Shown in pieces: positions 1-59,415 of a stretch of 59,415 bases of DNA. Under the pieces are notes generated by a model, which had not been told where the DNA came from, made no database searches, and saw only the letters and a program-made list of their open reading frames with translations. Positions within the stretch are counted from its first letter, which is position 1, and every line of letters begins with the position of its first letter. This DNA comes from Gemmatimonadota bacterium (lineage in GTDB: Bacteria; Latescibacterota; UBA2968): positions 1 through 59,415 of the forward strand of contig VXRD01000105.1 in assembly GCA_009838845.1 (NCBI GenBank), read 5' to 3'. A program made the position numbers and the translations under genes.

Positions 1-80
1 ATATTAAAATATGACAATATGACAAAAAATTGTCAAGGGGAATTTCTATTTTGAAGTATTTCGGGTAGGGTGATCCAGCG

Positions 81-1379
81 TCAGGCGTCTGTTTCTGATG
101 ACGTTTTTTCACGCGCCATGCGGATGCCCTTTTGTTCGTCAACGCTGCGCAACAGGAGACCGCCCAAGATGAAGAACAGGCCCACGGTTGCCATGCCGTA
201 GCGCTGGGATCCAGAGGCTTGTGTGATGACGCCCATGAGGAGGGGGCCGAGAAATGCCGTGGCTTTTCCCGAGAAGGCGTAGAAGCCGTAAAATTCGGTT
301 TCTTTGTTTTGGGGGACAAATCGTCCCATGAGAGACCGGCTGGCCGATTGGTTGGGACCGGCAAATAGGCCGACGAGGAGGCCCGCGATCCAGAACCAGA
401 TTTTTTCTTGAGGTACGACGGCGATGATCGCCGCGATGACGAATCCGACGAGGGTGATCTGGATGGTGAGTTTGCCGCCCAGGCGGTCGTCCAGGTACCC
501 AAAACACCATGCGCCGATGCCGGCTGCGATGTTGACGATGATGCCGAAGAAGAGGACTTCTTCAAATGTGAATCCAAATGTGCCTGCCGCATAAATGCCG
601 CCGAAAGCAAAGACGGTGATGAGGCCGTCGTTATAGACGAGGCGCGCGAGCAGTAGTTTGAAGATTTCCCGGTAGCGCTGGAGTTCGCGGAAGGTTTGCA
701 GGATGCGCTGGTAGGATGCAGCCAAACTGAGTTTGTCGCCAGTTTGTCGCGCAGGGGGAGCGGGTAAATAGAAGAGGGCTGGGAGGCTGAAGATGGCAAA
801 CCAGATTGCAACACCGATGTTTGTCGCCCGGATGTGTGCATGGGTTTCTTTGGTGAGGCCAAACCACGGGGTTTCTGCGGATACAAAACCGACCATGAGG
901 ACGGCCATTGAGAGCAGGCCCCCAAAATATCCCACGCCCCAAGCTTGTCCCGATATGCGCCCGATGCGTTCGGACGGGGCAATGTCGGGCAAGAAGGCGT
1001 TGTAAAATACGATGCCCATTTCAAAGCAGATACAGGCGATGATGTAGAGGGTTAATGCATAGGTAGCTTGCCCTTTTTGCGGGAAATAGAGCAGTGCGGT
1101 GAAGATGACGGCGAGAAATGTGAAGAATATTAAAAAGCGTTTGCGATATCCGCCCTGGTCAGATAGCGCGCCGAGGGGTGGCGATAGCAGTGCGACGACG
1201 AGCATGATGATGCCGACGCCGCGAGACCATAAAGCCGTGCCTATGATCTCATTTTCAGCGATGACTTTGGTAAAGAACGCCGCGTAGATAAATGTGGTGA
1301 CGTTGTTGGCAAAGGAGGAGTTTGCAAAGTCATACATCATCCACGAGATGATGGTTTTTCGGTTGGTGGTTTTGGGCAT
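81..1379 (-). CDS. MFS transporter, UMF1/Atg22-like family
   Basis: A 432-residue integral membrane protein with about twelve hydrophobic segments. The N-terminus carries the sequence YDFANSSFANN (residues 16-26), which is typical of the UMF1 (Atg22-like) branch of the major facilitator superfamily; the loop GALSDQGGYRKR after the second hydrophobic stretch matches the MFS loop between helices 2 and 3. The family is thought to export small solutes such as amino acids, but the substrate cannot be read here. It is the last gene of the leftward run; a repeat-bearing gap of about 130 bases separates it from the HIRAN gene. Family assignment is firm, substrate unknown. Confidence 0.88.
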   Translation of the reverse strand: MPKTTNRKTIISWMMYDFANSSFANNVTTFIYAAFFTKVIAENEIIGTALWSRGVGIIMLVVALLSPPLGALSDQGGYRKRFLIFFTFLAVIFTALLYFPQKGQATYALTLYIIACICFEMGIVFYNAFLPDIAPSERIGRISGQAWGVGYFGGLLSMAVLMVGFVSAETPWFGLTKETHAHIRATNIGVAIWFAIFSLPALFYLPAPPARQTGDKLSLAASYQRILQTFRELQRYREIFKLLLARLVYNDGLITVFAFGGIYAAGTFGFTFEEVLFFGIIVNIAAGIGAWCFGYLDDRLGGKLTIQITLVGFVIAAIIAVVPQEKIWFWIAGLLVGLFAGPNQSASRSLMGRFVPQNKETEFYGFYAFSGKATAFLGPLLMGVITQASGSQRYGMATVGLFFILGGLLLRSVDEQKGIRMAREKTSSETDA

Positions 1380-1452
1380 GGTGAAGTGAGAAGTAGGAAG
1401 TGTGAAGTGATAGGACCCGTCATCGCGACATGGTTTTGAGCCGCGATCCAGA
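1380..1452. repeat. Dispersed repeats: GTGAAGTGAGA stretch plus REP-like hairpin
   Basis: Bases 1380-1411 are built from GTGAAGTG/AGTGTGAAGTGA units of the kind also found near 15.35, 21.1, 25.8, 33.3 and 49.3 kb. Bases 1419-1451 are a reverse-strand copy of a roughly 32-base hairpin element (arms ATCGCGGC and CGCGAT) that recurs at 15172, 15316 and 55423. Both lie in the gap upstream of the MFS gene. No coding content. Confidence 0.7.
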
Positions 1453-1510
1453 AGTTTTTGCCTGTCGTTAACGCCAGTAATCCAGTAAAATCAATACTTG
1501 TAATAAACGA

Positions 1511-2260
1511 TCAATCCCCAACCAAAGGTTGAAAATCCTCACTCTCCATCGGTTCATATCCATCCCAACGACCGCACATTTCAACCAAAACGCGCTGTGT
1601 CATCGGAGAAGGTGGGGGATTGACCCTCACCACATGCGCCGTGTACTCACCGGGCGATTCGGTCATTGCCCTCGCCATCTCGGAAACGAGATAACGCGGG
1701 GTCCAGCCAATCATGTGGTAGTCCGTTGTCTGGAGTTGCACGGCCAGACCACTCACTGGATTGGTCAGTTCCAGTGTTACATAAAGTTCTTCTCCCGGCT
1801 TCAGCGCATTCAGTCGTTCTTGCGCGGGGAGGCTTGTGTGTCGCCATCCGTGCAGGAAAAATCGACAGACAAAACTTCCATCTTTGGCTTTGACCAGTTT
1901 TGGAAAGACCTCGTAATCGTCGGTTACCCGATAGCCACCGCTTACCGATAGCATCTCGAATGGATCGGCACTTTCAGGTAGGTCAAGTCGCTGAACATGA
2001 TCGGCGAAGTCCGGTCTGTTCGGTTTCATAACCCGGTTCTGGAACAGGTAAAATAGTGCTGAGGATCGGTAATCTCTATGCAGTTGAGGAAAGCTTGGAA
2101 GGGGCGGATATTTCAACTCTTGCTGTGCTCGCACAGCCCCGCCCGTATAGCGAAAGCGATACTCCGGAAGCTCGACATCTGCATCCAGCCGACCAATCGG
2201 GAACCATTGATGGCTCCGCACTTTGTCCTGCCACGCCAGGAATAAAGTTTTTGTGCTCAT
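1511..2260 (-). CDS. HipA N-subdomain-like plus HIRAN domain protein
   Basis: A 249-residue protein with two apparent parts. Residues about 1-100 (WFPIGRL, Y-F-Y, then LFYLFQNRVM and RPDF) resemble the N-terminal subdomain that precedes the kinase core in HipA proteins. Residues about 105-200 resemble a HIRAN domain: KPGEEL (154-159), LTNP (165-168) and GWTPR (185-189) fit the family pattern of a conserved Gly-Glu, an Asn-Pro and a G-Y/W-x-P turn. HIRAN domains bind single-stranded DNA ends in helicases and damage-response proteins. The ATG follows the kinase stop by one base, with AGGAGA upstream, so the two are co-transcribed and probably translationally coupled. A split HipA resembles HipBST, but the HIRAN fusion is unusual. 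The domain calls are from motifs only. Confidence 0.65.
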   Translation of the reverse strand: MSTKTLFLAWQDKVRSHQWFPIGRLDADVELPEYRFRYTGGAVRAQQELKYPPLPSFPQLHRDYRSSALFYLFQNRVMKPNRPDFADHVQRLDLPESADPFEMLSVSGGYRVTDDYEVFPKLVKAKDGSFVCRFFLHGWRHTSLPAQERLNALKPGEELYVTLELTNPVSGLAVQLQTTDYHMIGWTPRYLVSEMARAMTESPGEYTAHVVRVNPPPSPMTQRVLVEMCGRWDGYEPMESEDFQPLVGD

Positions 2261-2261
2261 A

Positions 2262-3149
2262 TCAGATAAGTCTCCTCAGTTGTTCACAATTATAGTTCAT
2301 CAGCGCAATCGCGAATGTGCGGGCTGAGGACGTCATCCAATCAGTGGGTACGCGATTCACAATTTTAGACAAAGAATCCTTGTCGAATTTCTCCAGTTTC
2401 AAAATTGCCGGTTGAAAAAGGTCTGGATAGGTGGGGGCCGCACGTCGTACTAACTCCAGCGGACTGGAGCCATGTCGCTCGTCTTCTGACCAGTAAATTG
2501 CACCGCGTCCTCTTTCCGCATAGTCTCCTACGCGATTCTCGACCATCAGCCTGTCGCGGCGTTCATCCCGAAGTTCCCGGCCCAGCGATGATGCGTGGTC
2601 ATAAGACGGTGCTATGAAACCCTTCCCTTCATCACCTGCCCGCCGCCGAAGTATGCCCCAGTTCTCGTGATGACGGTCTGTGTTACCAATTATAGCATCC
2701 AGTACTAAATACTCCGCGAATAGGAGTTTAGCATTTTCGGTAGCTTCGGGTTGCTCGAAGATACGCTCCAGTGCCAGCCAAATATTCTTCAGTGTATGAT
2801 GCGAATGGTGGAATCTCGCCGTTGGATCGTAATCCTCTATCGTTATTTCCAACAACTCATTACCGTGGAACAACTCCCGACCCCCAAGAGCAAACGATTC
2901 TGTCACCGAACCGCGCTCACCTTGAAACTCCGCCAATTCTACCTTCGCGTGTGTAATCCCTATCACAGAGGCAACCTCGGCGGCTATCTTCTCTGCCCAG
3001 TGTTCTCCTGTGTTTGGTCGAGGGTGCTTGAATAGCCAGTTTGTATTATCATCAGGCTTACTATACCAGAACTTCGTTTTACCCCCCATTTCCTCAGGGT
3101 TAATAACCCATTCTGGTTCTACTATAACTATTGGGTATTCGTCAGACAT
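2262..3149 (-). CDS. HipA-like protein kinase (C-terminal kinase domain)
   Basis: A 295-residue protein with the HipA kinase core and no N-terminal subdomain of its own (E. coli HipA is about 440 residues). GNTDRHHENW at residues 155-164 is the HipA catalytic loop, with D158 the likely catalytic Asp and N163 a metal ligand; PSYDHASSLG (181-190) supplies the second metal-binding Asp, D184; K41 is a candidate ATP-binding Lys. HipA kinases phosphorylate translation factors such as aminoacyl-tRNA synthetases and act as toxins. The missing front part seems to be in the next gene (HIRAN protein). The gene upstream is a ParS/MbcA-type antitoxin, 72 bases before this start, rather than a usual HipB. 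Start chosen as the first ATG; its RBS is weak. Confidence 0.82.
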   Translation of the reverse strand: MSDEYPIVIVEPEWVINPEEMGGKTKFWYSKPDDNTNWLFKHPRPNTGEHWAEKIAAEVASVIGITHAKVELAEFQGERGSVTESFALGGRELFHGNELLEITIEDYDPTARFHHSHHTLKNIWLALERIFEQPEATENAKLLFAEYLVLDAIIGNTDRHHENWGILRRRAGDEGKGFIAPSYDHASSLGRELRDERRDRLMVENRVGDYAERGRGAIYWSEDERHGSSPLELVRRAAPTYPDLFQPAILKLEKFDKDSLSKIVNRVPTDWMTSSARTFAIALMNYNCEQLRRLI

Positions 3150-3219
3150 GCGTCAGTTCCGATTCTCTATCAACATACGCAATACGCCTACACCTGCACA
3201 ATTCGCCAGGCTGTCAGCA

Positions 3220-3714
3220 TTATGAAAATACCCCGTACTCAATGCGTCCCAGAAGGTCTTCAACTTCTCGAGCACCTGGTTCGGTATCTGCATAATCCAG
3301 TGGAGAAACGCTGCCAAGAGCAGTTAATGGCGTTACAAACCATTGACGAGCAACTTCCTGTCCTCCCAGAACCTCGACAGCCCGATCATATAGCAGACCA
3401 ATACGCAGTAGGCGTTCCGATTCATCGATATGCAACCGTCCTTCTTTTTTTCGATGTGTCAGTGTATGTACCGCAATTTTAGTTACAGTAGCCAGAGCTT
3501 GTTCAGAAATGCCCATAGCATTTTTTAATACGTCAAATGTCGCTACTGGCAATCCTTCTTTTATTGCTGCAATCATTTCAGATCGGTTTTCAAAACGCCA
3601 TCCTGCCGATGTCGCATAAGTTGTCGTCTGTCCTTCTGCGATAACCGAAGCACCATCTGCTGTTCGAAATCCCGTTGATGTCCATCTCCAGACTTTCAAT
3701 TGTTGAGTTTTCAT
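3220..3714 (-). CDS. Xre/MbcA/ParS-family (DUF2384) antitoxin
   Basis: A 164-residue protein. Its C-terminal third (residues about 100-164) ends in TEPGAREVEDLLGRIEYGVF, the signature of the antitoxin toxin-binding domain (DUF2384), preceded by the WF-x-TP and PLDY elements. Residues about 50-85 fit the family's helix-turn-helix. The ATG at 3714 has AGGAGG seven bases upstream, so the longer reading to 3759 is rejected. Family members normally neutralise RES-domain NAD-degrading toxins; here the downstream partner is a HipA kinase, and no RES gene is present. A second copy of this gene's last 50-60 bases lies at 6448-6508. It probably represses its own operon, as the family does. Confidence 0.85.
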   Translation of the reverse strand: MKTQQLKVWRWTSTGFRTADGASVIAEGQTTTYATSAGWRFENRSEMIAAIKEGLPVATFDVLKNAMGISEQALATVTKIAVHTLTHRKKEGRLHIDESERLLRIGLLYDRAVEVLGGQEVARQWFVTPLTALGSVSPLDYADTEPGAREVEDLLGRIEYGVFS

Positions 3715-3755
3715 ATATCCTCCTTTTTCCTCGAGGCAACAATTCTGCCAGAAGA

Positions 3756-3806
3756 TCATTGAAGCGCAAAAATGTTGGTATCTATCACAAAATGTTCAGA
3801 GTTCAT
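3756..3806 (-). pseudogene. N-terminal stub of a PIN-domain (VapC-like) toxin
   Basis: The ATG at 3806 overlaps the stop of the upstream antitoxin-like gene (ATGA). It reads MNSEHFVIDTNIFALQ and then stops. VIDTNIF is the first beta strand and catalytic Asp of PIN-domain toxins, which are normally about 130 residues long. The reading is lost at the point where sequence belonging to the ParS-HipA-HIRAN module begins, so the toxin gene was probably cut when that module arrived. It is too short to be active. Confidence 0.7.
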
Positions 3807-4048
3807 TTCTCCCAACCCCGATCCCATTCAGCCCGAAGCTTTCGTTGAAACGCCACCGGGTCATCAATGTCTCGAAACGCTTGAATTTTGCCATCAAGAT
3901 CCGATAGGACATCTGCACCTTCTGTTTTTCTTTGTTCGTCTTCCTGTAGGTAAACAGCAACACGAGCCTTTCGACCAAATGCCTCGCGAAAGTCTGTAGG
4001 AAGTTTGCCGTCTTTGGCAATGACGATTTCTTTCTCAATCAATTTCAT
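3803..4048 (-). CDS. AbrB-like antitoxin of a broken PIN toxin pair
   Basis: An 81-residue protein. Its N-terminus (EIVIAKDGKLPTDFREAFG) fits the SpoVT/AbrB swapped-hairpin pattern of VapB-type antitoxins: a beta strand, Gly-x-Leu-Pro, an acidic helix and a final Gly. The ATG at 4048 has AGGA about ten bases upstream and was chosen over the longer reading to 4114. Its stop overlaps the start of a PIN toxin of which only 16 codons remain. This is therefore the surviving antitoxin of a dead vapBC-like pair. The C-terminal part (VAFQRKLRAEWDRGW) would normally bind the toxin. Confidence 0.7.
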   Translation of the reverse strand: MKLIEKEIVIAKDGKLPTDFREAFGRKARVAVYLQEDEQRKTEGADVLSDLDGKIQAFRDIDDPVAFQRKLRAEWDRGWEK

Positions 4049-4139
4049 GGTTTTTGTCCTTTCCTCATACGCTAAATGTAGCGAATCAAGCGAAATTGTG
4101 CCACCTTTGATCATCTATACGGACAAGATATACTCTATC

Positions 4140-4334
4140 TCAAATATCGTTGTACATCTCAGGGTCTGGATCAATTTCCACGACTTTGCCATCGCGCCTG
4201 ACCACAACTTTGGTACCGGTCTGGTGCGCGATCAGGTGTGCGCGTTTAGCGGCTCGTATAAGCGCGGCAGGTGCCGCTTGCATGTCGGGATCGTCCAGTT
4301 TGGACACAGGGATTTGATGTTTTTCTTTTTTCAT
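4140..4334 (-). CDS. Small antitoxin-like protein
   Basis: A 64-residue protein with LDDPDMQAAPAALIRAAKRA in the middle, followed by TGTKVVVRRDGKVVEIDP. The pattern of an Ala-rich helix then a Thr-Gly-Thr-x-Val-Val-Val strand is common in short uncharacterised proteins encoded beside PIN or RelE-type toxins in cyanobacteria and planctomycetes; that recall is from memory and has not been searched. It lies 18 bases downstream of the PLD/ATPase gene and 91 bases upstream of the AbrB-like antitoxin, on the same strand. No specific function can be assigned. Confidence 0.55.
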   Translation of the reverse strand: MKKEKHQIPVSKLDDPDMQAAPAALIRAAKRAHLIAHQTGTKVVVRRDGKVVEIDPDPEMYNDI

Positions 4335-4352
4335 TTGCTGTTCTCTGTGATG

Positions 4353-6392
4353 TCAGGGACGATAACTGAGCAAACTCTTTATTTTATTCAGTTTGCCAGG
4401 CGGGTAGAGAGAGTGGCCTATGAATTTCTGCAAGCTGGTTTTATTCAAAATCGTCGTGTCGCCGTGGCTGGCGTCCTGGTCAATTAAGGTAGAGGGAACA
4501 TCTTCCCAGTTGAACGCACGTCTGCCAAAGGCATCGCGTGGTTCCCAGACGATGACTTTCTCTCCGTCAATCGTCCATCCTTTGGACGCATCGCCTTCTT
4601 TTTTTACATAAGATGCTGGACGCAATAGACTTTCGAGGGCTGCTTTAACTCTGTCGTATCGCTTTTCCGCATAATTTTGCCAGGTTATTTTGCGGCACCA
4701 TTGGGGCGGTGTTTTGCCTGTTCCTTCAGATATGATGTCGCTTATAACCTGAGATGAAATTGCCAGCCAATCGTCCGGGAGATGACCGGGGGCCATGCGA
4801 TCCATAATTTCTACGAGGTATCGTTTATAGAGATGTCCCGTCAGACTGTTACGTATCTTCTGTACATCGCCTTGCAAACGCTGCCGGGTTTCCTCTTCGT
4901 GAGAGGGCAGTGCAGTCGTGGTGTATATCATCAGGCTGCGTTTAACGATTTCGTCGGGAAATGATTGGGGTTCGGCATTCATTGCGAGTATGAAGCACGG
5001 ATATTCGGAAACTGGGGGCTGTAGTTCCTCTTTGATCATGTCCTTGCCGTACTGGTTGAAGGCGCGTTGTCCTATATCATCAAACACAACGGGAAAGCGT
5101 TTGTACGACGCTTGCAATCCGCGAAGTCGGGATGTGGTGAAACTCCGTTTTTCCACTGTGTTGGTGCAACTGAACATGGATGTCATAAGCGTATCAATCA
5201 GGCTGGTTTTGCCGCAGTTGGATTTGCCAAAGACGATGCCAAAGGAAGGAAAGCGGACCACATCGCTGTCTTGCACCAGGGCAAGTGACCGCATGTCGCA
5301 CATGAAGGGGGAGAAATACAGCCACGCCATCAAGGTGAAGTAATCCCGTTGCAGCCGTTTTACATCTCCCTCAAAGGCGGCGTAGTTCTCGAAGTATTCC
5401 AGGAGCAGACGCGCATCTGTTTTTACCGAATCGCTATCCCATTCCAGCGGGAATACATCATCCGATAGGGTGGCCTGGCGCGTGGTTCTGTCGATATGGA
5501 AGTTGCGCGTATCGACTTCTTCGGCTGACTTGACGAGGACCACGCGATTTATCTGGCGTTTGATGTTCTGGGTGATGCGTTGCTTCCCATTGCGTATGGG
5601 AGGCATGACCGATGATAGCGCAGGACCAAGAGAGGCAAGTACCTTCTCTACGCGCTCTACCTGAACCGGAAAGGAGGTTTCGACTTCATCGGGGGCAGGT
5701 GGCTCAATTATAAGGGTGGCCGGTCCATTGTTTATAGATGGGGTTTCCTGAATTTCTATTTCTGATCGCGTTATTTTCTCATCGGGTATCTCGATTTCGT
5801 CTGATGCGGAGTCCCGGATGGTGTTGAACATATTGTTGTAGTGTTCCCAGGCTTTCTCATCATTATCGAACATGACCAGTGTCTCTGGTTGGTCGCCGGA
5901 AAATGCTCGTTCCGAGAGGTTGGCAGATCCGATTATTACTCGCTTTCCGCCATCCGAATTGGATAGCAGGTAGAGTTTTGCGTGGGCTATGGACTTTCTC
6001 AAGACTCTGAAGTGGGCTTGTCCCGAATGTACTTTTTCGAGAATTTGTATGTGCCGTTCGTCTTTGAGGTTCATGATTGCGGCGCGAGTATCGCCGACCA
6101 CTGTTTTCTGAAACGCGAGAATGTCTTTCATGTCGCGGATGATGCCTTCATAGCCGAATACGCATTCGAAGGTCGTGAAAGCGTATTTATCGAGCATTCT
6201 AAGGATGGCATCCACGCTTACTGAATAGGTCAATACCCGCAGGCTGTCGAATCCATCGAATACGTCCCAGTCAAATTTCTTTTCTGAGTTGAATTTCGCG
6301 CTGACCACACGAAGGCCACTTCCGTCATCAATTCCGAATGATATCTGGCTCTCGCTGGAGTCGTCGAACAGCATATTTTGCTGAGTATCCAT
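4353..6392 (-). CDS. Phospholipase D-like nuclease fused to P-loop ATPase
   Basis: A 679-residue protein from the ATG at 6392 (GGAGA nine bases upstream); a start at 6443 would add 17 residues. Numbering from 6443: residues about 60-210 form a PLD-like domain with one HKD motif, H154-x-K156 and IGSANLS (171-177). Residues about 395-515 form a P-loop NTPase: Walker A GKSNCGKTS (406-414), Walker B VVFDD (452-456), then a conserved FILAMNAEPQ segment. Single-HKD proteins such as BfiI act as dimers and cut DNA, so nuclease activity is plausible. The 5' leader is homologous to that of the HipA gene, and a second broken copy of the 5' end lies at 7949-8053. No named system matches; a defence function is an inference. 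Confidence 0.72.
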   Translation of the reverse strand: MDTQQNMLFDDSSESQISFGIDDGSGLRVVSAKFNSEKKFDWDVFDGFDSLRVLTYSVSVDAILRMLDKYAFTTFECVFGYEGIIRDMKDILAFQKTVVGDTRAAIMNLKDERHIQILEKVHSGQAHFRVLRKSIAHAKLYLLSNSDGGKRVIIGSANLSERAFSGDQPETLVMFDNDEKAWEHYNNMFNTIRDSASDEIEIPDEKITRSEIEIQETPSINNGPATLIIEPPAPDEVETSFPVQVERVEKVLASLGPALSSVMPPIRNGKQRITQNIKRQINRVVLVKSAEEVDTRNFHIDRTTRQATLSDDVFPLEWDSDSVKTDARLLLEYFENYAAFEGDVKRLQRDYFTLMAWLYFSPFMCDMRSLALVQDSDVVRFPSFGIVFGKSNCGKTSLIDTLMTSMFSCTNTVEKRSFTTSRLRGLQASYKRFPVVFDDIGQRAFNQYGKDMIKEELQPPVSEYPCFILAMNAEPQSFPDEIVKRSLMIYTTTALPSHEEETRQRLQGDVQKIRNSLTGHLYKRYLVEIMDRMAPGHLPDDWLAISSQVISDIISEGTGKTPPQWCRKITWQNYAEKRYDRVKAALESLLRPASYVKKEGDASKGWTIDGEKVIVWEPRDAFGRRAFNWEDVPSTLIDQDASHGDTTILNKTSLQKFIGHSLYPPGKLNKIKSLLSYRP

Positions 6393-6447
6393 TTTTCGCA
6401 ATTCTCCGTTGAAGCACGCATCACTTTTGCGATATGCCTGCACACTA

Positions 6448-6508
6448 GGCTATCAGCATCATGAAAATATCCCGTACTCAATGCGTCCCAAAGGGTCTTC
6501 AATTCCTC
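6448..6508 (-). pseudogene. Relic of the ParS antitoxin 3' end
   Basis: These bases match the last codons and stop region of the intact antitoxin gene (3209-3270) with about 7 differences in the first 57 positions, counted by eye. In the matching frame it reads EDPLGRIEYGIFS then TGA, the DUF2384 C-terminus. Weaker similarity continues past the stop towards the start of the PLD/ATPase gene, as it does towards the HipA start in the intact copy. The rest of the antitoxin gene is absent: the symporter's 3' end occupies that side. Confidence 0.8.
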
Positions 6509-7958
6509 ACATAAATTTTTTAATTTTTCCGCTTTTCAGGCGTGCAAAATATGAATCCATTTCATGCTTGACGATGGGTGCCAGGAAATACAGCCCCAAA
6601 ATATTCGGCACACAAATCAAAAACACCAGCGCATCGGAAATATCCAGCAGGGGCCCCAATTGCACCATGCATCCCAAAACAACACAGAGGCAAAAAATGA
6701 TTTTGTACGCGTTTTGCCTGTGTGCGCTTTCACCAAACAAATAGGTCCAACCTTTTAATCCATAATAGGACCAGGAAATCATCGTGGAAAAGGCGAATAG
6801 CACAGCGGCAAAAGCCAGCGGAATGGGAAACCACGAAAATTGTCGCTCAAAGGCCACAGACGTCATGGCCACGCCCGTTGCGTCGCCAGCAAAATCGGGT
6901 GCGATAACCTGCGTTGTGGCAATGACCAGAGCGGTGATGGTGCAGATGACGATGGTATCAATAAAAGGCTCCAACAACGACACAATCCCTTCTGTGATGG
7001 GCTCGTTTGTCTTGACCGACGAATGGGCAATAGCGGCCGATCCAATGCCGGCTTCATTGGAGAACACCGCGCGTTGGAAGCCGATAATCATCGTTCCCAA
7101 TACGCCGCCAGCGACACCTTCGCCGGTGAATGCGCCCCCAAAGATGTTGCCGATGGCGACGGGCAGTGCCGATGCGTTGAGCAGAATTGTGATAAGAGAA
7201 AAAAAGCAGTAAAGGACCGCCATAGAAGGGACGACTTTTTCTGTAACCCTGGCGATAGATTTAATCCCTCCGATAATCACGGCAAAGACCACTGCGCCTA
7301 AAATAATACCGACCAGCCAGCCCAGTCCGTCCAGCATTCCGCCGGTCATGTGGTTGAGTTGCACATACGCCTGATTGGATTGGAACATGTTGCCTATGCC
7401 CAGTGCGCCTATTGCAATCCCCATTGCGTAAAAGCCGCCGATCAGTTTGCCAAAGCTGTCCATGCCGCGGGCTGAAAATCCTTTTCTGAGGTAGTACATC
7501 GGACCGCCCGAAACCGAATGGTCCGGGTTTTCATTGCGGTATTTGACGCCCAGCGTGCATTCAATGAACTTTGTGGACATGCCCAAAAAGCCCGCTACAA
7601 TCAGCCAAAATGTCGCCCCTGGTCCGCCAACGGTTACCGCTACTGCGACGCCACCGATGTTGCCGATGCCGACAGTTCCCGCCACTGCTGTGGCCAGTGC
7701 CTGCAGGTGGGAGACTTCGCCTTTGCTGTTGGGGTCGGTGTAGTCGCCGCGCACCAGTTGGAGGGCATGCTTGAAGCCGCGGATACCAATGAAGCCGGTG
7801 TAAAAAGTAAAAAATACTGCGCCAGCGACAAGCCACAACACCACCAATGGCAACTCCGCGTCAGCCACGGAAATTTTAAAAAAGACAAACTGACCGATCA
7901 CCTCCGCAATTGGCGCAGTGGCATTGTTAATGGTCTCGTCAATTCCTAATGCCTTCAT
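6507..7958 (-). CDS. Sodium:alanine symporter (AGCS family)
   Basis: A 483-residue membrane protein of the alanine or glycine:cation symporter family. It shows the early VVLWLVAGAVFFTFYTGF helix, the TAVAGTVGIGNIGGVA segment and GGPMYYLRKG, all typical of AGCS carriers, with about ten transmembrane segments. It imports amino acids with Na+ or H+. The ATG at 7958 starts MKALGIDETINN; it lies inside a broken copy of the PLD gene's 5' end, so the first codons appear to come from a recombination junction. No clear RBS is visible. It is a metabolic gene embedded among toxin-antitoxin and defence-like genes. Confidence 0.87.
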   Translation of the reverse strand: MKALGIDETINNATAPIAEVIGQFVFFKISVADAELPLVVLWLVAGAVFFTFYTGFIGIRGFKHALQLVRGDYTDPNSKGEVSHLQALATAVAGTVGIGNIGGVAVAVTVGGPGATFWLIVAGFLGMSTKFIECTLGVKYRNENPDHSVSGGPMYYLRKGFSARGMDSFGKLIGGFYAMGIAIGALGIGNMFQSNQAYVQLNHMTGGMLDGLGWLVGIILGAVVFAVIIGGIKSIARVTEKVVPSMAVLYCFFSLITILLNASALPVAIGNIFGGAFTGEGVAGGVLGTMIIGFQRAVFSNEAGIGSAAIAHSSVKTNEPITEGIVSLLEPFIDTIVICTITALVIATTQVIAPDFAGDATGVAMTSVAFERQFSWFPIPLAFAAVLFAFSTMISWSYYGLKGWTYLFGESAHRQNAYKIIFCLCVVLGCMVQLGPLLDISDALVFLICVPNILGLYFLAPIVKHEMDSYFARLKSGKIKKFM

Positions 7959-8053
7959 AGCTGAATACACATCCGAAGGTCGTGAAAGCGTATTTATTGA
8001 GCATTCTAACGATGACATATACGCTTACTGAATAGGTCAACACTCTCCGTTGA
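7949..8053 (-). pseudogene. Relic of the PLD/ATPase gene 5' end, internally deleted
   Basis: Bases 7949-8040 align without gaps to 6142-6233 inside the intact PLD gene, with 8 mismatches in 92 bases by eye. The match then jumps: 8044-8053 (TCTCCGTTGA) equals 6403-6412 at the start of the PLD gene, so 168 bases of coding sequence between them are missing. On the left the match stops at the symporter start codon. Confidence 0.85.
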
Positions 8054-8061
8054 CAAATGCA

Positions 8062-9552
8062 TCAATTTGTCAATTCAGCCAATCTGTTTCTGCCATTTTC
8101 CGTAATTTGGTACTTCTGCAACCGACTTCCCGGTTTTTCTGGAATCGTGTATTTGATCAATCCGTCTTTTCTCAATGCGCGAATCACTTTGTTGAGCTGT
8201 CCTGACACGGTTTTTTGACCCAGGCCGGTTGAGACGGACGATTTCGACAGGGGAGCCTGGATAAGAAGTGACAAAACTCTCTGCTCAAGACTTCCTTGTC
8301 GTGACTCTGGCTGTGACTCTGGCTGTGACTCTGGCTGTGACTCTGGCTGTGACTCTGGCTTAGCCTTGATTTGCTCTGGAATTGTCGGGTATCTGTAGGG
8401 CACTTGTTCGGTGACATGCGGAGTTATCTGTCCGCCATGTTCAACCTGCCGTTTGAATGTTGTGACTACCCAATTATCCGAGACCTCAATCACGGGTTCT
8501 TCTACCCCGTAGTCACGGCACTCCTGTCGGATGCGCCGGATGCCGCTGCCGATCTGCTCTACCATTCCCATGCGGTGGAACATTCCGAATAGAAGGGGAT
8601 TTCGTGGTACGCTTCTGATCCCCAAATCTTTCTCTCGCATTCCCGCTGGCAACCCGCCCGGTGTGACGATTTCCAGTCGATCATGAAATATGTGTACCTG
8701 CACCTTAGCGTTAGAGCGATAGTCTCGATGCGCGATGGCGTTGACCATTGCCTCGCGGAGTGCATCCTCTGGTAGTTCAAGTCGTTCATCTCGTCCGCGA
8801 GCGTGGGGGATGAGGGCTGTGTTCAATTTCGCCTGCATGTAGGCTATACAGTCGTCGTAGATGGAACATATATCGCCCGTGAAGTTCTTGAGGTCGATGA
8901 TATGCGTATTGGTCGTGCCGCGAAGAACCGCGCAAGTCACGCCCGCTGTCAATGTGTAGCGTGTGATATCTTCCGCTAATAGCCACGCGCCCGCATGGGT
9001 CATGATCCCATTTTCAAGCAAGTGCAGGTTTTCCAATGCCACGATTGGGTCCATTCCGTCGGGAATATGCGCCCGCTTGGCGAACCGCGCCCAGGCTTCT
9101 GGCGTCAGGTCTTTATCTATTTTGAAGTTATGGCATGGTGTTTTGTCGAATCGAATGAGTCCTTCCTTAAAAAAGAATTCGCGGATTTCGTCGCGTGACA
9201 TTTGTTGCGAACTCGCGCCTTCGCGGATGTAATATTTGCCGCCAAAGGAGTAGGGCTTGCCATGTTGCTCTGGTATTGTGATGCAGAGTACGTCATTGAC
9301 AGACTCCGTTTCCACTGCTATCGGCGGATCCGCTGATCGCGCGATGGACTGGACTTGCGACTTCAGCTTGTTGTGGTTCGCAATACCAACGATTTCGCCA
9401 TGGTCTGTTACGCCGATCAGAATGATGCCGCCAGTCGCGTTCGCAAAGGCACAGATCTCACAGCCCAGGTTAGAGGACATGGAACGCTTGAACTCTGTGG
9501 TAAAACCTTCGCCGAGAGCGGTCAGGTCGTGGAGTGAGAAGTTTGAAGTCAC
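8062..9552 (-). CDS. AlbA_2/Schlafen-domain ATP-binding regulator
   Basis: About 496 residues from a GTG at 9552; a TTG at 9600 gives 512, but it overlaps a relic. The N-terminal part (FTTEFKRS, CAFANATGGIILIGV, KYYIREGASS) is an AlbA_2/Schlafen-type domain. The middle (LREAMVNAIAHRDY, then EIVTPGGLP) is the GHKL-like ATP-binding C-terminal domain usual in this family. The last 90 residues form a winged helix (VSGQLNKVIRALRKDGLI). A QPES four-residue repeat, encoded by five 12-base units (8301-8360), links the two. Such proteins are common accessory regulators, and some Schlafen-like members take part in phage defence. Target unknown. Confidence 0.75.
   Translation of the reverse strand: MTSNFSLHDLTALGEGFTTEFKRSMSSNLGCEICAFANATGGIILIGVTDHGEIVGIANHNKLKSQVQSIARSADPPIAVETESVNDVLCITIPEQHGKPYSFGGKYYIREGASSQQMSRDEIREFFFKEGLIRFDKTPCHNFKIDKDLTPEAWARFAKRAHIPDGMDPIVALENLHLLENGIMTHAGAWLLAEDITRYTLTAGVTCAVLRGTTNTHIIDLKNFTGDICSIYDDCIAYMQAKLNTALIPHARGRDERLELPEDALREAMVNAIAHRDYRSNAKVQVHIFHDRLEIVTPGGLPAGMREKDLGIRSVPRNPLLFGMFHRMGMVEQIGSGIRRIRQECRDYGVEEPVIEVSDNWVVTTFKRQVEHGGQITPHVTEQVPYRYPTIPEQIKAKPESQPESQPESQPESQPESRQGSLEQRVLSLLIQAPLSKSSVSTGLGQKTVSGQLNKVIRALRKDGLIKYTIPEKPGSRLQKYQITENGRNRLAELTN
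8301..8360 (-). repeat. 12-base tandem repeat, five units (QPES linker)
   Basis: Unit GACTCTGGCTGT repeated about five times without interruption inside the Schlafen-type gene. It encodes the repeated peptide QPES between the ATP-binding part and the winged helix. Unit length is a multiple of three, so changes in copy number would alter the linker length and not the frame. Confidence 0.9.
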
Positions 9553-9582
9553 TGCTGTTTGCTCTTTCGTGTAAGTCTCGTT

Positions 9583-9632
9583 ACATAAACGGTCAATCAA
9601 CCAAAGATTGGAAATCCTCGCTCATCATCGGG
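9583..9632 (-). pseudogene. Relic of the HIRAN gene 3' end
   Basis: On the minus strand this reads RMEKCPMMSEDFQSLVD then TGA, which aligns with the end of the HIRAN protein (RWDGYEPMESEDFQPLVGD, stop at 1511). Similarity runs about 10-15 bases past both stops (GATTGAcCGTTTAT against GATTGAtCGTTTAT). It lies directly between the nuclease-STAND gene and the Schlafen-type gene. Only about 18 codons survive. Confidence 0.75.
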
Positions 9633-9690
9633 CACTTTTCCATTCGATATAATGCCCGTATTCTTTTTCAAGTAGGCTGGTGGACGCATC

Positions 9691-12600
9691 TCATCGTCCG
9701 AACCAGGGACCTGTACTCCGCACAGTCTTGCGGCATAAAAAGTGCTGGTCCAGTTTGTCACCAATATTTCCCTCTCGGTTCTTCATGGCTGTCTTCAAGT
9801 TTGACTTGTTAAGTTGAAAATGGTTTATCTTGCGCTGAAAAAAATCTGTCGAATCATCAGCGGTCTTCAAGTCTTGATATATCCACACCCAGGCGCGACG
9901 ATCAGCAGAGTGCAAAAACAGTACCCAAGCTGCGTAAGCCTCGGCGGGATCGCAAGCGTTGAGAAAAGCTCGCCACCAGTGGTGAGCGCATGCTTCAATC
10001 CATCTATGGCGTGCTGATCTCATAGTAAAATTTGCGTGGGTTGTCCTGATCTCACTATCTGGCCAGGCTCCAGCTACAGGTAGTGAATTGTTCGCAGAAA
10101 AACCTGACAGCACTTCCGCTCGGCGGAGATGCCAAACGAGTGCTGACGCTCGGTCTTTTTTTATTATAGTGTCAAGCCAATCGGATTTCCCATTATACGA
10201 CGCAGTGATTGCGAGTTCAAAAAGCTTCTGGTCGTTATAACAGTATTCTAATCCAACTAATTCTTCTCGGAGTCTCATTATTTCTGGCGAATCCGGCCCC
10301 TTAAAGGCCATGTGCATAAGACGTTCCACATCTACTTCACCAATGTATCGCATTCTCAGAGCCGAACGCAACTTATGCCACAAACGCGTCCCTTTCTCAG
10401 GTGCATAAGTAAGCAAAGCCTCGCAAAGTACCAAAAAGAAATTTTCGGCTGCAAGACCGTAATGAGAAACCTCCATCATCTCGAAATAGCTCTCAAGCTG
10501 TTGTTCCACTATATCCATTGCATGCTTAAAGACCGGTTTGAAATCTTCTGAGTCAATTCTGATGTTTTCAGTAAAGGATCCCGGACCGAGTTTTTTAGCT
10601 GCCAACCGAACTTCAGTGGGAATAGTGCCACGTCTGCGAATGGCGTTTAACAATTGCCATGGTGCCAGTCGTGGTGCAAGTTCGTCAAAAGGGATATCTG
10701 ACGTGGCTTCGATAAGGGCACTCGTTCCATAGTGATTTACATAAATGTTCTCACCCGGACTCCAGGACCAACCCTCATCCACAAGAGTCCGACCGAATCG
10801 TACCGGATTTGCACAGGCCAGAATCTCAAAGGCCCATCTACGAAAATCTCCTTCTTGCTTTTTCACAAAACTCTCGACCCATGACCAAGCATTATCTGTG
10901 AGTTCGACTGGGGAACTCGATAGCAAGATAAGCAAAACACGTTGTTTAGAGGACGAACAGGTAGCGTAACGGGTAATTAATGCGTCAATATCCTCCCGTG
11001 ACGGGCGACGCAAAACTTTACAGAAGTCGAGCGAAAAATCTTCCAAGTCTGATTGAAGCAATAGATCAAATTGAGACTGTGCATCCAGGCTTTGAAACTC
11101 CATCAACAAAAGTCTCTCTGTGACATGGGCATCAGTATTCTCGTTATCACTTTCGCTGATCAAGCGCAAATTTCGCACCGCTTCTATTTCGGCCTCGTCC
11201 GCCAGAATAAGGTGATTGGTCGCAAGAATGGCTCTCGACTGTCGAAATTCTGGCGGACAGGTGGATAGATTCCGCATCTTGCGACGAATCAAATCCGCCA
11301 GCAGATCAGGCGCACAACGCGCCAGTACTGGTTCGAGGACTTCAAAGTCGTGATCCTCGCTGGTGAGACCCATAACCCTGTCCAGCTTTTCGACATCTAT
11401 GTGCTCCGCTGTCTTACGAAGTTCGGCTATAAAAGTATCTGGAGGCTTGAAGTTCGGGTCAAGCCATAACTCTTTGGTCCGTTGCACGCGATAGGTCAAA
11501 GACAATTCTGTATCAGCAAGAACAATTTCCGCGTGGCGTCGTTCCAACGGAAACCAGCTTTGGCCAGGCTTTTGTAGATAGTCTTTCTCGTAAGAGAACA
11601 GGCGGTCCAGGTCAGGATCAATATCCACTGCTTTGTCTTCGTCAGCATTGTGTCCGGTGAGTCTGAGCAGAAGTGAAGCGACGCTCTTCGGGAGATCCGG
11701 GTGTATGCCCGGTTCCACGGGTCGGAAAAGGATTTCTTCAGACAAGTTCCGCAAAGCCTTCACTGTGTCGTCGGGATCAACTTCGTTAAGCAGGCAAATC
11801 CACTTCAGGCCATCCCAACTCTCGCTTTGGCCCCTGACTGCTAAGGCGATGGCTGCTATCTCGAAAATTGGCAGGGCTTTAGACAGTGGAAAAACTTCAA
11901 TAATTGAAGGCACAGTAGTTTGCCAGGCGCCAAAACCGGTATCGTGATCAACCAAATCAAGTTCAACACCGCAGACTTTAATGCGTTGCGAAGAGTCGAT
12001 ACCAATCAAGTTTTTCAGTCGATCTGAGCGTCGCTTGTCGCGCTCTTTATTGGCATTTGGTTGTGTATCGACATCACGGGATACAATACTCATCCAACGC
12101 AGAGATCGCTGGATAATTTTGGTAAAAGCTGTAGTGTCCTTTTTGGGAATATTGCGTAGCGCGTTCACAGCCCAAAATCGGGCAGAATCATAAACGTAAC
12201 TGTCTGAATGCTCAATCGCATCAAGTAGCGCATCGGGGAAATTTGGAGCGAGGTCCGCGAGTTCTTGCCGGTGTTCATCGGAAACATTCTGGCTTTGCAA
12301 CCACGCCGTGACGAGCACTCCAGGAATGAGTGACTCTGCTGCACGTCCCTGCTCCACTAAGATTGATACTGCCGCACGCAGGATTTCCGCTCTTTCATCA
12401 AGACCCGAAATGGGGTCAAACCATTCTGCCAGCCTGGCATTTAGAGTTTCAAAAGTTGGCGAGACTTCTTGATTGAGGTCATTCAGAAGTGCAGCACCGA
12501 GGGCATGTGCTACGACTGCGGGAGTAAGTTGCACATTGCTTGATGAGTCAGCGGTAGTGAACGGACCATCAATAATGTCGCTAAGCCTTGCATAGACCTC

Positions 12601-14139
12601 CTTTTTCTCAAGGTCGGGACGAGCCACAGTTTTACCGAGCGATTTTTCTGAATATTTCTTGATACCGTTCCGATGTTGCTGTGCGATTTTCTTCAGCCAT
12701 TCCCTCCATTCGTCCTCACTGAACGACCTGCCAGCACGTACTCCGAAATAGTCGCGTCCGTACTCCCATAGCAGGCGATGAACAGTTACTTGACCCACCT
12801 TGACCAGCTTTTTTCGGAAACGTACTACGAGCTTGAAGAGACGGGGATTACGAGCCAATTCAATTACATCGTCATGCAGGTGGGCCTGCGTGAGATTTTC
12901 AAATGCAAGCATCTGGTCAAGTTCACTTCCCGGTGCCGTATCATAGGGACCTACATCAACCCGCTCGGATGAAACAGTGAGACCGCGAAGCTCCGACAGT
13001 TTGTTTTTATAATGATGAGAGCGGGTGGTAGTGATTATCCTCACTCGTTCCTTAAAAGTTTCACCCTGAAGAATCTTTAGAATGTGCAGCCAGGGAGTGG
13101 ATGACTCTTGAATCAGGCCATCGAAGAAGACTGTCAGGACAGGCCCCTCATTGGTCGGACGCTTCAGTAGATTTTCGAGACGGCGAAGCCAATGGTCCCT
13201 GTCCCGTATCCCTTTGCTCATTTCGTAAAGACGATCTGCCAGGATTTGCTTCACACTGGTTTCAGAGACGTGCCCAGCGACTACCGCAGAGGATGGTATT
13301 ACCAGAACAATTGGTTGTTCATCCCTTTTGTCTATCAACCAATCGAGCGTTGCCCACGTTTTACCGATGCCTTCCAAGCCTACGACGGCAACCGGTGCGC
13401 CATTATGCGCTGGACCATACCACCATGTATTCAGTGCTTCATGCACGGTGCTACGTTTGACCTTCTTCTCCTGAGCACCCCCGGCGGCGTCTTGTCCAAG
13501 TTTAGCGTTCGACTCTCTGGGCGAGTTCCAAATCTTGTCGAGACCTTCGTGAGATAGCGCGCGTAAAGCATCGTACCCCAGACACCAATATTGCAAGTCG
13601 CGTTGCAACCTTTCAATAGCTTGCTTTGATATGGGGTGAAGGGCGCGAGCTACCTCACCAGCCTCTTTTGAAAACTCCTTTTCAACCAAATCAGGAGCAA
13701 AAGCGCATAATGCTGCAAGTTGTGCTATCCCGTGATTTGACCAATCGATAATTATAATGGGAACTCCGATGCTTTCGCCTTTCTTCACAAGCGAATGCTG
13801 TAGGGCCTCTCGAACGGGGCGTGTTGCAACCAATATCCAGGCTTCAAGTGCTTGGTCTCGTTCAAGTGCTTGATCAATCTCACCAAGCAATTCGCGTCTG
13901 CCCAGAGAACGGGTGTCACTATACTTCTTGCATTCGAGGCGAAGCTTTCGTCCTTGATGTCCTGCTGTTCCGGCATCCCCGCCATGTTGATAGCCGGATT
14001 CGGCGACAGGAAATGGCACATCAAGTAGGCGGCTAAGCAATGCAGCCGCGAGATGTTCGAGATTCGATGCCTTTCCTTCTTGCTGAAGTTCTTCCTTCAG
14101 CCTTTCATGGTATTTTTGTTCTTCTGCGCTTAAGGTCAT
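9691..14139 (-). CDS. Nuclease-STAND NTPase, Avs-like antiphage candidate
   Basis: A 1482-residue protein. Residues about 25-160 form a PD-(D/E)xK restriction-like domain: GGDAG with D55, then RLECKKY with E69 and K71, followed by QALERDQALEAWILVATR, as in Mrr-type nucleases. Residues about 235-400 form a STAND-type ATPase: GLEGIGKT (254-261), Walker B LTVFFDG (335-341) and the ITTTR arginine (369-373). The remaining thousand residues are helical and probably repeat-like, a sensor region. Nuclease, STAND ATPase and long helical tail in this order is the architecture of Avs proteins, which sense phage proteins and cleave DNA. No adjacent helper is needed for some Avs types. The tail matches nothing I recognise, so the exact type is open. 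Confidence 0.7.
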   Translation of the reverse strand: MTLSAEEQKYHERLKEELQQEGKASNLEHLAAALLSRLLDVPFPVAESGYQHGGDAGTAGHQGRKLRLECKKYSDTRSLGRRELLGEIDQALERDQALEAWILVATRPVREALQHSLVKKGESIGVPIIIIDWSNHGIAQLAALCAFAPDLVEKEFSKEAGEVARALHPISKQAIERLQRDLQYWCLGYDALRALSHEGLDKIWNSPRESNAKLGQDAAGGAQEKKVKRSTVHEALNTWWYGPAHNGAPVAVVGLEGIGKTWATLDWLIDKRDEQPIVLVIPSSAVVAGHVSETSVKQILADRLYEMSKGIRDRDHWLRRLENLLKRPTNEGPVLTVFFDGLIQESSTPWLHILKILQGETFKERVRIITTTRSHHYKNKLSELRGLTVSSERVDVGPYDTAPGSELDQMLAFENLTQAHLHDDVIELARNPRLFKLVVRFRKKLVKVGQVTVHRLLWEYGRDYFGVRAGRSFSEDEWREWLKKIAQQHRNGIKKYSEKSLGKTVARPDLEKKEVYARLSDIIDGPFTTADSSSNVQLTPAVVAHALGAALLNDLNQEVSPTFETLNARLAEWFDPISGLDERAEILRAAVSILVEQGRAAESLIPGVLVTAWLQSQNVSDEHRQELADLAPNFPDALLDAIEHSDSYVYDSARFWAVNALRNIPKKDTTAFTKIIQRSLRWMSIVSRDVDTQPNANKERDKRRSDRLKNLIGIDSSQRIKVCGVELDLVDHDTGFGAWQTTVPSIIEVFPLSKALPIFEIAAIALAVRGQSESWDGLKWICLLNEVDPDDTVKALRNLSEEILFRPVEPGIHPDLPKSVASLLLRLTGHNADEDKAVDIDPDLDRLFSYEKDYLQKPGQSWFPLERRHAEIVLADTELSLTYRVQRTKELWLDPNFKPPDTFIAELRKTAEHIDVEKLDRVMGLTSEDHDFEVLEPVLARCAPDLLADLIRRKMRNLSTCPPEFRQSRAILATNHLILADEAEIEAVRNLRLISESDNENTDAHVTERLLLMEFQSLDAQSQFDLLLQSDLEDFSLDFCKVLRRPSREDIDALITRYATCSSSKQRVLLILLSSSPVELTDNAWSWVESFVKKQEGDFRRWAFEILACANPVRFGRTLVDEGWSWSPGENIYVNHYGTSALIEATSDIPFDELAPRLAPWQLLNAIRRRGTIPTEVRLAAKKLGPGSFTENIRIDSEDFKPVFKHAMDIVEQQLESYFEMMEVSHYGLAAENFFLVLCEALLTYAPEKGTRLWHKLRSALRMRYIGEVDVERLMHMAFKGPDSPEIMRLREELVGLEYCYNDQKLFELAITASYNGKSDWLDTIIKKDRASALVWHLRRAEVLSGFSANNSLPVAGAWPDSEIRTTHANFTMRSARHRWIEACAHHWWRAFLNACDPAEAYAAWVLFLHSADRRAWVWIYQDLKTADDSTDFFQRKINHFQLNKSNLKTAMKNREGNIGDKLDQHFLCRKTVRSTGPWFGR

Positions 14140-14162
14140 AGTGCTTTCGGTTTGTAAGTGAT

Positions 14163-15155
14163 TTATTCAGATTGTTGCATCTCCCTTCCGCGTGCGGTGA
14201 GGCGATATTTTTGGTTTCTCGCGGTGGGCGATTCGGGGCGTGTCATTTCCACGAGTCCTGCGGATAGTGCCGGGCGAATGTAGTTGTTGCGGAATGTGGG
14301 CCGATGCGATAGGCCCAGTTCTGCCATGAGTTCAGCGGTGGTTTTTGGACCTGTCCGCAAGGCGGCGAGTAGCCGCGCTACTTGGTCGGTTACTTGATCG
14401 GTTACTTGGTCGGTTCCCTGGAGTGCATCCAGAATAATCTCCAGCATGAATGTAATGAATGGCGTGCTTTCGCCTTCTGACGAACTCTGTCTGATGGCTT
14501 TGTAGTAGTCGCTTTGTCGAGCATGGACCAGACTTTCTACGGGGATGTGGGCGAACAGGGGTTTCCAGCGGGTCAGTATCAGGGTTTGCCAGAGCCGTCC
14601 CATCCGTCCGTTGCCATCTTCAAAGGGGTGAATGAATTCAAATTCGTAGTGGAAGACCGAACTGGCGATTAGCGGGTGCTCATCGGTGCTGCCCAGCCAT
14701 GCCAGCAAGTTTGCCATGAGTTGTGGCACGCGCATGGGGGGCGGGCCGATGTGGTGGACTTCGCCGCCGCCCATCACGCCAATGTCTCTGCGGCGATATT
14801 GTCCGGGCGCATCCAATAGTCCGATCATCAGGACTTCGTGAGCACGCAACAGGTCGGCTTCGTTGGCGGGGTTCCACTGCTGGTATTGATCGTAGGCTTT
14901 GATGGCGTTGCGGGCTTCCTGTATGTCTCTGAGTGGCGCGATAACGGGCTTGCCGTCGAGTATTGTGGAGACCTGTTCTTCGCTGAGGATATTGCCTTCA
15001 ATGGCGAGGGATCCGCGAATCGTGAGGATGCGATTGATGCGTCGTAGGCGCAAGTCCTGCGCGATGCCTGTCGCACGACCAATCGCTTCACCGATTTCTT
15101 CAATGCGAAAGAGAATGTCCGGCGTGATTGTGTATGGTGGTTTTTCGATTTTCAT
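14163..15155 (-). CDS. Fic-domain AMP-transferase-like protein with winged helix
   Basis: A 330-residue protein. The Fic motif HPFEDGNGRMGR is complete at residues 176-187, with H176 catalytic. SLAIEGN at 49-55 is the inhibitory-helix motif (S/T-x-x-x-E-G/N, with E53), so this is a self-inhibited class II Fic enzyme. The C-terminus (about 265-330) is a winged helix that begins after three TDQV repeats. Fic enzymes attach AMP to hydroxyl groups on target proteins. It ends 24 bases before the Avs-like gene starts, in the same direction, so the two may be co-transcribed. Substrate unknown. Confidence 0.87.
   Translation of the reverse strand: MKIEKPPYTITPDILFRIEEIGEAIGRATGIAQDLRLRRINRILTIRGSLAIEGNILSEEQVSTILDGKPVIAPLRDIQEARNAIKAYDQYQQWNPANEADLLRAHEVLMIGLLDAPGQYRRRDIGVMGGGEVHHIGPPPMRVPQLMANLLAWLGSTDEHPLIASSVFHYEFEFIHPFEDGNGRMGRLWQTLILTRWKPLFAHIPVESLVHARQSDYYKAIRQSSSEGESTPFITFMLEIILDALQGTDQVTDQVTDQVARLLAALRTGPKTTAELMAELGLSHRPTFRNNYIRPALSAGLVEMTRPESPTARNQKYRLTARGREMQQSE
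14379..14415 (-). repeat. 12-base tandem repeat, three units (TDQV linker)
   Basis: Three units close to ACTTGGTCGGTT encode TDQVTDQVTDQV just before the winged helix of the Fic protein. It is in the same relative position as the QPES repeat of the Schlafen-type gene: a four-residue tandem linker before the C-terminal winged helix. Confidence 0.85.
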
Positions 15156-15496
15156 TGTTTATCTATAATTACTGGATCGCGGCTAAAACCCTGCCGCGAT
15201 GACGGAGGTCCTTACTCAAGGCGCTCGATATTGCATGCATCTTAAAGGGTTTAATTTACTGAATCATGCGAGATTGCGCCACCCTTCATATTGTGATTTA
15301 GCGGTTAAAACCATGTGGATCGCGGCTCAACATCATGCCGCGATGACGAGAGCCTTTCACTTCACACTTCCCACCTCACAGTGAACTGGTCTGGACTGCG
15401 ACCAGTTGTACATCGTTTCACACTTTCCTTCATGCGAGCAATCGCGTATGTTGGAGACGAGATCGCGTAATTTTATGTGAAGCAAAGGAGCGTTTT
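15156..15496. repeat. Gene-free gap with two REP-like hairpins and a CTTCACA stretch
   Basis: This 340-base gap between divergent genes holds no convincing ORF. It contains two direct copies of the REP-like hairpin (15172-15203 and 15316-15347; arms ATCGCGGC and GCCGCGAT) and a pyrimidine-rich stretch of CACTTCACAC/CACCTCACAG units (15355-15382). AAAGGAG at 15483-15489 is the ribosome-binding site of the SMP-30 gene. No promoter is clear. Confidence 0.75.
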
Positions 15497-16393
15497 ATGG
15501 AATGGAATTTTGAGCAGGTGGCGGGTCCGTTTGGTTTTACCGAGGGTCCGGTGTGGGTGGGCGATGCGCTGTTGTTTACAGATATGCCGGGGGATCGCGC
15601 GATGCGCTACGATCACAGGACGGGTGTTTGCGATGTGTGGCGCACGGGTACGAATCGGGCGAATGGTCTGACTACTGATGCAGAGGGTCGGGTCTATGGC
15701 GCAGAGGGTACTTTTGATCCGAGTGGTGACGGGTTTGTGGATGGTCCCGGGCGTCGCATTGCGCGGTATGAAAGCGATGGTTCGACGACGGTGATTTCCG
15801 ACAATTTTGAGGGCAACCGTTTTAACAGTCCCAATGATCTCGTGGTCGATGCAAAGGGCCGGGTCTGGTTTACAGATCCGAGATATGGCGATGATAAGTC
15901 ATGTATGGATATCGGTCACGAGTCGGTGTATCGGGCAGATCCCCAGGACGATGGTTCGTACGCGACTGTGCGGGTGACTTTTGATACGACAAAGCCCAAT
16001 GGTCTGATTGTTACGCCGGATATGAAGACCCTGTATGTGGCGCAGAGCGATTATCTGCCCGAGACTGCCCGGGAATTGCGCGCGTATCCAATTGAGGAAG
16101 ATGGGTCGCTGGGCGCTTGTGAAGTGCTGCACGATTTTGGTGCCGATCGGGGTATAGACGGTATGAGGCTGGATGAGGATCTCAATATTGTCGCGAGTGC
16201 GGGTTGGCCGGATGGTGGTCCCGGTCCGATGATTTACGTTTTTGCGCCCGACGGAGAGGTGCTCGAAGCACATCCTTTTCCGATTAATCCGACCAATTGC
16301 GCCTTTGGCGATGAAGATTTGCAGTCGCTCTATGTCACGGCTATCGATGGGTATTTGTACCGCGCGCGCACGCATCGAAAGGGGTTGGGGTAG
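15497..16393 (+). CDS. SMP-30/gluconolactonase-type hydrolase
   Basis: A 298-residue protein of the SMP-30/gluconolactonase/LRE family, a six-bladed beta-propeller lactonase. FTEGPVW near the N-terminus, NRANGLTTDAEGRVYGAEG, FNSPNDLVVDAKGRVWFTDP and KPNGLIVTPD are the family's metal-binding and blade motifs. It opens sugar-acid lactones; it has no signal peptide and should act in the cytoplasm. The ATG has AAAGGAG eight bases upstream. It meets the leftward catabolic operon tail to tail with no gap, and probably serves the same sugar-related pathway. Confidence 0.88.
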   Translation: MEWNFEQVAGPFGFTEGPVWVGDALLFTDMPGDRAMRYDHRTGVCDVWRTGTNRANGLTTDAEGRVYGAEGTFDPSGDGFVDGPGRRIARYESDGSTTVISDNFEGNRFNSPNDLVVDAKGRVWFTDPRYGDDKSCMDIGHESVYRADPQDDGSYATVRVTFDTTKPNGLIVTPDMKTLYVAQSDYLPETARELRAYPIEEDGSLGACEVLHDFGADRGIDGMRLDEDLNIVASAGWPDGGPGPMIYVFAPDGEVLEAHPFPINPTNCAFGDEDLQSLYVTAIDGYLYRARTHRKGLG

Positions 16394-17359
16394 TCAGTAC
16401 CACTTTGATTTATCCACGACATTGGTCAGTTCTTCGCCTGCGAGAAAGCGGCGGGCGTTGTCGATGAGTATTTCGTAGCGTCGGTCGTTTATGTTGCCGG
16501 CGTCTCGTACGGCAATGTGGGGGGTCATCAGTACGTTGGGTAAGCCCCACAGCTTGTGGTCGGAGGGCAGTGGCTCTTGTTCGAATACGTCCAGTCCGGC
16601 ACCGGCTATTGTGCCGGATTCGATGGCGTTGGCGAGGTCGTCTATTTTGCACACTTTGCCGCGGCCGATGTTGATGAAGTACGCCGAAGGTTTCATCAGG
16701 GTGAAGCGTCGCGCGTCGAACATGCCTTCGGTTTCGGGCGTATGTGGGACGGTTGTGATCACAAAGTCCGCGAGTGGCAGAAGTGTGTCGAGTTCGTCCG
16801 GGGTGTGGAATTCGACGTAGGGCAGTTCGTATTCGGGCCGGGGTTCGATGCCGATGACGGTCATTCCCAGTTCGTTGCACAGGCGCGCTGTCTCGTGTCC
16901 GATGCCGCCCACGCCGTTGATGAGGGCTGTTGCGTCAGCGAGGTCTATGTACGGGGATTTGCGCGCGTTTTTGTCCCATATTCTGCGCCGCTGTGCGTCC
17001 ATGTACCAGGGTAGCCCGCGCGCCAATGCGAGCAGGAACATGAGGATGTGGTGGGATATGTGGTCGAAGTATATGCCGCGGGGATTTGTGATGGTTAGCG
17101 GGTGTTGGATCAGTTCTTTGTAGTAGTATCCGAAGAAGGGTCCGGCGTCCGGGTTGTGCAGCCAGGCGAGTTTTTCGGCAGCGGCGAGTGCATCGGGCGG
17201 TATCCAGCCGAATGCGGCATCGGCGTCGCGTATTGCATCTATGGCTTCTTCGTCGGTTTCGGGCGATAGGATGTCGTATTCGGGGAGTTCGTCCGACAGG
17301 CGGGTGGCGAATGCGCGCCTGAGGTCGTCCTGCGGCGGCATGAATACAAATTTTGGCAT
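16394..17359 (-). CDS. D-2-hydroxyacid dehydrogenase
   Basis: A 321-residue NAD-dependent 2-hydroxyacid dehydrogenase. It has the nucleotide-binding loop GVGGIGHE, the VPHTPETEGMFD segment, INIGRGKV with the substrate-binding Arg, GLDVFEQEPLP, and TPHIA with the catalytic His. The family reduces 2-keto acids or oxidises D-2-hydroxyacids such as glycerate. The ATG at 17359 follows GGAGAA, and the stop of the ThuA gene lies directly against it, which supports co-transcription and the shorter start over one at 17437. Last gene of the five-gene operon. Substrate not readable. Confidence 0.87.
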   Translation of the reverse strand: MPKFVFMPPQDDLRRAFATRLSDELPEYDILSPETDEEAIDAIRDADAAFGWIPPDALAAAEKLAWLHNPDAGPFFGYYYKELIQHPLTITNPRGIYFDHISHHILMFLLALARGLPWYMDAQRRRIWDKNARKSPYIDLADATALINGVGGIGHETARLCNELGMTVIGIEPRPEYELPYVEFHTPDELDTLLPLADFVITTVPHTPETEGMFDARRFTLMKPSAYFINIGRGKVCKIDDLANAIESGTIAGAGLDVFEQEPLPSDHKLWGLPNVLMTPHIAVRDAGNINDRRYEILIDNARRFLAGEELTNVVDKSKWY

Positions 17360-17360
17360 T

Positions 17361-18026
17361 TTAATTCTCCAATCTTGCAGCCCATTTGATACATCCCGTG
17401 ATGTGCGCGTGGAACCAGTCTTCGTGCCACAGGGCATCGGGGTGTCCCAGGGCGGTGTACATGACGCGGCCTTTGCCGTATTCGTGGCACCAGCCCATGG
17501 CGTAGTCGTTATCTTCGCGGTTGCCTTTTTCCAGATCTACGGTTTCGTTGTCGATCCGCATTAAGACATGGGTCTTGTTGCGGTCGTAATTTTTAAAGGT
17601 GTAGATTTCATCTGTTACCCGAAAATAGTCGCCCAGCATTTTTGTTGCGGGGTGGTTGGTGTCTTCGACGATGATCCCCACTTCATGGTGCCATGGATGG
17701 CCGTTGAACCATCCGCCGAGCATTTCGCCGTATTCGGGCCAGTCATAGCAGGTGTCGGTTGCGTTGTGTATGCCGAGAAATGATTTGCCGTTGCGGACAA
17801 AGTTCAGGATCGCGGTTTTTTGTTCGTCGGTAAAGGGCAGGTTCCCGGTGGTCGCAAATGCGAGGATGTCAAATTTTTCCAAATTCTCAGCGGAAATGCG
17901 GTCCAACCGATGCGTGGTTAAGACCCGCCATCCGTTCTTTTTGCCGATTGCTTTCAGAGCCACTTCTGCATCGGGCAAATAGCTGTGTTCAAATCCCGCT
18001 GAATGCCGCAGGAATAAGATGTTCAT
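17361..18026 (-). CDS. ThuA-domain protein
   Basis: A 221-residue ThuA-family protein (class I glutamine-amidotransferase-like fold). Typical elements are the N-terminal LRHSAGFEHSY, ILAFATTGNLPFTDEQ, FLGIHNATDT and GRVMYTALGHPDALWH. ThuA proteins accompany sugar dehydrogenase and isomerase genes and take part in trehalose or other disaccharide use through 3-keto sugars; their exact reaction differs by clade. AGGA precedes the ATG. It sits between a PhyH dioxygenase and a D-2-hydroxyacid dehydrogenase with gaps of 15 bases and one base. Confidence 0.87.
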   Translation of the reverse strand: MNILFLRHSAGFEHSYLPDAEVALKAIGKKNGWRVLTTHRLDRISAENLEKFDILAFATTGNLPFTDEQKTAILNFVRNGKSFLGIHNATDTCYDWPEYGEMLGGWFNGHPWHHEVGIIVEDTNHPATKMLGDYFRVTDEIYTFKNYDRNKTHVLMRIDNETVDLEKGNREDNDYAMGWCHEYGKGRVMYTALGHPDALWHEDWFHAHITGCIKWAARLEN

Positions 18027-18041
18027 GTTTTTCCTTTCTGT

Positions 18042-18800
18042 TTAATAGAGACTCAACAGTCCCTCGGCGCCGCGAATGCGGCGTTTTTCGTATTCTTCAG
18101 ATATCCATCGCGCATTTGACGGCAGGCCGGGATTGCGATAGGCATATACCACGCACCACCGTGTATCACTGCCCGGCTGTCGCGGGTTTACGCCGTGAGC
18201 GGCAAATGTCCACATGGCGATTACGGTTCCAGATGGCATAGAGGGCGCGTGTATCTGGAGGGGTTCACCCGTTATCGGGTGGGTTTTTCCGCTGAGCCAT
18301 TGTTTTTGTAATGCTTTGTCTGAGTCAATACGCCCGATTTTTTCGCGGAATAGATGGCTGCCGGGTACGACTTTTAATCCGCCGTCGTCGGGTTCAAATC
18401 CGTTGACATAAAAGAAGATGCGAACAAATCCCAGACTGGGGTCTTCTTCTCCATACCCATGTGTGTGCCAGTGTGTTCCGCGGTTGCCCCCGGGGCGGTT
18501 CAGGCTGACGCAGTGATCATACCGAATATTTTCGCCCAGAATATCTCGCGCCAGTCTGAGCATTTGGGGATGGCCGATTAAGCTTTCGAGATACCAGTCA
18601 AATTCAGCGGCGAACCGATTGGGTTCATGGCCTTCTTCTGCCCGCGGTCTGAGTGACTCAATATAGGATAGGGATTCTGTCAATTTTTCCTGTGCGTCGT
18701 CTTTCAGCAGTCCCGGAAAGGCAATGTGTCCTTCGCGATCCATTTCTTCCCGTTCGGGTTCGCCGAATGTGAAATCGTGAAAAATGGGTTCCCATTCCAT
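18042..18800 (-). CDS. PhyH-family Fe(II)/2-oxoglutarate dioxygenase (first)
   Basis: A 252-residue phytanoyl-CoA dioxygenase-family protein. HWHTHGYGEED supplies the His-x-Asp/Glu-type iron ligands, DDGGLKVVPGSHLF is the family's core strand-turn, and FAAHGVNPR carries the distal His, with R-W following. Such enzymes hydroxylate a substrate with 2-oxoglutarate and oxygen. The classical HxD is not perfectly clear (H-T-H), so the ligand set should be checked. GAGGA lies upstream of the ATG; the gap from the second PhyH gene is 15 bases. Bacterial members act on many substrates, and none can be inferred here. Confidence 0.82.
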   Translation of the reverse strand: MEWEPIFHDFTFGEPEREEMDREGHIAFPGLLKDDAQEKLTESLSYIESLRPRAEEGHEPNRFAAEFDWYLESLIGHPQMLRLARDILGENIRYDHCVSLNRPGGNRGTHWHTHGYGEEDPSLGFVRIFFYVNGFEPDDGGLKVVPGSHLFREKIGRIDSDKALQKQWLSGKTHPITGEPLQIHAPSMPSGTVIAMWTFAAHGVNPRQPGSDTRWCVVYAYRNPGLPSNARWISEEYEKRRIRGAEGLLSLY

Positions 18801-18815
18801 AATCCGATCCTCATA

Positions 18816-19661
18816 CTATGCTATGGCTTCTTCGCCCAGGTGTTCAGATAGCCATCCGCGCAGGGGTACGTCTTCGTCAGTGGGAGAGGTGAATCCATAT
18901 CCGCCGGTTGGCGCGTTGCCAAATAATTGTTTGCGGATGGGATCCAATCGGTCCCACCAGTGATCCATCGTTACGTCATCGCGGGGACGGAACCAGCGAT
19001 AGCTATATCCGTAAAAGAGTGCCCGACGCGCTTCTGTCCAGTAATTTGCGCTTACCGAGTGCCAGAGTCTGCGATCAAAAAATACGGCTGTTCCCGGTTT
19101 GACCAGCACGGGTATTGCATCTTTGGGTTCGGATGTGCGGTCGTCGTTGGGAAAGTCGTAGTCGTTGATCAAATGGCTGCCCGGTATAATGTAAAAGTTG
19201 CCCCGGCCATCTTCACTGCAGTCCGTTAAAAAGTATGCTACTTTGATTGAGATGCGGGGTCGGGGATCTGTTTCTAATTCCTGATTGAGCAGGGCACTGT
19301 CTTGATGCCAGCGCAGATTTTTTCCACCCGTTCCGTTTGATACCGGGGGGGTGACGTTGAGGTGCGAGTGGTAGATTTGCAAGTTCCAGCTCAAGATATC
19401 CCACACTTTTGCGATGGTCCTGGGCCAATCTACCAGTTCGACAAATTCCCAGTCGAGGCCGATAAAGTCTCTGACGCTCAAGCGCCCGAGTTTATCTATG
19501 CCTTGTTTGGGACGCATTTCGGCATCTATGCGATCGATCACGGCGCACAGGCGCGCGGCGTGGTCGGGGTCGAGTGCATTTTCGATAATTAAATATCCAT
19601 CGCGTTCAAACTGCAACCGCTCTTCTTCTGTCAGGCTATGCGATAGACATGAAGCATCCAT
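18816..19661 (-). CDS. PhyH-family Fe(II)/2-oxoglutarate dioxygenase (second)
   Basis: A 281-residue phytanoyl-CoA dioxygenase-family protein. It begins with the usual FERDGYLIIENALD segment. LRWHQDSALL gives the HxD iron ligands, YIIPGSHL the core turn, and LWHSVSANYWTEARRAL the distal His and the Arg that binds 2-oxoglutarate. The ATG at 19661 follows GGAG and is preferred over the longer reading to 19748, which would run into the sulfatase gene. It is not a close duplicate of the neighbouring PhyH gene; the two differ in length and motifs, so they probably act on different positions or substrates of one pathway. Confidence 0.88.
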   Translation of the reverse strand: MDASCLSHSLTEEERLQFERDGYLIIENALDPDHAARLCAVIDRIDAEMRPKQGIDKLGRLSVRDFIGLDWEFVELVDWPRTIAKVWDILSWNLQIYHSHLNVTPPVSNGTGGKNLRWHQDSALLNQELETDPRPRISIKVAYFLTDCSEDGRGNFYIIPGSHLINDYDFPNDDRTSEPKDAIPVLVKPGTAVFFDRRLWHSVSANYWTEARRALFYGYSYRWFRPRDDVTMDHWWDRLDPIRKQLFGNAPTGGYGFTSPTDEDVPLRGWLSEHLGEEAIA

Positions 19662-19684
19662 GGCCGTCTCCTTTCTGTTTGTTT

Positions 19685-21076
19685 TTAAAACGCTTCCCAA
19701 AATGTTTTTCCCCATTCGCTTTTCGCATCGTCCCAGTCGTCGCGCCATTGGAACAGGGTTTCCCGCAGGTCTGCTACCTTGCTGGCGTGTGCTTTGTCGT
19801 CTGCGAGATTGTGCAGCTCCAGTGGGTCGTTTTTTAGGTCGAATAGTTGCGTTGTGCGGCGTCCATTTACGGCGTATTCGATGAGTTTAAATCGATTGTC
19901 TTTTACCATGCGTTGCCACTCGCGATACGCAGAGAACAGGGTGTCGCGCACCTGTTCATCGCCGTTGTTGAGTGCGGATACCAGACTGGTGCCTTCCACC
20001 GAGTTCGGTGTGGTGGTGCCGATTAAGTCGCACAGGGTTGGGAAAATATCGTGTAAGTACACATAGGCAGATCGTTTTTGCCCTGCGGGTACGCCCGGTC
20101 CGGAAAATATCAGGGGTACGCGCACGCTGTGTTCGTACATATTCTGTTTGCCGAAAAGCCCATGCTGCCCTACGGCGAGTCCATTGTCCCCGGCAAAGAC
20201 GACGATGGTGTTATCCGCCATTCCGCGCGCGCTTATTGTGTCGATTACGCGCCCCATCTGCGCGTCTAAGTGGGTGATCATGGCATAGTATTCGGCAATG
20301 TGTTGCCGCACTTTGTAGGGGTCGCGGGGAAAGTCTTCGAGGACTTCATCGCGCACTTTCAGGTCGCCATTGTCAAATGGATGTCCGCCCATAAAGTTTT
20401 CGGGGAGTGGGATATCTTCAGGGTCGTACATGTCCAGATATTTTTGCGGCATTGTGCGCGGGTCGTGGGGAGCCATAAATGAGATGTACATAAAGAATGG
20501 GTTGTCGGTGTCGTATTTTTCCAGCCAGTCAATTGCACCTTCGGCAAATAATTCGCTGGAGTGTTTGCCCGCGGTTACGTGGTCGCCTTTTCGTATTTTT
20601 AAGGCGTTTGATTGATTTGGATTTGGGCACTGCAGGAGTACGGAGTCGTATTTGCCGGTGGGGTCATGATTAAATGCGGGCACGTTCCAGTGGTCGTCCA
20701 TGCCCCCGAAAAAGATCTCTGCGCCGTCTGAAAAGCTGCGCGCAAAAGAAGCGGGTCCATTGTGCCATTTGCCCGTGCCCCAGGTGCGATAGCCGTTGGC
20801 TTGCAGATGTTCGCCCAGCATTACGTGGTCGTTGGGAATGCCCTGGCCCGCGCCGTCGAGGTGAAAGAGTGTGCGTCCCGTGTGCAACATGGCGCGGCTG
20901 GGCATGCATATTGCGCCCGATGTTCCGCCGGGTATGTGCGCGTGTGTAAATGTCGTGCCTTCTGCCACGAGGCGATCCAGTACGGGTGTTTGCACATCTG
21001 TATTGCCCAGCGCGCGAATGGTGTCAAATCGCTGGTCGTCGGTGAAAAAGAAGAGGATGTTGGGTTTTTTGCTCAT
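19685..21076 (-). CDS. Type I sulfatase (CxPSR)
   Basis: A 463-residue arylsulfatase-type enzyme. PNILFFFTDDQR at the N-terminus provides metal-binding Asp residues; CMPSR at 57-61 is the C-x-P-S-R signal for conversion of the Cys to formylglycine. TGKWH, FAGDNGL and GQHGLFGKQNMYEHSVRVPL follow in the usual order. It hydrolyses sulfate esters, probably on polysaccharides or small sulfated compounds. It has no signal peptide, so it may act in the cytoplasm on imported substrate. AAGGAG precedes the ATG. First gene of the leftward operon with two PhyH genes, ThuA and a dehydrogenase. Confidence 0.92.
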   Translation of the reverse strand: MSKKPNILFFFTDDQRFDTIRALGNTDVQTPVLDRLVAEGTTFTHAHIPGGTSGAICMPSRAMLHTGRTLFHLDGAGQGIPNDHVMLGEHLQANGYRTWGTGKWHNGPASFARSFSDGAEIFFGGMDDHWNVPAFNHDPTGKYDSVLLQCPNPNQSNALKIRKGDHVTAGKHSSELFAEGAIDWLEKYDTDNPFFMYISFMAPHDPRTMPQKYLDMYDPEDIPLPENFMGGHPFDNGDLKVRDEVLEDFPRDPYKVRQHIAEYYAMITHLDAQMGRVIDTISARGMADNTIVVFAGDNGLAVGQHGLFGKQNMYEHSVRVPLIFSGPGVPAGQKRSAYVYLHDIFPTLCDLIGTTTPNSVEGTSLVSALNNGDEQVRDTLFSAYREWQRMVKDNRFKLIEYAVNGRRTTQLFDLKNDPLELHNLADDKAHASKVADLRETLFQWRDDWDDAKSEWGKTFWEAF

Positions 21077-21385
21077 ATTTTCTCCTTAAAGGCGGTGAGA
21101 TGTGAAAGGTGAGACGTGAGAGGAGGTAGGGCGGTCCTCTCACCTCTTACGACTCACCTCTTACGTGTATCAACTGAGCAATAAACGCTTCTCTTGCCGC
21201 AAAGTCAAGCCTGCAAAATGGTGTCTCCCTTTCTACTTTCTATTCGCCTAATCCAATGCTATATTGTGACAATAACTACCAATTTTAGGGACCAGGGGCT
21301 GGGGACTGGTTGGGTGGGCCCCGTATAAAAGCACTACGGGGCAGGCTCTCTTCCATCTTACGTCTCACCTTTTGGAGGTGTGTCC
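21077..21385. repeat. Gene-free gap with long imperfect inverted repeat
   Basis: Divergent intergenic gap of 309 bases. Bases 21098-21170 hold the repeat family built on GGTGAGACGTGAGAGG, arranged as an inverted repeat (CGTGAGAGGA and TCCTCTCAC arms near 21114-21148, flanked by further complementary units). A half unit (TTACGTCTCACC) recurs at 21358-21370, just before the lactonase RBS TTGGAGG. No ORF and no clear promoter were seen. Confidence 0.65.
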
Positions 21386-22480
21386 ATGAAAACAATTTTT
21401 TTTGTTCTCTTTGTCATGTTAACGGGCAGTTTGTTTGCCCAACAATCCAATAGAAAGGATTCCAGTATGAAGTATCACATGTACGTCGCTGTATCTAAAG
21501 ACAAGAAGCTCTTGCGCTATGATATGGACCCCGATACCGGCGACCTCACACTTGTTGAAGAACTTCCCGCCAAAGGCGGCATTGGTCCGCTTTGCACGGA
21601 TCCGCGACAAAAATATCTCTATGCGGCTTTGCGCCAGTCCAAAGAGATAGTTACTTACAAAATTGATCCCGGAACGGGCGCGCTCGAGCATGTTGCCACT
21701 GCGCCTTTTGATGGCGGCTCTTGTTATATCAGTACGGATAAAACTGGACGGTATCTTTTTTCTGCGTATTACGGCGAGGGCGCGGTCGCTATCAATGCGA
21801 TTGACAAAGATGGGGCTGTGCTTGCGCCGCATCGCCAGTGGATTCCCACGGATGAACACGCGCATTGTTTTTTTTCCGATCCCTCCAATCGTTTTTTGTT
21901 TGTACCGCATACGATGCCGGTCAATGCTATTTATCAATTTACCTTTGATGAGACCACAGGTGAGTTGGCGCCTAATGAGGTGGTGAAAGTCGATGCGGTT
22001 TATGGGGAGGGTCCTCGGCATTACGAGTTTCACCCGACTTTAGATGTGGTTTATGTTGCGAATGAAAATGGGTCCAGTGTTACGGTGTATGATTTTAACC
22101 CGGATAATGGAACGCTTGCGCCTCGCCAAACTCTTTCAACACTGCCAGAGGGGTTTACAGAGCGCAATACCTGCGCCCAAATTCACATTCATCCTTCGGG
22201 TAATTTTCTGTATATCTCCAATCGCGGGCACAATAGCATCGCGGGCTTCGCTGTGCAGGATGATGGTTCTCTCACGTCACTTGGACAAACGCCTACGGAA
22301 CCTATTCCCCGTCCTTTCAATCTCGATCCCGAAGGCAATTTCCTCTTTGCAGCGGGTCAACAGTCAGACAAGATGGCCGGGTATCGGATTGACACGGAGA
22401 CGGGCGATCTCACGCCGCTCAAAGTTTATGATGTGGGCGAACAACCGATGTGGATTATGATTCTCAAGCTCGAGAATTAA
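21386..22480 (+). CDS. Secreted lactonase-type beta-propeller (YbhE/Pgl family)
   Basis: A 364-residue protein starting at the ATG at 21386 after TTGGAGG. Residues about 1-20 (KTIFFVLFVMLTGSLFAQQ) form a signal peptide, so it is exported. The rest has the seven-bladed propeller pattern of the 6-phosphogluconolactonase/YbhE family: repeated YVAVSKDKKLLRYDMDPDTG-like units, GPRHYEFHP, CAQIHIHPSGNFLYISNRG and PRPFNLDPEGNFLFAAGQ. Family members hydrolyse sugar lactones, but secreted ones are often of unknown substrate. It stands alone between two repeat-bearing gaps. Confidence 0.86.
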   Translation: MKTIFFVLFVMLTGSLFAQQSNRKDSSMKYHMYVAVSKDKKLLRYDMDPDTGDLTLVEELPAKGGIGPLCTDPRQKYLYAALRQSKEIVTYKIDPGTGALEHVATAPFDGGSCYISTDKTGRYLFSAYYGEGAVAINAIDKDGAVLAPHRQWIPTDEHAHCFFSDPSNRFLFVPHTMPVNAIYQFTFDETTGELAPNEVVKVDAVYGEGPRHYEFHPTLDVVYVANENGSSVTVYDFNPDNGTLAPRQTLSTLPEGFTERNTCAQIHIHPSGNFLYISNRGHNSIAGFAVQDDGSLTSLGQTPTEPIPRPFNLDPEGNFLFAAGQQSDKMAGYRIDTETGDLTPLKVYDVGEQPMWIMILKLEN

Positions 22481-22574
22481 AAGGGGGCGCGAAGCGAGCG
22501 GGACGGCACAGGGGCGTCCTACGGTGGTGTTATTTGTAGGGGCGACCCCCTGTGGTCGCCCGGTCGAGGCTGTT
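22481..22574. repeat. GC-rich hairpin repeat upstream of the response regulator
   Basis: Contains a 9-base arm hairpin (GGGCGACC and GGTCGCCC around CCCTGT, 22539-22561). A partial copy lies at 33318-33335 (GGCGACCCCCTGTGGTC). The preceding GGGGCGCGAAGCGAGCGGG is also palindromic in part. It sits in the leader of the two-component operon and may act as a terminator for the lactonase gene or simply be a dispersed element. Confidence 0.6.
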
Positions 22575-23957
22575 ATGGAATCGAAATCCTTCGACAAAAT
22601 TCTCATTGTTGACGATGACCGCGATGTTCTGGTGGCGGCGCAACTCTTGCTCAAGCAGTATGCCGAACGCGTTGATACCGAGGCCGATCCCAACCGCATT
22701 CCCGGTCTGCTGCAAAATGATACTTATGATGTGATTTTGCTCGATATGAATTTTGAACAGGATGCGACGTCGGGCAAAGAGGGGTTTCACTGGCTGAGTC
22801 GCATTCTGGAGATTGATTCTTCGGCGGTGGTGATTCTCATTACGGCTTATGGTGGCGTTGAAACGGCTGTGCAAGCGATCAAAGAGGGTGCGACAGATTT
22901 TGTGCTCAAGCCGTGGCAAAATGAAAAGTTGCTCGCGACCCTTTCTTCTGCTGTGCGGTTGCGGCGGTCGCGGCTCGAAGTCAATCAGTTGCGCGCCGAA
23001 CAAGAACAGCTTCGGGCAGATCTCGACGGTCAATTTCCCGATATGGTGGGTACATCGCGGGCCATGAGCGAGGTCTTTGATACGATTCAAAAAGTGGGGG
23101 CTACAGACGCCAATGTGCTGATCCTTGGCGAGAATGGAACCGGGAAAGATGCTGTTGCCCGCGCCCTGCACCGTCGATCTCGGCGTGCGTCAGAGGCGTT
23201 TATCCGCGTTGATCTCGGCGCTGTTTCAGAAAGCCTTTTTGAAAGCGAGCTTTTTGGGCACAAAAAAGGTGCTTTTACAGATGCGAGAGAAGACCGCGCC
23301 GGGCGTTTTGAAATCGCGTCGGGTGGCACGCTTTTTTTGGATGAAATTGGCAATCTCTCATTGCCGCTCCAGGCAAAGCTGCTGACGGCACTTGAAAACC
23401 GCACGGTTATTCGCCTGGGTACCAACCTACCCATTGATATTGATGTGCGACTGATCTGCGCGACCAATATGCCGATTCACGATATGGTGGCCCGCAATGA
23501 TTTTCGGCAAGATCTTCTGTATCGCATCAATACTGTCGAACTCCATCTGCCGCCTCTGCGCGACCGCCTTGACGATATTCCCCTGCTGGTTGAGGTGTTT
23601 CTCGAGACGTACGGTCAGAAGTACAATAAACCGGGTATTGCCATTCAATCAGCAGCACTTGAGCATCTCAAAAATTACACATGGCCGGGCAATATCCGCG
23701 AATTGCAGCACGCGATTGAGCGGGCTGTGATTATGAACGAAAATGGCATTCTTCAACCGCTGGACTTTCCTCTCAGTGTTTCCGAACCCGCCGCAGGTGA
23801 CGATATTCATTTTGACGACTTCAATCTCGAATACGTGGAGAAAACCGTTATTCGCAAGGCGATTGAGAAGCACCGCGGCAATATCAGTCACGCAGCGCGT
23901 GAACTCGGTCTCACACGTAGCGCGCTTTATCGCAGGCTCGAAAAGCATGGTTTATAA
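22575..23957 (+). CDS. NtrC-family sigma-54 response regulator
   Basis: A 460-residue regulator with three parts. The receiver domain (about 8-125) has DDD at 13-15 and the phosphorylation site D57 in LLDMNF. The AAA+ domain (about 155-380) has Walker A GENGTGKD (185-192), the sigma-54 contact loop GAFTDA (232-237), and LFLDEIGNLSLPLQ with the Walker B. The C-terminus (HRGNISHAARELGLTRSALYRRLEKHGL) is a Fis-type helix-turn-helix. It activates sigma-54 promoters when phosphorylated. It overlaps the histidine kinase gene by 11 bases. Start chosen at the ATG that begins the receiver domain. Confidence 0.93.
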   Translation: MESKSFDKILIVDDDRDVLVAAQLLLKQYAERVDTEADPNRIPGLLQNDTYDVILLDMNFEQDATSGKEGFHWLSRILEIDSSAVVILITAYGGVETAVQAIKEGATDFVLKPWQNEKLLATLSSAVRLRRSRLEVNQLRAEQEQLRADLDGQFPDMVGTSRAMSEVFDTIQKVGATDANVLILGENGTGKDAVARALHRRSRRASEAFIRVDLGAVSESLFESELFGHKKGAFTDAREDRAGRFEIASGGTLFLDEIGNLSLPLQAKLLTALENRTVIRLGTNLPIDIDVRLICATNMPIHDMVARNDFRQDLLYRINTVELHLPPLRDRLDDIPLLVEVFLETYGQKYNKPGIAIQSAALEHLKNYTWPGNIRELQHAIERAVIMNENGILQPLDFPLSVSEPAAGDDIHFDDFNLEYVEKTVIRKAIEKHRGNISHAARELGLTRSALYRRLEKHGL

Positions 23958-25290
23958 ACACTTTCGCCTGATATGTATTTTGCGCGTGGCTCTTTTGTGC
24001 GTTACCACCTGTCTTTTCTTTTATTGTCTTTTTTTTAGTGAATACTACGCCACGCTTGCTATTATTGGTGCGTGTGTGGTCTATCAGACCTGGGCACTCA
24101 TACACTATGTGGAGCGCACGCAGCGCGATCTCACGCGTTTTTTGCAGGCGATTCGCTATGAAGATTTTTCCCAATCTTTTACGGGTGCCGGGTTGGGGTC
24201 GGCGTACAACAATCTCAAGGATGCGTTTAACGAGGTGCTCGAGGCTTTTCGCAAGACGCGCGCAGAGAGAGAAGAGAATTTTCAGTATCTCCAGACCGTT
24301 GTCCAGCATGTGGGCATTGGTCTGATTTGCTATACGCCCGAAGGTCGTATTGAATTGATGAATACAGCGGCGCAGCGTTTGCTTCGCAAGCCCCATATGC
24401 GCGATGTGCGCGAATTGGAGGCGGTTAGCAAGGCGTTTTCAGAGGCGCTGCTCAAGCTCCGATCAGGCGACAAGACGCTGGTCAAAATTCAGGATGAGGA
24501 CGAACTGCTCCAGATTATCGTCTATGCTACTGAACTGCGGATGCGGGGCGAGTCTTTTATTCTGGCGTCTATTCAAAATATCCAGAGCGAACTCGAAGAG
24601 CAGGAAATGGAGGCGTGGCAAAAGCTGATTCGGGTACTAACTCATGAGATCATGAATTCCATTACGCCCATTTCTTCTCTCACTTCCACCGTGCGCGATC
24701 TTTTGCCCGATTCTGCGCACGCTTCATCGCTCGATCCCGATACGCTGCCCGATGTTCACACGGCTCTGGAAACGATTCAGTCGCGCAGCGAAGGTCTGCT
24801 CCATTTTGTCGAGGCGTATCGCCAACTTACACACATATCGCGTCCCGATTTTCAAATTTTTCAGATTTCCGAACTTTTTGCCCGCGTTGTGTTTCTGATG
24901 CAGGGTGAGTGCGATAAGAATAATATCGCTCTTCATACGGGGATTGATCCCAGGACGCTCGAACTTACCGCCGATCCCGATCTCATCGAACAGGTGTTGA
25001 TCAATTTGATGCGGAATGCCGTGCAAGCGCTTGCTGGTCGTTCCAATGCCCGCATGGACCTGTCGGCACAACTCGATGGGCGAGGCCGGGTTGTTATCCG
25101 CGTGCAAGACAATGGGCCGGGTATTTTGGAAGATGTGCAGGAGCGCATTTTTATTCCGTTTTTTACGACCAAACGCGATGGTTCGGGTATTGGTCTCGCG
25201 CTTTCCAGACAGATCATGCGCGTCCATCGCGGTACGATTAGTGTTCAGTCTAAGCCGGAAGAAGAGACGGTGTTTACGTTGAGGTTTTGA
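23947..25290 (+). CDS. NtrY-like sensor histidine kinase
   Basis: A 447-residue membrane kinase; the ATG at 23947 overlaps the end of the response regulator gene. Two transmembrane helices lie near residues 8-30 and 35-52 with almost no periplasmic loop, so it probably senses an internal or membrane signal. A HAMP-like linker, a PAS-type domain (about 115-210) and the phosphoacceptor HisKA segment LTHEIMNSITPI with H233 follow. NLMRNAVQAL (N box), DNGPGI (G1) and GSGIGLAL (G2) make the ATP-binding domain. It should phosphorylate the adjacent sigma-54 regulator. Confidence 0.92.
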   Translation: MVYKHFRLICILRVALLCVTTCLFFYCLFFSEYYATLAIIGACVVYQTWALIHYVERTQRDLTRFLQAIRYEDFSQSFTGAGLGSAYNNLKDAFNEVLEAFRKTRAEREENFQYLQTVVQHVGIGLICYTPEGRIELMNTAAQRLLRKPHMRDVRELEAVSKAFSEALLKLRSGDKTLVKIQDEDELLQIIVYATELRMRGESFILASIQNIQSELEEQEMEAWQKLIRVLTHEIMNSITPISSLTSTVRDLLPDSAHASSLDPDTLPDVHTALETIQSRSEGLLHFVEAYRQLTHISRPDFQIFQISELFARVVFLMQGECDKNNIALHTGIDPRTLELTADPDLIEQVLINLMRNAVQALAGRSNARMDLSAQLDGRGRVVIRVQDNGPGILEDVQERIFIPFFTTKRDGSGIGLALSRQIMRVHRGTISVQSKPEEETVFTLRF

Positions 25291-25304
25291 AAAGAGAAAT
25301 TAAC

Positions 25305-25718
25305 ATGCGATTTCAAGGGAAAATTTATAAGGATGGAAAATTTTGGCTTGCGGAAATCCCAATGCTCGATGCTATGACTCAGGGATATACGAAAAAAGAA
25401 GCATGTGTTATGGTCAAAGACCTGATAGAGACGCTGGTCAACCGCCCAGAGTTTTCAGTCGAAGTTCATCCTGTAAAACACGGCGCTTTCGAAGTCGGTT
25501 CTTCGGATACACGCGCAATGATTAGCCTTATGCTCCGCCGTCAGCGTGAAAAAAGTGGTTTGTCATTATCCGAAGTTGCCCAACGCCTCGGTGTCCAATC
25601 CCGCAATGCTTATGCGCGGTACGAACAGGGCACGTCAGTGCCTACTCTCGAAAAATTCGACCAACTTCTAAAAGCTGTCTCTCCCGATAGCGATTTTGTG
25701 ATGTACCAGACACAGTAA
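25305..25718 (+). CDS. HicB-like protein with XRE helix-turn-helix
   Basis: A 137-residue protein, 14 bases after the histidine kinase. Residues 1-50 (FQGKIYKDGKFWLAEIPML, then GYTKKEACVMVKDLIETLV) fit the HicB antitoxin fold, a degenerate RNase H-like domain. Residues about 70-130 form an XRE helix-turn-helix (SLSEVAQRLGVQSRNAYARY). HicB normally pairs with a HicA mRNase of about 60-80 residues, but no such gene is visible on either side. It may be an orphan antitoxin taken over as a regulator of this two-component operon. A strong terminator follows. Confidence 0.8.
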   Translation: MRFQGKIYKDGKFWLAEIPMLDAMTQGYTKKEACVMVKDLIETLVNRPEFSVEVHPVKHGAFEVGSSDTRAMISLMLRRQREKSGLSLSEVAQRLGVQSRNAYARYEQGTSVPTLEKFDQLLKAVSPDSDFVMYQTQ

Positions 25719-25741
25719 AATTTGAGCAGTGCCCAAAAATA

Positions 25742-25778
25742 AAAAAGCCGATGTTATTTAGTTAGACATCGGCTTTTG
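25742..25778 (+). terminator. Intrinsic terminator after the two-component operon
   Basis: Inverted repeat with arms AAAAGCCGATGT and ACATCGGCTTTT around an 11-base loop. It has A-runs on one side and T-runs on the other, so it can terminate both strands. It ends the rightward response regulator, kinase and HicB-like operon. Confidence 0.85.
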
Positions 25779-25841
25779 CTATTCTATCTATTGTAGCACA
25801 TCTGTTAGTTATTTTTCACCTCACACCTTACACAGGTATTT

Positions 25842-26087
25842 TCAAAATCCCGGATAGTGTCTATCTGAGTGACATAACAGGGAGCAGAGCCTCTTTATCC
25901 AAGAAGAACTATTCTTTTGATCAGCACAAGAATCTGTTTGATTAGTTTCAACGTTCATCAATCGACTTTTAATGTTTTCTAATTCGCTTTCAACGCGCTC
26001 TAATCTCTCTCTCACACTTATGTCTTTCTGCGGCACAGTTGTATCTTCTGCTGCCAAAGTAAAAGAGTTCTTGCCGTTTGATCCCAT
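25842..26087 (-). CDS. Small coiled-coil hypothetical protein
   Basis: An 81-residue protein starting at the ATG at 26087, which follows AAAGGAG seven bases upstream. Residues about 26-50 (VRERLERVESELENIKSRLM) form a heptad-type coiled coil; the C-terminus is Cys-, Ser- and Trp-rich. I do not recognise a family. The good ribosome-binding site is the main support that it is real. Confidence 0.5.
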   Translation of the reverse strand: MGSNGKNSFTLAAEDTTVPQKDISVRERLERVESELENIKSRLMNVETNQTDSCADQKNSSSWIKRLCSLLCHSDRHYPGF

Positions 26088-26228
26088 AGCCAATCTCCTT
26101 TCAGTTGTGCTTATCCGGGAGCGTGTATATCCAAAAAGTAAAAACCCACTGCAAGAAGTCAAATGTTTTTATTGAATACTGAACATGGACACTTTAGTAT
26201 GTAATTCTCTCTCTTATTAAAAAATATA

Positions 26229-26471
26229 CTACGATTCAGCAGAAATGGCTACGGTGTCGTACACTTTCCTTTTCTCGCGTAATGGAAGGAGATCGTTTCC
26301 CTCACATGTTATAAGGGCATAGGTGTAGCCATCTTGAGCTACAAATTCGACTTCATAGCCGTCATCAGGATGACATTCTACAACTGTGCCTATTTCGCCA
26401 CGTACCAATTTGTGTTCCAGCTTATCAATTGTTAATGCCACCACATCCAATAGGCGAATATCATTGGTCAT
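26229..26471 (-). CDS. DUF4926 domain protein
   Basis: An 80-residue protein from the ATG at 26471. LLDVVALTIDKLEHKLVRGEIGTVVE, then YEVEFVAQDGYTYALI, is the DUF4926 signature: a small beta-barrel found in short proteins beside toxin-antitoxin-like genes. It lies 50 bases after the stop of the next small gene upstream, on the same strand. The function of DUF4926 is not established; its gene neighbourhoods suggest an antitoxin or immunity role. Confidence 0.75.
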   Translation of the reverse strand: MTNDIRLLDVVALTIDKLEHKLVRGEIGTVVECHPDDGYEVEFVAQDGYTYALITCEGNDLLPLREKRKVYDTVAISAES

Positions 26472-26521
26472 CTTTCGCTCTTCTTCTAAATTTTTATGCC
26501 AATGACGCAATAGCTTCTGGC

Positions 26522-26737
26522 TCACTCAACGCGCAGAACATCCAGACCCAGAGACTTCACATCGGCTATTGCTGATCGAATTGCACTATCCATTGTTACC
26601 GCTTCTCGATGAAAATGAATTTGAGGAATATCGGCGATGGTGGCAAGTGTCCCGTCGTCAATAACGCCGTAGAATTTATCAGATTCTTCTTCTGTCGGAT
26701 CAGGTGCGATAATCAGAGTGAATTTTTGAACTTTCAT
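26522..26737 (-). CDS. Small antitoxin-like protein upstream of DUF4926
   Basis: A 71-residue protein (KFTLIIAPDPTEEESDKFYGV ... FHREAVTMDSAIRSAIADV). The pattern of an N-terminal strand, an acidic helix, then F-x-R-E-A and a helix SAIxSAIxDV is one I recall from a widespread small protein family of unknown role. No toxin motif is present. It precedes the DUF4926 gene in the same direction, so the two may form an operon. No ribosome-binding site is clear. Confidence 0.55.
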   Translation of the reverse strand: MKVQKFTLIIAPDPTEEESDKFYGVIDDGTLATIADIPQIHFHREAVTMDSAIRSAIADVKSLGLDVLRVE

Positions 26738-26866
26738 ATAAAAAACATACCACAATCGCTATGGCTGGTCAATGTGGGACTTTATTTCCTCCTTGTATTA
26801 CTTCTTTGTGCCGATTATTATGTCAACGCTACTTGAGTGATCACCAAAAGCTGTGAGTCCTTTTTT

Positions 26867-29251
26867 ATGAGAGTTATCCACGCCCAACCGCGTGTCGCGC
26901 CGTCGCCGATTGATAATAAGCGCGTTGACCGCAATCCTCCGCCTTTGCTCTGGCCCACTGAGAAGGGCGAGGATGTGCGATACGCGGTTCGTCTATCTCG
27001 AGATCCCGGTTTTCCGGAATGCAGTACTATTGCAGAAGAGGGTTTTCCCTGGGCGATGTTCAATCCGCATCGAGAACTTGCGCCCGGGGTATGGTATTGG
27101 CAATACGGTACGTCGATAGATGGTGGTCCTTATCACTGGTCTGATAGATATGATTTTGAGATTACTGGTTCAGTGCGGTGTATGGAAACACCGCTGGCAA
27201 CAGATGTGATTGCGGCTTGTCCGAAGATGCATCCCCGGCTCTGGACATTGCCAGATGACGTTGATGACTTCAAAGGCTATAGCAAGCGGTTTACGTCGCG
27301 TGCGGATCAGTTTCTCGATGCGCCGCTGAAAGACGATACCATGCCGCCGGATAAAGGGGAAGACGCGTATCAGGTTTTCAAATTTCACAGGTGGGGTAGT
27401 AAAGCGCTCGCGGGTAACATGGCTTCGGCAGTGCAATGGCTTATTCCGGCTTATTTGCTTTCGGGTGATGAATGCTATGCTCGGGAAGCGATACGCCGCG
27501 GGCTTCATGTGGCGAATTGGGATGCGGATGGGTACACCAATCCCGTTATTAGCGATTTTGCCGATGGTTCTTGTATGCGGGTTATGGCGGGTGTTTACGA
27601 TTCTTGCTTTGATCTGCTTACGGAATCCCAGCGCGCGTGCCTGCGTGCGGCAATGGTTGTGCGGGCAGAGCGTTTTTTCAAGGAGGAGACGAATAAGATT
27701 GAGACGCTGGTTTTTCGCAGCCATTTCTGGCAACACTTGCTTATCGAATTTTCCGAGGTCGCTTTTGCGCTTTTGCACGCGTATCCCGATGCGGCACAGT
27801 GGGTGCGCTTTGTGTACGAGCTCTGGATTGCCCGCTTTCCCCTTATGGGAGGTGCAGATGGAGGCTGGGCAAATGGCAATTCTTATTTTGGGACGAATGT
27901 CGAGACGCTGCTCGTTCTCCCTTCGCGCATTGGAGAACTCAGCGGTGTGGATCTTTTTCAGGATGCATGGTATAAAAATAGTGCTAGTTTTCTGCTTTAT
28001 ACATGGCCGCCCCATTCGCGGTCGGATGGATTTGGCGATGGTACGGAACTGAAGGCGCATCCGACGGGTAATCATCTCGATTTTGTAGAGGATATGGCTG
28101 TTCGGTTTGACGATCCTTATGCAGCGTGGTATGTGCAGCAGTGGCGGGAAGAGGCAGAAGAGGAGGGTAATCCATTACTCATCTGGCACAAGCTCAAAGA
28201 TCAAGAGGCAAGACCGCGCCCGCGTTCGCCCAAAGCATTGCCGCAGGGCAGGTGTTTTGCCGATGTTGGTATTGTGTCGCTGCATACGGATCTCGCAAAT
28301 ACCCGACGAGATCTCATGGTGGGCATGCGGTCCAGTCCCTATGGTTCGCTTCTCCATTCTCACGAGTGTCAGAATGGGTTTAATATTTTTTACGGCGGGG
28401 AGCCTCTTTTCAGGAATTCGGGGTATTATACGTCTGCGGGTGACGATCATTCAAAGCAATGGTATAGAGCTACGCGCGGACACAATTCGGTTCTCATAGA
28501 TGGCAAGGGTCAGCCCCGAGGTGCTGAGAGTTATGGTGTAATTTCCAGGTTTCTCAATGGCAAACACATGGCTTACGCGCTCGGGGATGCGTCCCATGCG
28601 TATGGGGATGCGGGTCTCGGGCGTTTTCGCCGGCATCTGGTGCTTTTGAGGCCAGATGTTCTGGTGATTTACGATGATCTGGAAGCCGATCACGACGCTT
28701 GCTGGCAATGGCTCGTCCACGGGGACCGGGAAATTACTGCTGATGTTTGTCACCAGCGGTTGTACACGCAGACTCGTGTTGCGCGCGGTCAGGTGAATAT
28801 TTTTGGGTCGCAAAAATTGCATATTGAGATTGATACGGTTTTTGATCCGCCCGCGGTCAACTGGGGGGGTAATAAAACTTTTCTGGGGAAAAGTATGGCG
28901 GTTTTTCCCGATCAATGGCACGTTACAGTCTCGCCTGAGAGGACGTGCAATATTATGCGTTTTCTCGCTGTTTTTCAGGTGCGTGACCGGGAAGATGACG
29001 CGCGGTTTCAAGACCCTGTTCAGAGAGATGGATGGATTTGTTTGGGCGATTGGATTATTCGGGGGGAGTTAAATCCCGATCGTGGTCCCGCGCTCGAGAT
29101 TCGCCATGAGGACAGGGGTATCGCTCTCGGTGTGGATGTCCCATTGCTTGCGGTAGGCGAGAGACGGTATCGCGGGTCCGATGCCACGGTGCTTGTTGAA
29201 CCATCAGGTGTTCAAAGGACGACGGATTCCTTGCCCCAGGCGGCGAGATGA
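26867..29251 (+). CDS. Heparinase II/III-like polysaccharide lyase
   Basis: A 794-residue protein from the ATG at 26867; an earlier start at 26837 would add ten residues. The N-terminal fifth resembles the DUF4962/heparinase N-domain (LWPTEKGEDVRYAVRLSRDP, then WYWQYGT). The middle is an alpha/alpha barrel (RGLHVANWDADGY, FLLYTWPPHSRSDGFGDG). The last 300 residues are the heparinase II/III beta-sandwich (SPYGSLLHSHECQNGFNIFYGGEPLF, NSVLIDGKGQ). Family members eliminate uronic acids from alginate, heparin or related glycans. No signal peptide is evident. It overlaps the PhoD-like reading frame, and with the sulfatase downstream this operon probably acts on a sulfated uronic-acid glycan. Confidence 0.83.
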   Translation: MRVIHAQPRVAPSPIDNKRVDRNPPPLLWPTEKGEDVRYAVRLSRDPGFPECSTIAEEGFPWAMFNPHRELAPGVWYWQYGTSIDGGPYHWSDRYDFEITGSVRCMETPLATDVIAACPKMHPRLWTLPDDVDDFKGYSKRFTSRADQFLDAPLKDDTMPPDKGEDAYQVFKFHRWGSKALAGNMASAVQWLIPAYLLSGDECYAREAIRRGLHVANWDADGYTNPVISDFADGSCMRVMAGVYDSCFDLLTESQRACLRAAMVVRAERFFKEETNKIETLVFRSHFWQHLLIEFSEVAFALLHAYPDAAQWVRFVYELWIARFPLMGGADGGWANGNSYFGTNVETLLVLPSRIGELSGVDLFQDAWYKNSASFLLYTWPPHSRSDGFGDGTELKAHPTGNHLDFVEDMAVRFDDPYAAWYVQQWREEAEEEGNPLLIWHKLKDQEARPRPRSPKALPQGRCFADVGIVSLHTDLANTRRDLMVGMRSSPYGSLLHSHECQNGFNIFYGGEPLFRNSGYYTSAGDDHSKQWYRATRGHNSVLIDGKGQPRGAESYGVISRFLNGKHMAYALGDASHAYGDAGLGRFRRHLVLLRPDVLVIYDDLEADHDACWQWLVHGDREITADVCHQRLYTQTRVARGQVNIFGSQKLHIEIDTVFDPPAVNWGGNKTFLGKSMAVFPDQWHVTVSPERTCNIMRFLAVFQVRDREDDARFQDPVQRDGWICLGDWIIRGELNPDRGPALEIRHEDRGIALGVDVPLLAVGERRYRGSDATVLVEPSGVQRTTDSLPQAAR

Positions 29252-29265
29252 ATCACAGGAGAAAA

Positions 29266-30717
29266 ATGATGAAGGTGCTGTTCATTGGTTTTTACATGTT
29301 GGCGCTGTTTGCCAATAGCTATGGTAGCGGTCCCTATCAGGCTACGGGGATTAAAATTTGCGAGGTGGATCAGACCAGTGCGATTGTCTGGGCGCGTTTG
29401 AGCAAGGATCCCCAGCGGATAGATAAAAGCCATCCCAGGCCCACTGTGCGCTATCGAAATCCCGAGACGGGCGAATTGGAACGGCGCCAGGGCCGACGCA
29501 CTATGAAACCCGTTGTTCTGTTTCCCGATGGTTCCGATATCTATACGATTGAGGGGGCGGTTCCCGGTACGTTGGGGGATGTGCGCGTGCGGTATGCTGT
29601 TGAAATGTCAGATGACTGGAAGAGTACGCCCTGGCGTGCTGTGGATCCCAATCGCGATTTTACGCGGCAGATCAAGCTGACGGATCTAAAGCCGGGTACG
29701 CGGTATCAAATCGAGGTGCAGTCTCGCGCTGAGACAGATGGACAAATGGTCTCTGGGCGTTTTCGCACGGCACCTTCTGTAGATCAATCCGCCCGTGTTG
29801 TTTTTCACGTTTCTACTTGTCAGGCTTATGGCGATCAAGACGCACCTGAGGGGGGCTATCGCATTTACGCGAGTATATTAAAGCGCGATCCCGATTTTTT
29901 TGTGCATGCAGGGGATATTGTCTATTACGACAGCCGGGCAAAGAATCTGTCTCTGGCGCGCTGGCACTGGGCGCGGATGTATAGCCTGCCTACCAATGTC
30001 GCATTTCACCGGGAGGTTGCCAGTTATTTTATTAAAGATGATCACGATACCTGGATGAACGATTGTTGGCCGGGTCAACAGACGGTATTTATGGGCGAAT
30101 TTACCTTTGAGCAGGGTCTGGCTGTTTTTCGGGAGCAAGTTGGGATGGGCGCCCGCACGTACCGAACGGTGCGCTGGGGTAAAGATTTGCAGATCTGGAT
30201 GGTTGAAGGCCGCGATTTTCGGAGTCCAAATACGATGGCAGATGGTCCTGAAAAGACGATCTGGGGAAGAGAGCAAAAGGCGTGGTTTAAAGATACTGTG
30301 CGGGCTTCCGATGCCACGTTCCGCATTCTCATCAGTCCCACGCCAGTGGTTGGTCCTGACCGCTCGGGGAAGAAGGACAACCACGCCAACAAGGTGTTTT
30401 CTCATGAGGGGAATGAATTGCGCCAGTTTATCGCGGGACAAAAAAATATGGTCGTTGTTTGCGGTGACCGGCACTGGCAATACGTCTCTGTTGATGAGAA
30501 AACAGGTGTGCGAGAGTATTCCTGTGGTCCTGCCAGCGATGAACACGCCGGTGGATGGTCTAATGATAAGCGGCTGCCCGAGCATCGCTATCTCAATGTT
30601 ATCGGTGGTTTTCTGGAGGGTGTAGTGGATCGGGAAAACGATATTCCCGTTCTCATTTTCCGCCATTTTGGAGTGGATGGCAATTTGCTCAATGAAGATC
30701 GCCTCGTGGCTCAATAA
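29266..30717 (+). CDS. PhoD-like metallophosphatase, secreted
   Basis: About 483 residues from the ATG at 29266, which follows AGGAG. The first 20 residues (KVLFIGFYMLALFANSYG) form a signal peptide. A fibronectin-like N-domain is followed by the metallophosphatase core: HAGDIVYYD, FIKDDHDTW, ILISPTPVVG and VVCGDRHWQY, the metal-binding signatures of the alkaline phosphatase D family. It releases phosphate from phosphomono- or diesters outside the cytoplasm. It sits between the lyase and a sulfatase, so it may remove phosphate or another ester from the same glycan. Confidence 0.87.
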   Translation: MMKVLFIGFYMLALFANSYGSGPYQATGIKICEVDQTSAIVWARLSKDPQRIDKSHPRPTVRYRNPETGELERRQGRRTMKPVVLFPDGSDIYTIEGAVPGTLGDVRVRYAVEMSDDWKSTPWRAVDPNRDFTRQIKLTDLKPGTRYQIEVQSRAETDGQMVSGRFRTAPSVDQSARVVFHVSTCQAYGDQDAPEGGYRIYASILKRDPDFFVHAGDIVYYDSRAKNLSLARWHWARMYSLPTNVAFHREVASYFIKDDHDTWMNDCWPGQQTVFMGEFTFEQGLAVFREQVGMGARTYRTVRWGKDLQIWMVEGRDFRSPNTMADGPEKTIWGREQKAWFKDTVRASDATFRILISPTPVVGPDRSGKKDNHANKVFSHEGNELRQFIAGQKNMVVVCGDRHWQYVSVDEKTGVREYSCGPASDEHAGGWSNDKRLPEHRYLNVIGGFLEGVVDRENDIPVLIFRHFGVDGNLLNEDRLVAQ

Positions 30718-30771
30718 TAGTGCTTATCAGAGAGCCCGTAAAACCCATCGGCTTTAGCGTTGGGAGTAATC

Positions 30772-32076
30772 ATGAAACCCAATATTCTCTTTATACACGT
30801 CGATCAAATGCACGCCGATGCGATCTCTGCGCTCGGCTGCGAATACGTACACACACCTGCTATTGACGAGCTCGTGCGCGAAGGCTATACCTTTATCAAT
30901 GCCTATTGCGCCATGCCCCAGTGCTGTCCTTCGCGGGCGTGTTGGTACACGGGGCGCATGTCCAAAGAACACGGCGTTGTCGTCAATTCCTATCCCATTG
31001 ATCCCAATATTCCAGACCTGGGCCAGTGGCTGCGCCGCGAAGACTATGAGTGTTTGTACACGGGCAAATGGCACGTCACGGGACGCGATTTGCACGCGAG
31101 TTTTGATGTGTTGCAACCCCAGCACGGTATGGGCGAACTCAACGACGGCAATGTCGCCCGATCAGCTGTCGCCTATCTGAAAAATCGCACGTCTGATAAG
31201 CCCTTCTTTTTGAGCGTTGGATTTCTCAATCCGCACGATTGCTGCTTTCCCGCGATGTCCCACGGCGGCCCGGGCAAATACGGTTTTGCATCGAAAATTG
31301 AGGGCGATCTCCCGCCTCTTCCGGGCAATTTTGACGACGAATACGCCCGGCGCGGTCGGCCCAGTACTCGCCAGTGGTCGCGCCGCGATTGGCAGTATTA
31401 CATCTATCAGTATTACCGCATGGTCGAGATGGTTGACGCCGAAGTCGGCCGCGTCATGCACGCTCTTCGCGCATCGCCTTATGCTCGCAACACCCTCGTC
31501 ATCTTTGCCTCTGACCACGGCGATGGCCTCGGCTTTCACAGCAATACCAGCAAGGGCTTTCTCGAAGAAGAAGCGTTTCGCGTGCCCACCATTGCGTGGT
31601 GGCCCGGGCGTATTCCCGAAGGTGTGCGGGATGCCGAGCACCTCATCTCAGGCGTCGATATTCCCGCTACGATATGCGACTATGCCGGCGCACCGCCCTT
31701 GCCCAAAGCTACTATTGCGCGTTCATTACGTCCCATTTTTGAACGGCGCAATGTCCCGTGGCGCACCTATGTCATCGGCGAAACTTCTATTGGTCGGCTA
31801 TCGGTTGCCGTGCGCGATGTGCGCTACAAAAGCATTATTGAACGGGATAACACGCGCCTCTACGACCTTCAAAACGATCCGCTCGAAACGCAAGACCTCG
31901 CCGATGATGCGCACTGTACAGATATTGTCGCGCGCCATCGGGCACATTTTCGCGAGTACATATCCCAAATTGAAATGTATCCCGAACCAGAAGAAATTGA
32001 TCTCGACAGGCTGAAGCGCGGCAATGTCTATCGCGACTATATCGACTGGTATCTTTCCGTTCTCAACGAGGCCTGA
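30772..32076 (+). CDS. Type I sulfatase (C-C-P-S-R)
   Basis: A 434-residue sulfatase from the ATG at 30772 after GGGAG. KPNILFIHVDQMHAD carries the first metal ligand; CCPSR (51-55) is the formylglycine site, with C51 the modified Cys. TGKWHVTG, FASDHGDGLGFHS and FLEEEAFRVPTIAWWPG are the remaining active-site elements. No signal peptide. It follows a PhoD-like gene by 54 bases and precedes the unknown gene by four bases. It is distinct from the sulfatase at 19.7-21.1 kb and belongs to the choline/iduronate-like half of the family, judging from the short C-terminus. Confidence 0.9.
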   Translation: MKPNILFIHVDQMHADAISALGCEYVHTPAIDELVREGYTFINAYCAMPQCCPSRACWYTGRMSKEHGVVVNSYPIDPNIPDLGQWLRREDYECLYTGKWHVTGRDLHASFDVLQPQHGMGELNDGNVARSAVAYLKNRTSDKPFFLSVGFLNPHDCCFPAMSHGGPGKYGFASKIEGDLPPLPGNFDDEYARRGRPSTRQWSRRDWQYYIYQYYRMVEMVDAEVGRVMHALRASPYARNTLVIFASDHGDGLGFHSNTSKGFLEEEAFRVPTIAWWPGRIPEGVRDAEHLISGVDIPATICDYAGAPPLPKATIARSLRPIFERRNVPWRTYVIGETSIGRLSVAVRDVRYKSIIERDNTRLYDLQNDPLETQDLADDAHCTDIVARHRAHFREYISQIEMYPEPEEIDLDRLKRGNVYRDYIDWYLSVLNEA

Positions 32077-32080
32077 TCCC

Positions 32081-32785
32081 ATGGCGATTGACACTATTGG
32101 TCCCTATGCCGTTCAACCCATTCGCGATTTTCTCGCGGGTTTCACACCGGTCCAGAAGTCTGTCGTGGATGCCGATTGTGCCACGCTTACTTACGATATT
32201 CTCAACTGGTCCTTTGCGCCCGCGCAACCGCCGCCTTGTCCCAACAGCGTGTATGGCTCGGTGACTATTGGGCGCGAACAGGGTGGCGCGTATCGCATCC
32301 GCCAGCAAACCCACATTGGCGGCGAACCGACTATTTTTGAGGCGGATGTGATCTGCAACTCCGACGATACCCTCAAATCCTGGACGCTGTACACTTATCG
32401 CGCCGATGCCGAGGGCGAGCCGATTCCGATTTCTGAACTGCGCGAAAGCTGGGAAAATAACAATGGTCATATCCAGTCGCGAGATGGTGCATATAAATAC
32501 CGCGCGACGCGTCCGGTTTTCAACCATTGGACACTCCCCCACATTTTGCTATGTGGAAGGCACTCCTTGCCAATGGCGTTTGATCTGATGCAGGATCTGT
32601 CCCTTTTGCGCCCCAATCACAAGCTCGTTGCCGATGGATCAGTTGAACTCTCTGTCGGCTCTTATACAACTTGTGTTCAATCTGGGGAAGGTATCTTGCC
32701 CGTCCACTATTTGCTGGACGAAGACCGCCGTCCACAGCTCATTACTTTTGGCCTTATTGCCTGGGCACTCACCGATATTTCATGA
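32081..32785 (+). CDS. Hypothetical protein in the lyase/sulfatase operon
   Basis: A 234-residue protein that I do not recognise. The ATG at 32081 lies four bases after the sulfatase stop and the next gene starts eight bases after its stop, so it is clearly within the operon. It has no signal peptide and no hydrophobic helix. The composition (alternating short strands, QQTHIGGEPTIFEADVIC, SWTLYTYRADAEGEP) suggests an all-beta protein. It may be an accessory enzyme or binding protein of the glycan pathway. Confidence 0.8.
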   Translation: MAIDTIGPYAVQPIRDFLAGFTPVQKSVVDADCATLTYDILNWSFAPAQPPPCPNSVYGSVTIGREQGGAYRIRQQTHIGGEPTIFEADVICNSDDTLKSWTLYTYRADAEGEPIPISELRESWENNNGHIQSRDGAYKYRATRPVFNHWTLPHILLCGRHSLPMAFDLMQDLSLLRPNHKLVADGSVELSVGSYTTCVQSGEGILPVHYLLDEDRRPQLITFGLIAWALTDIS

Positions 32786-32793
32786 GGAAAACG

Positions 32794-33279
32794 ATGAAAA
32801 AAGCCGTTTATGCCGCCAGCTTTGATCCCGTTACTCACGGCCATCTGTGGGTTATTCAGGAGGCTGCAGAGCTTTTCGATCAGCTCGTTGTCGCTATTGG
32901 AATCAATCCGGATAAAGACTATACGTTTTCACTGGAGGATCGGCTCGGTCTGCTTTATGAAACCACGTCGCAGTTCGATAATGTCGCGGTCGCCAGTTAC
33001 GAAAATCAGTTTCTGGTCAATTACGCACGCGGTATTGGCGCAGGTTATATTGTGCGGGGTATTCGCACGCAGAGCGACTATGAGTTTGAACGCAGGATGC
33101 GCTATATTAACAGCGATCTGGACGATACGATTACGACTATCTTTTTGATGCCCCCGCGAGAGATTGCCGAGATCAGTTCCAGTTTTATTAAAGGGCTGGT
33201 GGGTCCCGATGGCTGGCAAGATGTTGTGAGACGCTATGTTCCGGAGCCTGTTTTTGAGAAATTTGTGGAGTATTTTTAA
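32794..33279 (+). CDS. coaD: Phosphopantetheine adenylyltransferase
   Basis: A 161-residue protein of normal CoaD length. ASFDPVTHGHLWVI at the N-terminus is the nucleotidyltransferase (T/H)xGH motif, FSLEDRLGLL and YIVRGIRTQSDYEFERRM bind phosphopantetheine, and EISSSFIKGL matches the C-terminal ISSS-x-(I/V)-(K/R) segment. It makes dephospho-CoA from ATP and 4'-phosphopantetheine. The ATG at 32794 follows GAGGAAA. A housekeeping gene at the end of a catabolic operon is a little unusual, but the spacing (8 bases) suggests co-transcription. Confidence 0.9.
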   Translation: MKKAVYAASFDPVTHGHLWVIQEAAELFDQLVVAIGINPDKDYTFSLEDRLGLLYETTSQFDNVAVASYENQFLVNYARGIGAGYIVRGIRTQSDYEFERRMRYINSDLDDTITTIFLMPPREIAEISSSFIKGLVGPDGWQDVVRRYVPEPVFEKFVEYF

Positions 33280-33346
33280 AGGCGGTGAGAGAAGCAAGTG
33301 TGAAGTGTGAAGTGAGAGGCGACCCCCTGTGGTCATGGGATACGTC
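33280..33346. repeat. Repeat-bearing gap between convergent genes
   Basis: Holds a stretch of GGTGAGAGAAGCAAGTGTGAAG units (33284-33317) and a partial copy of the GGCGACCCCCTGTGGTC hairpin (33318-33335). The same pair of families occurs upstream of other genes in the window. No typical U-run terminator is visible. Confidence 0.65.
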
Positions 33347-35749
33347 TCAATTCACACTGAACACCTCAGCCATTGGCTTGCGGGGGCGTTTCATGAGGGC
33401 GGTTTCCAGTACCTGATCCATGTGCGATGCAAATACCAGTCTTATGTCTTTGCGCGCTGTGTCGGGTATTTCGCGTGCGTCTTTGCGGTTGTCTTCGGGT
33501 AGGATTACGGTTTTTACACCTGCGCGGTGTGCTGATAGGACTTTATCGCGTACGCCGCCGATGGGCAGTACTTTGCCGCGCAGTGTAATTTCGCCTGTCA
33601 TTGCCACGTCTTTGCGGATGGGCCGATTGGTAAATACCGATGCGAGGACTGTGGCCATGGTAATGCCTGCCGAGGGGCCGTCTTTGGGTACGGCACCTGC
33701 GGGTACGTGTACGTGTACGTCTTTGTTTTCGTTAAACTGCGCGTTTAGCTCCAGTTCATGCCAGCGCGACCGCACATAGGTCATGGCTGCATGCGCGGAT
33801 TCCTTCATTACGTCGCCGACCTGTCCGGTCAGATTTAACTCGCCTTTACCGGGTATGACGGTTGCTTCGACAAAGAGGACATCACCACCGGTAGATGTTA
33901 CGGCGAGGCCAGCGGCGACGCCCACCTCGTGATCTTCTTCGGCTACTTCGTGGCGGAATTTTTGCGATCCCAGATATTCGGCGATGTTTTTTTGATGGAT
34001 GTGTACGCGCCGCTTGCGGCCCTGGGCAAATTTGCGGGCTACTTTGCGCGCTACGGTTGCGATTTCGCGCTCCAGATTTCGCACCCCGGCCTCGCGGGTG
34101 TAGTGCTGGATGACTTCTTGCAGGGCCGCTTTGTCGAAGGATGCTTTTTGGGGGGTCAATCCGTGTTCTGAGATCTGGCGTTTGACCAGGTATCGTCGCG
34201 CGATTTCCATTTTTTCGGTTTCGGTATATCCCGAGACTTCCAGTACTTCCATCCGGTCCATGAGTGCGGGTGGGATTGTGTGGAGTGAGTTGGCAGTGGC
34301 GAGGAATAAGACTTCTGAGAGGTCAAAGGCGACGTCAAGGTAGTGATCCACAAAGGTGTTGTTTTGCGCTGGGTCCAGGACCTCCAGCAGTGCTGCGGAG
34401 GGGTCGCCGCGAAAATCCGCGCCGAGTTTGTCGATTTCATCCAGCATAAATACGGGATTTTTTGTGCCTGCGCGTCGCAGTCCCTGGATGATGCGTCCGG
34501 GCAGTGCGCCGATGTAGGTGCGGCGATGTCCCCGAATTTCCGATTCGTCGCGGATGCCGCCCAATGACATTCTGACAAATTTGCGGTTGAGTGCGCGCGC
34601 CACGGATTTGCCCAGTGATGTTTTTCCCGTGCCCGGGGGGCCGACCAGTAACAAGATAGGCCCTCGCATGTCGTCTTTCAATTGGCGCACGGACAGGTAC
34701 TCCAGGATGCGTTCTTTGGGTTTTTCCAATCCATAGTGGTCTGCGTTTAAGACGCGCTCGGCTTTTTTGATGTCTAATTGATCGCTTGTCTTTTTGTTCC
34801 AGGGGAGTTCGACGAGCCAGTCCAGATAGGTGCGCGATACGGTGTATTCGGCAGAGGCTTCGGGCATGCGCGCCATGCGTTTTAGCTCGCGTTCGGCTTC
34901 TGTTTTTGCTTCTTCGGACATGCCAGCGGCTTCGATTTTTTCGCGCAGTTCTTCGATTTCGGCGCCGATGTCCTCTCCTTCGCCCAGTTCATCCTGGATT
35001 GCCCGCAGTTGCTGGCGTAAGAAATATTCTTTTTGGGCGTCTTCCATGGTTCCCGCGGCTTCTGAACTGATTTTTTCCCGCAGTTCCAGTATTTCAACTT
35101 CGCGATTTAGAAATTGATTGATGGCTTCCAATCGTCGGTACAGATTGCGCTCGGTTAGTATTTTTTGTTGGTCTTCAAATCCCACGTTGAGTTGTGAGGC
35201 GATGAAGTCTGCCTTGTGGGATATTTCTGAGAGGGCATCCAGGGCTTCCCCGACTTCTCTGGGTACATTCGGGGCGAGTGCTACGGCTTTTTTGAACTGG
35301 CCGAATATATTGCGCGCGAGAGCTTCCAATTCTGTGTTGTGTTCTATGTCTGATGCTATTTTCTCAACTTGCGCTATGGGATGAGGTTGCGATTGCAATA
35401 CATCTATGAGTGATAGTCGCGCCATGCCCTGTACGAGCACTTGCATGCGGCCGTCGGGCATTTCCGCGGATCGCGCGATGTAGATTGCCGTGCCTACGGG
35501 ATATAGAGACTCCCGGCGGATATCTTCTTCGGCGTCGCTTTCTTCCAGTTCTCCAAATATGGCGAGTACCTTGTGCCCGGCGTCTATTGCCGCTTGCGCG
35601 GCTTTTACCGCGCGTTCGTCTTCCAATAATAAGGGGGCAGCCATCAGGGGATAAATCACCACTTCTGATGTCACCAGCATGGGTAATTCAGATGGGATGC
35701 TATACGCTTCGATTGCGTTTACGCTTGTGAGAGGGTTGTCGTTTGGCAT
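33347..35749 (-). CDS. lon: ATP-dependent protease Lon
   Basis: An 800-residue Lon protease of bacterial type. The N-terminal substrate-binding domain (LPMLVTSEVVIYPLMAAPL) is followed by a long coiled region, the AAA+ module with GPPGTGKTSLGKSVA and FMLDEIDKLG, and the protease domain with PKDGPSAGITMA (catalytic Ser) and GGVRDKVLSAHRAG (catalytic Lys). It degrades misfolded and regulatory proteins in the cytoplasm, including many antitoxins, which is relevant to the toxin-antitoxin genes on both sides. The ATG at 35749 follows AGGAG ten bases upstream and replaces the longer start at 35791. Confidence 0.95.
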   Translation of the reverse strand: MPNDNPLTSVNAIEAYSIPSELPMLVTSEVVIYPLMAAPLLLEDERAVKAAQAAIDAGHKVLAIFGELEESDAEEDIRRESLYPVGTAIYIARSAEMPDGRMQVLVQGMARLSLIDVLQSQPHPIAQVEKIASDIEHNTELEALARNIFGQFKKAVALAPNVPREVGEALDALSEISHKADFIASQLNVGFEDQQKILTERNLYRRLEAINQFLNREVEILELREKISSEAAGTMEDAQKEYFLRQQLRAIQDELGEGEDIGAEIEELREKIEAAGMSEEAKTEAERELKRMARMPEASAEYTVSRTYLDWLVELPWNKKTSDQLDIKKAERVLNADHYGLEKPKERILEYLSVRQLKDDMRGPILLLVGPPGTGKTSLGKSVARALNRKFVRMSLGGIRDESEIRGHRRTYIGALPGRIIQGLRRAGTKNPVFMLDEIDKLGADFRGDPSAALLEVLDPAQNNTFVDHYLDVAFDLSEVLFLATANSLHTIPPALMDRMEVLEVSGYTETEKMEIARRYLVKRQISEHGLTPQKASFDKAALQEVIQHYTREAGVRNLEREIATVARKVARKFAQGRKRRVHIHQKNIAEYLGSQKFRHEVAEEDHEVGVAAGLAVTSTGGDVLFVEATVIPGKGELNLTGQVGDVMKESAHAAMTYVRSRWHELELNAQFNENKDVHVHVPAGAVPKDGPSAGITMATVLASVFTNRPIRKDVAMTGEITLRGKVLPIGGVRDKVLSAHRAGVKTVILPEDNRKDAREIPDTARKDIRLVFASHMDQVLETALMKRPRKPMAEVFSVN

Positions 35750-36110
35750 GATTAGATGCTCCTTGGAATGATGGTATATTAACATTACCATTTTTTAAGC
35801 AATATCCGTGCCTGAAAATTTAAATTTAGCTAATTACTTTATTTACAAATAGATATCAATTTTTGTTCCAATATTTAATCCGAGGAGTGCCGATTTTGCT
35901 ACCCGATTTCAGTCATAATGGCAGGTGTTATGACCATTGAGGCATAATATCTCTTTTGTGGATGTGCGCGTGGTGCGCCGGTATCTTGGAAAAATACAAG
36001 AAAGCCCGTTGATCGGTAATGATCAACGGACTTTTAATGTTGTACTTGAAAATGCTTGGCTCTGTTTGACCTAGTTGGCGTTCACCTTCCTCCATCATGT
36101 ACGCCCGGGC
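35750..36110. other. AT-rich gap upstream of lon with hairpins
   Basis: No ORF of note. It contains two short inverted repeats: ATGGTA/TACCAT (35771-35791) just upstream of the lon start, possibly an operator, and GTCATAA/TTATGAC (35912-35934). A terminator lies at 36001-36035. No promoter with clear -35 and -10 boxes was found for lon. Confidence 0.45.
36001..36035 (-). terminator. Intrinsic terminator of the ParS-like operon
   Basis: Inverted repeat AAAGCCCGTTGATC / GATCAACGGACTTT with a six-base loop. On the minus strand it is followed by a T-rich stretch (CTTTCTTGTATTTTT), as expected for ending the leftward antitoxin operon before lon. Confidence 0.75.
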
Positions 36111-36262
36111 TTATGGCATTGTCAATGTGATGCCATAGTCGTTCAGAGCGTTCCAAAGATCGGCGTGTTGAGTCAATGGCCTGACTGCCAGCGTATCCAA
36201 TTTGTCGAACGCCCGATCAAAATAATATCGACATAGCTGGCCATCATCCAAAGTCACCCTGG
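36111..36262 (-). CDS. Doubtful small ORF after the ParS-like antitoxin
   Basis: An open frame overlapping the end of the antitoxin gene and continuing to 36111 (RYYFDRAFDKLDTLAVRPLTQHADLWNAL at its core, listed here only as a description of its character). It lies where a toxin would be expected, but its upstream part is out of frame with the antitoxin, its only start near the junction is a TTG, and no toxin motif is visible. It could be the tail of a lost toxin gene. Confidence 0.25.
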
Positions 36263-36687
36263 AGGTATCCTTTGGCGGCAGCCTTAACACGGGCGACTTC
36301 TCCTTTGTGAAGAAGGGCAAGCGGTTCCGCTCCATCAAGCGCGTCGTTTGGTGCTGTCAGCCAATACCACATTTCATAGGCATCATCGAATAGCTGGGTA
36401 ATACGATCAAGCCTTTTTATAGGTTGTCCGTGTTTGTCGAATTGTCCAGCGGGAAAGACATAATCGTGCCTGGCATTTTTCCATCCGACTATATGCCCTT
36501 TCTTCAGCCAGTCGTGAACAACCTGGTGGTGATTGAGGCCAGCGAGGACGACAATTTGCGTGGAAGTTAGCAGATCCTCCATCTCTTCCATCTCTTGGGT
36601 ATTTGCCTCGATCAATTCTTTCGCCTGTTTCTCATCAATTAGACATGGTTCGGTACCTTCAATGGTTTCTATATTTTGCGTATTCAT
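36244..36687 (-). CDS. ParS/MbcA-like antitoxin
   Basis: A 147-residue protein. The C-terminal part (residues about 95-147: LFDDAYEMWYWLTAPNDAL, then GAEPLALLHKGEVARV, ending GYLQGDFG) fits the DUF2384 toxin-binding pattern of a W-L-x-x-P-N, L-G-G-x-x-P-x-x-L and a terminal helix. The N-terminal half (TSTQIVVLAGLNHHQVVHDWLKKGHIVGW) is a DNA-binding-like segment. GGAGAA precedes the ATG. It is only distantly like the antitoxin at 3.2 kb. A RES or HipA-type toxin should follow, but none is present. It may act as an orphan or belong to the 129-residue protein upstream. Confidence 0.7.
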   Translation of the reverse strand: MNTQNIETIEGTEPCLIDEKQAKELIEANTQEMEEMEDLLTSTQIVVLAGLNHHQVVHDWLKKGHIVGWKNARHDYVFPAGQFDKHGQPIKRLDRITQLFDDAYEMWYWLTAPNDALDGAEPLALLHKGEVARVKAAAKGYLQGDFG

Positions 36688-36708
36688 TTTCGATTCTCCG
36701 ATGCTTGC

Positions 36709-37098
36709 TTATTCCACAACTTCCCAGCACATGGGAAATATAGCCCCTTTTGGATGTCTGTCAACATTTGACGCGTAGCATACGACCCGTAATCTGTTTA
36801 GCACGTCGTCAATCGGATGGGGGAGGTTGCTTTTAACTTTATTCGCATTGTTAGCTTCACTCTCGTCAGTCTGGATTGCCTCAATCATTTTGCGCTCGCG
36901 ATCCAATTCGAGCCTCAATTCTTCCTCAGTGGGAAATGGAGCATGTATTTCGAGGCGAATAGTTGCGTTGTTTGGAGGGATTCGCTCCGCAGTGCGGAGC
37001 GTTTTGAAAAGGTGCGGGTTGCTGTGATAGTCTCGTTCAATTTTGAAGTCACACATCGCACTGGTTTGAATCAGAAACAGCCTCTCTTTTGATGCCAT
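36709..37098 (-). CDS. Hypothetical protein upstream of ParS-like antitoxin
   Basis: A 129-residue protein ending 21 bases before the ParS-like gene. It is rich in charged residues with a central acidic helix (PTEEELRLELDRERKMIEAI) and no recognisable motif. Its place directly upstream of an antitoxin suggests a toxin or a second regulatory part, but nothing in the sequence proves that. An alternative start is the Met 15 residues in. Confidence 0.5.
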   Translation of the reverse strand: MASKERLFLIQTSAMCDFKIERDYHSNPHLFKTLRTAERIPPNNATIRLEIHAPFPTEEELRLELDRERKMIEAIQTDESEANNANKVKSNLPHPIDDVLNRLRVVCYASNVDRHPKGAIFPMCWEVVE

Positions 37099-37189
37099 GA
37101 TTTTTCAGCGATGGCGGATCAACTTTGCACATTATGTTGTGCCAGCCTGTCCTGCTATGGAGGATGCAATCAGCGGTTCTATCTCCCGC

Positions 37190-37516
37190 TCAATGGCGAC
37201 GTACCGTGTGCTCGGCGACATCGAGATCGTAGCGGGTCTGAAGATTGATCCAGAACTCAGGCGTCATGCCAAAGTAGTGACCAAGGCGTAGCGCGGTATT
37301 GATTGTAATTCCATTAATTCCACGCACGATAGCGTCTAAGTCCTTTTCCGAAACCTTGATCCCTTGAGCAAGGCGAGCCACACTGAGATTCATCGGAATA
37401 AGGAATTCATCGCGCAGGATCTCGCCAGGATGTACCGGAGACAGTAGCTGTCCGGTTGTGACTTCTGAGAAGTCAACCTTTCGCCGGTCCAGTTCTTCGC
37501 GTTTAATGGTCATCAT
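37190..37516 (-). CDS. higA: HigA-family antitoxin
   Basis: A 108-residue protein. SPVHPGEILRDEFLIPMNLS, then a helix-turn-helix (RLAQGIKVSEKDLDAIVRG), GITINTALRLGHYFGMTPEFWINLQ and the final YDLDVAE are the full HigA signature. The start codon pair ATGATG follows AGGAGG. HigA represses higBA and neutralises the ribosome-dependent mRNase HigB, normally encoded just upstream. Here only 53 bases separate it from an unrelated HEPN-like gene, so HigB is missing; it may now regulate the neighbouring genes. Confidence 0.9.
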   Translation of the reverse strand: MMTIKREELDRRKVDFSEVTTGQLLSPVHPGEILRDEFLIPMNLSVARLAQGIKVSEKDLDAIVRGINGITINTALRLGHYFGMTPEFWINLQTRYDLDVAEHTVRRH

Positions 37517-37569
37517 TTACCTCCTCAACAAGGCACTGAACGTACGCAACCGAACGGTCTGACCCGCGG

Positions 37570-38688
37570 TCATTTTTTCTGTCCAGTCGCCAGCAGCGAG
37601 TCCCAAGAGACCGACGTTTCCTTGCCGGTCACCCTCAATTTGTATGTTTCCCAGTACTCGGTATCGCCATTGTCCAGGTTAAATTTCGCCTCGAAGTTTA
37701 TGTCGACCTCGTAAGCCAACCCCGAGGTCTCGCCCTCGTCAATGATCACCCGGGCCACTTTGGCCAGCGCAAATGCTCTTTCGATGTTGGCCATCGCCTG
37801 CATTCCTTCCTCGCCCACATTCGTTTCGAAGTACCGCCAACGACCGAATGTGTGTCTTGCCCTCTTCAATTCGTCCTCAATCTCGGAGAAGTCCGCCTTC
37901 AATCTCGTTTTGCTGTCTTCCGGCAGGTCCTTGTACAGTTCCAGAAGGTCGTGAGTCTTTCTCGCTTCGTCCAGGCGCGTGATCAGGATCGCCTTCAGTG
38001 CCAGCTCGCAGGCGAACGCCGCAGTCATTCCCGCCGTCATGAGCAAACCCATTCTCTGCATCAGCACCTGCTCCGACAATTTTTGGGACTTACCCACGGT
38101 CTTTCCCGACACGCGCATTTCGGAAAGATCATCCGCCACATCGACGTCTGAAATGTGTGGCTTCTGGAAGTCATAATCCGATATTCGGACTAACGACATT
38201 TCACGGGGAAGGCTCTCTATCCCGGCCATAAACGCACTGGCCTGAAGATAAAGGTATCCGGCCTCTCCCTTTGGGAAATCATGCCGACTTAGCCTGTTTT
38301 TTTTGCGTCCTTCTGCCATCTTCGCAGCGACGCGCCTGTTGAAATATGCCTTATCGCGCTCCATGTCCGGCAGAACCTTGAGCACGAATTTCGCATCCTC
38401 GCGGTACTTCGCGGGCAGGCCCCGTCGCACCTTCGGCAGATTATCGACTATCTCTCGACGCATTCTTTCCATCTCGTGATTCGCCTCTTCGCCCTTGACG
38501 GATCTCCCGCATATCTGACATTCGATGCTGGTCCACCTGATGTTTCCGTCTAGCTGTCCGACCAGTCGTCCCCAGCAATTTGTGTATCTTCCTTTTATAG
38601 CAGCCGCGGCCGCCTCGCCTGCGGAGTGCTCGTCGAAGTCCACCCACCAATCTATTTTGACGGTTGCTTCGTTTGTTGTCTTTTTCAT
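37570..38688 (-). CDS. HEPN-like domain protein with CxxC site
   Basis: A 372-residue protein from the ATG at 38688 (GGAG upstream). C57-x-x-C60 and H45-less flanks suggest at most half a metal site. Residues about 210-300 look like a HEPN-type helical domain: CELALKAILITRLDEARKTH, then DLLELYKDLP, where a conserved H246-D-L-L-x-L-Y turn follows a helix, as in many abortive-infection and RNA-binding HEPN proteins. The canonical R-x4-6-H is only loosely met (R238 or R243 to H246), so RNase activity is uncertain. It is the third gene of a leftward block with two unknown proteins and is followed by HigA. Confidence 0.55.
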   Translation of the reverse strand: MKKTTNEATVKIDWWVDFDEHSAGEAAAAAIKGRYTNCWGRLVGQLDGNIRWTSIECQICGRSVKGEEANHEMERMRREIVDNLPKVRRGLPAKYREDAKFVLKVLPDMERDKAYFNRRVAAKMAEGRKKNRLSRHDFPKGEAGYLYLQASAFMAGIESLPREMSLVRISDYDFQKPHISDVDVADDLSEMRVSGKTVGKSQKLSEQVLMQRMGLLMTAGMTAAFACELALKAILITRLDEARKTHDLLELYKDLPEDSKTRLKADFSEIEDELKRARHTFGRWRYFETNVGEEGMQAMANIERAFALAKVARVIIDEGETSGLAYEVDINFEAKFNLDNGDTEYWETYKLRVTGKETSVSWDSLLATGQKK

Positions 38689-38743
38689 AACTTTCTCCAA
38701 ACCTTCGTTTATCCACTTTATGCGCGGCGTCTGTTTTTCGCGT

Positions 38744-38775
38744 CCATCTTGACGGCTCCTGCGCCGTCAAGATGG
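38744..38775. promoter_or_regulatory. Perfect 13-bp stem hairpin between two genes
   Basis: CCATCTTGACGGC (38744-38756) and GCCGTCAAGATGG (38763-38775) are exact reverse complements around a six-base loop. It lies between the stop of the 342-residue gene and the start of the HEPN-like gene, with no U-run, so it is better explained as an RNA stability or attenuation element or an operator than as an intrinsic terminator. Confidence 0.7.
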
Positions 38776-38777
38776 TG

Positions 38778-39806
38778 TTACCTTACCGCTCTTATCCTAT
38801 GCGATATCAATTGCGGTCGGTCTCCGAAGGAAAGAATAATTCCGCCATCATACGCAAGCCAATTTGGAGCCGAAGAGAAAACATCCTCTGATGATTTTGG
38901 CATCGTACAAATTATCGGTAGAGTTATCTCACCTACAGGATTTTTAATTTCCTTATTTTTCATTAATTTTTTATACAAATAAAGAGCTGTTTCTATGACG
39001 ATTATATGACAATATTTTATTCCACAGATTTTAATATTGTTCAAAATATGCAGCTCCGGATTATTTGCTGGCGTGCGATCCTGCTCATTTTCTGTCAGCA
39101 AGAGACGCGACACATTGGTAGAATGAGCACCTTCATACGTTACAACCGTTCTAATGACATCTTTCAAGGATATACCCCTGTTGTCGAACATAACCAACTG
39201 CTGTCCTAACCACTCATTGCAACTCAATGTATCATTTGAATGTGTGTCAAATAATTCTTCTGCTTTTACTTGCCATAACTTATCCCAGGTCGGATTTTCA
39301 GTCCAATCAGCGACTCCGGGCAACGGCCATTCAATGGAAATCTTGAGTTCAGACGGTGCGATACGCGTACTGTAAACCGCCTCCGGCTGCAAAGTATTGT
39401 CATCCAACTTCGTAAATTGAGCATCACCGCCATCCAATTTCCATATAATTTCCAGAGGAATTCTGTTTGGAGAAATTCTTCTGAGCCTCTCAAACCTCAG
39501 ATTTAAAGATTGAGCAATCTCATCATCGAGTAATCGCGTTTTTGGATCATCCCTATTTCCAAGGACCATTTTTCTGAGAAAAATGGAACAAGCACGAGCA
39601 AAAGCAGCACTTGTCTGCTGAAACTGATCTGGATTCTCTGACTGCGATAACTGTATCCCGATTCCGTCTATCGCGAGTTTGAGATCACACATTGCCTCAT
39701 GGATTCTCTCTCTCTTATCCTTGTAACGCCCAGCAACACTGCTTCTTCTTGTTTTTTCAAACTCGATGGGAGACTCGGAAACGCCCTCTCTTTTATTCTC
39801 AGTCAT
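38778..39806 (-). CDS. Hypothetical protein, middle gene of the HEPN block
   Basis: A 342-residue protein that I do not recognise. Start ATG at 39806 follows GGAG. The first 140 residues are helical and charged (ERIHEAMCDLKLAIDG, RACSIFLRKMVLG); the centre has a beta-rich segment (ELKISIEWPLPG) and the motif DVIRTVVTYEGAHS, which looks conserved in character. The C-terminal part ends in a strand-rich region (YDGGIILSFGD). No nuclease or ATPase motif is visible. It lies about 90 bases from the HEPN-like gene and 129 bases after the 614-residue gene's stop. Confidence 0.7.
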   Translation of the reverse strand: MTENKREGVSESPIEFEKTRRSSVAGRYKDKRERIHEAMCDLKLAIDGIGIQLSQSENPDQFQQTSAAFARACSIFLRKMVLGNRDDPKTRLLDDEIAQSLNLRFERLRRISPNRIPLEIIWKLDGGDAQFTKLDDNTLQPEAVYSTRIAPSELKISIEWPLPGVADWTENPTWDKLWQVKAEELFDTHSNDTLSCNEWLGQQLVMFDNRGISLKDVIRTVVTYEGAHSTNVSRLLLTENEQDRTPANNPELHILNNIKICGIKYCHIIVIETALYLYKKLMKNKEIKNPVGEITLPIICTMPKSSEDVFSSAPNWLAYDGGIILSFGDRPQLISHRIRAVR

Positions 39807-39935
39807 GTCTTTTGGCTCCTTTCAGTCTTTCGACCTCAATCACTGGTCACTTCCACAATACCTATCCTCTTGACGGCCAAAATCCTCAGACCACTACAGA
39901 CCGCGCATTGGTTGTCGTCGATGGAAAACACTGTG

Positions 39936-41738
39936 TCAGCTTGTCTTGCCGGGCCATCCGAACGTCTCGAAGTTTTTGACTTCATCGCCCATTGGGAAAA
40001 ATTTCGTCCCCCACTCCATCCCCCCATAACCTGAGTTTTCCTTGTGCGGGAGTTGAAGACAGTAGGCGTATGCCCCGCTTGGCGCGATAACGATCCGTCC
40101 TGTGGCCTTCAATTCTTCCGAATTCTTGATGCGAATGACGACGAATTTTTCTCGCTCTATCCACACGCTCTCCACGATATCACCCAGCCGTGTGTAGATG
40201 TTGCGGATACACTGCATTGCATGCCAGCACGCGCTTGTCGCATCCTGCCGATTTTCCATCCTCACCTGGGTAATTTTCATCGACAAGATTTCGACTGATC
40301 CATAGGCTCTTACGATCTCCTCCGAGCTACACGTTGATTCCTGCCAAGTCGTCTCTGCTGGGCCTATGGGAAAGGCCGGATCGTTAAGCATTTCTTCAAA
40401 CGGCTTGTAGGCACGGCCTGCCCCGCTGAGTATTACAATGGATCTATCGTTGTCTTCTTGGCGTCCGCCATTCCATCCACGTTCTTCCTTAGCAAGCTCT
40501 TGCACGGCTTCTTCGTCGCGGTGTTCCGGATCCTGTTCTCGAGAATTCTGTACAAACTCCGCCGCCGACTTTTCTTCTATTCCATCATCATCTCGATTCG
40601 TGCGAAGCTTCTTCTGTGAATCCCCATCTGCTGGCTCGTGGTCCTGCGTAACGGTCCTTTCCTTGGCTTGTTCCCACTCTTCGATGTCTGAAGACACCAC
40701 CTGCCCGTCTGGAGTTCTTGTCTCCCAGCGTCTCTCCTTCCGTTCTGTGAGCCGTTCTGTCACCGTGGTCCGCTTAGAAATCGGCACTCTGGTCTCATTA
40801 ATCCGTGGCGATGGCTTACTCTGGTCTTCTCCGACTATTTCCGCCGACGAGGGTGCAGGACGCACCAGGCCCCCTTCCATCCGTCTCAATGCGTCTCTCA
40901 TCATACCCGAAATTCGCAGACTGATGGTTTCCTCATCAGCTCCTTTGTTTAGAACCACGAACCGATATTCTCGTTGCGCCGCGTATTCCGTACTCTTAGT
41001 GAAGATAGAAGCAACCAATCTCGTCCATTCATCGCAGTCGCGTGTGAGTTCGTCGTATAACCGGTCTGTGTAGATGACCGGTCCATGCATAACCAATTGG
41101 GTCCTGTGTTTCGTCCGCGCATTCTCTACGCCGTTGATCGTGCTCTTTTTCCACTCGTCTTTTCCTTGCGGACCGATCTGTTCCGTTACCATGCGCCCCA
41201 ACGCCTGCGCGAACTTCGCTGGTTGCCCGATTTCCGATACATGATCGTATTCCTCGTCCAGCGTGGCTTTCCAAGCCTCCCATTCTTTATCTTTCGGTAC
41301 TATTGACGTACAAAAGATCCACCACTCTTTGGCATATTCGAGGCTCTTGTTTTTAGTATTCCTGCTGCTGTGGGTCTCCTTGTGTACCCCGCGCATCCGC
41401 GCGTTCAAGATCTCGCGGGCTTCATTCAAATCCGTGATCGCGCGTTGTCTCGTTGCTTGGGCTGCTGTCTCCGCTATCACCGTCACGGACTCTTCTTTCG
41501 CCAACCCTTCTTGTACGTCCCGGATCAATTTCTCGCCGTACTCTCGAAACCTTGCTGGCTTAGAGATAAGTATGGTTTCCCCATCCTCGAGCGCATGTTC
41601 CCGCTTGCATCCCTTGACCAGTGCCGGGATGGGAGTTCTGCTGCCTTCTTCCCGCAGATCAATGTACATCGTCGTTATCAGGTTTCCCGCGTCATCCAAT
41701 ACAAATCCTTCATGAATACAGACTATTTCACTATTCAT
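39936..41738 (-). CDS. Hypothetical protein, first gene of the HEPN block
   Basis: A 600-residue protein from the ATG at 41738 (AGGAG upstream). Residues about 1-290 seem folded: an N-terminal beta part, a coiled helix (QATRQRAITDLNEAREILNA), and AAQREYRFVVLNKGADEE near 265-285, which resembles the E-x-R-(F/L) core of DUF2971-like proteins. Residues about 300-440 are charged and low in complexity (likely disordered). The last 150 residues are again ordered. A strong promoter and a terminator-like hairpin lie upstream. No family is assigned. Together with the next two genes it could be a three-part accessory system. Confidence 0.7.
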   Translation of the reverse strand: MNSEIVCIHEGFVLDDAGNLITTMYIDLREEGSRTPIPALVKGCKREHALEDGETILISKPARFREYGEKLIRDVQEGLAKEESVTVIAETAAQATRQRAITDLNEAREILNARMRGVHKETHSSRNTKNKSLEYAKEWWIFCTSIVPKDKEWEAWKATLDEEYDHVSEIGQPAKFAQALGRMVTEQIGPQGKDEWKKSTINGVENARTKHRTQLVMHGPVIYTDRLYDELTRDCDEWTRLVASIFTKSTEYAAQREYRFVVLNKGADEETISLRISGMMRDALRRMEGGLVRPAPSSAEIVGEDQSKPSPRINETRVPISKRTTVTERLTERKERRWETRTPDGQVVSSDIEEWEQAKERTVTQDHEPADGDSQKKLRTNRDDDGIEEKSAAEFVQNSREQDPEHRDEEAVQELAKEERGWNGGRQEDNDRSIVILSGAGRAYKPFEEMLNDPAFPIGPAETTWQESTCSSEEIVRAYGSVEILSMKITQVRMENRQDATSACWHAMQCIRNIYTRLGDIVESVWIEREKFVVIRIKNSEELKATGRIVIAPSGAYAYCLQLPHKENSGYGGMEWGTKFFPMGDEVKNFETFGWPGKTS

Positions 41739-41802
41739 TTCTGTTGCGTCTCCTGTCGTTTTTGTGGGATGGTACTGCAATTGCCAGCCATCCCTGTATA
41801 AA

Positions 41803-41908
41803 CAAAAAAAGCCCCAACGGATTTCACCAAACTCTCTTGAAGAAAATTTGTCCGCCGGGGCTTTTAATAGTCACAAAAATCTTCAAGATATTTTATACGT
41901 TTGGTGAC
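41803..41908 (-). ncRNA. Candidate small RNA or attenuated leader
   Basis: The promoter at 41943-41915 would start transcription near 41908, and the terminator at 41869-41806 would end it after about 105 nucleotides. The product would be an unstructured 5' part of about 35 bases followed by one long hairpin. Alternatively this is a leader that regulates read-through into the 600-residue gene. Inferred from promoter and terminator only. Confidence 0.35.
41806..41869 (-). terminator. Terminator-like hairpin in the leader of the 600-aa gene
   Basis: Imperfect stem with arms AAAAGCCCC and GGGGCTTTT, extended by GGCGGACAAATTT pairing with AAATCCGTT. On the minus strand it ends GGGGCTTTTTTTG, a proper intrinsic terminator. 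It lies between a strong leftward promoter (41915-41943) and the gene start (41738). It can also terminate the relic operon upstream. Confidence 0.75.
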
Positions 41909-41914
41909 AAAAAT

Positions 41915-41943
41915 ATCATATCCAATTCAGTGTGTTTTGTCAA
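41915..41943 (-). promoter_or_regulatory. Sigma-70-type promoter, near-consensus
   Basis: On the minus strand TTGACA (41943-41938), 17-base spacer, TATGAT (41920-41915). The -35 is perfect and the -10 differs at one base. It drives the small-RNA candidate and possibly the three-gene block to its left. Confidence 0.7.
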
Positions 41944-42152
41944 TGGACTATCCCTATTAGAAAAGACTTATCCGGAACAGAATCGGCTTGGATGTGGCTA
42001 TTGAAGCCCTTCGAGACTGCATTCGAGAAGCCGCGCTGGATGACCTCTGGTATTTCGCACAATGCTGTCGGATGACCAATGTAATGCGGCCCTATCAGAC
42101 CGCCCTTCCTCAGATTGATCATGCAACTCGTATCGCTAACCACTATCCGCAT
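41940..42152 (-). pseudogene. Broken PIN-domain toxin
   Basis: From the ATG at 42152 it reads MRIVVSDTSCMINLRKGGLI, the first strand and catalytic Asp-Thr-Ser of a PIN-type toxin, overlapping the end of the ImmA-like frame by 17 bases. The next 50 codons (PHYIGHPTALCEIPEVIQ onward) show no PIN motif, and the frame stops after 70 residues, about half the usual length. It is the toxin part of a dead module. Confidence 0.65.
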
Positions 42153-42720
42153 TGCCACTGGCAGGTCCTTTCAGTCCTTTTTCGATGTCTGCCAATGGCT
42201 TTTGCAACAACTCGCAAGCTTTTCCCATGTCTATGAGTTTCTCGGCAAGTGCCCAATAACAAAGCCTCTCAAACCGCTACGGCACTTCGTGATTTCCTTT
42301 CAGCGATTCTGGTTCGCGCTTCCGCCAGCCGCGTGCAAAAGTCCGGAACGCATAGTCGAAAGTCGATTGATTGATGATGCCGACCTGCTTGAGGCGGATC
42401 AAAAGCGTTACCGCGCTTACCCGGTATATGCGTTTGAGTTGGATCAATTCCCGATAACAGAGGGCCTTTCTCCGTTCACCTATTGTGCGTACCAGATGAT
42501 CTTTAGGCATCAGGAAGGCTCCAGAGAAGATATCTGATGCCTTTTCACGATTGACGGGCGAGGTCTTATCGATTAGCTGGTGTGCAAGTTCGTGGGCGAG
42601 GGTAAACCGTCGCCTTTCCTGCGAGGCCTCCGCGTTTACAACAATAACCGGTATCCTGATCTTTTGCCGCAGCCTGTACACAAAACAGGTGAGTCCCGAG
42701 ATGCGATCGGGCAGGGGCAA
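42136..42720 (-). pseudogene. ImmA/IrrE metallopeptidase remnant with in-frame stop
   Basis: The frame from 42720 contains RRFTLAHELAHQLI, the zinc site HExxH of ImmA/IrrE (COG2856), and FSGAFLMPKDHL. It meets TAG at 42277-42279, but beyond it the same frame continues RFERLCYWALAEKLIDMGKA and CELLQKPLADIEKGL to a second stop at 42136, the normal C-terminus of XRE-ImmA antitoxins. One base change (CAG to TAG) explains the break. The XRE helix-turn-helix expected at the N-terminus is also missing, cut off by the AAA gene's upstream region. The unit is thus an inactivated ImmA-PIN module. Confidence 0.75.
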
Positions 42721-42800
42721 CCTCTCGAAATTTTTTCTCTTTCTCTCTCAATGTTGTATATATTCAGGGCAGCTAATGCATCAGACAGGGAGACACAGCG

Positions 42801-44378
42801 ATGCGCTTCTTCAACACGAGTGGACCAGTGGTAGCTGCGGACCACTATTGCATCCCGCCCTTAGAACGGCTCAACCTCACCGAGGTTCTCAGGTTCATCC
42901 GCGACAAACGCTATTTCGTCCTGCACGCGCCCAGGCAGACGGGCAAGACATCTGCCCTGCTGGCTCTGCGCGATTTGCTCAATGCGGGGGACGACTATCG
43001 CTGTGTGTACGTCAATGTCGAAGGTGGGCAAGCCGGGCGCGAAGATGTGGAACAGGTGACGCGCACCATTTTGGCCGGATTGGCGTCTCGGGCACGCTTG
43101 ACACTCGGCGACGAATTTTTGACCGGGATCTGGCCTGGTCTTCTTGCCGAGGTTGGGCCAGGTGCTGCTTTACAGGAGGCATTGATGCACTGGGCGATGG
43201 CCGACCCGAAGCCATTGGTGCTACTCATTGACGAGATCGATGCCCTGATTGGCGACGCGCTCCTGTCCGTGTTGCGTCAATTGCGAGCAGGCTACGATCT
43301 GCGTCCGGCGAGTTTTCCGCAAAGCGTGATATTGTGCGGCGTGCGCGATGTGCGCGATTACCGCATCCAGTCAACAGCAGAGAACGCGCTCATCGCCGGT
43401 GGCAGTGCGTTCAACATCAAGGCGCAGTCATTGCGCCTGGGCGACTTCTCAAGGGATCAGGTACATGCATTACTCGGTCAGCACACCGAAGATACGGGAC
43501 AGGTGTTCACCTCCGACGCGTTGGAACTGATCTGGACGCAGACACAAGGACAGCCGTGGCTGGTCAATGCACTGGCTGACGAGACCTGCTTCCAGGACGG
43601 TGATACCGCAGACCGACTCTGTATGATCACCGCAGACGACATCCGCGAAGCGCAAGAGCAACTCATCCTGCGCCGAGAGACGCATCTGGATCAATTGGCG
43701 GACAAATTACAAGAAGACCGCGTGCGCCGCGTTGTCGAACCGCTTTTGAGCGGGGCAGAAAAGAGTGCGTTCTCCGCCCGAGACCTCGAATACGTCCGCG
43801 ATCTGGGCTTGATCGCCGAAGACGATCCATTGCGCATTGCCAACCCCATATACGCAGAAGTCGTGCCGCGCGAACTGACCTACGCTGCACAAGCGGGTCT
43901 TGTCCAGGATACCACCTGGTACGTCAATGCCGATGGTGGCCTGAATGTGGTCAAACTGATGACCGCGTTCCAGACCTTCTTCCGCGAGCACTCAGAGCAT
44001 TGGGTAACGCGATTCGAGTATCGGGAAGCCGGTCCACAGTTGCTGTTGCAAGCCTTTCTCCAACGCATTGTCAACAGCGGTGGACGCATTGAACGAGAAT
44101 ATGGCCTTGGCCGGATGCGCACGGATCTGCTGATCGTCTGGCCGCAGGGCAGTCAGACGCGCAAAATCGTGATCGAGTGCAAAATTCTCCATAAGGGCCT
44201 GGAGCAAACCATTGCCGATGGCCTGAATCAGACCTCGGAATATATGGATCGGTGCGCTGCAGAAGCGGGGCATCTGGTAGTCTTTGACCGTCGTGAAGGC
44301 AGGCGTTGGGCGGACAAGGTATTCCACCGTCGCCAGACGTCGCGCAGTGGAATTGAGATCGATATCTGGGGCATGTGA
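42801..44378 (+). CDS. AAA-ATPase with PD-(D/E)xK nuclease-like C-terminus
   Basis: A 525-residue protein. Walker A is PRQTGKTS (44-51) and Walker B is LLIDEID (141-147). The C-terminus has D442 and IVIECKI with E459 and K461, a PD-(D/E)xK nuclease-like core. This is the AAA-ATPase plus DUF1703-type family that is abundant in multi-copy in cyanobacteria, Chloroflexi and Bacteroidetes genomes; its function is unknown. GGGAG lies upstream of the ATG. It is divergent from the dead ImmA module, and its codon use is more GC-rich than that of the genes around it, which suggests transfer. Confidence 0.8.
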   Translation: MRFFNTSGPVVAADHYCIPPLERLNLTEVLRFIRDKRYFVLHAPRQTGKTSALLALRDLLNAGDDYRCVYVNVEGGQAGREDVEQVTRTILAGLASRARLTLGDEFLTGIWPGLLAEVGPGAALQEALMHWAMADPKPLVLLIDEIDALIGDALLSVLRQLRAGYDLRPASFPQSVILCGVRDVRDYRIQSTAENALIAGGSAFNIKAQSLRLGDFSRDQVHALLGQHTEDTGQVFTSDALELIWTQTQGQPWLVNALADETCFQDGDTADRLCMITADDIREAQEQLILRRETHLDQLADKLQEDRVRRVVEPLLSGAEKSAFSARDLEYVRDLGLIAEDDPLRIANPIYAEVVPRELTYAAQAGLVQDTTWYVNADGGLNVVKLMTAFQTFFREHSEHWVTRFEYREAGPQLLLQAFLQRIVNSGGRIEREYGLGRMRTDLLIVWPQGSQTRKIVIECKILHKGLEQTIADGLNQTSEYMDRCAAEAGHLVVFDRREGRRWADKVFHRRQTSRSGIEIDIWGM

Positions 44379-44428
44379 TGAATCACAACATTTGAGGCGC
44401 GTTACGGTAATCTCTTTATCATACTACT

Positions 44429-45583
44429 ATGTCTTCTACATACCATACACTCATCATTGGCGCGGGCATCAATGGCCTGTGTACATGCTATCATCTTTTG
44501 CGGCAGGGCATTCGCGATGTTGGGCTGGTTGAACAGTTTGCGCTCGCTCATGGCCGGGGCAGTTCACACGGGGATTCGCGCATTACCCGCAGTGCGTATG
44601 TGAATGCAGATTATGTGCGTCTTATGCAAATTGCACACGGCGAGTCGTGGCCCCAGCTCGAGCGCGATGCAGATGTCCAACTCATCTATCCCACGCCCGG
44701 CTGTTTTTTTGGTCCTCCTGGTGGGAAATACACGAGCTATGCCAGGGCTGTGACAGAGGTCGGTGTGGATGTGGAACCTCTCACTCCTGAAGAGGGGCGG
44801 AAACGATTTCCGGTTTTTCGCTTTGAAGATGCCGCTGGTGTTCTGTACGACCGCACGGCCGGGCTTGTGGCTGCCGCACAGGCTGTTGAGTCTCTTATTC
44901 GCCTGATTCGCAGGCAGGATGGGGAGATTCGGGAAAATACGACTGTGCAGCGCGTTGATATTACCCGGGATCCCATTCGCGTGGAGACTTCTGCGGGGGA
45001 TTTTGAAACGGAACGCCTGATTGTGACGGCTGGTCCCTGGGTGTCTCGCTTGCTTCCGGTTCTCAATTCGCAGGTTGCAGTGGCGCGCCAGACGGTTGGG
45101 TTTTTCCAGCTTGAGGGGGCGCGGGAGGAATTTCAACCCGGGGCTTTTCCGGTTTGGGGTTATCTCCTGCGAAAAGGCGATATAAGTTATTACGGTCTTC
45201 CGCAATTTGGGCGCGAGGGGATCAAGCTGGCCAAGCATATTGTCAGTGGGGTTGACGACGATCCCGACGATGTGCCCACGCAGATGCCGGAGGACGCGAT
45301 TGAGGATCTTCGCGTATTTATTAAAGCGCAATTTGTTCCGCCGGTTGAGCGGTTTCTCGATTGGGAGACGTGTCTTTATACCAATACGGGTACTGAGGAC
45401 TTTATTCTGGATGTCCATCCGGATAATCCCAATGTGGTTATCGGGGCGGGGTTTTCAGGGCACGGTTTTAAGTTCGGGCCGCTCACGGGGCGGATTTTGT
45501 CTGAACTCAGTCTCAATGGCAAGACGTCGATACCCGAGTTTGAGGCGGCGAGGGTTATGTTTGAGGTCCCACGTAATGTTTAA
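44429..45583 (+). CDS. FAD-dependent sarcosine oxidase/N-methyltryptophan oxidase-like
   Basis: A 384-residue flavin amine oxidase of the monomeric sarcosine oxidase family. GAGINGL (11-17) binds the FAD ADP part; GRGSSHGDSRITR is the family's flavin-binding loop; CLYTNTGTEDFILD contains the Cys that in this family carries covalent FAD; GFSGHGFKFGPLTG closes the site. It oxidises N-methyl amino acids, releasing formaldehyde and hydrogen peroxide. The start follows the AAA gene by 50 bases. It overlaps the propeller gene downstream by eight bases. Confidence 0.9.
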   Translation: MSSTYHTLIIGAGINGLCTCYHLLRQGIRDVGLVEQFALAHGRGSSHGDSRITRSAYVNADYVRLMQIAHGESWPQLERDADVQLIYPTPGCFFGPPGGKYTSYARAVTEVGVDVEPLTPEEGRKRFPVFRFEDAAGVLYDRTAGLVAAAQAVESLIRLIRRQDGEIRENTTVQRVDITRDPIRVETSAGDFETERLIVTAGPWVSRLLPVLNSQVAVARQTVGFFQLEGAREEFQPGAFPVWGYLLRKGDISYYGLPQFGREGIKLAKHIVSGVDDDPDDVPTQMPEDAIEDLRVFIKAQFVPPVERFLDWETCLYTNTGTEDFILDVHPDNPNVVIGAGFSGHGFKFGPLTGRILSELSLNGKTSIPEFEAARVMFEVPRNV

Positions 45584-47018
45584 GCTTGTTATTCACCGAC
45601 GTGCAGTGCAATTTTCTATCGCGCTTCTGACCGTTCTGCTCTCCGCGCCTTCATCCGCGTATGACCGCGATCGCTGGGAAAATTTTACCAGCATGAATTA
45701 CGTCACGTCCATAGCGGAAAGCCCGACGGTCATTTTTGTGGCGACGACCGGGGGCATTCGCCGCTATGACCGGTTTGCCAAGTCCTGGCTGGCTCCGCTG
45801 ACAACTCGCGATGGCTTGCCCGATAACAGGGTACAGCGGATTGCTTATGATAGCGATACAGGTGACCTGTGGTTTGAAACGCCCTCGGGTGTAGGCCGGT
45901 GGCTCACTGGCGTGCAGAGTGTCATGCAGGGGGGTAGGCCTCCTGCACATCTGCACAATCCGCGGTCGGTTCCCCAAATTCCACCGGTTTTTCCGCCTTT
46001 TGGTTATTATGTCGATGATCACCAGGTTATAGGTCCCCGGCGCAACTATGCGATTACAGATGTGTTGATTGACTCCTGGCGTCATCTCTGGATCGCCACA
46101 TGGGGTCTGGGCGTTGGGCAGGCCGAACTCCTCGATGGTCAGCTTTCATTTCTCACTTATGGTCCGCTGGAAGAAAACGTCACTGCTATTGCACGCGATG
46201 GCGATGTGTTGTGGATTGGGGGTGCGGACACTTATCGCGCACCTGCGCGCGGTATTACCCGATATCGCTCTGGTACAAATACGTGGGAGTATTTTGAATC
46301 CAACCGCATCATCGGTCTCGACGATCCCCAGATTGTCACGATATTACCCGGCGGTGAAAATGTGTGGTTTGGCACCCACAATGGTCTGATGCGGTATTAC
46401 AGACGCACTGGACAATGGTTTACTTATCGCGAAACCCGCCTTTGGGGGCGGGTGCAGGCACTGGCACGCGATAACGACATTCTCTGGATTGGTTCGGAAC
46501 GCGGTTTGGCTATGCTGGATATTAAAGCCGATTCGCTCGACTATGTGCAGGGTAGCGAATACGCGATTATCAATGCTATGGTTGCGGGTCCCGATTATAT
46601 ATGGGCAGGTACTGAGAGCGGTCTTTTTCAATGTGCCCGAGGAGATCGCACCTGGCGGCCTGTGGCCGATGATATTGCCAAACGAAAGGTACGCGCGCTG
46701 GCTATGCACAACAATGATCTGTGGCTTGCTACAAATGTCCCATCAGCAGCCGTGCGATACCGCCCGGGAGATAATACCTGGCGCGAGTATCCCCTCGCCG
46801 AGATAGGTGGGAGAGACCGCGTCTCAATTGAGGCCAATAGCGATGAGGTGTGGGTTGCCACGAGCGCAGGAGCTTTTCTTTTAGATGTGCCGCGCCACCT
46901 CTGGACACATTACACGATGTACGATGGGCTTGCACACACGCGGGTACAGGTTGTTCTTCGCGATGGCGGATATGTCTGGTTTGGTACTGCTGAGGGGCTG
47001 AGTCGTTTTCAATGGTGA
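45576..47018 (+). CDS. Exported beta-propeller protein (sensor-type repeats)
   Basis: A 480-residue protein; the ATG at 45576 overlaps the stop of the oxidase gene. Residues about 1-28 (VIHRRAVQFSIALLTVLLSA) form a signal peptide. The mature part has repeated units of the type T-x-G-L-x-x-Y-D/R-x-x-x-x-W (for example ATTGGIRRYDRFAKSW, FGTHNGLMRYYRRTGQW, VATSAGAFLLD, FGTAEGLSRF), the two-component-regulator propeller repeats of outer or periplasmic sensors, but without a kinase. It is probably a binding protein. Its link to the oxidase is only positional. Confidence 0.83.
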   Translation: MFKLVIHRRAVQFSIALLTVLLSAPSSAYDRDRWENFTSMNYVTSIAESPTVIFVATTGGIRRYDRFAKSWLAPLTTRDGLPDNRVQRIAYDSDTGDLWFETPSGVGRWLTGVQSVMQGGRPPAHLHNPRSVPQIPPVFPPFGYYVDDHQVIGPRRNYAITDVLIDSWRHLWIATWGLGVGQAELLDGQLSFLTYGPLEENVTAIARDGDVLWIGGADTYRAPARGITRYRSGTNTWEYFESNRIIGLDDPQIVTILPGGENVWFGTHNGLMRYYRRTGQWFTYRETRLWGRVQALARDNDILWIGSERGLAMLDIKADSLDYVQGSEYAIINAMVAGPDYIWAGTESGLFQCARGDRTWRPVADDIAKRKVRALAMHNNDLWLATNVPSAAVRYRPGDNTWREYPLAEIGGRDRVSIEANSDEVWVATSAGAFLLDVPRHLWTHYTMYDGLAHTRVQVVLRDGGYVWFGTAEGLSRFQW

Positions 47019-47318
47019 CTCATGAGTTCCCTTTATAAGCTATATAACTATATTACAATACACTACATTAGGATAGCTTTCACATGTAAAAAAATGCGTG
47101 ACATCTGACCTCAAATTTGTTACTTTTGACTCTCGCGGTATCCATATAAATCAACACATTCGTAGATTGGCAAGTCTAATGAACCTTCCGTTGGATTACA
47201 CAACTATTTTCATTTTCTCTGCCAAAAATACACACCGTTGAATGGATTTATTCGGCGGCTGTTCATACGCACCTGGCGTTTTGAGTAGCCGCTTTTCTTT
47301 GTTTGGAAATAAGCATTT
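47019..47318. other. Gene-free gap
   Basis: Three hundred AT-rich bases between the propeller gene and the BMC gene. No ORF, terminator or repeat of the families in this window was recognised. It should hold the promoter for the BMC operon, but no clear boxes were found. Confidence 0.5.
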
Positions 47319-47774
47319 ATGAAACCTGCCCTCGGACTTATTGAAACGCTGGGTTTTGTCGGCGTTGCAGAAGCTGCCGATGCAGCAACCAAAGCAGCGG
47401 CTGTTGAGTTGTCTGCTGTTGAACAAATAGAAGGTGGTATTATTTCGATTCGCGTTTTAGGCGATGTTGGCGCAGTGCAGGCTGCGGTTGAAGCTGGTGT
47501 ACAGGCTGCGCAACAGGTGGGCACTCTGGTGGCACATCACGTGATTCCCAATCCACACGAAGATCTCGTCGATGTTTTTGGGTTGGTGGAAAAAGAGGAT
47601 GAAATAGACGAAGCGAACGAAGAGGATCTCGAAAATCTGCCGGTACATCGCCTGCGCCAGATTGCTCGTGAAACCCCGGGTATTAATATTCAGGGGCGGG
47701 AGATTTCACGCGCAAATCGAGCGCAATTGCTGTCCGAACTTCGCAGTGTAAAAAGAAATCAAACTGACGCTTAA
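47319..47774 (+). CDS. Bacterial microcompartment (BMC) shell protein with C-terminal extension
   Basis: A 151-residue protein. Residues 1-88 are a complete BMC domain: GLIETLGFVGVAEAADAATK, then GGIISIRVLGDVGAVQAAVE, AHHVIPNPHEDL. This fold forms hexameric shell tiles. Residues about 100-151 add a tail with an acidic linker (EDEIDEANEEDLENL) and LPVHRLRQIARETPG ... ISRANRAQLLSEL, which resembles a SAP or Rho-N helical hairpin that binds nucleic acids. The pore region (near residues 38-42, EGGII) would be G-rich. No other shell or enzyme gene is nearby, so the role is open. A coiled-coil protein follows. Confidence 0.85.
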   Translation: MKPALGLIETLGFVGVAEAADAATKAAAVELSAVEQIEGGIISIRVLGDVGAVQAAVEAGVQAAQQVGTLVAHHVIPNPHEDLVDVFGLVEKEDEIDEANEEDLENLPVHRLRQIARETPGINIQGREISRANRAQLLSELRSVKRNQTDA

Positions 47775-47790
47775 TGCTGGAGCAAACACA

Positions 47791-48108
47791 ATGAATTCCG
47801 AAACTCTTTGGGAAAAAATTAAGCAAGGTCTTCGCGATGGCGCGGCTACAGCAGCGGAAAAAGCCGAATATCTGGGCAGACTCGGCCGCGCACGCCTTGA
47901 TATTGCACGCACCCGCCACGCTATTCACGATGCATTTACTGAACTTGGCGGACAAATATACGAAGAACTCAAAGACCATGAGGCCGCCATTGAGGCACAA
48001 ACTGAAGCGGTTCAAGGTCAAATCGCGACGATTAGCAAGCTCGAAGAGCAATTGCAAAACCAGGAAGCGCAATTCAAAACATTACAAGAATCAGATAGAG
48101 AAGATTAG
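47791..48108 (+). CDS. Small coiled-coil protein downstream of BMC gene
   Basis: A 105-residue protein almost entirely helical with heptads ([19 protein letters not shown], then [19 protein letters not shown]). The gap from the BMC gene is only 16 bases, so the two are likely co-transcribed. No family is recognised. It could be a partner of the BMC protein's tail or a general scaffold. The start ATG was chosen because it gives the continuous helical frame. Confidence 0.65.
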
Positions 48109-48206
48109 AAACTTCTTCTGGCCCCACCAGAAGTTAGAAGCCCGTTGCCGTGTCGAGAAAGGGAAGGGATTTAGCACTGGCAATCGGGTAAAGATAGGAG
48201 GTATTC

Positions 48207-48212
48207 ATGTAA
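48207..48212 (+). promoter_or_regulatory. Start-stop mini-ORF after a perfect Shine-Dalgarno
   Basis: ATAGGAGGTATTC (48195-48206) is followed directly by ATG TAA. A perfect SD with an ATG-stop sits about 100 bases upstream of the sigma factor start, in its leader. Ribosome stalling or recycling at such sites can control downstream expression; here that is only a possibility. Confidence 0.35.
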
Positions 48213-48310
48213 GATTCTCCCTTTGTCGTTTCACAGACCTTTGTCCTTTATCCTTGCAGGTGTTATCTACCTGCGCAAATCCCCTGTGCAAAGAAGGAGA
48301 GGTTGACGAA

Positions 48311-49168
48311 GTGCCAAGACTATCTAAAAGACCTTATGCTCGTGAAGACGAATCACTGGATCAGTATTTACAAGAAATTGGCGAAGTCGCGTTGCTTACA
48401 GCAGACCAGGAAGTCGTGCTGGCCAAACGAATAAAAAAGGGCGATCAAGGTGCCCTGGAAGAATTGACCACAGCCAACCTGAGATTTGTGGTAAGTGTCG
48501 CCAAACAATACCAGAATCAGGGCCTTTCGATGGGCGACCTGATAAATGAAGGAAATCTTGGGCTTATCAAAGCTGCCAAACGTTTTGATGAAACTAAGGG
48601 TTTTAAATTTATTTCTTATGCCGTGTGGTGGATCCGTCAGGCGATTTTACAGGCTCTGGCCGAGCAATCTCGCATTGTTCGGCTGCCGCTGAATCGGGTT
48701 GGCGCGCTCCACAAAATTGGCAAGGCATCGAGTGGTCTCGAACAGGAGTATGGTCGCGAACCCAGTCCGGGTGAAATTGCCGATGAACTCGGCATGAATG
48801 ATTTTGAAGTGCGCGATACACTCAAAATTTCGAGCCGCCATCTTTCACTGGATGCGCCATTTAAAGATGGCGAAGACAATAATCTGCTCGATGTACTTGA
48901 AGACGGCATGCAACCCCCTCCCGACGATCCACTTCTCGATGACGCTCTCAGACGAGAAATAGAAAAAGCCCTCGCTACCCTCACCCCTCGTGAAGCCGAA
49001 GTTATTACACTTTATTTTGGGATCAATCGCGAACAGCCACTTACCCTCGAGGAAATTGGCGAACGTTTTGGATTGACTCGAGAGCGCGTGCGTCAGATTA
49101 AAGAGAAAGCCCTTCGGCGATTGCGCCATACCTCGCGTAGCCGTCCGCTGAAATCTTATTTGCATTAA
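48311..49168 (+). CDS. rpoD: Primary-type sigma-70 factor (RpoD/SigA family), short form
   Basis: A 285-residue sigma factor from a GTG at 48311 with AGGAGAG upstream. Region 1.2 ([18 protein letters not shown]), region 2 ([20 protein letters not shown], then [20 protein letters not shown]), region 3 and region 4 ([20 protein letters not shown]) are all complete. It lacks region 1.1 and the non-conserved insert, like the primary sigma factors of Bacteroidetes and Chlorobi (about 287 residues), which supports an FCB-type host. It could also be a group 2 factor; only the whole genome can tell. Confidence 0.9.
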
Positions 49169-49184
49169 CACGGTCCGCTATTCC

Positions 49185-49228
49185 AATAGGCCACAAACGG
49201 GTTCGCCCGATGTGGCCTATTATTTTTT
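49185..49228 (+). terminator. Intrinsic terminator after the sigma factor
   Basis: Arms AATAGGCCACA (49185-49195) and TGTGGCCTATT (49211-49221) are exact complements around a 15-base loop and are followed by ATTTTTT. It closes the sigma factor transcript. Confidence 0.9.
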
Positions 49229-49263
49229 GGGTAGAACTTTTGTTTTGCTGGGGTGTATAGTTT

Positions 49264-49325
49264 AAAGGTGAGAGGTGAGACGTAAGACGTTAAAGGCTCC
49301 TCCTCACTTCTCACGTCTCACCGCC
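49264..49325. repeat. Inverted dispersed repeat (GGTGAGACGT family)
   Basis: AGGTGAGAGGTGAGACGTAAG and CTTCTCACGTCTCACCGCCT are inverted around TTAAAGGCTCCTCC. Same family as the elements near 21.1 and 33.3 kb. Between a terminator and a lone gene. Confidence 0.7.
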
Positions 49326-49398
49326 TCTTGACTGATTCTTCCATAACCTATACATTTGTCCGTCTAAAAATTTTTTTATTTCAACCGGAGAATCAAAA

Positions 49399-50067
49399 AT
49401 GTCCAATCGGCGTTTCATATATGCTCTGTTTTTACTTTCTACTGCTTGCACAAGCTTACCGCTGTCTAAACCGACGTCTGTTTTTGCCCTGGATGAAGAA
49501 GTGCCAGAACCCGCTATGATAGGCGGTAGCGGGGTGACATCCTGGATTTTGAAGGGGAATAAACTTTACTATCTCAAATGGGATAGGGAATTTGAACAGG
49601 CGCAGATTTACGGTCCCCAGGAGATCGGTGGTGAGGATATCAAAGAAGTTTTGCTTTTGCAGAGTACGGGCGATTTTGCGTGGATACTGCGAGGTGACGA
49701 TGTCTATTTTGTCGCTGCAAAACGCGAAGGTACGTTTGTGAGACTGGAATCAGAGCGTCCTGAAGAACTTCCGGATTCAGATGGGTCGGAACCGGTTATG
49801 ATGGCTGGTGGTGGGTCCAGAGCCTGGGTTTTGAAGGGCGATAGTCTCTTTTTTCTCAAATGGGATCCCACGTATGGGAGTGTGCAGGTTTATGGACCCG
49901 AAGACTTGCCTCCCAATACCTATGGTCCCTCAGAACCCGTTCTCATGCACGGTACAGGTAGCTCAGTATGGGTTTTGCGGGGCAATGAGGTTTTTTATGT
50001 TATAGCCAGAGTTGATGGCACATTTGTCGATATTGAAATTGAGCGACCCGAAGACCTTCCGGAGTAA
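49399..50067 (+). CDS. Exported protein with four internal repeats
   Basis: A 222-residue protein; GGAG precedes the ATG. Residues 1-30 (RFIYALFLLSTACTSL) form a signal peptide; C17 could be lipidated, but the box (LLSTAC) is not ideal. The mature part has two copies of a double unit: WILKGNKLYYLKWD...YGP and WILRGDDVYFVAA...ERPEELP, then WVLKGDSLFFLKWD...YGPEDLP and WVLRGNEVFYVIA...ERPEDLPE. The repeats alternate in length and end in E-R/Y-G-P-E-(E/D)-L-P. Possibly a small propeller or sensor. Family unknown. Confidence 0.75.
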   Translation: MSNRRFIYALFLLSTACTSLPLSKPTSVFALDEEVPEPAMIGGSGVTSWILKGNKLYYLKWDREFEQAQIYGPQEIGGEDIKEVLLLQSTGDFAWILRGDDVYFVAAKREGTFVRLESERPEELPDSDGSEPVMMAGGGSRAWVLKGDSLFFLKWDPTYGSVQVYGPEDLPPNTYGPSEPVLMHGTGSSVWVLRGNEVFYVIARVDGTFVDIEIERPEDLPE

Positions 50068-50094
50068 GAACCCATACATGCGAGTAGAAACTTT

Positions 50095-52464
50095 ATGAAC
50101 GGATTTGGACAGCGCAATAAGATCGTCGCTGGTCTGGTATTTTTTGTCACGGCTGTTATCTATCTCTCGACACTGGCACCTACTGTTGCATTTTGGGACT
50201 GTGGTGAGTTTATCACCACTGCTTATACTCTGGGCATTCCCCACCCCCCCGGCGCGCCGTTCTATACTTTGCTGGGGCGTATCTTTTCCATGTTGCCTTT
50301 TGGAGAAATCGCTTTTCGCGTGAATCTCCTGTCGGCTGCTGCTGGTATTGCCACAGTTGTTCTCATCTATTTGTGTACTGTCCGTTTGCTCTCCACCTGG
50401 TTGGATCGCGAAGATACTATCCAACAAGTCGCTATCCTTGTTGGGGGTGTGGTTGCCTCCCTCAGCACGGCTTTCTCTTTTTCTTTTTGGAATAATGCCA
50501 TCGAAGCCGAGGTTTATGGCCTGTCGATGTGTATTACCATGCTGGCGGTGTGGGTGGCTCTGCGCTGGGATGACGCGCACAAAGACCACAATAGCGATCG
50601 CCTCTTGCTCTTTATTGCCTATCTTTTTGGACTCGGCGCAGGTGTACATCTCCAGTGTTTGCTCACCATTCCCGGTATTCTCATTCTGCTTTTTACCGAT
50701 TTGATGGAAGATCGACCACTTAAGCATCAGGTGCTCGTGGTCGTGGGGCTTACCCTCTATCCCTTTTTGTCTATTGTTTTTCCCATTGGTGTCGCCGCAC
50801 TTCTGACGGGTGCCGTTGTTATCGGGTTGCTCATTTTGAGACCTGAGTGGCGCAATCCCCAATTCTGGCTTTTGGGAATTATTATCGGTGCGCTGGGTTT
50901 TTCCACGTATTTCGCCCTTTTTATCCGTTCGGGTCTCAATCCTATGATTGATATGAACGATCCCGAGACCTGGGAGAATTTCAAAGCATTTATGGGGCGT
51001 CAGCAATACGGGATCCACCTCGTTTTTCCACGCCGCGCCGAACCCTGGGCTTTTCAGTTTAATATTTTTATCAAATATTTTCTCCAGCAGTTTCCGTTTT
51101 TTGATGGGATCTCCGCAGCTTTTCGCCGTGCCGTAGATGTTTATATGAGTCGATATGAGATCATTCAATATTCTCTGATTACGCTCGCGCTCGGCATTGG
51201 CGGTGCTGTGTATCACCTGCGTATGGATTGGAAACGCTTTGCTTCCTTTTTTGCCATGTTTGCCCTGATGGGCGTGGGGCTTGTGCTTTATCTCAATATG
51301 CCCGACCCGGAACCCCGCGAGCGCGAATATATCTTTGTGGGGGCTTATACATTTTTTGGTATATGGATGGGTATTGGTGCAGCGGGTCTTATCGCCTGGA
51401 TGCAAAACAAATCGCTGGCGATTCTGGCGGCGGCTCTCATGCTTCTGGTGCCATCGGGTATTCTGGTCGAGAATTATCACGTACACGACCGCACGGGCGA
51501 CTTTGTGTCGTATGATTATGCCTATAATATTATGGCTACCTGTGAGGAGAATGCCATTTTGTTTACCAATGGGGATAACGATACGTATCCTCTGTGGTTT
51601 TTGCAGGGCGTTGAGGGCGTGCGAAATGATATTCAAGTTGTCAATCTCAGTCTTATCAAGACTTCGTGGTACATTAAACAGCTGAAGCGGTACGGTATTG
51701 AATTTGACCTGGAGGATGATGAGATTGAAGAATGGCTTGGGGCTCTTCCCTGGGATTACGACAGAAGCGTAGAAGTAGCAGGTCTTAAACTCGAGGGGGG
51801 GGATCTTCCCATAGTCGGGTATCCTACGGGCAGAGGCAGAGAGACGGTGCCGGTCCTGGAACCCCATACTTTGATGATATGGCGCGTTGTGAAACACAAC
51901 TGGGAAAAGCGGCCCATTTATTTTGCCGTGACCGTACCCGATATCAATATGGCGGGTTTGAAGTCCTATTTGTCCATGGAGGGGATGGCGTATAAATTGG
52001 TCAGGACCCGGGGATACGAGCAGTTTGAGGAGGAAAAGATCAGGCGCAATTTGCTCGAGGTCTATCGGTACACCGGTGTTGCGGATAGTACGGTTCACAA
52101 AGACCCGGTTGCTCGTCGTTTGCTCAGCAATTACTTGATTCTCTTTGATGGGCTTGTCCGCGCGTACATTCGGCTGGGTATGCACAGAGAGGCTTATGAT
52201 GTTCTCCTGGAAGTCGAAAAACGCGTGCCTCCCTACGCGCTCGATTTCCCGGAGACCTGGCAACTCGTTGGCACACACTATCACGCGCTGGCTATCCATT
52301 TTTACGAGTCGGGTGACATAACTCGTGCTGTTTCTTCGCTGGAGAATCTGCTCCGCTTGGGGCCACCGCTTGAAAATCCCGAAGATATACGCAGGCTCAT
52401 AGATCGATGGAAATTGGGAACAATGCCGAGGGAGGCAGATAGTGTGGGGTCTGTTGTGCGGTGA
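50095..52464 (+). CDS. DUF2723 membrane protein (mannosyltransferase-like)
   Basis: A 789-residue protein. LAPTVAFWDCGEFITTAYTLGIPHPPGAPFY is the highly conserved DUF2723 segment after the first helix, with D-x-G-E in the position of the catalytic acids in protein O-mannosyltransferases. About eleven further hydrophobic helices follow, then a soluble 250-residue C-terminal part. Typical of FCB bacteria. Likely a GT-C glycosyltransferase that uses a lipid-linked sugar. The start is 27 bases after the repeat protein gene. Confidence 0.88.
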   Translation: MNGFGQRNKIVAGLVFFVTAVIYLSTLAPTVAFWDCGEFITTAYTLGIPHPPGAPFYTLLGRIFSMLPFGEIAFRVNLLSAAAGIATVVLIYLCTVRLLSTWLDREDTIQQVAILVGGVVASLSTAFSFSFWNNAIEAEVYGLSMCITMLAVWVALRWDDAHKDHNSDRLLLFIAYLFGLGAGVHLQCLLTIPGILILLFTDLMEDRPLKHQVLVVVGLTLYPFLSIVFPIGVAALLTGAVVIGLLILRPEWRNPQFWLLGIIIGALGFSTYFALFIRSGLNPMIDMNDPETWENFKAFMGRQQYGIHLVFPRRAEPWAFQFNIFIKYFLQQFPFFDGISAAFRRAVDVYMSRYEIIQYSLITLALGIGGAVYHLRMDWKRFASFFAMFALMGVGLVLYLNMPDPEPREREYIFVGAYTFFGIWMGIGAAGLIAWMQNKSLAILAAALMLLVPSGILVENYHVHDRTGDFVSYDYAYNIMATCEENAILFTNGDNDTYPLWFLQGVEGVRNDIQVVNLSLIKTSWYIKQLKRYGIEFDLEDDEIEEWLGALPWDYDRSVEVAGLKLEGGDLPIVGYPTGRGRETVPVLEPHTLMIWRVVKHNWEKRPIYFAVTVPDINMAGLKSYLSMEGMAYKLVRTRGYEQFEEEKIRRNLLEVYRYTGVADSTVHKDPVARRLLSNYLILFDGLVRAYIRLGMHREAYDVLLEVEKRVPPYALDFPETWQLVGTHYHALAIHFYESGDITRAVSSLENLLRLGPPLENPEDIRRLIDRWKLGTMPREADSVGSVVR

Positions 52465-52541
52465 GGAGATTGTTGCCACACTGTCGCAACAATTGTCTCT
52501 ACACCGTCGAGATAATTGGTTGAAGAGTTTGGCAATCCGAG

Positions 52542-52566
52542 ATTGTCGTATCAATGATACGACAAT
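52542..52566. promoter_or_regulatory. Perfect 12-base palindrome before the terminator
   Basis: ATTGTCGTATCA (52542-52553) and TGATACGACAAT (52555-52566) are exact complements around a single base. It lies immediately upstream of the DUF2723 terminator. A protein-binding or transcript-end element. Confidence 0.6.
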
Positions 52567-52599
52567 GGCGTGCTATTTCTTTTAGCACGCCACTTTTTT
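52567..52599 (+). terminator. Intrinsic terminator after the DUF2723 gene
   Basis: Stem GGCGTGCTA / TAGCACGCC with a seven-base loop, then AC and six T. It ends the rightward transcript about 100 bases past the DUF2723 stop. Confidence 0.88.
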
Positions 52600-52681
52600 G
52601 CCTACTGAGAAATATCCTGATCATCCTTTCATCACTGGATAGAAACACTCCAGTGCAGGCTCTGATCATCCTGATCCGCTT

Positions 52682-53368
52682 TCAATACTCCCACTGTTCA
52701 TATACTCTTTTGGCCGGGATTTTGTTTTTCCATTGTCGCATGAGCACATAGCCTACGACAAATCCGGCAATGTGGGCGAACCACGCGACGTCACTTGTGC
52801 CGCTGGCACTTGAGGCGTTGAGCAACTGAATGACAAACCATCCACCGAGTACGATTAGTGCCGGTACGCGAAGGATGAAATAAAATACGAGTACCAGTAT
52901 TCGCGTGCCGGGAAATGCCGCCAGATAGCCTCCCAATATTCCCGCTATTGCGCCACTGGCACCCACCATTGGTATGGTGGATTCCGGTTCGGAAATCACA
53001 TGTGATAGTGTTGCTATTATCCCGCAAAATAAATAGAAGAACAAGAATCGCGCACGTCCCAGCGCGGCTTCTATATTGTTCCCAAATATCCACAGATACA
53101 GCATGTTGCCGCCCAGATGTAATATGCCGCCGTGCATAAACATCGACGATAATAGCGTGAGATATAGCGGGATGGGCGTGGGAGAGATTGCGTTAACACC
53201 GTGCATGATTTCAAAGGGGATCGCCCCATATCGCGCGGTAAATACATGAAATCCGATGTCGCCCAATAACCAGGCGTACACGAAGATGCCCACATTGGTC
53301 AGCAATATGCCGATCACCAATACGGGCACGCTTCCCGAAGGGTGTTCGTCTTTGAGGGGGATCATCAT
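52682..53368 (-). CDS. Rhomboid-family intramembrane serine protease
   Basis: A 228-residue membrane protein with six helices. The catalytic Ser is S138 in GASGAIAG, the partner His is H199 in AHIAG, and the GGxLHLGGNMLYLWIFG segment (80-96) carries the conserved H-x-x-x-N. It cleaves transmembrane substrates within the bilayer. It is followed leftward by the terminator region of the DUF2723 gene and preceded, two bases away, by the M23 peptidase gene, so the two form a leftward operon. Confidence 0.92.
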   Translation of the reverse strand: MMIPLKDEHPSGSVPVLVIGILLTNVGIFVYAWLLGDIGFHVFTARYGAIPFEIMHGVNAISPTPIPLYLTLLSSMFMHGGILHLGGNMLYLWIFGNNIEAALGRARFLFFYLFCGIIATLSHVISEPESTIPMVGASGAIAGILGGYLAAFPGTRILVLVFYFILRVPALIVLGGWFVIQLLNASSASGTSDVAWFAHIAGFVVGYVLMRQWKNKIPAKRVYEQWEY

Positions 53369-53370
53369 GG

Positions 53371-55380
53371 CTATTTGGTCCTGAATGTCGTGGTGCGCCG
53401 CGATTCATTGCCACAGATGTCGCGCACGATAATTTCCAGTTTGTGCGATCCGGGCGTCAGGGGGGTTCGCGGTTTGGCAAAGATGCGATTTTCTTCCGGG
53501 TCGTATTCCACAATGAGAGCTTGTCCATCGATGCGTATCACCATATCTTCCTCTCGCCAGATACCCGAAGATGTATCCCATATAGAGGCTGCAACTCTGG
53601 GTTGGCGCTGTGTGAGTACTGTGCCGTTGGCGGGGGTTATGCTGGCAATTCTGGGGGGCACAGTGTCGGCGAGCAATGCAAATACACCAAAGTTTCGCAC
53701 ATTTCCCGTTATAGTACCTGTCTTTGAATCGCGTCCCTTATCGACAAAAGTCCAGCTTTTTCTTCCATTCCATTTGTAGATGCCGAGTTTGTCTATATTG
53801 GGATGATCTGGAGGGTAGATAAACGCGATTTCTGCTCCTTTGAATGCCACGTCTCCGGGCATTATCCGGAATGCGATTCCCACCATGCGTTTGTCCTTTA
53901 TCTGGCTTTCGGACTCTATGCGTCCAAATAGGGTTTCGTAAACGCCTTCTTTCTCAAATCGCACCCGCACCAATCTGTCATCCGAGCGCATTTCTCCGCC
54001 ATCTGGTGTGACGGTTTGCTGGATGATTCGCAATTTTTGGGTTTGTCCGTTTGTTTCAATTTGCAGGTCTATGTCGTCGGCGTGCTTTTCATCAAATGGA
54101 ATGATAACCTGATATGTTTGCGAACTCGTCTGTTGAACTGCGAGGGTTCGCGTCCATTGTTTGGAAAGTTGTGCTCGGACGGTTGGCATTTCTGACAGGG
54201 TCCGATTGGCTGAGATGCGGATAACTGCAAAGGTGGGGAAATACGATATTTCGCTGGTTATTTTTGGGGTGTGTTGTGGTGAATTTTTTGAGGGAAATTT
54301 TCTATTTGTGTTCTGCACCCGCAAAAATACGGCTGCTTTTGCGCGATTTCCCTTTACGTCTTCGGCAATGATCTGCAGGCGGTGTACGCCCGGCGAGAGT
54401 TCATGTCCCGCACCGTTGGTTTTTGTCCCTGCAAATAATACGCCTGCTCCCACTTTGTAATCGCCGTAGAAAGGCAGGCGATTGCCGGGTTTGCGATACA
54501 GGCTGTGAAATCGCCCCAGGCCGCGACGGCTCATGTAAAAGTCATAGGCGAGTTCTCCGTGGCGCGTTACGTCGTATCCAAATAGCCCACAGGTTTTTTG
54601 AAATATCTCTTCGCCATTTATTAGAAGTCGCATGCGATAAGGGGCCAATCGATTTGTTAGTTGCGAGTCATTCGCGCGGTCAAACGCTTTCAGGCCAATG
54701 CCGATGGGACCCCAGACGGTTACGGTATCGGGATGTGTGAAGATTTTTTCTTTTGTTCGATAGGCGAGGCGATGTGACACTGGCTTGTGTCCGCTTTTGA
54801 CCCGTGCATTTGCGTTTAAGGGTACGAGGCCGATCGCCTGTATGGTTGGGGGTATGGTGTCTTTGATATCAAATCCATGGAGCAGGGGATTGATGGGGCG
54901 GTGTTTCGCGTCGCGCAATTCGAAGTGCAGATGCGGTACGCCAATGCCCGTGCTGCCCGAATAGCCCAGCACTTCTCCGCGTTTGACGGGGATTTGATCG
55001 GGGCGAAAATACAGGTTTACGCTGTATGTTCCGCGGCGATCTTGTTCTTGCTGGACGTATTTTTCGATGCGTTTGGAAAATCCCGATAAGTGCGCCCAGA
55101 GCGCGAACAGGCCGTTGTCGAGTTGTACATATACCACTCGCCCGTATCCCCAGGGCGATGTGCGGACCCGCCAGACGTACCCATCGGCAATCGCTGTTAC
55201 GGGATACCCTTCTTTGCCATAGGTTTTCAGGTCAATGGCCGCATGCAATCGCCCCCCCCGGTATTCACCAAAGGTCGATGTCAATGCCGGGGGGGCATCC
55301 ATGGGCCAGTGATAATTTTCTGCGTGTGCAGTTATGGTGAGGGATAAGAGAATACAAATTATGGTAGATAGGCGAGGCAT
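53371..55380 (-). CDS. Exported M23-family peptidase
   Basis: A 669-residue protein. A signal peptide (1-20, ending ITAHA) is followed by an M23/LytM domain: H46-x-x-x-D50 in HAAIDL, H97, and H150-L-H152 in PHLHFE, the full zinc site. It cuts peptide cross-links in peptidoglycan. The remaining 500 residues hold several Ig-like segments (for example GVHRLQIIAEDVKGNRAKAAVF and GSHKLEIIVRDICGNESRRT), as in FCB M23 proteins that also bind the wall or outer membrane. The two-base gap to the rhomboid gene makes an operon. Confidence 0.9.
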   Translation of the reverse strand: MPRLSTIICILLSLTITAHAENYHWPMDAPPALTSTFGEYRGGRLHAAIDLKTYGKEGYPVTAIADGYVWRVRTSPWGYGRVVYVQLDNGLFALWAHLSGFSKRIEKYVQQEQDRRGTYSVNLYFRPDQIPVKRGEVLGYSGSTGIGVPHLHFELRDAKHRPINPLLHGFDIKDTIPPTIQAIGLVPLNANARVKSGHKPVSHRLAYRTKEKIFTHPDTVTVWGPIGIGLKAFDRANDSQLTNRLAPYRMRLLINGEEIFQKTCGLFGYDVTRHGELAYDFYMSRRGLGRFHSLYRKPGNRLPFYGDYKVGAGVLFAGTKTNGAGHELSPGVHRLQIIAEDVKGNRAKAAVFLRVQNTNRKFPSKNSPQHTPKITSEISYFPTFAVIRISANRTLSEMPTVRAQLSKQWTRTLAVQQTSSQTYQVIIPFDEKHADDIDLQIETNGQTQKLRIIQQTVTPDGGEMRSDDRLVRVRFEKEGVYETLFGRIESESQIKDKRMVGIAFRIMPGDVAFKGAEIAFIYPPDHPNIDKLGIYKWNGRKSWTFVDKGRDSKTGTITGNVRNFGVFALLADTVPPRIASITPANGTVLTQRQPRVAASIWDTSSGIWREEDMVIRIDGQALIVEYDPEENRIFAKPRTPLTPGSHKLEIIVRDICGNESRRTTTFRTK

Positions 55381-55679
55381 GAAGAAATTCGGGGCTATGG
55401 TTGGTAGTTAGCTAAAGACCTTCTGGATCGCGGCTAACAGCCTGCCGCGATGACACTCGCTATACCTGTCGTCACGCCTGCATGCTTTAAGCAGGCGTCC
55501 AGGATGGGAGTAATTTTAGCTCTTGTCGCCTTGAGTATAGGGCTTTTACCCACCCTCGTCAAGAAGCTGAATTGCTTGCATTTACATAAAAAAACCTTGC
55601 CAGTACAAAGTCCAACAGGTAGATTATTTAACCTTATCTATATTGGTTTTACCGCTTCTATAACGGAGGAATAGTTTCA
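55381..55679. repeat. Gap with REP-like hairpin and second hairpin
   Basis: Bases 55423-55454 are a copy of the 32-base REP-like hairpin. Bases 55475-55497 form a second hairpin, CGCCTGC / GCAGGCG. A promoter candidate for the PPIase gene lies at 55597-55625. Confidence 0.75.
55597..55625 (+). promoter_or_regulatory. Sigma-70-type promoter of the PPIase gene
   Basis: TTGCCA (55597-55602), 17-base spacer, TAGATT (55620-55625). It lies 55 bases upstream of the ATG at 55680, which has AACGGAGGA upstream. Confidence 0.5.
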
Positions 55680-57503
55680 ATGCTCGCTCAAATGCGTAGT
55701 GCTACTTTTATCAAGGCGATGATGATTATTGTTGCGGTTGCTTTTGTCGGCCTTATGGTGTTTGAATGGGGGGCTGATTTTAGCAGTCGGGGGTTTGCCG
55801 CTGTTGGTGACAATATGGGTTCTGTGAATGGTCAGGATATTTCTGTCAAGCAGTTTGAAGCCGAAATCCGAAATGATCTCGAGCAGGCCAAAGCGCGGGG
55901 TAATGAAGATCCCGATGTCAGTCAGATTATTTCTCAGACGTGGGAACGCGTGGTTACGCAAACCCTGTTTGGGCAACAGATTGACAAATACGGTATTACG
56001 GTTTCCGATGCTGAGGTCGATCACATCAACCGCACACAACCCGCAGAGTGGATACAACAACAGGAATTTTTCCAGACTGACGGTACATTTGATCTGGCTA
56101 AATATAACCAGTTTCTCGACGATCCCAGCACGTACAGCGATCCCCGAATGAAGCAGTTTGTTCTGTTTGCCGAAGAGAATGCGCGAAGCCAGTTGCTTTC
56201 GCAAAAGCTCGAGACTCTTATTGTCGGTTCGGTCAAAGTCTCCGATGCGGAGATCGAGCAGGCGTATATCGAACAGAACGAAAAAGTGCGCGTATCTTAT
56301 ATCGGGTTTGATGCCAACGTCATTTCCGACTCGCTCGCGCTGGTCGCGGATGCTGAGATTCAAACTTATTACGAAGAGCATCGGGATGAATACCAGGAAG
56401 ATGCCGCCGTGCGCGTCGCTTTTGTTTCGTTGCAAAAAACGGCAACCGCACGCGATGAAGCCGAAGCCAAAGCCGAGATTGATCGGGTTTTCGCCGAGGC
56501 CAAAGCCGGTGATGATTTTGCCGAACTCGCCAGGGTGTATTCCGATGGGCCAAGTGGCCCGCGCGGTGGCGATCTCGGCTTCTTTGGGCGAGGTCGCATG
56601 GTCAAGCCTTTTGAAGATGCGGCTTTCGCGCTCAATGCGGGGGAAATATCCGATCCGGTCAAAACGCAGTTTGGCTGGCATGTTATTAAGGTGGAGGAGA
56701 CGAGAGGCGCAGCTGATAGCCTTGAGGTTCACGCGCGGCATATTCTCATTGAGGTGCGTCCCGGGCGCGATACGCTCGATAGTTTGCGCGTGGTTGTCGA
56801 AGAGTTTGCAGAAATAGCCGAGGATGTCGGGTTTGACTCGGCTGTCAATCAGAGGGATTTGCAAAGTCAGGACTCGGAGTTTATTACCGCTGGCAGTTTT
56901 TTCCCTTTGCTGGGCAATAGCACATCGGGGCTGGTCAACAAATTTTTGCGCGGTTCTCCTGGCGATGTTTCCAGTGTTTATGAAAATGACCAGGGTATCC
57001 ACGTTTTCGCTTTGCGGGAGGTCCGCGAGGCGGGTCCCCGGCCTCTGGATGAGGTTAAACCGCAGATTGAGGCGAGTTTGAAGAATAAAAAGAAGGTCGA
57101 GGTTGCGGCTGGTCGGTTGGCCGAGGTGATGGGGCAGATCAAGACGGGGAAATCACTCGAAGAAGCAGCCGAGTTTTTCAATCTCACGGTTCAGACACCG
57201 CAGTCTTTTGCGCGCACGGGCTTTGTTCCCAGTGTGGGTAGTCGCAACGCTTTTGTGGGCGCGGCATTTCGTTTGTCAACGGGTCAGACCAGCGAGGTCG
57301 TCAAGACTGACCGCGGGGCTTATATTTTGCGCGTGGAGGAAAGACAATCTGTTGATGAAACGGGTTTAGGGTCGGCAAAAGGGACGTTATTGCAGCAGGT
57401 GCTTTCACAAAAACGCCAGGAGGTTTTCACTGCCTGGTTTGCCGATTTGCGGGAAAGTGCCGATATTGTCGATTATCGTCACTTCTTCTACTCCGATTAT
57501 TAG
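55680..57503 (+). CDS. SurA/PpiD-like peptidyl-prolyl isomerase
   Basis: A 607-residue membrane-anchored chaperone. One transmembrane helix lies at about residues 11-29 ([19 protein letters not shown]). A SurA-N-type helical domain follows ([15 protein letters not shown], then the long helix region), and the parvulin-type PPIase (PpiC) is at about 235-345: [52 protein letters not shown] and [10 protein letters not shown]. It folds outer-membrane or secreted proteins at the inner membrane, as PpiD does. The NAD synthetase gene starts 12 bases after it. Confidence 0.9.
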
Positions 57504-57515
57504 GGGACCGGACAC

Positions 57516-59243
57516 GTGATTCGCCTTGCCCTATCGCAAATTAATGTCACCGTCGGTGATCTTGCGGGCAACCGTGAAAAAATTCTCGACCATGTTCACA
57601 GGGCACGCGACTTGGGGGCGCATGTTGTCGTTTTTCCCGAACTCGCGATCCCGGGCTATCCGCCCGAAGATTTGCTTTTCAAGCCCCGGTTTATCCAATC
57701 CAACCTCGATGTGTTGAACGAGCTCGTTCGGGCGACGCAGGGTGTTGCTGCGATTTTCGGTTTTGTGGATCGTCACGACGATATCTACAATGCCGCAGCG
57801 ATTGCTTGCGATGGGCGCTTGATCGATGTCTATCACAAGACCTATTTGCCCAATTACGGTGTCTTTGACGAAGATCGCTATTTCCAATCTGGCAAGACCG
57901 CAGGGGTGTACCGCCTCAATGGTATCACTTTTGGGGTTACGATCTGTGAAGATATCTGGTATCCCGGCGGTCCCGCCCGGGAGCAAGCACTTGCCGGCGA
58001 TGCCGAGGTGCTGATCAATATTTCTTCCTCTCCTTTTCACGATGGCAAAGAGTTGTTGCGCGAGCAGATGATTGCTACGCGCGCGACGGATAACAGTGCT
58101 GTTCTGGCTTTTTGCAATCTCGTCGGCGGGCAGGATGAGTTGATTTTTGATGGGGGCAGTTTGATTGTCGATCAGGAAGGGCGCGTTGTTGCGCGGGCAC
58201 CCCGGTTTGAGGAAGATCTGTTGGTGGCGGATGTTGATGTTGAGGCTGTTTTTCGCAATCGCCTGCACGATTCGCGTCGGCGCAAGGAGAAGCGCGATGT
58301 TTCTGCTCTGACCGCCATTGATTTGCCCGATCTGAAACCCAAATCTGTATGTCTTTCTCCGTCTGAGAGGCCAGATTTTCCGCGTCCAGATGAGCGTCTC
58401 AAGAATATTTACGATGCGCTTGTTCTGGGTACGCGCGATTATGTTTTGAAGAATGGGTTTGAGAAGGTTTTTATCGGGTTGTCTGGCGGGATTGACTCGG
58501 CGCTTGTTACGGCTGTTGCCTATGATGCGCTGGGGCAAGAGAATGTGGTGTGTGTGACGATGCCGACCCAGTTCTCTTCAGAGGGTACATTTAACGATGC
58601 TCTGCGGATGGCGGGTAATCTCGATATTCGCATTCTGACGTTGCCGATTCAAAAATTGTTCGACCGGTATCTCGGTCTTCTTGCGGATGAGTTTGGCGAT
58701 TTGCCTTCTGATACTGCTGAGGAGAATATCCAGCCGCGTATTCGGGGTACTTTGCTGATGGCGCTTGCCAATAAATTCCGTGCGCTCGTGCTGGCACCGG
58801 GGAATAAGAGCGAGTTGAGTATGGGTTATGCCACGCTTTACGGCGATATGGCGGGTGGGTTTGCGGTTATTAAGGATATTTACAAGACGCTTGTTTATGA
58901 TCTGGCGCATTATCGCAATGGTCTGTCTGATCATTCCGTTATTCCCGTTTCGATTATCGAACGACCGCCCACGGCCGAGTTGCGCGATGATCAGAAAGAT
59001 ACGGATAGTTTGCCTCCTTATCCGGTGCTGGATCCGATTCTCAAGGCGTATGTGGAGGATGATACGAGTTTGCAAGATATTATTGCGTTGGGCTATGATG
59101 AAGAACTCGTCACGCGGGTTATCCGCACGGTGGATATCAACGAGTACAAACGCCGCCAGGCGCCTCCCGGCATCAAGATTACGCCCCGCGCATTTGGACG
59201 CGATAGACGCTTGCCCATTACGAATCGGTGCAGGGAGTATTAG
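57516..59243 (+). CDS. nadE: Glutamine-dependent NAD+ synthetase
   Basis: A 575-residue two-domain enzyme; the start is GTG at 57516. The N-terminal nitrilase-type glutaminase (about 1-270) has FPELAIPGYPPEDLL (catalytic Glu), YHKTYLPNYGVFDE (Lys) and VTICEDIWYPG (Cys). The synthetase domain has GLSGGIDSALV (P loop), PTQFSSEGTFNDA and LVLAPGNKSELSMGYATLYGD. It converts nicotinate adenine dinucleotide to NAD+ with ATP and glutamine. It sits 12 bases after the PPIase gene. Confidence 0.96.
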   Translation: MIRLALSQINVTVGDLAGNREKILDHVHRARDLGAHVVVFPELAIPGYPPEDLLFKPRFIQSNLDVLNELVRATQGVAAIFGFVDRHDDIYNAAAIACDGRLIDVYHKTYLPNYGVFDEDRYFQSGKTAGVYRLNGITFGVTICEDIWYPGGPAREQALAGDAEVLINISSSPFHDGKELLREQMIATRATDNSAVLAFCNLVGGQDELIFDGGSLIVDQEGRVVARAPRFEEDLLVADVDVEAVFRNRLHDSRRRKEKRDVSALTAIDLPDLKPKSVCLSPSERPDFPRPDERLKNIYDALVLGTRDYVLKNGFEKVFIGLSGGIDSALVTAVAYDALGQENVVCVTMPTQFSSEGTFNDALRMAGNLDIRILTLPIQKLFDRYLGLLADEFGDLPSDTAEENIQPRIRGTLLMALANKFRALVLAPGNKSELSMGYATLYGDMAGGFAVIKDIYKTLVYDLAHYRNGLSDHSVIPVSIIERPPTAELRDDQKDTDSLPPYPVLDPILKAYVEDDTSLQDIIALGYDEELVTRVIRTVDINEYKRRQAPPGIKITPRAFGRDRRLPITNRCREY

Positions 59244-59257
59244 GTGGGAGGATGCTA

Positions 59258-59415
59258 TGAGGGCCAGTGTGGTTTTAGCAACACTATGTTTCTTTTGGAT
59301 GACGTCGCATACGTCATCTATCCGAGCAGAAGAAACATGGAAAAAAGTAGAAGTGGGACCAGTTGACGTACTCCCAAATCTAAAGCATTGGGATTATAGA
59401 ATCTTGTTGCTTCAG
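59258..59415 (+). CDS. Start of an exported protein, cut by window end
   Basis: ATG at 59258 follows GGGAGG, 14 bases after the nadE stop. The first 52 codons begin MRASVVLATLCFFWMTSHTS, a signal peptide, and continue EETWKKVEVGPVDVLPNLKH with no stop before the window edge. Family not recognisable from this part. Confidence 0.7.

Follow-up and report, generated by a model that had tools for sequence, protein, structure and literature searches.

A hipIN kinase-HIRAN pair beside a probably orphaned ParS antitoxin gene in a Latescibacterota genome, with relatives placed upstream of hsdR

The hipIN module comprises a gene for a short HipA-family kinase, HipI, followed by a gene for HipN, in which a HipS-like part is joined to a HIRAN domain, and it has been classed as a putative bicistronic toxin-antitoxin module (Gerdes, Baerentsen & Brodersen 2021, PMC8262856). 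Pairs of HipI and HIRAN proteins near defence genes were also recorded in the 2025 diDNase paper (PMC11706625), and PADLOC lists the pair as the defence candidate PDC-M03. In the literature searched, we found no mention of PDC-M03 by name and no experiment on any hipIN. The hipBST module resembles hipIN in that the kinase is split from the part corresponding to HipS, or N-subdomain 1. However, in hipBST (order hipB-hipS-hipT) HipS is encoded upstream and has no HIRAN, whereas in hipIN the HipS-like part is fused to HIRAN and encoded downstream; moreover, the HTH protein HipB is the product of a conserved first gene, whereas hipIN has no conserved HTH gene. Among the kinase targets cited in PMC8262856 are GltX for HipA and TrpS for HipT. 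A different point of comparison is the E. coli prr locus (EcoprrI), which has the order hsdM-hsdS-prrC-hsdR and encodes PrrC, a latent translation-stopping anticodon nuclease held by the R-M complex (PMC3014915, PMC3874165).

The locus described here lies near the start of a window of 59,415 nucleotides, the whole stretch of DNA analysed. An initial annotation had read three of its genes as one operon, in which a ParS/MbcA antitoxin, a kinase-only HipA and a HIRAN protein would form a toxin-antitoxin or defence type without a name. All three open reading frames were found where that annotation had placed them on the minus strand, namely the ParS/Xre antitoxin gene (parS) at 3220..3714 (164 aa), hipI at 2262..3149 (295 aa) and hipN at 1511..2260 (249 aa), the gaps being about 70 bp (ParS to hipI) and 1 bp (hipI to hipN). 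The protein calls also stood. ParS matches the profiles Xre_MbcA_ParS_C (E=1.1e-16), Xre-like-HTH (5.3e-12) and TIGR02293 (1e-30). HipI, a putative toxin, is a short HipA-family kinase without N-subdomain 1, matching Pfam HipA_C (4e-12) and giving no Couple_hipA match. Its catalytic loop (GNTDRHHENW) and Mg-binding motif (PSYDHASSLG, of the form P-S-x-D-H) are both kept across an alignment of 8 relatives, and the kinase has a PDB relative in CtkA (3akj, 1.5e-6).

What did not hold was the novelty of the kinase-HIRAN pair, which is the published hipIN module and PADLOC PDC-M03, already known, widespread and composed of two genes. Profile PDC-M03A matches HipI at 5e-93 and PDC-M03B matches HipN at 1.8e-76, while ParS is unmatched by the PDC-M03 profiles. 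The PDC-M03A match serves as a proxy for placing the kinase in clade XI of the published Hip tree. The initial guess of a toxin-antitoxin or defence function was right for the pair. Order, coupling and domain make-up are the same as in published hipIN, with no essential difference; the bicistronic description holds for the window, and the adjoining ParS is incidental to it. Nor does the window have the hipBST order, and its HTH gene, parS, is unconserved. The initial reading of the trio is partly supported, its headline combination being accidental.

HipN combines a HipS-like part (approximately residues 1-118) with a HIRAN domain (approximately residues 119-235) and is the putative antitoxin of HipI. 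Taken alone, the window protein matches HIRAN at 1e-4, slightly under the Pfam cut-off, but the domain is certain once homologues are used, being matched in 67 of 70. An AlphaFold2 model built from 70 sequences (pLDDT 93.7) superseded a poor one from 10 sequences (pLDDT 62), and it matched HLTF HIRAN crystal structures with a Foldseek probability of 1.00. The HipS-like part is supported by profiles and is weak sequence by sequence, including in the window HipN alone: Couple_hipA was matched in 14 of the 70 homologues (E up to 0.1, best 0.0025), and hhalign to HipS-like proteins of the genus gave 95% for the N-terminal half against 3% for the C-terminal half, used as a control. The initial call for the 249-residue protein, a HipA-N-like part joined to HIRAN, thus stands. 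A PDB profile search with HipN returned no match. Elsewhere in the window's own genome (contig C7; L130 1007-1806, plus strand), an HTH gene overlaps a HipS-like (Couple_hipA) gene; a second HipI-like kinase was not found in this genome.

The pair itself is strongly conserved. A HipI profile scan with one genome per species yielded 80 loci, nearly all from metagenome-assembled genomes, of which three end at contig ends before a complete HipN; HipN lies downstream of HipI in each of the 77 complete loci. The spacing between the hipI stop and the hipN start is -4 in most loci and ranges from -13 to +3, which makes translational coupling probable. In viral sequences, all seven contigs found with HipN carry both hipI and hipN, and hipIN adjoins an integrase in a Vibrio tailless phage and in Clostridioides phage phiCDKH02.

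No such conservation extends to ParS. It adjoins hipI in none of 14 close relatives (56-99% identity) and, by tblastn of the fetched loci and flanks, is next to hipI nowhere in the 80-locus set, so that ParS as a conserved partner of hipIN was rejected; only L046 carries it within the flanks, 7.4 kb upstream. The genes immediately upstream of hipI are diverse and include no conserved HTH gene. The commonest Pfam family at this position is HsdS (6 of 73), and ParS is not among the Pfam families listed there, single-member families not being shown. The claim of one operon consequently survives for the kinase-HIRAN pair and fails for the adjacency of ParS; homologues of the pair do occur together elsewhere, as the initial annotation had expected of all three genes, whereas the trio does not.

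RES toxins are the usual partners of the ParS/Xre antitoxin family. The window ParS has the C-terminal toxin-binding domain of that family (Xre_MbcA_ParS_C) but no adjacent RES toxin, the RES gene having been deleted. Copies of ParS that are 93% identical occur in other settings in three sisters (L043, L044 and L045), and the one in L045 has a 4-bp overlap with an intact gene for a RES toxin (PF08808, 1.9e-29). Across the parS/res boundary, the window and L045 are 95% identical over 85 bp. The window retains a scar at 3193..3220 on the minus strand, consisting of the first ~28 bp of the deleted res, which reads on from the ParS stop as MLTAWRIVQV before its own stop and is non-working. In both the window and its closest sister (G001, locus L021), these ~28 bp of res after the ParS 3' end are followed by the hipI leader; L044 retains about 120 bp of res. 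G001, with a hipIN 99% identical to that of the window, is without an 811-bp stretch containing most of ParS. No RES gene was found in the window's own genome. Because an intact parS-res pair exists in L045, a res scar follows ParS here and RES is absent from this genome, ParS is an orphan; that it is the leftover antitoxin of a lost parS-res pair, incidental to hipIN, is very probable. Its role as a system component, as initially proposed, is contradicted by the scar and by the lack of a ParS neighbour at any other hipIN locus. A false lead, ParS as the partner of a HipA kinase, is thereby removed.

A second scar joining the parS 3' end to the res 5' end lies at 6425..6508 on the minus strand, upstream of a gene for a 696-aa protein. 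Each of the two scars (window 6425-6508 and 3193-3260) is followed by a different defence-type gene. The parS 3' sequence was considered as a multi-copy mobile element and rejected, as the genome holds just two copies, both in the window.

How ParS came to lie beside hipI can be read from the sister G004. By blastn, the window is colinear with the type I R-M island of that genome, minus hsdM, hsdS and hsdR. In order, the island carries a 696-aa PLD/ATPase gene, hsdM, a zeta-like region and ParS, followed by a DuOB-DUF488-DUF488-hsdS-1488-aa gene block, hipI-hipN, hsdR and an MFS gene. Three blocks are missing from the window (hsdM, the block between ParS and hipI, and hsdR), and the alignment blocks end at or near their borders. 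The empty hsdM site corresponds to window 4268..4321, where the flanking blastn blocks map to L043 5881 and 8799. The empty hsdR site, between hipN and the MFS gene, corresponds to window 1409..1480; here the blocks stop at L022 8488 and restart at 11867, hsdR occupying 8510-11797. A 64-aa open reading frame at 4140..4334 (minus strand) lies beside zeta/AAA_33 genes in relatives (e.g. L030/L051) and is a remnant of the island. Colinearity alone does not tell whether the window lineage lost these blocks or G004 gained them, but hsdM fragments in G002 (L049) favour loss. With either direction, the contact between ParS and hipI is a rearrangement junction, and ParS would have been brought beside hipI when a sister-like R-M island rearranged. 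The trio thus originated when an antitoxin outlived its toxin and a rearrangement placed it beside another module.

Several other genes of the island deserve mention. The 696-aa protein of the window (4353-6443, minus strand) has an N-terminal NgoFVII/PLD-type nuclease domain (E 2.7e-7) and a P-loop ATPase-like region; the G004 homologue lies directly upstream of hsdM, and in G001 the gene is split by a ~590-bp deletion. It is possibly an undescribed R-M-associated defence protein. The 1488-aa protein (L022 2335-6801, plus strand) gave no Pfam or PADLOC match, and its gene immediately precedes hipI in two sisters. In G004 (L043 10378-12094, plus strand), the DuOB protein gene overlaps the ParS stop and is followed by two DUF488-type genes; together, these DuOB-DUF488 genes occupy the exact place of RES in L045.

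Among the relatives, hipIN recurs in a defined position within R-M operons. At 13 of the 80 loci, a same-strand hsdR follows hipN, starting 4-296 bp beyond it, and elsewhere in the fetched flanks hsdR occurs at only two other loci. Many of these 13 have hsdS upstream, directly so in L072 and L085, while in G004, G005 and G007 another large gene stands between hsdS and hipI. They come from Latescibacterota, Verrucomicrobiota, Gammaproteobacteria, Acidobacteriota and Eiseniibacteriota. With 15 loci labelled as R-M on the HipI tree, including L118 and L125 with weaker or hsdS-only R-M matches, the R-M state needs 14 changes. Clustering of this state on the tree was rejected, shuffled labels needing 13.8, and no single origin of the R-M placement can therefore be claimed. 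Since well-supported branches force at least 11 changes, hipIN has moved in or out of R-M repeatedly. The link is not obligatory, because about 67 of the 80 loci were not seen inside R-M operons, and the window's own hipIN does not lie between hsdS and hsdR.

In these relatives, hipIN fills the slot upstream of hsdR that PrrC fills in prr, and, like PrrC, it is predicted to encode a translation-stopping effector. In contrast to PrrC, an anticodon nuclease, hipIN comprises two genes, for a kinase and a predicted DNA-end-binding partner, and the hipIN of the window stands outside R-M. The correspondence is an analogy of position and is not evidence of the same control. In the literature searched, we found no paper describing a HipA kinase gene placed after hsdS and before hsdR, and neither the hsdR-slot organization nor the loss asymmetry described below was found in those papers; the slot, the evidence on polarity and the history of the junction are the additions made here to published hipIN.

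Losses within the pair are uneven. HipI is broken or missing beside an intact HipN at 10 loci, whereas the reverse was seen at 0 of 77, the two directions having been searched differently. Stops or frameshifts interrupt hipI in L089, L094, L105, L109 and L206, where some of the stops may be assembly or MAG sequencing errors; in L193 (Oscillatoria), hipI is disrupted by a transposase gene; in L209 (G256), it is deleted by comparison with L066; and in G008, G006 and G601, it is absent. This asymmetry fits HipI being the toxin and HipN its antitoxin, a polarity in which HipN would neutralize HipI, and it is the first genomic evidence for that polarity known to us.

As a whole, the locus is best explained by hipI-hipN forming a two-gene toxin-antitoxin or abortive-infection unit from which ParS is excluded, and we consider this explanation likely. 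The target of free HipI would be a component of translation, which family precedent suggests to be an aminoacyl-tRNA synthetase, and its phosphorylation would stop growth. HipN would block HipI through its HipS-like domain, as the precedent of hipBST suggests, and its HIRAN domain, by analogy with HLTF, may act as a DNA-end-binding sensor. DNA ends arising from phage entry or restriction could then loosen HipN and free the kinase. Given the repeated placement of hipIN immediately before hsdR, in most cases behind hsdS, the R-M-embedded pairs of relatives would probably serve as a PrrC-like fail-safe. The full chain of kinase target, HipN block and HIRAN sensing is, in our judgement, evenly poised between right and wrong. 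A stronger version is tentative and less likely than not: hipIN would be an R-M-coupled suicide kinase in the PrrC slot, its HIRAN-HipS partner sensing restriction or phage DNA ends, its kinase shutting down translation once R-M is overcome or too active, and HipN being re-usable with other effectors of the slot. The question raised is whether type I restriction is guarded by a HipA-type kinase in the manner of PrrC. A positive answer would place HipA kinases among the backup effectors of restriction.

These readings must be weighed against three others. Common strand and order, a gap of about 70 bp and an intact ParS whose HTH domain could repress read-through into hipIN would suit a genuine three-gene ParS-HipI-HipN system, with ParS as a repressor or second antitoxin like HipB in hipBST; yet, of all hipIN loci seen, that of the window's genome is the sole one with such a trio, the closest sister has a nearly identical hipIN but no ParS, and the res scar here has an intact parS-res counterpart in a relative, which leaves this reading very improbable. 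Less easily set aside, though doubtful, is an ordinary addiction or stabilization module without a defence role, in which HIRAN would do no more than tether HipN to DNA or contribute to autoregulation of the operon. The toxin/antitoxin loss asymmetry is compatible with it, as are the numerous loci that stand alone, in diverse surroundings lacking defence genes, whereas the recurrent slot before hsdR and the carriage by phages and prophages beside integrases point to conflict with phage, and PADLOC lists the pair as a defence candidate.

HipN may also do more than hold HipI, because three R-M-type loci (G006, G008 and G601) pair it with other genes: HipI is absent there, and HipN overlaps the stop of another effector-type gene by 4 bp. 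A general role of HipN as partner to R-M-embedded effectors (HipI, Fic, ABC-3C ATPase, GmrSD-AlbA_2), in place of a dedicated role as HipI antitoxin, would be unlikely, however, as there are only three cases, for each of which loss of hipI and retention of HipN is also an explanation, and in G256 and Oscillatoria HipN has clearly persisted after hipI was deleted or disrupted.

In these three loci, the 4-bp overlaps of HipN are with an ABC-3C DUF2326 ATPase gene (L139, reverse complement 7810-10319), with a Fic protein gene (L140 6626-8133) and with a GmrSD-AlbA_2-like gene named from reading its sequence (L210 5862-8866). In L035, a single reading frame (7057-11502, minus strand) joins a type IIG restriction enzyme-methyltransferase to the C-terminal half of a HipI kinase, and HipN follows this fusion gene with a 4-bp overlap (6278-7060, minus strand). 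Finally, E. coli phage 899 encodes a 519-aa HipL-like fusion of kinase, HipS and HIRAN, with matches to HipA_C, Couple_hipA and HIRAN, located between replication and portal genes (L138 2950-4509, plus strand).
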